Source of the DNA: a virus
IMG/VR virus record: IMGVR_UViG_3300005086_000180
Span: 1 to 20,465 of that record
Length of the DNA stretch: 20,465 nt
Reading direction: 5' to 3' (one strand)
Shown here: piece by piece, positions 1-20,465 of the stretch
How the letters are laid out: each line of letters starts with the position of its first letter
Position numbering within the stretch: position 1 is the stretch's first letter
Program-made: the position numbers and the translations under genes
Notes under the pieces: generated by a model
What the model was told of the DNA's origin: nothing
The model's input: only the letters and a program-made list of their open reading frames with translations
Database searches by the model: none

Positions 1-314
1 TTATGAAAAGAAACGTCGTCAATCTTTAATGCCCGCACACCAACTTTGAAAAACATTCCAAAAGCCGCTTTGATTTCATCCGCTACATTTGCATTGTCTT
101 CCGCTGTATAGCTTTTTGGCAAATACGTTATAACTATTGTTAAATCATTAGAGTTAAAATTTACGCTCATGTTGTGTGTTGTTGGTATTAATTCAATAAA
201 AAATGCAGGTAAGGCAAATCCTTCCTGCACTTCATCCGCGTATACATTATATTTAGGGAATTTATTCTCTAATATATTTTTAACTGCTTCACCTATATCA
301 ACTTGTTTTATCAC
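1..314 (-). CDS. Phage tail terminator-like protein (partial, C-terminus beyond window)
   Basis: The frame stays open from a GTG at 314 to the left edge, giving about 104 residues with no stop, so the 3' end is missing. The GTG overlaps the TGA of the gp10-like gene (GTGA, 3 shared bases), and an AAAGGTGAT ribosome site lies about 11 bases upstream, which supports coupled translation. The protein starts IKQVDIGEAVKNILENKF and contains a PAFFIEL strand and an ITYLPKS strand. This size and alternating strand/helix pattern resembles the tail terminator family (DUF6838 type) that follows gp10-like genes in many Bacillota siphophages. Such proteins cap the growing tail tube and join it to the head connector. 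The family call rests on position and overall look rather than a diagnostic motif. Confidence 0.6.
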   Translation of the reverse strand, partial: MIKQVDIGEAVKNILENKFPKYNVYADEVQEGFALPAFFIELIPTTHNMSVNFNSNDLTIVITYLPKSYTAEDNANVADEIKAAFGMFFKVGVRALKIDDVSFH

Positions 315-790
315 AGCTTTTTCATCACCTTTTCGATGATTTTTTCTGCTTCATTAGGTACTATTTCTTCAAATTCCTGATGTGTTCTTTCTACCATATG
401 CAATCCTGGCACAAAACCAATTACCTGATGCTTCTTATTTACTTTTTTATGACCACGCTCGATCAAATGAAAATGCGGTGCTTCACTCCAAAAGTTCATT
501 TGTTTATCCGCACCATATCCTACAATTTCCGTTTTGTACGACTTATCAAGTGCATGGTTTGACACTCGTCGAAGTATCGCACGCTGTTTCTTGTTTAGTG
601 TCTTTCCGTTTTTTAGCTTTTCTCTTGCTTTGCTTGCTTCACTGCCCTTTGGTGTTTTTTCAATTACAGCTTTTTTATATTTCCGCCCTGTTTTTTCTAA
701 TGCTGTTTCTGTTTCAAATGAGAAAACATCAGCCATTTGTTGAAGTGTCCTTTGCAGTTCTTTTATTCCCTTTTCATTGTAATCACTCAT
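311..790 (-). CDS. HK97 gp10-like head-tail/neck protein
   Basis: This 159-aa basic protein sits between the head closure and tail terminator genes, the usual place for HK97 gp10-family proteins. The N-terminal half is helical and lysine-rich, with KGSEASKAREKLKNG around residues 48-62. The middle has the family-like stretch SEAPHFHLIERGHKK (about residues 102-116), where gp10 homologues carry a conserved 'hfiEfGt' type motif. The C-terminus is an amphipathic helix (residues 138-159). It is expected to act in the neck at the head-tail junction or in tail completion. It overlaps the upstream head closure gene by 8 bases, so both are in one operon. The family assignment is by motif resemblance and gene order. 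Confidence 0.8.
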   Translation of the reverse strand: MSDYNEKGIKELQRTLQQMADVFSFETETALEKTGRKYKKAVIEKTPKGSEASKAREKLKNGKTLNKKQRAILRRVSNHALDKSYKTEIVGYGADKQMNFWSEAPHFHLIERGHKKVNKKHQVIGFVPGLHMVERTHQEFEEIVPNEAEKIIEKVMKKL

Positions 791-1109
791 AAGGTTTTTT
801 ATCCTCTGTACACATAAATTCTATCTTTTCCCCTTTCATATATGGGTTTATGATAGAATTTATTTTAAAAATACGCTCCTTAAAATGAATTGTCATATCC
901 TGCGTGATGTCCTTTATATACCGCGTAGTAATTTTATGAGTTGTTTCAGTATTTACCTTCTGTGCCTCATAATATTCCCGCCCTCGTGCCGGTTCTATTC
1001 TTGCCCAAACAGTTTTTATTGCTGCTGATTTTTGCTGAATTCCCATTCGCCCTTTTACTTCTTGTTTACCATAAAAGGTTATTCTTTTATCAAGTGTTCC
1101 TGCATTCAT
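783..1109 (-). CDS. Phage head closure (head-tail adaptor) protein
   Basis: The 108-aa product begins MNAGTLDKRITFYGKQ and continues with VWARIEPARGREYYEAQ and ITTRYIKDI. These three blocks are the hallmark of the SPP1 gp16/HK97 head-tail joining family, a small beta-barrel 'stopper' that closes the portal channel after DNA packaging. The length matches the family (about 100-115 aa). Its start overlaps the connector gene by 4 bases and its end overlaps the gp10-like gene, consistent with translational coupling. I see no truncation. Confidence 0.9.
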   Translation of the reverse strand: MNAGTLDKRITFYGKQEVKGRMGIQQKSAAIKTVWARIEPARGREYYEAQKVNTETTHKITTRYIKDITQDMTIHFKERIFKINSIINPYMKGEKIEFMCTEDKKPYE

Positions 1110-1396
1110 TCATAATCACCACACAATGTAATATGAGAAATTATACTATCGACAGTATGATTAATCGTTACAAGATTGTTTCGTGTACTTGTTGCCTGTA
1201 CTTCACGATTTTCATACCAATGGATAACCAATTGTTTGATACATAAATTCCAAAGTTCATCCTCTGGATTGTATTTCTTACCGCTTTTTCGTTCAATATA
1301 TTGTTGTGCGGCGGTAATCATCGATGTTATTAGCGGGTCGTCTGTGTCGTCATCTACACGCATATATAGTTTAACGTCATCTAGTGTCATCCTCAT
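1106..1396 (-). CDS. Head-tail connector protein (gp6-like)
   Basis: A 94-96-aa protein with the gp6/gp15-like signature MTLDDVKLYMRVDDDTDDPLI followed by ITAAQQYIERKSGK. This is the N-terminal helix pair of the HK97 gp6 family, whose oligomeric ring sits under the portal. Two start codons are possible: ATG 1396 and ATG 1390. The ribosome site AAAGGGGG is only 3 bases from the first and about 9 from the second, so 1390 is probably the used start. The gene lies 33 bases downstream of the capsid stop and overlaps the head closure gene by 4 bases. Confidence 0.88.
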   Translation of the reverse strand: MRMTLDDVKLYMRVDDDTDDPLITSMITAAQQYIERKSGKKYNPEDELWNLCIKQLVIHWYENREVQATSTRNNLVTINHTVDSIISHITLCGDYE

Positions 1397-1429
1397 CCGC
1401 CCCCTTTATATACAAATTGGGAACGCTGT

Positions 1430-2692
1430 TTAAGCGCCAGTTGTCGGTGCTGTCGTGATCAGCTGAATCACAGCAAAAGCTTTTGTTGTCAATACCCCAC
1501 CATCAATAATAGAATATCCCATATAATCCGCTGTTCTAGCCATAATGTGCTCTTCTTTATACATCGTCATATCTTCATTGACATTCATTGTATACCCCGC
1601 AGCTACATTCCCCATTAAAAAAGCGCCCTCCGGTAATCCGTCCTCTTCTTTAACTGGAATACCAAACAGTCTCCCCACACATTGCCCGGTCGGGTCAGGA
1701 ACAAAGATTGGGCGTTTAATGCCATCGACAATATTCGCCAAAACATTCCACACATCAGTACTTTTGGCATAAATTGCGCAACCACTAGAATATGCACTCG
1801 TAATTAATGCGCGTGCACTCGTAATTGTTTTGTAGTCCAATTTCCCGGTATCATAGGTAATTACTTGCGGAGTATCCTTTTCAGCTGTTAGGGCTGTAAT
1901 AATTCCCATTGGCTGTGCTTTAAACGTATCGGTTTCACCCGGTTTCCCTTTACCTGTAAGAATTGCTTTTGCCAAAGCATTTCCCATTTTTTCCGCAATT
2001 TTTGTTGTAATGTATGTCATAAATGCATCAATACTCATTTTCCTCATTTTCCAACTTACTGTTACAGCTTTCACCAATTCGCAACCAGTTAATTTCAATT
2101 CAGCAAAGCTCACATCATCGCCAGTAGCAGCTGTTGCTTCGTCTGTCCATTCACCATCTTTCATGATATCAGTATCTTGTGGTATGGTAAGCGCCCCCGG
2201 CACAAACGTTTTTAATACATCCTGTAGTATAGGATGACTTTCTGCTACCTTCATCCAAATTTGTTCGCGCATCGTATTTGGAATAAGTACACCATGTTCC
2301 TCAGCAGTCTGCGTTTTCATTTTAAAATCATTATTTACGGCGTTAAAACATGTTTTTTCATCTTGTGACAGCCCCTGTTTCATCATTATTTTTGCAAATG
2401 CTGCACGATATAATTTTGATTGTGATGTATTTGGTTCAGCTGGTTTTTCTTCTGTTTCACCGGCTGGTGTTAATTCTCCCGCCGGTGCAGAATTTTGCGG
2501 CTGTTTTACGATTCCAGTTTTCTGCAAGGCGGATAAATTTGCATTTTCACGAGCAGCAGCTTCAAAATCCGTGTCTAATTGTTCAATTTCCTCCCTTTTC
2601 ATTTTTGCATCTTGTACTTTACCTGTATCAAGAAAGTCTTGTGCTTCTTTTAGCAACAATTCTCTTTTTGCTTTGTATTGTTCATAATTCAT
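1430..2692 (-). CDS. HK97-fold major capsid protein
   Basis: This 420-aa protein starts with a helical, glutamate/lysine-rich delta-like region (residues 1 to about 60). A proline/glutamate linker follows (to about 90), then the HK97-type shell domain. Typical shell segments are GVLIPNTMREQIWMKVAES, the strand region with LKTFVPGALTIP, the central FAELKLTGCELVKAVTVS, and the C-terminal TADYMGYSIIDGGVLTTKAFAVI. An upstream prohead protease implies that the N-terminal delta region is removed during maturation; I infer this from the family and see no cleavage motif that fixes the site. AAAGGGG lies upstream of the ATG, and the start overlaps the protease gene by 11 bases. Confidence 0.93.
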   Translation of the reverse strand: MNYEQYKAKRELLLKEAQDFLDTGKVQDAKMKREEIEQLDTDFEAAARENANLSALQKTGIVKQPQNSAPAGELTPAGETEEKPAEPNTSQSKLYRAAFAKIMMKQGLSQDEKTCFNAVNNDFKMKTQTAEEHGVLIPNTMREQIWMKVAESHPILQDVLKTFVPGALTIPQDTDIMKDGEWTDEATAATGDDVSFAELKLTGCELVKAVTVSWKMRKMSIDAFMTYITTKIAEKMGNALAKAILTGKGKPGETDTFKAQPMGIITALTAEKDTPQVITYDTGKLDYKTITSARALITSAYSSGCAIYAKSTDVWNVLANIVDGIKRPIFVPDPTGQCVGRLFGIPVKEEDGLPEGAFLMGNVAAGYTMNVNEDMTMYKEEHIMARTADYMGYSIIDGGVLTTKAFAVIQLITTAPTTGA

Positions 2693-3425
2693 GTTTTATT
2701 TCCCCTTTCATGCCAAGCAATGCCAGGCGTTCTTTTTCTATATTTTTTTCTTGTTCAATCCAAGCGTCTTCCGGAGCAGCAAATTCGCGTTTTAGCATCT
2801 TCGGTACAGCCCTAAACCGATTCAGTGTTTCTTCGTCTGCTTTTGCCACGGCATCCACTGCCGCCACGGTTTCTACCTTAGAAAAAATCTCTGCGGCTTC
2901 CTTGCCGGTAAACCACGTTTCGGCTGCGATATAGTTTTTCAGCTGGTCATCATCGACCTGGCTAAATTCCTGATAAACAGCGGTCGCACCCCTGTCCAGT
3001 GTGTCCAATGCCTCCGCTGCCTTTCGCAATTCTTCCGCATTCCCAGCTATGCACGTCCATGGTCTATGAACCATGAAATATGCATTTTCTGGGATAATAA
3101 CACGATCTCCCGCCAATGCTATAATTGATGCGATGGAAGCCGCGACTCCATCGACATATACCGTTTTTTGTCCGCTGTACCGTTTCAACATATTGTAAAT
3201 CGCCATACCAGCAAATACAGCCCCGCCGCCCGAATTGATATAAATATCAATATCCCGGCCTTGCGCCGCTGACAAAAAATTGCATATCGCCGTAGGGTAT
3301 TGGTCTTCCTCCTGCCAAGCGCCCCACCAATCAGATACAATATCCCCGTAAAAATACAGCTTCGGATTTTCTCCCGGCTGGTCAACATCCGTCATTGCCA
3401 AAAACTCATTCAGCGTTTTCTTCAC
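2682..3425 (-). CDS. ClpP-like prohead maturation protease
   Basis: This 247-aa serine protease of the ClpP/crotonase fold matures phage proheads. IYINSGGGAVFAGMAIYNML (residues 61-80) is the oxyanion/helix region. VDGVAASIASI places the nucleophile at Ser97, and YFMVHRPW places the histidine at His120. An acidic residue in the following EALDTLDRG helix (Asp141 or Asp144) probably completes the triad. The C-terminal 50 residues are charged and may bind the capsid or scaffold. The gene overlaps portal by 20 bases and capsid by 11, the classic portal-protease-capsid order. There is no separate scaffold gene, so the capsid N-terminal region probably serves that role. Confidence 0.92.
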   Translation of the reverse strand: MKKTLNEFLAMTDVDQPGENPKLYFYGDIVSDWWGAWQEEDQYPTAICNFLSAAQGRDIDIYINSGGGAVFAGMAIYNMLKRYSGQKTVYVDGVAASIASIIALAGDRVIIPENAYFMVHRPWTCIAGNAEELRKAAEALDTLDRGATAVYQEFSQVDDDQLKNYIAAETWFTGKEAAEIFSKVETVAAVDAVAKADEETLNRFRAVPKMLKREFAAPEDAWIEQEKNIEKERLALLGMKGEIKHEL

Positions 3426-4593
3426 TTGTTTTCACCTCCTTTACTGTCCCTGTGTCTTTACGCCGTATAGCCTTGTCACCGCCCTCAATAACCCCCATAT
3501 TTAAAACGGCACGCCATTCATTCGGGGTCATTGCTCCGCGATCTACCATTTGTGACAGTTGTAGTTTTGTCGACATGCTGGCATATTGCAAGCTGTTAGC
3601 TGCAAAGGCAATACGGTTTCCGTGGGCACGTTCACGCGACGAAAATACTTTTCTGCTGAATTCATTCGACAGTTGGATTGCTATCGGCTCAATTTCGCTT
3701 TCGTAATAAGCATTCCAGCCATTTTCATCATATTTTGACTGCACAATATTTTCATTTGTTCCAAACAGGCTGTATATCCGTCGTACAGTGCGATCTGTTT
3801 GCGATGCATTCGGTACATAATCTTGTGGCTTCACCTGTTCAGCATCCATTTTGCCGTCTACTGCTGCTGCCCCAGCACCTTCATTATTATCTACATTTAA
3901 AAATGATTTTACAAAATCGTCCGTGTTCTTCTTTATATCTTCCGGCTTCATGACGTTTTTGTATTTCAACAGCCAGCGGATGCACGCGCTGTTTTTAATC
4001 GCGTTCACAATCCCCCGGTCGGTCGAGCCAATGATATTCATGAGTGGCATAAACATTTCCCTGTTACTTGCGCCAAAAACATCATCGTCGCTGTAATCCT
4101 GGCGTAAATGGATAACATCGCTATATGCCAGCTGCATTGTCTTTCCATTTTTCAGCGTGAACAAAATAAACAGGTACCCGTTTTCATCGTATTTGGCTTC
4201 TGCCGCCACACACGATAATGGGTATACCTCTGTTGCAAAGCCAAAATCATCCCGCAATATATAGGCAAAAGCATTGTTATTCAATTTTAACTGTATTGCC
4301 ATTTTTTCTTGTAAAAGTTGCCCGGTCATATACGGGTTTGGTTCTTCAAGTAAAATCCGAACATAGGCATCGGGGTTAATCTTGATCTCCCCGTGCGTAT
4401 TTGTCCGCACCTGCTGTGCCTGTAGTTTTCCCACTGCTTTATAAAACGGTCTTATACAGCTTCGTATTAAATCAGACTGGTACAGTCGCCCATTCCATGT
4501 ATAAAATCCATTCCCAAGTTCATTTACCATTGTTAGCCGCACGACTGACGGATTTTTATTTGTAAATGTCTTTATTTTTTCCCATAGCCACAA
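3406..4593 (-). CDS. Phage portal protein, HK97 family
   Basis: This 395-aa protein forms the dodecameric ring at the packaging vertex. Family blocks visible include LIRSCIRPFYKAVGKL near residue 40, a PNPYMTGQLLQEKMA block near residue 87, NNNAFAYILRDDFG near residue 104, and DVIHLRQDYSDDDVFG (about 160-175). Later come the stem/clip helices and the ESEIEPIAIQLSNEFSRKVF segment (about 298-317). Length is normal for HK97-type portals. It starts 15 bases after the large terminase stop and overlaps the protease gene at its end. The C-terminal tail is charged, as usual. Confidence 0.92.
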   Translation of the reverse strand: MWLWEKIKTFTNKNPSVVRLTMVNELGNGFYTWNGRLYQSDLIRSCIRPFYKAVGKLQAQQVRTNTHGEIKINPDAYVRILLEEPNPYMTGQLLQEKMAIQLKLNNNAFAYILRDDFGFATEVYPLSCVAAEAKYDENGYLFILFTLKNGKTMQLAYSDVIHLRQDYSDDDVFGASNREMFMPLMNIIGSTDRGIVNAIKNSACIRWLLKYKNVMKPEDIKKNTDDFVKSFLNVDNNEGAGAAAVDGKMDAEQVKPQDYVPNASQTDRTVRRIYSLFGTNENIVQSKYDENGWNAYYESEIEPIAIQLSNEFSRKVFSSRERAHGNRIAFAANSLQYASMSTKLQLSQMVDRGAMTPNEWRAVLNMGVIEGGDKAIRRKDTGTVKEVKTSEENAE

Positions 4594-4607
4594 GTTTTCT
4601 CACTTCC

Positions 4608-6272
4608 CTAAATCATATTTTCATAGTCTGTACGATGACGTTCCAGCTCAACATATGCATCCAGCAAGCTAGCAAATCCATCAATTCTACGACGCTGGTT
4701 ATCTGTTTTTATTGGCTGTATATTGTCGTTTTTATCTACATCTACGGCAACATTTGACATACACCATTTCAATATAGGATTGTTGCCATAATTTATTCGA
4801 TTAGCATCTAAATCCGCCCCCAGTGCTTTCATCGGTGCGGACAAAGTTTTTTTACCCTGATAAACTGGTTCCATAATATCTCCAAAGTTATCAGTCATTT
4901 CATCAACCCAATATTTTGCACTCCATGCATCGTATCCGCCGTATACTACATACAAGTCATATTCTTCACGAAGTTCTACAAACCACTGTGTTAAAAATTT
5001 ATAGTCAACTTTATTTCCCGGTGTTGTTCGTAAATATCCAGCTTCTTTCCATAAGTCATATGGTATTTTATCTTCACGTACTCGTTTTTCCAACAAATCT
5101 TCCGGTAAAAAATACATCTGTCGTACATATACAGTTTCATCTCCTGCTACTTTAAAAATTACTGTGCCACACGTTAAGTCAACCGACCCTGATAAATCTG
5201 CTCCGGCAATTGCATATGACGGTTTTAATTTCATCATGTCGAATGTTGCTTCGTTGTTTAGTTGTTCAAACGTCATCCATACACTGCTTGATGTTTCACG
5301 AATATTAAAATCCTTTGTCAGTAAATTCTTAACGAGCAACTGATTCTGCTGTGCTTTATAAACTTTGCTTTTTAGCTCCGTAGTATTTTTTATTGTTCCC
5401 AGTCCCGGATTAGCTTTCGCCCACGATTTTTCGTCTGTCCATTCTTCGCGCTTATCTAATTCGTAAATAACCGGCAATACACGATCATCATGATAGCCGA
5501 CAGTATCCCCATAGCCATTCAATATCCGTGTACATTCATCGTACTTTATGTCAAAAACAGATTCGCGCACGGTCCCGGCAGTACTGGTTATAAAAGTCAA
5601 CGGTTGTTCACGTCCGCTTCTGCCGTCCACAATTACGTCATAAAGGTTTTTATCTTTCCACGCATGTATTTCATCTAACAGTGCGCCGTGAACATTTAAA
5701 CCATCTTGTGTGTCACTGTCACTGCCAAGAGGCCTAAATGAGCCGTCATTGAATGCGCTGGTCATTTCCGAAACGACGCACCGGATTTTCCGTTTTAGCA
5801 CCGGAGCTTTTGCAACCATACGTCGAGCTTCTGACCAAATCACTTTTGCCTGGTCTTTTTTTGTTGCTACAGCATATATTTCTGCTCCCGGTTCTTGGTC
5901 TGCAATCATTAAATACAAGCCAACCGCTGCCGCCAATGTAGATTTTCCATTCTTTCTGGCAACAATCAATATTACTTCGCGAAATCTTCTTATCCCATCT
6001 ACCTTATGAACAAATCCAAATGTTGCTGCGACAAGTGCCAATTGCCATAGCTCCAGTATAAACGGCTTGCCGCCCATTTTTCCTTTTGAGTGTTTACAAT
6101 AGTTTTGTATAAAAAAAATAGCATGGTCTGCGTGACGGTCACTATATTCCCAGACCGAATCCGTATCATGCATATCTTTTACTAGCTGGTCATAAACCTT
6201 TTCTACTTTTTGTGAAACAGTTATTTTCCCCGTTTTTATTGCATTATTGTATTCCTCGATATAATTCATCAT
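4608..6272 (-). CDS. terL: Terminase large subunit
   Basis: This 554-aa ATPase-nuclease drives DNA packaging and cuts the genome. The ATPase half has Walker A ARKNGKST (residues 105-112), Walker B LLDEIHAW with D200/E201, and coupling motif TFITSTAG (226-233). The C-terminal RNase H-like nuclease half starts near AGADLSGSVDLT, with its first acidic residue in GADLS. Later acidic residues lie in YGGYDAWSAKY and near the C-terminus (DGFASLLDAYV). The architecture matches the terminase family of HK97/cos-type Bacillota phages. Start MMNY lies 3 bases after the small terminase stop. The adjacent HNH gene suggests cos packaging, which is an inference from known HNH-terminase partnerships. Confidence 0.94.
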   Translation of the reverse strand: MMNYIEEYNNAIKTGKITVSQKVEKVYDQLVKDMHDTDSVWEYSDRHADHAIFFIQNYCKHSKGKMGGKPFILELWQLALVAATFGFVHKVDGIRRFREVILIVARKNGKSTLAAAVGLYLMIADQEPGAEIYAVATKKDQAKVIWSEARRMVAKAPVLKRKIRCVVSEMTSAFNDGSFRPLGSDSDTQDGLNVHGALLDEIHAWKDKNLYDVIVDGRSGREQPLTFITSTAGTVRESVFDIKYDECTRILNGYGDTVGYHDDRVLPVIYELDKREEWTDEKSWAKANPGLGTIKNTTELKSKVYKAQQNQLLVKNLLTKDFNIRETSSSVWMTFEQLNNEATFDMMKLKPSYAIAGADLSGSVDLTCGTVIFKVAGDETVYVRQMYFLPEDLLEKRVREDKIPYDLWKEAGYLRTTPGNKVDYKFLTQWFVELREEYDLYVVYGGYDAWSAKYWVDEMTDNFGDIMEPVYQGKKTLSAPMKALGADLDANRINYGNNPILKWCMSNVAVDVDKNDNIQPIKTDNQRRRIDGFASLLDAYVELERHRTDYENMI

Positions 6273-6275
6273 TCA

Positions 6276-6734
6276 TCATCGTGCATGTACAAATTTTTCA
6301 AAGCCGTCTTCTTTTTTATCCTGCGGTAACTCATCTCGTGGGAGTAAATCGGTCAATTGTTTCATTACCGCTGAATAATTTTTAATCATTGTATTATAAA
6401 TTTCTACTTCCGGGGACTTCTTTGTTCCAAATTGATTTTCGCCGTTTTTATATTCACTTACTGTACCATTTTTATTTATTTTTTCCTGCAAAAGTTGTAG
6501 CGTAACCGACATAAACGCTGCATTATACATAAGGTTTTCAACAGCTTTTTTTACTTTTGTATCTATCTTAGTGAATATCCGCTTAAGTTTCTTAAGCTCT
6601 TTATTTATCAGTTCTTCTTTAGCTTTTTCATCTATTTTTTCCACGATTTTTTTCTCCGTATACCACACCCCCCTTGCGCGCGCCTTGTGTATTTTTTGAA
6701 AGTATCCTCTCCGGTCCGCATTGAAACCACCCAT
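6276..6734 (-). CDS. terS: Terminase small subunit, P27-like
   Basis: This 152-aa, lysine-rich, helical protein lies directly upstream of terL. The N-terminal half (EKIDEKAKEELINKELKKLKRIF) is a long charged helix. The C-terminal half contains KSPEVEIYNTMIKNYSAVMKQLTDLL (about residues 108-133), which resembles the end of P27-family small terminases ('k.p......a.k.m..la..LGl.p'). The protein recognises the packaging site and recruits TerL. Position between HNH nuclease and TerL is canonical. The coding sequence contains a perfect 7-bp inverted repeat at 6581-6597. The family call is by position and a partial motif. Confidence 0.78.
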   Translation of the reverse strand: MGGFNADRRGYFQKIHKARARGVWYTEKKIVEKIDEKAKEELINKELKKLKRIFTKIDTKVKKAVENLMYNAAFMSVTLQLLQEKINKNGTVSEYKNGENQFGTKKSPEVEIYNTMIKNYSAVMKQLTDLLPRDELPQDKKEDGFEKFVHAR

Positions 6735-6754
6735 CTTTTTTCTTGAGGGGGGTA

Positions 6755-7054
6755 TTATCGTCGTTGGCGCGGCACAATTTGACCATTTATATCGAACTCA
6801 AGGTCTTCACGTGTTGGTCTGAACTGTCCATGAATGACATTATGGCAGTCCGTACATAACAGCATTAGGTTATCCCAGCTCAGCGTTACATCTGGGTCGT
6901 TAATGTTATCTGGTGTGATGTGCCGTTTATGATGCACTATATTTCCTGGTTGTTTGCACTTCTCACACAAGCCAAACTTTGACAATACAAAACCAGCTCT
7001 ACATTCTTGCCACGCTTTTGATTTATAAAAGTGCTTTGCATATTCTTGTGCCAT
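6755..7054 (-). CDS. HNH endonuclease (packaging-associated)
   Basis: This 99-aa protein has a complete HNH fold. Zinc ligands C30-x2-C33 and C67-x2-C70 flank the H41-H42 of the ββα metal site. N62 lies in WDNLMLLC, and the final histidines are in CHNVIHG (H71, H75). Stand-alone HNH proteins next to terminase genes are required for cos cleavage and packaging in HK97-like phages. Here the gene is first in the late operon, 20 bases before terS. An AGAGGTG ribosome site lies upstream of the ATG. The minus-strand terminator at 7079-7105 lies just 5' of it. Confidence 0.93.
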   Translation of the reverse strand: MAQEYAKHFYKSKAWQECRAGFVLSKFGLCEKCKQPGNIVHHKRHITPDNINDPDVTLSWDNLMLLCTDCHNVIHGQFRPTREDLEFDINGQIVPRQRR

Positions 7055-7078
7055 TTACACACCTCTAAATTCAGACGC

Positions 7079-7105
7079 AAAAAAGCGCCATCCCGAAGAA
7101 TGGCG
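7079..7105 (-). terminator. Rho-independent terminator (minus strand) between early and late genes
   Basis: An 8-bp stem pairs 7086-7093 with 7098-7105 across a 4-base loop, UUCG on the minus-strand RNA, with one U-G pair. Six Ts follow on the minus strand. It ends transcription arriving from the regulator gene at 7194. It also lies about 35 bases downstream of the predicted late promoter, so the late transcript has to pass it. Confidence 0.8.
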
Positions 7106-7145
7106 TTATCTTTTTTATTGCTTTTCATATTTTTTCTATATTACT

Positions 7146-7192
7146 ATTTTACGACTAAATATATGACATGTAAACTGACATTTTTTTGACAT
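7146..7192 (-). promoter_or_regulatory. Predicted late promoter with three phased TGACAT repeats
   Basis: On the minus strand, -35 TTTACA (7174-7169) is followed by a 17-base spacer and -10 TAAAAT (7151-7146). Three TGACAT copies (as written on the plus strand) begin at 7164, 7176 and 7187, spaced 12 and 11 bases, about one helical turn. Two copies lie upstream of the -35 and one just inside the spacer. This fits an activator site cluster. The ArpU/RinA-like gene that ends at 7194 is the obvious candidate regulator, by inference. Confidence 0.6.
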
Positions 7193-7193
7193 T

Positions 7194-7715
7194 TCAAGAC
7201 TTTGTTATTTCTTCAATGCCGAACAGTAATATGCTCAACGTCTTTAGCATATCACTAGTGTCACGATATGCTGTCCGCTCATCCACATTTTCCTCTAAAG
7301 CTATTATTCTAAATGTTTTCTTGTCTATGAAATGCTTTTTAAATATACGATACTTTCGTTCTCTATTCGATTTCTTGCAATCAATTTCCAGCACCCTTAG
7401 CATTGAGTTTACATGTTGCATCATGACAAAAGTTTTTGCTGTACTTGTTTTTATTGTTTCTATGCAAATGTTTTTTTGACCGCTTTCTTCGTGCAGTTCA
7501 TCAAATGCCAGTGCTTCCTCAAGTGTTGCTATTGCTTTTTTAGGATGGTTATTTAGTGTATTGTAGTACTTCATTAATTGTCGTGTATTATGAAGCCAGC
7601 GATTTCGCTTTTCTTTTCGTGCCTGATTTTGGCATACAATAAATCTTTCTGTCGTTAATTTTATTATTTCTTTTCTATCATTTTCAGTCAAACACGCTCT
7701 CCCCCATCTTTCCAA
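7194..7715 (-). CDS. ArpU/RinA-like late transcription regulator
   Basis: This 173-aa protein is the last early gene, directly before the late promoter region. The N-terminal two-thirds is basic and helical (residues 20-120). The C-terminus (about 120-165), containing FKKHFIDKKTFRIIALEENV and DERTAYRDTSDML, looks like a sigma-70 region 4-type helix-turn-helix with the 'erTvyR...l..L' ending typical of ArpU/RinA proteins. That family activates packaging-gene transcription in phages of Gram-positive hosts, acting just upstream of the terminase genes. Position and C-terminal pattern support the call; I cannot show binding. It overlaps the resolvase gene by 28 bases. Confidence 0.72.
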   Translation of the reverse strand: MERWGRACLTENDRKEIIKLTTERFIVCQNQARKEKRNRWLHNTRQLMKYYNTLNNHPKKAIATLEEALAFDELHEESGQKNICIETIKTSTAKTFVMMQHVNSMLRVLEIDCKKSNRERKYRIFKKHFIDKKTFRIIALEENVDERTAYRDTSDMLKTLSILLFGIEEITKS

Positions 7716-8206
7716 TTCAAAAATAAGGTGCAGTTCAAATCTTCACACACTCTATATTTTTGTATATCTGAAACGGTTAAATAACATTTATTAAAATTTG
7801 CTTTCATATCCCGCCATAGTTCGTATGGCAGCATGAATGATTTATCTTTAATTCCAAAGCAGACAAAAGTAAATGCGTTCATGGCTGATGATAATTCTAA
7901 TACTTCTACCTGCTTTTGTGATAAGACATTCTTTTCGATACGGTCCTTTGTAGTGTATTTAGCTTCGAATACTATGGATGCACCGCCCATGAGCGTCCCG
8001 CAGAAATCAGGTTGTGCTTTAGCTGTAAATACGCCAGTAAATTTTCTGCCAGTCTTGTGTACACATTGAAATGGTTCAGGGGTTTTGTGTATATCTGCCC
8101 GCTTATGCTGACGGTAATAGTCGCATGCTGCTATGATTCGCATTTCAAATAGCCGCCCCTGGGCATTATTTACTTTACCTTTATATACTGCATTAATATC
8201 TTTCAT
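7688..8206 (-). CDS. RecU-like Holliday junction resolvase
   Basis: This 172-aa nuclease carries the RecU pattern: G17-x2-FE21 near the N-terminus, a 'K-TPEPF' segment (41-46), AQPDF with D67, GGASIVFEAK with E81 and K83, and Q98 in SQKQV. The catalytic acidic set E21/D67/E81 with K83 is intact. FTFVCFGI and MLPYELW are also typical of the family. RecU resolves four-way junctions during recombination or replication; phages use it to debranch DNA before packaging. The ATG overlaps the stop of the 48-aa ORF upstream (ATGA), so the two are coupled. Confidence 0.88.
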   Translation of the reverse strand: MKDINAVYKGKVNNAQGRLFEMRIIAACDYYRQHKRADIHKTPEPFQCVHKTGRKFTGVFTAKAQPDFCGTLMGGASIVFEAKYTTKDRIEKNVLSQKQVEVLELSSAMNAFTFVCFGIKDKSFMLPYELWRDMKANFNKCYLTVSDIQKYRVCEDLNCTLFLNWKDGGERV

Positions 8207-8349
8207 GATTTATTATCACCTATCGCTTTAAGTAAAATATCCTTGAATGTTTTTTGCACTTTAGTAATGCGTGTCCTTTTGCGGATATGCTTAGGTCTTT
8301 GCAGTCTATGCATGATTCTGTGTATGGAATTTATTCTTATTTTCTGCAT
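8203..8349 (-). CDS. Small basic phage protein, 48 aa
   Basis: A short ORF of 49 codons starting at ATG 8349, with GGAGA about 9 bases upstream and a stop (TGA) overlapping the RecU start. The product is very basic (many K/R and H residues, for example PKHIRKRTRITK) and has no recognisable domain. The ribosome site, the tight ATGA coupling to the next gene and the short gap to the upstream ORF support a real gene. It could be a nucleic-acid-binding accessory of the resolvase, but that is a guess. Confidence 0.6.
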   Translation of the reverse strand: MQKIRINSIHRIMHRLQRPKHIRKRTRITKVQKTFKDILLKAIGDNKS

Positions 8350-8354
8350 AGTTG

Positions 8355-8531
8355 TTATCTCCGTGTGTAATATTTCTTAAACTTCTGTATCATGCTGTCC
8401 AAAGGATGCCGTAGGAAAAGTATTTCAGATAATAAACACAGCATAGTTTCTTTGGTAAAGGTAAAGCTGGTATCACCACTGACTTTAATATCGGTAATTG
8501 CTTGTTTGATTTCTTTATCTGTAATATTCAT
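8355..8531 (-). CDS. Small phage protein, 58 aa, unknown function
   Basis: ATG 8531 directly follows the stop of the upstream 60-aa gene (TAAATG) and has AAGAAGG as ribosome site. The frame is open for 58 codons. The product starts MNITDKEIKQAITDIKVSG and ends in a basic helix. I recognise no family. Tight packing in the early operon supports expression. Its stop lies 5 bases before the next small ORF, and the ribosome site of that ORF lies in its last codons. Confidence 0.62.
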   Translation of the reverse strand: MNITDKEIKQAITDIKVSGDTSFTFTKETMLCLLSEILFLRHPLDSMIQKFKKYYTRR

Positions 8532-8714
8532 TTAGTAGCCTTCTTTCTGTATGTTAGGTACTATAAGATTATTTTTTATTTTTAACCGCAGCCGTTCCCA
8601 AGCAAGCTGCTTTTTCAGTTCGCGGCTGTCTATTGCAGTAGCCATTTTTCGAAAAGATCTACCGGGATTTTTGGGTGGTCTAGTAGGTTTGGTATCAGCT
8701 ATTGTTCTCATCAT
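8532..8714 (-). CDS. Small basic phage protein, 60 aa, unknown function
   Basis: The 60-aa frame starts at the double ATG at 8714, overlapping the TGA of the HTH protein gene (ATGATG). It is rich in arginine, lysine and proline at the N-terminus (TKPTRPPKNPGRSFRK), followed by a helical ELKKQLAWERLRLKIKNN segment. No family is evident. It is flanked by overlapping and adjoining genes on both sides, so it is probably translated as part of the early operon. Confidence 0.62.
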   Translation of the reverse strand: MMRTIADTKPTRPPKNPGRSFRKMATAIDSRELKKQLAWERLRLKIKNNLIVPNIQKEGY

Positions 8715-9511
8715 GCTTCTTTCCTCTCCATATTTCTAGCAATTATCTTGTCTTGGCATTCTGTTCCAAAAAGGCAATAGGCTTTACCTCGAACGGCTTT
8801 TTCTGTTTTATTTACTTTTTCAGCTATTAAGCAATAGGGCATTCCTGCAATAATCATTTCTTTTGCCATTTGCAGTTCTATACGTTCCCACCGATTATGA
8901 GCCGGTACTCGTACTGGGCGCATAATAAGTTTTAATGTACTAATACGCCGTATTACAGCAGATTCGGTTCTTTGTAATTCTTTGGCAATTTTCTTACAGT
9001 TGAAATTTTTTGTAAGTAAATATTTTAATCGACTATCTTCTGTTTTAGTCCATGGCACACCGCGCCTTTTTATGTGTGTACTTCTCGCAAGACTTTTAAG
9101 CTTTCTTTGTTCATTTACCCATTCAGGTTCTTTGCCAAGACAATTTTTTTCTGTTTTATCCCATTCAATGAATGTTTTATTTTTTTCCGCCCATTTCCAG
9201 AAATCATCAATTTTAATTGCTTTAACTTTTTGTTCGCGTACCTCAATATATTTAACCGGCATTTTTCTTCTAGATACCCATGAGGTGATTATATAGCTTG
9301 ATGTTTGGTGTCCAAATAGAGCCAGCATTATTTGATTTAGCGTAATATATTCCCCAGATGTTTTATAATCAGATAGTCCTAAACGATAGGCCTTTTCTAT
9401 TACAGCTGTTTCTGTTCGATTTAATTTTTGAGATAATCCTTTAATAGATATTATTCCCCATTTTTCAAGCAAATATTCAGTGTCTTCTTTTATCCATGTC
9501 CGTCCTCGCAT
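8711..9511 (-). CDS. Myb/SANT-like multi-HTH DNA-binding protein
   Basis: This 266-aa protein contains three copies of a helix-turn-helix module. The copies lie at about residues 4-47 (W-x2-EDTEYLLEKWG ... LNRTETAVIEKAYRLGL), 153-196 (W-x2-TEDSRLKYLLTK ... LQRTESAVIRRISTL) and 208-250 (WERIELQMAKEMI ... VNKTEKAVRGKAYCLFG). The shared 'RTE/KTE-x-AV' turn is clear in each. Between them (50-145) is a region with KAIKIDDFWKWAEKN that may bind a partner or DNA. Similar proteins occur in the replication regions of Bacillota phages and are presumed regulators. The exact role is unknown. Confidence 0.7.
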   Translation of the reverse strand: MRGRTWIKEDTEYLLEKWGIISIKGLSQKLNRTETAVIEKAYRLGLSDYKTSGEYITLNQIMLALFGHQTSSYIITSWVSRRKMPVKYIEVREQKVKAIKIDDFWKWAEKNKTFIEWDKTEKNCLGKEPEWVNEQRKLKSLARSTHIKRRGVPWTKTEDSRLKYLLTKNFNCKKIAKELQRTESAVIRRISTLKLIMRPVRVPAHNRWERIELQMAKEMIIAGMPYCLIAEKVNKTEKAVRGKAYCLFGTECQDKIIARNMERKEA

Positions 9512-9537
9512 ATAAACAACTCCATTTCAAATGTTAG

Positions 9538-10527
9538 TTATAATTTTGCGCCTGATTTTATACACTCCTTGACATGATTGCATATCATATTTAAATCAAC
9601 GGTATAATGCTTACCATATATGGTTATATAAGAATATAATTGATTGTTTTCGTTGCGATTTATGCCAAAGGATACATTGTCTTTTTTAGATCCGGCTGCA
9701 GTATAAACATCAAATTCTGTATTAAATGTTCTTATTGGTGCAGGTGTAGTAGGAGCATGTTCATCAAACATTGTTTCTTGTCCTTGCTGTTCTAATTCTG
9801 CAAGGCTTGGCTGTGGTATGTCTTTAGATTCCTTGGCTTTTTGCTTAACATCATTAAGCTTTGGCTTTCCGTTTGTTTCATCATATACAGCTTTTTGTTC
9901 ATCAACAGACATGGTTGCCATTTCAGCAGCAGTAGACATTGATATATCGCCTTGTTTATAGCCTTTTTTAGCATCATCAATAAGGTTTTTGTCAATGCTT
10001 TCATGTCTGCCAACAGTGCTTTTAGATAATCCAGTTGTTTCAGCAATGATGTCTTGTACACGACAAGGTAATTTATGGCCGGATTCTTTATATTCGATAA
10101 TTGCTTTTTTTAAACGGCTTATTTCTTCGGTTAATTCGTAGTCCGTTTTTCTTCGTGTGGTACTGTTGGCAAGTATCAGTTTCATTTCTTCGGCTGTAGT
10201 TCCGCCCTTGCCATCGTCTATAATGCATGGCAGTACGGAAAGATTGTTATTACCTTCATCGTAAATGGTTTTGCAGCAGTACCAGCGGCGATGGCCGGAT
10301 ATTATTTTGTATTTTTCATTTTCTTTTCTTACGAGAATTGGTGTCATAAGTCCGAATAATTCTATTGATGCAATAAGCTGTTCATTTTGTTTTTTGATGT
10401 TAGCAGTGTCTTTTACGGCATAGAAGTTGTTTTCGTGTGGGATGATATCATGGATTGATATATTTGTAATTTCCAGCTGTGGATTGTCCGATTGTTTAAG
10501 CATATTTTTTATATTCCAGCCCATCAC
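9538..10527 (-). CDS. parB: ParB/Spo0J-family partition protein
   Basis: This 329-aa protein has the ParB N-terminal CTPase/nuclease-like domain. SIELFGLMTPILVRKENEKYKIISGHRRW (roughly residues 52-80) includes the GHRRW box. It is followed by the central HTH (residues 130-190: RVQDIIAETTGLSKSTVGRH). The C-terminal region differs from chromosomal ParB: EQQGQETMFDEH, then a 70-residue domain rich in short strands. With ParA upstream it should segregate an extrachromosomal form. I saw no obvious TGTTTCACGTGAAACA-type parS in the window, so the site it binds is not known. The start overlaps the 71-aa gene (ATGA). Confidence 0.88.
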   Translation of the reverse strand: MMGWNIKNMLKQSDNPQLEITNISIHDIIPHENNFYAVKDTANIKKQNEQLIASIELFGLMTPILVRKENEKYKIISGHRRWYCCKTIYDEGNNNLSVLPCIIDDGKGGTTAEEMKLILANSTTRRKTDYELTEEISRLKKAIIEYKESGHKLPCRVQDIIAETTGLSKSTVGRHESIDKNLIDDAKKGYKQGDISMSTAAEMATMSVDEQKAVYDETNGKPKLNDVKQKAKESKDIPQPSLAELEQQGQETMFDEHAPTTPAPIRTFNTEFDVYTAAGSKKDNVSFGINRNENNQLYSYITIYGKHYTVDLNMICNHVKECIKSGAKL

Positions 10528-10739
10528 ACGACCTCTTTTCCTGCATGCTGCAGTTGCTTGGTAAGGTTAACAACTTCAACATGAGCAATGCCTTTATGAT
10601 TGAGCGTTAAATAAACAGCATCATCAAAAGCCTGCTTGCGGCTATGATATTGTTTGGCATTAATAATATTTGTCGTTTTTGGCAGCAGTGCTATTCCTGT
10701 GTGATAGCTTTTGTGATTTATCCGTAATACATAGCTCAT
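10524..10739 (-). CDS. Small protein between parA and parB, 71 aa
   Basis: The 71-aa product (MSYVLRINHKSYHTGIALLP...) has no recognised domain. It looks like a small mixed strand/helix fold with a basic character. It lies 15 bases after parA and overlaps parB by 4 bases (ATGA), so it is translated as part of the partition operon. A role in partition or in setting copy number is possible from context only. Confidence 0.6.
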   Translation of the reverse strand: MSYVLRINHKSYHTGIALLPKTTNIINAKQYHSRKQAFDDAVYLTLNHKGIAHVEVVNLTKQLQHAGKEVV

Positions 10740-10754
10740 TATTTAATCCTCCTT

Positions 10755-11504
10755 TTATTCCTGAATCGTTTTTGTATCCAACTTGGATACAAATTCTTTT
10801 ACAAATTCTTTATAATCAATAGCTGCCCGGCACTTTTTCGCATAGGTCATTACGCTCATTCCCATTGCATTTGCTTCCTTTACTTTTACACTGGTGTGAA
10901 TAATGCTATCAAAGCATATATAGCCTTCGCTAATAGCATTTTTGCGGATTTTGGCTATAATATCTTTATCCATTTTGTAGCGGCTATTAACTTTTGTTAT
11001 TAATACCCAAATATTTTTCTTTTCACCTACAGCTGATTCCATTTCACGGGCTTGTTTTATGGTTTCTCTTAGTCCATCAAGATTAAATTGGTCAGGTTCT
11101 ACAGGAATTAATATATCGCTGGCGACAAAGAAGCTGGCTGATGCAAAGGAGCTGCCAATATCAGGTGTGGTGTCAAATATGATGTAATCACGTTTCTTTT
11201 GGTATATGCCGGATACGTATTCCATGGCTTTGTTTTGATTTACGTCGATGGAAAGCATTTCTGGATCAGCTGGAATGTAGGCAAAGGTTGTCGATGTATT
11301 TATTTCCGGCTGTTTAATCCAATCTGTTCCTTTTTCCCAGCCGCCATAGATGCTTTTAAAATAGCGGGTTAGGTTTGCCTGTGGGTCATTATCAATAAGC
11401 AATGTGTTTTTATTGTGTTGGGCGCTAAGTTCAAAGCCAAGGTTATAGGCTGTAGTAGTTTTCCCACTTCCGCCTTTAAAGTTTGTGATACAGATGATTT
11501 TCAT
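10755..11504 (-). CDS. parA: ParA-family partition ATPase
   Basis: This 249-aa protein starts MKIICITNFKGGSGKTTT. The deviant Walker A KGGSGKTT (residues 10-17) with its signature lysine K10 defines ParA/MinD ATPases. LLIDNDPQANLTRYF holds the A' motif, and YIIFDTTPDIGSSF is Walker B. Later ILIPVEPDQFNLDGL matches the family. It lacks an N-terminal HTH (type Ib/phage length). AAAGGAG lies about 8 bases before the ATG. With ParB and the HUH Rep it forms a plasmid-like maintenance module. Confidence 0.93.
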   Translation of the reverse strand: MKIICITNFKGGSGKTTTAYNLGFELSAQHNKNTLLIDNDPQANLTRYFKSIYGGWEKGTDWIKQPEINTSTTFAYIPADPEMLSIDVNQNKAMEYVSGIYQKKRDYIIFDTTPDIGSSFASASFFVASDILIPVEPDQFNLDGLRETIKQAREMESAVGEKKNIWVLITKVNSRYKMDKDIIAKIRKNAISEGYICFDSIIHTSVKVKEANAMGMSVMTYAKKCRAAIDYKEFVKEFVSKLDTKTIQE

Positions 11505-11612
11505 TTGTTAGACTCCTTTTCTCATTTTTTCTTTTTTGTGTAAGGCTGTTTGGTTAGTAAATATGTGGTAAGTAGATATTTTTCAGTACGTCAGCGGATG
11601 ATTGGTATTTAT

Positions 11613-12431
11613 TTATCCGTCTGGGTTAGCTGTAAAGTGATTTTTCTTTTTAATCAGCTTATTGTTTTTATGCTGCATGTTATTTGTATTATTTTTTATA
11701 CGTATTAGTCTGTAAAATTGGTATTCGTATTCTAAGCCAGTGCCAAAATTATTTATGCTATTGGTTAATGAGTTTTTGTCTAAATAATAGCCTTTTGGTA
11801 CTCGTGGTTCTTGCAGCCACTTCTTACGATGCACAATGCTTTGTGTGACTGGTGGCTTTTTAAGGTTAGTGCTTGCCCACCAGCGTTTTTTAAATATCTG
11901 TGGTTGCGTGAAGAAAGCATTAACATTCTTTTTTACCATGTAGTTAGCTACTCTTTCGGCATCTTCGGGTTCGCCTGCGTATGGCCGTGGCTTAACAAAT
12001 CCATGTGTCCAGAGCTCTTTTATTAGCTGCCAGTCTAGCTTTGCCCCTTCAATTTTTATCATCGCATGATGATGCATCCTGTGTATCTTTGGGGTGCACT
12101 CTGTAACAAAAATGTACTTTACTACTGCATTTATTGATTTGCAGTGACGGATAAGGCGCTGTCTAAAGTTGCCTAGTAAGCGCTTAGCCTCTTTGGGGCT
12201 TGGTTCATGGCTGTATGACAGGGTAAAGAACCAGTCCCCAATGTTAAAGTTTTCTAATATTAGCAGCCTTAGTGAATCTACTGCATTTTTATTATTAATT
12301 TCTTCTTGTGACCTTGTAGTGGTTTCTGTCTTAGGGGCACGCTGCCTGTTCTTTACCGGAAGCCTTCTTGATTTTGTTACTTCGATGATATCTTTATTTT
12401 TTATTATTACTTCTTTATTCTTATATGACAT
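11613..12431 (-). CDS. rep: HUH-type replication initiator (rolling-circle Rep-like)
   Basis: This 272-aa protein shows the three HUH Rep motifs in order: FFTLSYS (residues 68-74, motif 1), the metal-binding histidines in HRMHHHAMIKI (H120-H121-H122), and the catalytic tyrosine with lysines in VANYMVKK (Y164). This arrangement is that of rolling-circle Rep endonucleases of the ORF2/G2P-like group, which nick one strand at a hairpin origin. The C-terminal 100 residues are basic. A minus-strand promoter TTTACA-17-TTATAA sits about 35 bases upstream of the start; the ribosome site is weak (GGTG). The 217-base gap upstream holds hairpins and a possible antisense RNA, fitting control of a replication gene. 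Confidence 0.8.
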   Translation of the reverse strand: MSYKNKEVIIKNKDIIEVTKSRRLPVKNRQRAPKTETTTRSQEEINNKNAVDSLRLLILENFNIGDWFFTLSYSHEPSPKEAKRLLGNFRQRLIRHCKSINAVVKYIFVTECTPKIHRMHHHAMIKIEGAKLDWQLIKELWTHGFVKPRPYAGEPEDAERVANYMVKKNVNAFFTQPQIFKKRWWASTNLKKPPVTQSIVHRKKWLQEPRVPKGYYLDKNSLTNSINNFGTGLEYEYQFYRLIRIKNNTNNMQHKNNKLIKKKNHFTANPDG

Positions 12432-12466
12432 ATTGCACCATTTTAATTATTAGTATTTTTATTGGT

Positions 12467-12495
12467 TTATAAATCTTGGTTTGTATGACTGTAAA
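12467..12495 (-). promoter_or_regulatory. Predicted rep promoter (minus strand)
   Basis: -35 TTTACA at 12495-12490, a 17-base spacer, and -10 TTATAA at 12472-12467, about 36 bases before the rep start. The predicted start of transcription would be near 12460. Confidence 0.5.
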
Positions 12496-12507
12496 GATAA
12501 TACCTTT

Positions 12508-12540
12508 ATCAAGTCATAAAAGGGGCGTTACCCCTTGATT
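12508..12540. repeat. Hairpin with competing pairings upstream of rep (origin candidate)
   Basis: AAGGGG (12520-12525) pairs with CCCCTT (12531-12536) around a 5-base loop CGTTA. An outer inverted repeat ATCAAG/CTTGAT shares the CTT, so the two pairings compete. HUH Reps nick at or near hairpins, and this is the most GC-rich hairpin close to rep, hence an origin candidate. A weak terminator reading is also possible. Confidence 0.4.
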
Positions 12541-12566
12541 TTTAAGCCTTTATTTGCATGTGCCTA

Positions 12567-12595
12567 TTGTTATTAAACTTCAAAAAGTTTATAAT
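12567..12595 (+). promoter_or_regulatory. Plus-strand promoter upstream of rep
   Basis: -35 TTGTTA at 12567-12572, a 17-base spacer, and a consensus -10 TATAAT at 12590-12595. It points away from rep and into a short hairpin-plus-terminator segment with no ORF. Confidence 0.6.
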
Positions 12596-12601
12596 GGAAT
12601 T

Positions 12602-12666
12602 GGTCATATTTAGGGATATGACTTCTTATATGACAGTGCCGCTGATTTTACTCAGCGGCCTTTTTT
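12602..12666 (+). ncRNA. Putative ~65-nt small RNA, possibly counter-transcribed to the rep leader
   Basis: A start about 7 bases after the TATAAT would give an RNA with a 7-bp hairpin (GTCATAT 12603-12609 with ATATGAC 12616-12622, loop 12610-12615). A second ATATGAC (12628-12634) could compete for the same arm. A strong terminator stem follows: 12638-12645 with 12652-12659, then C and six Ts. There is no ORF of note. It is antisense to any minus-strand transcript running from the early operon into rep, as ctRNAs of rolling-circle plasmids are. Promoter and terminator are seen; the function is inferred. Confidence 0.5.
12638..12666 (+). terminator. Rho-independent terminator (plus strand)
   Basis: An 8-bp perfect stem GCCGCTGA/TCAGCGGC with a 6-base loop, followed by CTTTTTT on the plus strand only. 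It overlaps the last codon of the 76-aa minus-strand gene, so it cannot serve that gene; it ends a plus-strand transcript. Confidence 0.82.
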
Positions 12667-12878
12667 ATTGCGTTAATGTCTGCGGTGTCGAGTATAATGC
12701 GTTGTACACCTGCCCCAACTCCTGTAAAGTCCTGATAAACGATAGTAAAATCATCTTCGGCGGTAATTACTGTAATGTAATATGTTCCTTTTTCAATGAC
12801 GGCTAAAATGTGTTTATCTTTTAGCAGCAGTCTTAATTCTTTATACTGCTTAGGAATATCTTTAACTGTATAGTCCAT
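12648..12878 (-). CDS. Early phage protein, 76 aa, unknown function
   Basis: The 76-aa product MDYTVKDIPKQYKELRLLLKD... has a helix, then a strand-rich middle (GTYYITVITAEDDFTIVYQD) and a C-terminal DINAIKKAAE helix. I recognise no family. It overlaps the start region of its upstream neighbour by 17 bases in the early operon. Its stop codon is inside the plus-strand terminator stem. Confidence 0.6.
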   Translation of the reverse strand: MDYTVKDIPKQYKELRLLLKDKHILAVIEKGTYYITVITAEDDFTIVYQDFTGVGAGVQRIILDTADINAIKKAAE

Positions 12879-13062
12879 ATTTACTCACTTCCTTCATTTT
12901 TAAACCGCCTAACTTTAACAAACAGTTCATCAGCGCGAATGAAACATGAGTTATTTCATTACGGTTTTTATCTAATAATGCTATTGATGTGTCATTAACT
13001 GATAAGACAGTAAAAGTGTTTTTAATAGATTGACTAATAAATCTATCACCGACGTTAAACAT
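12862..13062 (-). CDS. Early phage protein, 66 aa, unknown function
   Basis: The 66-aa product starts MFNVGDRFISQSIKNTFTVLSV and looks like a small beta-barrel (NTFTVLSVNDTSIALLD-type strands) of the kind found in phage early regions. It lies 2 bases from the zinc-ribbon gene and overlaps the 76-aa gene. No function can be assigned. Confidence 0.58.
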   Translation of the reverse strand: MFNVGDRFISQSIKNTFTVLSVNDTSIALLDKNRNEITHVSFALMNCLLKLGGLKMKEVSKYGLYS

Positions 13063-13064
13063 TT

Positions 13065-13253
13065 TCAGTTCCGTCCTTCCCAGCGTTTTATTAATTCTGC
13101 TTTGGCTTTTTGTGCTGGTGTAAGTTTATTAATTGATAATTGTTTTTCTCTTTGTTTGGCTAAAAACGTGCATCGGGCAAACGTTCTTATGAAGTATTCA
13201 CATTCAAAGCAGTGCTTTTCACAAACAAATCCACCTTCTTTCCGGCAAAGCAC
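13065..13253 (-). CDS. Cysteine-rich zinc-ribbon-like protein (start uncertain)
   Basis: From GTG 13253 the frame gives 62 residues with C3, C11, H14, C15 and C18. The same frame stays open upstream past 13304 and encodes another 20 residues, RLPDNIYCAICNKRYWTG, adding a C-x2-C knuckle that clearly belongs to the same fold. No ATG, GTG or TTG opens this longer frame at a good distance from a ribosome site. The AGAAAGGAA at 13337-13329 fits an ATA at 13322, or an ATG at 13312 that is one base out of frame. The gene is probably longer than listed, with a rare start, or is disrupted by a 1-base deletion near its beginning. The likely role is a small zinc-binding regulator. Confidence 0.55.
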   Translation of the reverse strand: MLCRKEGGFVCEKHCFECEYFIRTFARCTFLAKQREKQLSINKLTPAQKAKAELIKRWEGRN

Positions 13254-13369
13254 TCCTGTCCAATATCTTTTATTGCAGATAGCACAATAAATATTGTCTG
13301 GCAGCCTTTCATATTTTTTTATTTTAATTTCCTTTCTTGTATTAAATAGATTGAATATTCGTTGTATTA

Positions 13370-13699
13370 TTAAGCGGATTGGTCGTTGTTTTTAGACTTT
13401 TTCTTAGTAAGAGCATTTAAGGCATTTAGATAGCCGATGTCTTTTACGCTAGGTAAATGTTTTTCTTCATTATCGGTATTATTATCTACAGCTTTTTGCT
13501 GATTATCGTCAGGCTTATTTCCGCCCCATAAATATTTATCCAGTGCAGGGTCAGCCATTTCAGGATTAACAAGATAACGCGGATTTTTCTTTGAGCCTAA
13601 AGGCATATAAGGAATAATGCCTTCTTTGCATAGCCTTGTTAATTCACGGGCAGGAAAGCCACGTATTTTCGCGTATTTAGTTATTGATATAGCTTTCAT
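13370..13699 (-). CDS. Excisionase-like / MerR-type HTH protein
   Basis: The 109-aa product begins MKAISITKYAKIRGFPARELTRLCKEGIIPYMPLGSKKNPRYLV. This is the winged helix layout of excisionase/'helix-turn-helix domain 17' proteins: a short HTH, then a wing with an arginine-tyrosine strand. The second half is acidic, low-complexity and probably disordered. It is the second gene of the early minus-strand operon. A role as directionality factor for the integrase at 15893 or as a regulator fits. The ribosome site AAGAAGG lies about 8 bases upstream. Confidence 0.65.
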   Translation of the reverse strand: MKAISITKYAKIRGFPARELTRLCKEGIIPYMPLGSKKNPRYLVNPEMADPALDKYLWGGNKPDDNQQKAVDNNTDNEEKHLPSVKDIGYLNALNALTKKKSKNNDQSA

Positions 13700-13733
13700 T
13701 TATTCACCTTCTTCAATTTGTAATTGCATCTTA

Positions 13734-13768
13734 GATAATCTCAATTGGAATTGGGATTATCTTTTTTT
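13734..13768 (+). terminator. Rho-independent terminator 1 (plus strand), next to cro
   Basis: A 13-bp stem (one U-G pair) pairs 13734-13746 with 13749-13761 and is followed by seven Ts on the plus strand. No T-run is present on the minus side. The RNA it ends is not known, because flanking genes are on the minus strand. Confidence 0.72.
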
Positions 13769-13772
13769 ATCT

Positions 13773-13804
13773 CCGCCCGAGTATTTCTCAGGCGGTATTT
13801 TTTT
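13773..13804 (+). terminator. Rho-independent terminator 2 (plus strand), with an alternative partner
   Basis: CCGCC (13773-13777) and GAG pair with CTC and GGCGG (13791-13795), followed by TATTTTTTT. The right arm GGCGGTA (13791-13797) can instead pair with TACCGCC (13817-13823) downstream. Confidence 0.65.
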
Positions 13805-13839
13805 GCTAATAGTTATTACCGCCCTTCTTATAGAAGTTA

Positions 13840-14061
13840 TTAGGCTGCTGGTTCTTTATTTGAATCATCTAGGACAACAAAGTAGTCAAATGGTACTTCT
13901 AAAAACATACATAATCGTGCATATGCTTCAAGTCCACATTTTCTTTTACCAGAAAGAATGGCACTAAATGCTGATTCTGTTAACCCAATTTTTTTGGCTA
14001 CAAATTTTTGTCGATAGCCTTTTTCTGTTATCAAATTCTTTATTAGATGATATTTAATCAT
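13840..14061 (-). CDS. Cro-like XRE-family HTH regulator
   Basis: The best start is ATG 14061 (MIKYHLIKNLI), preceded by GGAG with a 7-base gap; a longer frame to 14082 has no such site. The 73-aa product is almost entirely one HTH_XRE domain. RQKFVAKKIGLTESAFSAILSGKRKCGLEAYARLCMFL (residues 18-55) includes recognition helix TESAFSAILSG. It is the first gene of the early minus-strand operon, under the TTGACA promoter, and faces a divergent repressor. It should act as the Cro-like or antirepressing regulator of the lysis/lysogeny switch. Confidence 0.8.
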   Translation of the reverse strand: MIKYHLIKNLITEKGYRQKFVAKKIGLTESAFSAILSGKRKCGLEAYARLCMFLEVPFDYFVVLDDSNKEPAA

Positions 14062-14075
14062 ATAATCACTCCTCA

Positions 14076-14151
14076 ATATCAATTTTCTTGAATTTAATAT
14101 TATAATATATCAATATTCTTGTGATGTCAATAACTTGTATCACGTTTCTTG
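14076..14151. promoter_or_regulatory. Three repeated operator-like sites in the switch
   Basis: TCAATTTTCTTG (14079-14090), TCAATATTCTTG (14110-14121) and TCACGTTTCTTG (14140-14151) are spaced 31 and 30 bases. Each fits an imperfect palindrome ATCAA-N5-TTGAT. They surround both divergent promoters, so they are likely sites for the Cro-like and CI-like proteins. A degenerate fourth (TCAATAACTTG) lies at 14128-14138. Confidence 0.62.
14102..14130 (-). promoter_or_regulatory. Early lytic promoter (minus strand)
   Basis: Consensus -35 TTGACA at 14130-14125, a 17-base spacer, and -10 TATTAT at 14107-14102. The middle operator (14110-14121) lies inside the spacer, so binding there would block polymerase. 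Confidence 0.75.
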
Positions 14152-14160
14152 ATATTTTTC

Positions 14161-14189
14161 TTTACAAAATCGAAATTTAAAGATATTAT
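14161..14189 (+). promoter_or_regulatory. Repressor promoter (plus strand)
   Basis: -35 TTTACA at 14161-14166, a 17-base spacer, and -10 TATTAT at 14184-14189, followed by GGAGG and ATG 14212. The operator at 14140-14151 lies just upstream of the -35, where a bound repressor could activate. Confidence 0.7.
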
Positions 14190-14211
14190 AATAACTGAAG
14201 GAGGTTACTAT

Positions 14212-14685
14212 ATGAATGATGTTCTTTTATCTTTATTAAAAAATGCACGTCAAGCAAAGGGCTTAAAACAGAATGACGTTGCACTGAAGCTTGGATTAAA
14301 AGGTAATACTATTAGTAATTGGGAAAAAGGTCGTTCTGAACCAGATATTGAAACTTTCATAAAACTTTGTTCTATTTATGAAATCAATGCTACTGAATTA
14401 TTAGAAAAAGCCTATCGTAATTTATCGGATTCAAGTGAATTTACCGTCCAAGAACAAAAACATATAAAAAAATACCGCGCCCTTGATGAACGCGGTAAAA
14501 AGACTGTAGATAATTTATTAAATTATGAATATAATTTACAGGCTTACAATTTAGAAGGAAAAACAATCGAAACCGGTGACGAAGAAATAGATGAAGAATT
14601 ACGTAATTATCATCTGGAATTAGTTGCCGAAAAGAGGGGCCGTAAGTCTGACGAAATATCGAAGAAAAAAGAACAAGATGTATAA
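14212..14685 (+). CDS. CI-like XRE-family repressor
   Basis: Start ATG 14212 has GGAGG 8 bases upstream; a further in-frame ATG at 14149 has none and would cross the promoter. The 157-aa protein has an N-terminal HTH_XRE domain (residues 4-60: LLKNARQAKGLKQNDVALKLGL, then GNTISNWEKGRSEPDIETF). A helical region with YRALDERGKKTVDNLLNYEY (about 86-105) follows, typical of short Bacillota phage repressors. It lacks the LexA-type Ser/Lys peptidase domain, so induction may need a partner protein rather than self-cleavage. It is divergent from the Cro-like gene. Confidence 0.82.
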   Translation: MNDVLLSLLKNARQAKGLKQNDVALKLGLKGNTISNWEKGRSEPDIETFIKLCSIYEINATELLEKAYRNLSDSSEFTVQEQKHIKKYRALDERGKKTVDNLLNYEYNLQAYNLEGKTIETGDEEIDEELRNYHLELVAEKRGRKSDEISKKKEQDV

Positions 14686-14747
14686 AAATCTGATATATTA
14701 CAGAGGATTATAATTAATACATATTCTTGCTAATGCATATAAAGTAT

Positions 14748-14762
14748 CTTCTTGTCAAGAAG
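14748..14762. repeat. Palindrome CTTCTTG-T-CAAGAAG upstream of BRCT gene
   Basis: A perfect 7-bp inverted repeat with a 1-base centre. It contains TTCTTG, the shared core of the three switch operators, and lies about 75 bases before the BRCT gene. It may be another repressor site. Confidence 0.4.
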
Positions 14763-14835
14763 GAATAAAAAGCACTCTTTGGAATTATAATATTGTAGGT
14801 AATTACTACAGAGCAAATACAAGGAGTGATATGTA

Positions 14836-15753
14836 ATGAACAGAAGTACCAAGCAGTCGATGAATGCTTTTGATAATGGCAGTTTTCAAAAGTTTTGTAC
14901 ACGACAAAATATTGATAAGGCTGTACATACGTTAGAAGGTTTTTTGAAGGGGATTTCTATTGATGATGAAATTTCTGATTTAGAAGTAAGTGAACTTAAA
15001 AATTGGGTTGACCAATATTTCGATTATATGAAGGTTCCTCCTTTATGTGAACTGCTACCTATAGTAAAAGGAATTTGCGAATATAAGAAAATAAGTGATG
15101 ATGACAAGGAAGATCTTTTATGGGTATGTCAAAATCTTAAAGAAAGCAGTGACTTTTATAATGTTATTACATCAGACATGCAGGTACTTCATGGCATGTT
15201 GCATGGTATCCTGGCAGATGGGAGAATAACTAAATTAGAATTAGAAAATCTCCAACAATGGTTATATGCAAATGAGCATCTACAAGGTTCATATCCTTAT
15301 GATGAAATTTCCGCGCTTATTTTAGGTGTTTTAGAAGATAATGTAGTGTCGAAGGAAGAAGAAGATTTCCTGAAGGTATATTTTGGACAATTTGCAAACA
15401 TTGACTTAAAGATGTCAGAAGATGAAATAGCTAATATAAAATCAATTATGACAAAGCAGGGGATTTGTGCTGTCGATCCGGTGATTAATATACAAAATTC
15501 ATTATTTTCTTTTACAGGTAAATCAACTCATGGTACACGAAAAGATATTGCTAATGTAATTACAACCAATGGTGGCGATTTTAACGACAGGGTAATTGAA
15601 AAAACAAATTATCTTATCGTAGGTAATGATGGAAATCCATGTTGGGCTTTTGCCTGCTATGGTCGTAAGGTTGAAAAAGCAATTAAACTTCGCCAGGAAG
15701 GTAGCCATATATTAATAATAAATGAACTGGACTTCTGGGATGCTGTTTCTTAA
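14836..15753 (+). CDS. BRCT-domain protein, lysogenic cargo candidate
   Basis: The 305-aa product has a C-terminal BRCT domain (about residues 218-305). It shows SLFSFTGKST, then RKDIANVITTNGGDF, a TNYLIVG strand, KVEKAIKLRQEG and a final NELDFWDAV with the conserved tryptophan. The N-terminal 200 residues are acidic helices in apparent repeats (DDEISDLEVSELKNWV; DGRITKLELENLQQWL; DNVVSKEEEDFLKVYF), resembling TerB-like or EF-hand-like helical bundles. BRCT domains bind phosphopeptides or DNA ends. It lies between repressor and integrase on the lysogenic strand, where conversion or exclusion genes often sit. GGAGTGAT lies upstream of the ATG. The function is unknown. Confidence 0.72.
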   Translation: MNRSTKQSMNAFDNGSFQKFCTRQNIDKAVHTLEGFLKGISIDDEISDLEVSELKNWVDQYFDYMKVPPLCELLPIVKGICEYKKISDDDKEDLLWVCQNLKESSDFYNVITSDMQVLHGMLHGILADGRITKLELENLQQWLYANEHLQGSYPYDEISALILGVLEDNVVSKEEEDFLKVYFGQFANIDLKMSEDEIANIKSIMTKQGICAVDPVINIQNSLFSFTGKSTHGTRKDIANVITTNGGDFNDRVIEKTNYLIVGNDGNPCWAFACYGRKVEKAIKLRQEGSHILIINELDFWDAVS

Positions 15754-15763
15754 TTAAAATAAA

Positions 15764-15794
15764 AAAGCCCCGGTGCTGCTAACACCGAGGCTTT
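15764..15794 (-). terminator. Hairpin 1 after the BRCT gene, terminator with T-run on the minus strand
   Basis: AAAGCC-C-CGGTG (15764-15775) pairs with CACCG-A-GGCTTT (15783-15794), with one C-A mismatch and loop CTGCTAA. The run of As at its left gives a TTTTTT tail on the minus strand; the plus side has only TTT. It may work in both directions. Confidence 0.6.
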
Positions 15795-15795
15795 G

Positions 15796-15814
15796 CCGAT
15801 ACTGCTAATATCGG
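15796..15814. repeat. Hairpin 2, same loop sequence as hairpin 1
   Basis: CCGATA pairs with TATCGG around the identical 7-base loop CTGCTAA, 1 base after hairpin 1. A GCTTTA tail follows, similar to the tail of hairpin 1. Confidence 0.5.
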
Positions 15815-15820
15815 GCTTTA

Positions 15821-15860
15821 CTGATTGCTATAATCCTGAATAAATTATATCAGCAATCAG
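15821..15860. repeat. Hairpin 3, 9-bp stem before the integrase
   Basis: CTGATTGCT (15821-15829) pairs perfectly with AGCAATCAG (15852-15860). An inner ATAAT/ATTAT (15830-15834/15844-15848) extends the stem past a 3-base bulge. It ends 32 bases before the integrase start and could lie in the integrase mRNA leader. Confidence 0.5.
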
Positions 15861-15892
15861 CCTTCATTACAATTAAAGGAGGTTGTTTTTTT

Positions 15893-16999
15893 ATGCAGCA
15901 AAAAGGTAATGGCTCTATCGTTTATGATAAAGTTAATAAAAGTTACCGTGCGTTCGTCGTTACACCAGCTGGCAAGCGTATTTCTAAAAGATTTAAAGTC
16001 CAGGCTGATGCGGTCGAATGGAAAAATGAGCAATTAGCAGATATTAGCCGTAATAGCTTTATAGAACCTAATAAGATTTGTTTAGGTGATTGGATTGTAA
16101 AATGGTTGGATACTTATAAGAAAGATAGCATTAAACAACGCACTTATGAGCGCTATATTTCTTTGGCCAAACATTTAACACCACTGGCAGGTGTTAAGTT
16201 ACAGGACTTACATCCAGCAGATGTTCAGGAACTATATAAAAATATGCCGGGGTTATCTGCATCAACTATTAATAAGGTCCATAAGCTTTTAAAAGATGCT
16301 ATGAATAAAGCTTTTGAACTAGAAATGACACGTAAAAACATTATGGGACAGGTAGTTCCGCCCAAGTTTGAGAAAAAAGAGATTGAGATATTTAATCGTG
16401 ATGAAATCGCATTAATCTTAAAAACTGCCCATGAAACAAAAAAATACCAGCGGTATTATCCGATGATATTGTTAGCTGCTACTACAGGTATGCGGTTAGG
16501 TGAGGTTTTAGGACTGCGCTGGTGTGATGTATTATTTAATAGTAGTCAGGTGTTTGTGCGTAAATCATTGCAAAATTCTTTGACGGCTGGTTTTCTTCTC
16601 GAATCTCCAAAGACAAAAGCTGGTGTGCGGAAAATCTTTTTGACTAATGATGTTGTGCGAGAACTACAGGAATTAAAAAAGCATACTATTAATATGGATA
16701 TTAATCAAGAAACATTATGTTTTAGAACAACAACGGATAATCCGATTGCACCAAATAACTTCGAGCGTATGTGGAAAAAACTTTTGACATTTGCAAATGT
16801 TCAATATCGTAACTTTCACGTTCTGCGGCACACGCATGCCACTGAATTACTAGCGTCCGGTAATCCTCTTGTCGATACGGCTAAGAGATTGGGACATTCA
16901 CGAGTGAGCCATACCTATGAGCTGTATGGACATGCAATTCCCGGATCAGACAAAAAAATTGCTGACTTTGTTCAGCAATTGTATGTAATCCCTAAGTAA
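15893..16999 (+). CDS. int: Tyrosine integrase (phage)
   Basis: This 368-aa recombinase is complete. The N-terminus is an arm-binding domain (residues 6-50, GNGSIVYDKVNKSYRAFVV...WKNEQL). The SAM-like core-binding domain is at about 62-160. The catalytic domain follows, with R201 in GMRLGEVLGLRW, a lysine in the KTKAGVRK strand, H309-x2-R312 in HVLRHTH, H335 in LGHS, and nucleophile Y345 in ELYGH. AAAGGAGG lies 10 bases or more upstream. The att-like tRNA fragment is about 160 bases downstream, the typical place. It should integrate and excise the phage at a tRNA-Arg gene. Confidence 0.93.
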   Translation: MQQKGNGSIVYDKVNKSYRAFVVTPAGKRISKRFKVQADAVEWKNEQLADISRNSFIEPNKICLGDWIVKWLDTYKKDSIKQRTYERYISLAKHLTPLAGVKLQDLHPADVQELYKNMPGLSASTINKVHKLLKDAMNKAFELEMTRKNIMGQVVPPKFEKKEIEIFNRDEIALILKTAHETKKYQRYYPMILLAATTGMRLGEVLGLRWCDVLFNSSQVFVRKSLQNSLTAGFLLESPKTKAGVRKIFLTNDVVRELQELKKHTINMDINQETLCFRTTTDNPIAPNNFERMWKKLLTFANVQYRNFHVLRHTHATELLASGNPLVDTAKRLGHSRVSHTYELYGHAIPGSDKKIADFVQQLYVIPK

Positions 17000-17007
17000 A
17001 TTTTTTT

Positions 17008-17100
17008 TGGTGCAGACTGGTGCACTTCTGGTGCAGATAGAAAAAATAATACTTCGCAAACCCTTACAAATCAAGACAAAGGGTAACGGTCTGCACCAGA
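17008..17100. repeat. Integrase arm-site candidates: TGGTGCA repeats and one inverted copy
   Basis: TGGTGCAGA (17008-17016), CTGGTGCAC (17017-17025) and CTGGTGCAGA (17028-17037) are direct. TCTGCACCAGA (17090-17100) is inverted. They lie between the integrase stop and the tRNA fragment, as arm-type sites do. Confidence 0.55.
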
Positions 17101-17141
17101 GCGAAAACGGCTATAACCCCTTATATGACAAGACTTCAAAG

Positions 17142-17155
17142 CCGCCGGACGGCGG
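17142..17155. repeat. GC-rich hairpin just before the att core
   Basis: CCGCC (17142-17146) and GGCGG (17151-17155) pair around GGAC, 2 bases before the tRNA-like segment begins. It is not part of a tRNA fold. Confidence 0.45.
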
Positions 17156-17157
17156 TG

Positions 17158-17202
17158 CTTCTAAGCCGTGTGTCGCAGGTTCGACTCCTGCTTGGCGCAC
17201 CA
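17158..17202 (+). other. attR: tRNA-Arg(UCU) 3' fragment, attachment site (attR)
   Basis: The segment runs from the anticodon loop CTTCTAA (anticodon TCT) through GCCGT, the variable loop and a T-arm GCAGG-TTCGACT-CCTGC (17175-17191), to TTGGCGC and ACCA (17202). The matching 5' acceptor strand GCGCCAA, D-arm and proper anticodon 5' strand are absent upstream. It is therefore the duplicated 3' end left by integration into a tRNA-Arg gene. Orientation predicts that the intact tRNA lies beyond the left end of the prophage, outside this window. Confidence 0.82.
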
Positions 17203-17220
17203 ATAAAATCAATACTTTCG

Positions 17221-17280
17221 GCGTTGGTTGCAACGCAGGAAACGTGTAAATGGTTGCAACTTGGTTGCAACCATTTTTTT
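17221..17280 (+). terminator. GGTTGCAAC repeats with a terminator hairpin
   Basis: GGTTGCAAC occurs at 17226, 17252 and 17263; with one more C it is self-palindromic. The last two copies form a perfect 10-bp stem (17250-17259 with 17265-17274) followed by seven Ts, a plus-strand terminator. The first copy sits in a separate hairpin GCGTTG/CAACGC (17221-17236). These may also be arm sites for the second integrase. Confidence 0.6.
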
Positions 17281-17302
17281 ATTTATGGAAGGAGTGTTTT
17301 TT

Positions 17303-17587
17303 ATGAACAGTTTTAATGCAGTACCAAATGATAATTGGTGTAGTCCTTTTTATGCTCAAAATGGCAAAAGGGTTACTGGTGGAGCAGCACGTAATTGTCG
17401 AATCAAAGCTGCTGGAGGGATGCTGAGAATACGCGAAAAGATAGAAGCTAATGTTAAACAGCCTTCTGATTTGTTTTGTCCAGTACTTCGAGTTGTAGTG
17501 ACACAGTATGGTGAACCGGTATTGCCACAAGGCTATTATCGGCCATCAAGTTTCAATGAAAATGCTCCTTTTCATAAAATACAATAA
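17303..17587 (+). CDS. Small protein of unknown function, 94 aa
   Basis: ATG 17303 has a strong GGAAGGAG site 8 bases upstream; longer in-frame starts run through the terminator hairpin and lack a site. The product (MNSFNAVPNDNWCSPFYAQNG...) contains KRVTGGAARNCRIKAAGGML and a strand-rich FCPVLRVVVTQYGEPVLPQGYY. I recognise no family. It lies between the att fragment and the decayed integrase and directly follows the 17250-17280 terminator. No room is left for its own promoter, so any transcript must read through that hairpin. Confidence 0.5.
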   Translation: MNSFNAVPNDNWCSPFYAQNGKRVTGGAARNCRIKAAGGMLRIREKIEANVKQPSDLFCPVLRVVVTQYGEPVLPQGYYRPSSFNENAPFHKIQ

Positions 17588-17595
17588 TTGATTTT

Positions 17596-17629
17596 ACAGC
17601 ACATTTTATTTTAATGTGCTGTTTTATTA
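17596..17629 (+). terminator. Rho-independent terminator after the 94-aa gene
   Basis: An ACAGCACATT/AATGTGCTGT 10-bp stem beginning near 17597 and a TTTTATTATTT tail on the plus strand. It lies between the convergent 94-aa gene and integrase 2 and may serve both directions. Confidence 0.6.
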
Positions 17630-18745
17630 TTTAGGGATAATATATAAATTTTTCACCTTCGCAGCAATTTCATTTTCATAATTTGGAATAGCGTGTCCAT
17701 ATAGTTCTAAGGTATGCGTTATTTTACTATGACCAAGCCGACGGCTTACTTATACGATTGGAATACCTGCAGCAAGTAATTCAGTAGCGTGAGTGTGACG
17801 CAAAACGTGGAAGTTGCGATAAGGAACATTAGCTAGTTTTAAAAGATATCGCCAAGCCCTAGTAAAATTATTTGGCTTAACAGGCGTATTATTACGGGTA
17901 GTAAGAACAAACTGCTCTTGCTTAATATCTAATGCCGGAGCAGATAGTTTTAAATGCTTTAGAACGGATATGACATCATCGGTTAATTTTATTTTTCGAA
18001 CGCCGGCTTTTGTTTTTGGCGTTTCTAGATAAGCACCAAGTTCAAGCGATTCTTGCAATGAATGTTTAATGAATATTTCATTAGCAGTAAAGTTGATATC
18101 ACACCAGCGTAAGCCGAGTGCTTCACCAATGCGGATGCCGGTGGTTGCTGTTAGCAAAATAGTTGGATAGTAGCGTTCTAACTTTTTGGTATGAAGACAA
18201 GTTGTTAAAATACGTTCAATTTCAGCAGGAGTAAATATCTCAATTTCCTTTTTCTCAAAGCGCGGTGGTGAGACCATCGTCATGATATTCTTTTTTATCA
18301 TGCCTAGATCATAAGCTTTGGTCATCATAGCTTTTAAAACCTTATGCACTTTGTTTATTGTGCAGGCAGATAACGTAGGAAGGTTTTTATACAGCTTTTG
18401 CACATGTACCGGCTGCAGGTCTTGCAATTTATACCCAGATATTTCTTGCAGATGTTTTAAAAGACTTAAATATCTTTCATAGGTGCGTTGCTTTAATGAA
18501 TCTTTTTTGTAGGTCATAAGCCATTCTAGTGACCATTCTCCAACGGTCACGCTTGACGGTTCGACAAACTCACCTTGATTTATTTCGGTAAGCTGTTCAT
18601 TTTTCCAGGCAATAGCCTCAGACATTGTCTTAAAGCGTTTGCCAACTCGTTTTCCTTCAGGAGTAACGATGCCAGCCCAATAGCGTTGGCGGATTTTGTC
18701 AAAATAAATAGACCCATTGCCATTGGCTTGTTTTTTCTTAGACAT
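17627..18745 (-). pseudogene. Second tyrosine integrase, broken by an in-frame stop
   Basis: The frame from ATG 18745 is homologous along its whole length to the integrase at 15893 (GNGSIYFDKIRQRYWAGIV; KKNIMTMVSPPRFEKKEIEIF; HVLRHTHATELL). It reaches TAA at 17750-17752 after PIV. The same frame then continues for 40 more codons to a normal stop at 17627, reading VSRRLGHSKITHT then ELYGH. The stop falls where the first integrase has Asp328, so the truncated 331-aa product lacks the LGHS histidine and the nucleophilic tyrosine. A single base change from a tyrosine codon would suffice. GAGAGGT lies before the ATG. The element it served is likely immobile. Confidence 0.85.
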
Positions 18746-18843
18746 AAGTAACCTCTCTTTTTAATTTTAGTGAAAATTTAAAATAAAACTAGTGAAGCAG
18801 AGTTTGAAGTGTGATATATTATAAAAATAAAGGGTGTGATTTA

Positions 18844-19707
18844 TTGAATAATATAGATATATATAATTTAATATATAAGGATATTTTTGCTACAACAGCT
18901 AATAAAGCATGCTATGTATTTTTATGTGGTGGAGCAGCTAGTGATAATATAAGAGATATAATTAGAGCTTATTTAGAAAAAAAACAATTTCAAGTTCTTT
19001 ATCCAGAAGATTTATTTATAGAAATGTTAAATCGTAATAAAAAATCTGATTTATTAGAATATGAAACTTTATTAGCTGAAAATTCAGATGTTATATGTGT
19101 TATATGTGAAAGTATTGGTTCGGCAGTTGAATTAGGTGCATTTACACAAAATGATGATCTTAAACCGAAAATGGTTGTTGCTATTAATAAAAAATATGCC
19201 CGACAAAAAAGTTTTGTTATGATGGGGCCGGTACAACAGTTAAAAAATAAGAATAAAGATAATGTTGTTACTTTTAGGTCAAGTGATACTAATGAATTGG
19301 GAGAAAAATTGACGAAAAGGTTTAAATTTTTTCGACGAGAACGTAGTAATCAGAGTACAAAATTTGATCTTTTACGCACATATATTGGTTTTATCCCATT
19401 AGTGATATATTTTTATCAAATTATTGATAGAAAAGATTTATATCGCACTTTAAAAAATTATCTGAAATTAAAAAATGAATTACCGCTCAATTATAATGAA
19501 TTATTTAATGCTACTATAAAATATATTTTGAAAATGGGAACAGTTATAATGGAATTTAGTTTAGAGAAAAACGATGAAACATTTTTTTTGTCAGATAAGG
19601 GATATAAGGAAATATGTATGTCAATTAATTCTTCTTGGGCATTTGATCGTACTCGATTGCATGATAAAATAAGGTGTGCTATACTAAATAAACAATTAAA
19701 TAATTAA
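18844..19707 (+). CDS. Retron effector: nucleoside deoxyribosyltransferase-like protein
   Basis: The 287-aa product from TTG 18844 (AAAGGGTG upstream) closely follows the Ec86/St85-type effector layout. It has FLCGG (residues 26-30), YPEDLF (53-58), LLAENSDVICVICES (76-90), and GSAVELGAFTQNDDLKPKMV with probable catalytic Glu96. KSFVMMGPVQQL (122-133) follows. The C-terminal 130 residues are a helical, probably winged-helix DNA-binding region. GTG 18811 would extend it by 11 residues but has no clear ribosome site. In type II-A retrons this protein binds the RT-msDNA complex and is held inactive until phage triggers it; then it attacks nucleotide substrates. Its stop overlaps the a1 arm of the ncRNA. 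Confidence 0.85.
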   Translation: MNNIDIYNLIYKDIFATTANKACYVFLCGGAASDNIRDIIRAYLEKKQFQVLYPEDLFIEMLNRNKKSDLLEYETLLAENSDVICVICESIGSAVELGAFTQNDDLKPKMVVAINKKYARQKSFVMMGPVQQLKNKNKDNVVTFRSSDTNELGEKLTKRFKFFRRERSNQSTKFDLLRTYIGFIPLVIYFYQIIDRKDLYRTLKNYLKLKNELPLNYNELFNATIKYILKMGTVIMEFSLEKNDETFFLSDKGYKEICMSINSSWAFDRTRLHDKIRCAILNKQLNN

Positions 19708-19878
19708 CCACTCCTTTTAGTCTTGCATATTGTTATGACAATATGCTTTGGAAGATGTTTCGTCTTCTTAGGTTTTTATGCTTGATATTATTCCCTATTG
19801 CTTAGTCGCTAATGCCACATTCAAGTGGCATCATCAACTAATCAATAGCGAAATGTAATTTCGGTAAAAGGAGTGGTT
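19706..19878 (+). ncRNA. Retron msr-msd RNA
   Basis: a1 (19706-19719) and a2 (19865-19878) are a perfect 14-bp inverted pair. The base after a1 is G19720, in TTAG as in Ec86, and is the expected branching guanosine. The msr has stem 1 (19725-19732 with 19739-19746, loop 6) and stem 2 (19751-19757 with 19761-19767) with a GTTTCG loop, as Ec86 has. The msd is a long interrupted hairpin: 19795-19800/19843-19848, 19802-19806/19837-19841, and 19812-19818/19825-19831 with loop ATTCAA. A small stem CGAAAT/ATTTCG follows (19849-19863). Exact msDNA ends cannot be read from sequence. Confidence 0.88.
19865..19878 (+). promoter_or_regulatory. RT ribosome binding site buried in a2
   Basis: The only Shine-Dalgarno sequence for the RT, AAAGGAG (19867-19873), is inside a2 and pairs with CTCCTTT of a1. 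ATG is 12 bases further on. In the folded RNA the site would be hidden. Confidence 0.6.
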
Positions 19879-19885
19879 TTTCTTT

Positions 19886-20465
19886 ATGAAAGTTAATAAT
19901 TTATTAATAAAGTCGTTAAAATTACCTGAATTTAAAAATATAAAAGAATTATCTATTTTGATAGGTGTGAGTTCTAGGTTGTTGTATTGTCTATCGCAAA
20001 ATACAGAAAAATATTACACTCATAAAATTATTCCTAAAAAAAATGGTACGAATAGATGTTTATCAATGCCATCATATACATTAAAAATAGTACAACGGTG
20101 GATATTGAAAAGAATTATAGAGAAAATTATACCCTCAAAGAGTGCTATGGCATTTAGAGTAGGAAAGAATTTTGGATATAAGCAAAATGCAACTTTTCAT
20201 TCAGATACATTGTACATGTTGTCTATCGATTTAAAAGATTTTTTTGATAATATAAAAGCTATTAAAGTATACTATTTTTTTATTAGTATTGGATATTGTG
20301 AATTCGCAGCAATGATTTTAACAGATATATGTACATTGAATGATAAGTTACCACAAGGTGGTGTTTGTTCGCCAGCATTGTCAAATTTACTATCATTGTC
20401 TTTAGATAAACGTCTTATTGGTTTAAGTGAAAAGAGAGGGATAAGGTTTACACGCTATGCTGATG
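19886..20465 (+). CDS. Retron reverse transcriptase (partial, C-terminus beyond window)
   Basis: The frame from ATG 19886 runs 193 codons to the window edge with no stop. It shows the retron-specific NAxxH motif as NATFH (residues 101-105), RT motif A LSIDLKDFFDNI (Asp115), motif B LPQGGVCSPALSNL (155-168) and TRYAD (189-193) at the cut, the start of YADD. GFRVG/RVGKNFGYKQ type residues precede NAxxH as in Ec86. The thumb and VTG motif are outside the window. It should reverse transcribe the msd using G19720 as primer. It is 178 bases after the effector, in the same direction. Confidence 0.93.
   Translation, partial: MKVNNLLIKSLKLPEFKNIKELSILIGVSSRLLYCLSQNTEKYYTHKIIPKKNGTNRCLSMPSYTLKIVQRWILKRIIEKIIPSKSAMAFRVGKNFGYKQNATFHSDTLYMLSIDLKDFFDNIKAIKVYYFFISIGYCEFAAMILTDICTLNDKLPQGGVCSPALSNLLSLSLDKRLIGLSEKRGIRFTRYAD

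Follow-up and report, generated by a model that had tools for sequence, protein, structure and literature searches.

Control of copy number by antisense RNA has been worked out in plasmids. The ~83-nt RNAI of pSK41 is an antisense RNA whose complement lies in the rep leader, ~100 nt before the start region, and its binding was proposed to induce a stem-loop that sequesters the ribosome-binding site (RBS) (PMC5703833). RNAII of pMV158, which is 48 nt long and has a single terminator hairpin and a single-stranded 5′ part, blocks translation of a rolling-circle initiator (PMC4485353). The rep leader of pT181 follows a three-segment logic, in which a pre-emptor segment is displaced by the antisense RNA, RNAI (PMC5703833). 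pC194 and pUB110 combine a CTTGATA-type nick motif with antisense RNAs for which a block of Rep translation has been predicted (PMC5703833, PMC5031790). No description of an antisense RNA of such kind in phages with a PF23343-type Rep was found in the open-licence literature.

The window analysed here is the whole of a 20.5 kb IMG/VR virus record (IMGVR_UViG_3300005086_000180, 20,465 nt). Its genes, reading outward, encode capsid, portal, TerL, an HNH protein, ParB-like and ParA-like proteins, Rep, small early ORFs, Cro-like and CI-like repressors, and an integrase; names of structural genes were taken from a reading of the translations. Rep carries HUH (RxHHH) and YxxK motifs, the signature of a rolling-circle initiator. 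An earlier note on this DNA had placed an antisense RNA upstream of rep, in the manner of rolling-circle plasmids. An antisense RNA gene beside a rolling-circle rep is indeed what the comparison with relatives favours, but the plasmid setting had to be given up, as the int, repressor, TerL and capsid genes make the element a prophage. Feature coordinates are collected in the table.

Features of the rep region in the window, with the basis of each assignment
Feature	Position	Strand	Basis
rep, rolling-circle initiator	11613–12431	−	PF23343 REP_ORF2-G2P and PHROG 3584 match; HUH and YxxK motifs
rep translation start region (start codon 12429–12431), pairing target	12418–12441	−	exact repeat; pairing scans
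ACTTGATA, putative rolling-circle nick site	12507–12514	−	motif match to known double-strand origin nick motif
GC hairpin adjoining the nick-like site, part of putative double-strand origin	12520–12536	−	hairpin scan
Promoter of antisense RNA, TTGTTA (12567–12572)-17-TATAAT (12590–12595)	12567–12595	+	consensus scan; counterparts in Rep relatives
Candidate anti-RBS arm of rep leader, complementary to rep start region	12590–12611	−	duplex −11.9 kcal/mol, z −3.5; position picked afterwards
Predicted antisense RNA, ~65 nt, start ~7 nt past the −10 box	12602–12667	+	promoter/terminator spacing; fold z −4.9
5′ hairpin GTCATAT-TTAGGG-ATATGAC (arms 12603–12609 / 12616–12622)	12603–12622	+	folding
Seed TTCTTATATGACA, perfect 13-nt complement of rep mRNA from start-codon base 2	12623–12635	+	exact repeat
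Intrinsic terminator of antisense RNA, stem 12638–12659, T-run to 12666	12638–12666	+	terminator scan; counterparts in relatives
76-aa ORF, unknown function	12648–12878	−	last codons overlap the terminator of the antisense RNA

Other features of the record were noted in passing. A 305-aa protein encoded between the CI-like repressor and int (14836–15753, +) has a BRCT-like C-terminal region with a weak match to the C-terminal end of DNA ligase LigA. A second, int-like tyrosine recombinase (17750–18745, −) stops before the C-terminal tyrosine region and is probably a truncated copy. At the end of the record (18844–20465, +) lies a Type II-A retron, with an NDT_II-A effector (PADLOC, 3.5 × 10−78; NCBIfam St85 family effector); the reverse-transcriptase-like ORF next to it, on its downstream side, is cut by the record end.

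We consider it probable, from the sequence comparisons described below, that an antisense RNA of ~65 nt would limit translation of the rolling-circle Rep through an anti-RBS arm switch in the rep leader; since this RNA would be made in proportion to template number, its output would set the replication level. Two leader segments are distinguished: arm 1′, which lies opposite the antisense promoter (arm 1), and arm 2′, which lies opposite the antisense RNA. The design resembles that of pSK41 RNAI, from the RepA_N theta plasmids of staphylococci, in pairing an antisense RNA with the rep leader at a distance from the start, with proposed sequestration of the RBS. A leader segment able to sequester the rep RBS was found for the family, and in the window only in a shifted position. 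The initiator of pSK41 is, however, unrelated and its replication is of the theta type, whereas the Rep here is not a RepA_N initiator but a rolling-circle protein of prophages (PF23343 / PHROG 3584); furthermore, a putative origin separates the RNA from rep here, and the anti-RBS arm lies under the antisense promoter. As with RNAII of pMV158 (Rep_2 rolling-circle plasmids), translation of a rolling-circle initiator would be the target, but the complement of RNAII is complete and lies in the mRNA immediately before the RBS, whereas here the complement to the start is short and separate, and the RNA gene lies beyond the putative origin, ~170–240 nt from rep in the window. The three-segment leader logic with a pre-emptor segment is shared with pT181, whose RNAI, unlike the RNA proposed here, acts mainly by transcription termination and whose initiator is of the Rep_trans family. 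The combination of a CTTGATA-type nick motif and an antisense RNA recalls pC194 and pUB110, although their antisense RNAs are counter-transcribed in the rep start region itself and their initiators belong to the Rep_1 family. The complementarity of a leader segment under the antisense promoter to the rep RBS/start region is new here.

Within the window, a check of the sequence found the promoter, the 7-bp hairpin, the third repeat (ATATGAC, 12628–12634) and the terminator all where the earlier note had put them. Its remark that these 100 bases contain no gene was not borne out, as the terminator overlaps the last codons of the 76-aa minus-strand ORF. A 67-nt RNA was predicted to fold with −24.1 kcal/mol, compared with −10.7 ± 2.7 for shuffled sequences. 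Pairing of 12603–12609 with 12628–12634, which hides the seed, had a predicted probability of ~0.66, against ~0.33 for the adjacent hairpin, so that two competing hairpins of the RNA may expose or hide the 13 nt. Searches of Rfam with the window and 20 relatives returned no family at the gathering threshold, and weak hits below it. Taken alone, the local evidence for the unit is weak and the unit is not exceptional inside the window, because promoter-like sites in the region were not above chance (17 found, 21.1 ± 5.4 expected) and five other promoter and terminator pairs in the window scored at least 20.

Relatives of the locus were decisive. When viral and genome contigs were scanned with one protein at a time (Rep, ParA or integrase), no useful close relatives emerged, and the TerL relatives found had no Rep nearby. 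A first Rep alignment was dropped as a search query because it was too divergent. Distant Rep homologues were obtained from phage records and genome searches, giving 54 relatives with 24–48% identity; the closest (L142, 48%) comes from a genome, G259, whose class holds many further Rep relatives. From each, the 600 nt upstream of rep were taken (set 1) and the antisense strand was scored for a −10 box (with optional TGn) and −35 box lying 22–61 nt before an intrinsic terminator, with a threshold of at least 20; rule-based calls were used for the start codons and promoters of relatives. An antisense unit reached the threshold in 30 of the 54 loci, whereas the controls gave none of 270 shuffles, 1/54 for the sense strand and 1/242 for segments elsewhere in these loci. 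Among the loci with a unit are those of Latilactobacillus phages (L084, L085) and of genomes from several groups, and many of the counterpart promoters, which occupy the same place, read TGnTATAAT. A second set of 40 non-redundant IMG/VR loci, which was fetched later and contains relatives of set-1 loci, was scored in the same way, but over 400 nt and with the rep-start rule re-coded; here the unit was present in 16/40 loci, against 1/40 on the sense strand and 0/120 shuffles. The scan found no unit in ~45% of set-1 and ~60% of set-2 relatives, and the closest relative itself fell below threshold (17.8), with a poor promoter. In view of the unit rates in both sets relative to the controls, the predicted antisense RNA gene is a conserved part of the replication module, and counterparts beside related replication genes occur in many phages and prophages of Bacillota.

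Two complementarities accompany the unit, and both, like the conserved RNA gene, emerge from the computation itself. In set 1, arm 1′ was complementary to the rep start region, with a mean z of −2.42 at −24 to +12 and values near zero at most other positions; measured against dinucleotide shuffles, the signal persisted with a mean z of −2.28 (n = 48 loci). Pairing was stronger with the locus's own target than with those of other clades (−2.22 vs −0.26; permutation 0/5000, p < 0.0002) and was also found in the IMG/VR set (mean z −2.70; permutation 0/5000), these permutation values overstating independence, as the loci are related, an effect reduced by the cross-clade comparison and the removal of near-copies. 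The second complementarity links the RNA body to the part of the promoter that surrounds the −10 box (mean z 2.46 in set 1, ~zero further upstream), and was replicated in the IMG/VR set (mean z −2.54 in energy terms). One arm of this helix is not transcribed, so the RNA alone cannot form it; the rep leader mRNA or the displaced strand can. When leaders were folded with the RNA region blocked, pairing of arm 1′ with the start rose from 5.1 to 11.6 expected bp on average, while predicted accessibility of the start region fell only modestly, from 0.45 to 0.40 on average. Direct pairing of the RNA body with the rep start had a mean z of −1.33 in set 1 and was weak in the IMG/VR set (own −0.78 vs cross −0.15, p = 0.02); as a general mechanism it was demoted. 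The antisense RNA upstream of a rolling-circle rep that the earlier note had proposed is thus strengthened, the unit recurring at the same place and on the same strand in distant Rep relatives far above all controls and carrying sequence complementary to the rep start region.

These elements suggest an order of events. The early operon transcript would present, from 5′ to 3′, arm 2′ (a copy of the rep start), arm 1′ (the anti-RBS segment), the origin hairpin and nick site, and the rep start; arm 2′ would thus resemble the rep start, arm 1′ complement it, and the antisense RNA complement arm 2′. With little antisense RNA present, arm 1′ would be held by arm 2′ and rep translated. Abundant antisense RNA would occupy arm 2′ and free arm 1′ to close on the rep RBS and start codon. 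The unit shows two features of a replicon antisense RNA: its own promoter and terminator opposite the rep mRNA, and complementarity at a site of that mRNA able to affect expression. We infer that the RNA is transcribed, that the leader acts as a switch, in which direction rep is regulated, and that copy number is controlled; rep translation is the likely level of control.

In the window, arm 1′ in the frozen position showed no pairing with the rep start (z +1.4); the candidate arm listed in the table lies slightly downstream and overlaps the first ~10 nt of the antisense RNA. Because this position was chosen afterwards and because of the overlap, the switch may not work as drawn in the window. 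The earlier note had missed a 13-nt sequence of the RNA, the seed, that is exactly repeated at the rep start (12418–12430). A complement of 13 nt between the window RNA and the rep start was reached in none of 2000 dinucleotide shuffles, and the predicted duplex has −16.4 kcal/mol. Co-folding of the antisense RNA with the rep start gave −39.5 kcal/mol, against −24.1 and −1.2 apart, leaving the 5′ hairpin and terminator unbroken and the stretch between them exposed and paired to the rep start. The seed could thus also bind the rep start directly, and, given the frozen arm without pairing and the shifted, overlapping arm found post hoc, the window may depend more on this pairing than on the arm switch.

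Between the RNA and rep lies a putative origin. Double-strand origins of the Rep_1 type are described as nicked at a CTTGATA motif (PMC10378824, PMC5031790). This motif, as in double-strand origins of the pC194/phiX174 type, is present in the window, where nicking by Rep is putative. In most loci the stretch separating the RNA from rep contains ACTTGATA or a near match, often with a GC hairpin before it and TATTA after it; a CT(T/A)GATA-type motif was found there in 36 of 48 loci, and a hairpin of at least 5 bp immediately 5′ of it in 18/48. TATGAC repeats were considered as Rep-binding iterons and set aside, as relatives lack them around the nick site. In five loci (L176, L177, L183, L187 and L188), a long inverted repeat, AACTATA...TATAGTT, lies ~20–110 nt upstream of rep, between the rep RBS and the origin, and is possibly a Rep-binding site or a leader hairpin. 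A sense-strand promoter was not enriched in relatives, either between the RNA and rep or upstream, and an independent proximal rep promoter was not adopted. As there is no such enrichment and the stretch from the promoter at 14130 to rep yielded no minus-strand terminator, the operon transcript probably crosses the antisense RNA gene.

A transcript of this kind could also be controlled by classical attenuation of the pT181/pIP501 type, the antisense RNA causing the rep leader to fold a terminator before rep. A short T-run does follow the sense-strand origin hairpin in the window (CCCCTTTTATG) and in L154, L187, L189 and L192. It is missing, however, in L176, L177, L183 and L146, so that no conserved sense-strand intrinsic terminator of the pT181 type was found between the antisense target and rep; the hairpin is accounted for by the origin, and pairing peaks at the RBS. 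We therefore regard attenuation as unlikely.

On what is presumed to be the leading strand, the unit sits immediately 5′ to the nick-like site, a position that a single-strand origin would also take. RNA polymerase would then make a primer RNA on the displaced leading strand from a promoter formed by the folded arms, and regulation of rep would be absent or secondary. An RNA serving as primer would have this polarity, and arms 1 and 2 form their hairpin more readily on the strand presumed to be leading. Yet the strong terminator is conserved, and a single-strand origin does not predict the complementarity to the rep start region seen in two sets. The window unit lacks the CS-6 motif (TAGCGW), on which ground ssoA was rejected, and the motif is not enriched (0/48 and 1/48), although other types of single-strand origin lack CS-6. 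A single-strand origin in place of rep control is thus very unlikely. Least probable of all is that the repeats are operators of a repressor or of Rep at the antisense promoter and rep start, with no RNA pairing: TATGAC-like copies do lie near the nick-like site in the window as well (12482, 12513), but similarity between the RNA body and arm 1 is enriched in the complementary orientation only, not the direct one, the sequences differ between clades while complementarity persists, and, of the two strands, the rep-sense one, on which G-U pairs contribute, gives the more stable form of both helices (p = 2 × 10−4, and 2 × 10−6 for RNA body:arm 1), which argues for RNA or leading-strand pairing over protein operators.

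Elsewhere in the window, a unit of the same anatomy lies antisense to and just upstream of int (15764–15849, −). It has a TGATATAAT promoter, an inverted repeat (CTGATTGCT/AGCAATCAG) across the −10 box, two hairpins and a terminator, and is the top-scoring unit of the window (25.45). Its arm is predicted to be able to pair with the int RBS (−12.2 kcal/mol, z −1.6). This hints at reuse of the design for other early genes.

Returning to the anti-RBS arm switch at rep, a broader reading is put forward tentatively. The loci might represent a widespread, undescribed class of RNA switch in Bacillota phages, in which the antisense promoter, read on its other strand, codes for the anti-RBS arm of the controlled gene, so that a single piece of DNA would act at once as promoter, as decoy partner and as blocker of ribosomes; other early genes may share the design. 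The pairing predictions are specific to each locus. If the proposed control of rep is true, a common group of temperate phages with a rolling-circle Rep would restrain its replication by a compact, origin-adjacent RNA switch. This would bear on how such prophages avoid over-replication after induction, and on whether they exclude each other as plasmids do.

Follow-up and report, generated by a model that had tools for sequence, protein, structure and literature searches.

A type II-A retron of the Ec86/Eco1 branch from a low-GC host, next to a prophage

The stretch of DNA analysed here (the window, 20,465 bp) is a complete IMG/VR record, classed as linear. Its right end carries a retron whose three parts, an effector gene, an msr-msd non-coding RNA (ncRNA) and a reverse transcriptase (RT) gene, follow one another in the order in which the original prediction had them, each where it had been placed, with the RT incomplete at the record end. 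The left 15.8 kb are phage DNA, with genes for a capsid protein, a ClpP-like protease, a portal protein, a large terminase and an HTH protein, and two integrase genes lie between this part and the retron (Table 1).

Table 1. Retron parts and neighbouring features in the window
Feature	Position	Strand	Remarks
First integrase	15893-16999		
tRNA 3'-half look-alike	17159-17202		UCU anticodon, CCA end; found by eye
Small frame	17303-17584		no Pfam match
Second integrase	17750-18745	-	
AGGGTG, likely ribosome-binding site of effector	18831-18836	+	found by eye
NDT-like retron effector	18844-19707	+	287 aa; TTG start, stop TAA 19705-19707
a1 arm, AACCACTCCTTTTA	19706-19719	+	starts at base 2 of effector stop codon; holds anti-SD CTCCTTTT
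Branching-G candidate	19720	+	first base 3' of a1
msr stem-loop 1	19725-19746	+	
msr stem-loop 2, GGAAGATGTTTCGTCTTCT	19750-19768	+	best conserved stem-loop of the ncRNA; also terminator-like
Probable msd template region	19769-19864	+	long hairpin 19795-19848; probable extent
a2 arm, TAAAAGGAGTGGTT	19865-19878	+	holds RT Shine-Dalgarno AAAAGGAG at 19866-19873
Retron reverse transcriptase	19886-20465	+	ATG 19886; 193 aa present; record end cuts at YAD

The effector had been described as NDT-like on the strength of three peptide motifs, all of which were located (FLCGG at residue 26, YPEDLF at residue 53 and GSAVELGAF at residue 92). When set against retron profiles, the protein matched PADLOC NDT_II-A (3.5e-78) and scored 177.1 bits with the NCBIfam model NF038232, 'retron St85 family effector', for which the cut-off is 100; no Pfam family matched at E 0.1. 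Its best PDB chain was the Ec86 effector (5e-20). An AlphaFold2 model of the effector, made from 12 sequences (mean pLDDT 84.6), has the fold of this protein: three Eco1/Ec86 entries came top in Foldseek (E 9.8e-13 to 9.7e-12), and VIA gave Z scores of 16.5-18.5 over 262-263 residues for three Eco1/Ec86 chains, the best being 8qbk_E (Z 18.5, rmsd 4.0, 262 residues). The active-site glutamate is present as well. E96 aligns with E106 of the Eco1 effector, where the E106A chain 8qbl has alanine, and the PDB entry title names E106A as the mutation in the inactive Eco1 filament; E96 is invariant in 14/14 aligned effectors.

In Eco1, the RT and msDNA restrain the effector, phage infection activates it, NAD is cleaved and growth stops. 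NAD is not assured as the substrate in the window, because the effector is only 24-25% identical to that of Eco1/Ec86. The same fold also occurs in DNPH1, MilB and deoxyribosyltransferases, and the DNPH1 and MilB chains rank directly after those of Eco1/Ec86, with Z scores of at most 12.7 over about 120-135 residues (model residues ~20-167); the best non-retron chain among the matches listed had Z 12.7 over 134 residues. The locus might therefore be a working type II-A retron whose effector acts on a nucleotide other than NAD, such as (deoxy)nucleoside monophosphates. However, among the 50 matches listed, only the three Eco1/Ec86 chains matched the whole model, including its C-terminal part, and they also had the highest Z scores, and we consider a different substrate unlikely.

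Effector searches of genome samples, which overlap with one another, were run at a profile threshold of E 0.001 and followed by a phmmer check for an RT. Two samples from the phylum of Planomicrobium gave matches in 9/398 genomes (4 below 1e-20) and 10/392 genomes (5 below 1e-20), and a sample from the phylum of a Bacteroidetes-titled genome gave 10/296, all 10 below 1e-20. Further samples gave 3/298 (2 below 1e-20), 2/58 (1), 2/200 (1) and 6/150 (1), those below 1e-20 having already been found. The original prediction had treated the family as one described from enterobacteria, which is too narrow, as an effector with an adjacent RT also occurs in both of these phyla. Five weaker matches in the 398-genome sample were rejected; they lie in frames of 1119-1202 aa and align with a C-terminal section of the profile. 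In the 392-genome sample, two weak effector matches, L031 (7e-8) and L032 (2.6e-7), have an adjacent retron-like RT and are possibly retrons of a more distant kind; phmmer did not recover their effectors, and they were left out. Among viral contigs, a short-peptide-pattern scan, which can miss kin, found one distant RT (L004, 30%), and tblastn confirmed no effector relative there. The phage and plasmid collections held partial effector matches in 14 phage and 5 plasmid records, none of which covered 80%.

The loci found have two layouts. The ncRNA lies between the two genes in ten of them (the window, L002, L028, L029, L003, L027, L007, L015, L016 and L017), where 87-169 nt separate the effector stop from the opening of the RT frame; in Ec86 (E. 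coli BLR(DE3), L038), the 320-aa RT starts 162 nt after the effector stop. In the other eleven (L008, L009, L018-L024, L026 and L030) the genes abut, the RT frame opening at or before the effector stop. The effector tree and the RT tree each separated 11 rows with the ncRNA between the genes from 11 abutting rows by one branch (100/99), and both placed the window with L002, L028 and L029 and Ec86 with L015. Because the trees agree on the main groups, effector and RT seem to travel together. The two trees differ in smaller placements (L016, L003 and L002), and the long branches that meet at L016/L017 and at L023/L026 call for caution with the effector tree. Copies (L001, L005 and L006), L025, L004, which has the RT only, and the remaining weak matches were left out of the trees; in L024 and L025 both the effector and the RT frames are broken. 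L002 is a 4.4-kb contig of a Bacteroidetes-titled assembly, but both trees place it among retrons of Planomicrobium's phylum, and a binning error is plausible.

The RT frame is open up to the record end, where a single base, G, follows YAD, and the final D of YADD lies outside the record. The NAxxH motif and the start of YADD that had been reported are both there, the former as QNATFH at residue 100, with LPQGG at residue 155 and YAD at the terminus. The protein matched PADLOC RT_II-A (6.1e-72), and its best PDB chain was the Ec86 RT (5.4e-29). Because the record end cuts it, the window RT stays below the NCBIfam RT cut-off (171 bits vs 235); the complete L029 RT, which is 32% identical to the Ec86 RT, reaches 253. 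In complete relatives the VTG motif of the thumb is relaxed to ITG (L002, L028 and L029), VNG (L003), IVG (L027) or VLG (L007), and it reads VTG in L015 and Ec86. The RTs of L002, L029, L003 and L027 are also ~50-85 residues longer at the C-terminus than the 320-aa Ec86 RT. We dropped this extension as a novelty: it is mostly absent from L028 and L007, and in the model of the L029 RT it has no confident fold, with block pLDDT of 42-65 from residue 321. The window ends upstream of this region of the RT.

The ncRNA had been predicted as 173 nt closed by a 14-bp a1/a2 pair, with a branching G. Its span is exactly 173 nt (19706-19878), a1 and a2 pair perfectly over 14 bp, and G19720 follows a1; by analogy with Ec86 it is the candidate for the branching G. 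From the effector stop to the RT start there are 178 nt. Dinucleotide shuffling of 19705-19885 (1000 shuffles) gave perfect end-to-end helices of at most 10 bp (mean 4.6), never 14, and the unshuffled stretch folds at -63.6 kcal/mol (z -9.17 vs 200 shuffles). We aligned the RNAs of seven loci, comprising the window, L002 and five loci from genomes in the phylum of Planomicrobium. The RNAalifold consensus holds the a1/a2 helix, two msr hairpins and a long msd hairpin. Both sides had changed in 22/42 pairs, as compared to 11.2 ± 2.2 in 500 shuffles and 6-13 in slid controls, and the covariation score was 0.472, as compared to 0.240 for shuffles and 0.116-0.230 for slides. The consensus structure is paired in 86.1% of cells, a percentage biased upward because the structure was derived from the same alignment, and the double changes are therefore the safer measure; the best paired helix is the second msr hairpin (91.1%). 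This covariation among seven related loci supports the RNA fold. By comparison with Ec86, the msDNA would be ~80-95 nt long.

A covariance model of the seven loci found no match to the ncRNA of Ec86 (L038), L015 or L017 at E 10 and matched that of L016 weakly (0.008), and the ncRNAs of the Ec86 branch have layout in common more than sequence. The sole Rfam match in 18800-20465 at E 10 was a chance match to an miRNA model, so no Rfam family detected this ncRNA. A terminator scan found one candidate, with 0.1 expected, consisting of msr stem-loop 2 and the T-rich run after it; the transcript could therefore be split. A promoter scan found 4 candidates vs 10.0 expected.

The retron had been placed at the edge of a prophage. 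This holds for the record as such, but the retron itself stands on the far side of the apparent attachment site, between the record end and a second, broken integrase gene. The first integrase is followed by a look-alike of a tRNA 3'-half, across which the two integrases face each other. ARAGORN found no whole tRNA, as expected if this half is an attachment remnant. Over 326 residues the second integrase shares 60% identity with the first, and it lacks its C-terminal part owing to an in-frame TAA; past this stop lies a stretch in which 39 aligned residues resemble the C-terminal end of the first integrase (59%). In G+C content the retron (0.269) lies below both the phage (0.369) and the second integrase (0.386). 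Because it stands past the apparent attachment remnant of the first prophage and beside the second, broken integrase, the retron may not be prophage cargo, and the most economical interpretation is that a second integrated element, or host DNA with the relic of one, adjoins the prophage.

The phage itself gave no megablast match when the whole window was compared with phages. Its terminase is nearest to that of Caldibacillus phage CBP1 (65.6%); in the family of G754, 18/48 genomes matched the terminase, the best by score at 38% and one fragment at 45% over 194 residues. Genes of the ParB_N, ParA and rolling-circle replication (REP_ORF2-G2P) types lie at 9538-12431, and with its integrase, terminase, portal and capsid the phage looks as if it mixed plasmid-like and integrating lifestyles. 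A BRCT-domain protein (PF00533, 1.5e-4) is encoded beside the phage integrase, at 14836-15753.

The in-frame TAA suggests that the surrounding element may be degenerating, and the record ends inside the RT. The retron might thus be a decaying remnant beside the broken integrase, its RT broken or missing past position 20465. In contrast, the frames of the effector and of the present part of the RT are uninterrupted and retain the residues found to be invariant in the alignments, and the 14-bp a1/a2 helix, whose loss would be expected in a decaying element, is perfect. We therefore regard decay as very improbable.

Several relatives lie near genes of defence type (L003, L028, L007 and L029). At 4231-9788 of L003, from a Planomicrobium genome, the retron has as flanking genes a GIY-YIG/Schlafen-type helicase and a Thoeris pair (ThsA macro, ThsB TIR), and an FRG gene adjoins the L007 retron. 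L027 is a counter-example, with upstream genes that look housekeeping-like by eye.

As a whole, the locus is best explained by a type II-A retron of the Ec86/Eco1 branch that works as Ec86 does, a reading to which we give a probability of about 0.88. The type II-A assignment made at the outset holds in both protein profiles, in Ec86 being the best solved relative of both proteins, in the effector fold, in the trees and in the covarying RNA. The most likely role of the window retron, by analogy with Ec86, is abortive infection by a toxin-antitoxin system whose effector cleaves NAD. A single transcript would carry all three parts, and the RT would prime from the G after a1 and copy the msd region into branched msDNA. 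The RT and the msDNA would then keep the effector inactive until a phage cue breaks their hold, upon which the freed effector, an enzyme of the N-glycosidase fold, would hydrolyse NAD and stop the cell. The locus is thus an ordinary, well-formed member of its branch from a low-GC host and an anti-phage element of an already known kind.

The one part that might surprise a specialist is the way a1 and a2 lie over the effector stop codon and the RT ribosome site. In 11/11 loci, the start of a1 falls no more than 26 nt upstream and no more than 1 nt downstream of the first base of the effector stop. The end of a2 ranges from 2 nt inside the RT gene to 17 nt upstream of its start; in Ec86, L003 and L017 the G after a1 is the last base of the effector TAG. 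In 8 members, Ec86 and the seven loci aligned for the RNA, the purine-rich site of the RT (weak in two) lies inside a2 and is paired with a1. The duplex of this site with the anti-SD amounts to -2.9 kcal/mol in L027, -3.9 in Ec86 and -6.3 to -8.0 in the other six. It is -3.2 kcal/mol in L015, and L016 and L017 form no stable duplex.

A ribosome ending the effector should free RT translation, because the RT site is in a2 and the effector stop is in or at a1. In the free RNA, opening 11 nt at the RT site costs 6.8-20.7 kcal/mol (11 loci). A ribosome footprint, of assumed size, placed on the effector stop lowered this cost by 5.1-15.3 kcal/mol in 10/11 loci and by 0.0 in L016, and a footprint 45 nt upstream shifted it by at most 2.6 kcal/mol either way. 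These calculations support the hypothesis that RT translation is coupled to the end of effector translation. The a1:a2 pair would mask the RT start until the ribosome finishing the effector displaces a1, so that toxin translation would promote RT translation, and RNA folded for reverse transcription would be shut off as RT mRNA.

We tentatively propose, at somewhat less than even odds, that a1/a2 is a translation switch in the Ec86 branch: a given transcript would act either as mRNA for the RT, for as long as ribosomes are completing the effector, or as precursor of msDNA, after the helix has closed. The overlap may equally have no regulatory role and result from the packing of a short operon, for which the odds are about even. 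Wherever only a few bases separate the end of a2 from the start codon, the ribosome site has to sit in a2. Tight spacing is kept in L015, L016 and L017, whose site is weak or missing; two of these, L015 and L017, come from the Bacteroidetes-centred sample, lack a good ribosome site and show the same drop in opening cost, and the drop is therefore not tied to a good site. Given also that L016 shows no drop and that the L027 duplex (-2.9) does not surpass the L015 one (-3.2), the pairing may follow from a compact operon. Against packing alone, the a2 site and the matching a1 anti-site are kept jointly across divergent sequences, and the effect of a ribosome at the stop codon is large and dependent on position in 10/11 loci. 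We found no prior description of a translation switch in retrons in the open-access literature, and earlier notice outside it is possible.

With this locus, the best studied retron type gains a low-GC branch that has members in the phylum of Planomicrobium. The complete relatives (L002, L028, L029, L003, L027 and L007) allow one to ask whether the effector control and the triggers of Ec86 hold at 25% identity. The a1/a2 pair over stop codon and ribosome site offers a simple, testable answer to the question of toxin/antitoxin balance. Such a switch, if true, would tie toxin and antitoxin output and give a feedback limit on the RT, with the same layout from E. coli to Bacillota. It would also bear on retron editing tools, which usually keep the RNA and the RT apart.

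Among known systems, Asa1 and Squ1 are type II-A retrons like that of the window, with demonstrated phage defence. In these two, the trigger is a phage adenine methyltransferase whose motif, GATC, occurs in both ncRNAs, and in Asa1 a phage glycosidase mutation also lifted defence (PMC12548924). In contrast, GATC is absent from the window ncRNA and from 11/11 compared ncRNAs, on which a GATC-based cue would therefore act differently; CCWGG occurs once in the Ec86 ncRNA and not in that of the window.

St85-like retrons (e.g. of Klebsiella phage 4LV2017) share with the window the NCBIfam 'retron St85 family' effector. Their effector and RT abut, whereas the two genes are 178 nt apart in the window; their best PADLOC models are PDLC02928/PDLC02939, as compared to PDLC02930/PDLC02941, and both trees set them apart.

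The nearest relatives found, L002, L028 and L029, have the same gene order, effectors 63%, 51% and 54% identical to that of the window and, as in the window, an a1 that starts at base 2 of the stop codon (4/4). Their neighbours differ from those of the window: a transposase-like gene lies beside L002 (by eye), KAP NTPase and DCD genes near L028/L039, and genes of the AbiEi/AbiEii type near L029/L040.

Ec86/Eco1 of E. coli B, also type II-A, differs in its effector, 25% identical, and in an ncRNA too diverged for the seven-locus model. It nevertheless shares with the window the order effector-ncRNA-RT, the NDT-like effector fold with its catalytic Glu, an a1 over the effector stop with a2 before the RT start (helix of 12 bp in Ec86, L038), and a second msr hairpin with a TTTCG loop (GGATGTTGTTTCGGCATCC in Ec86 vs GGAAGATGTTTCGTCTTCT in the window).
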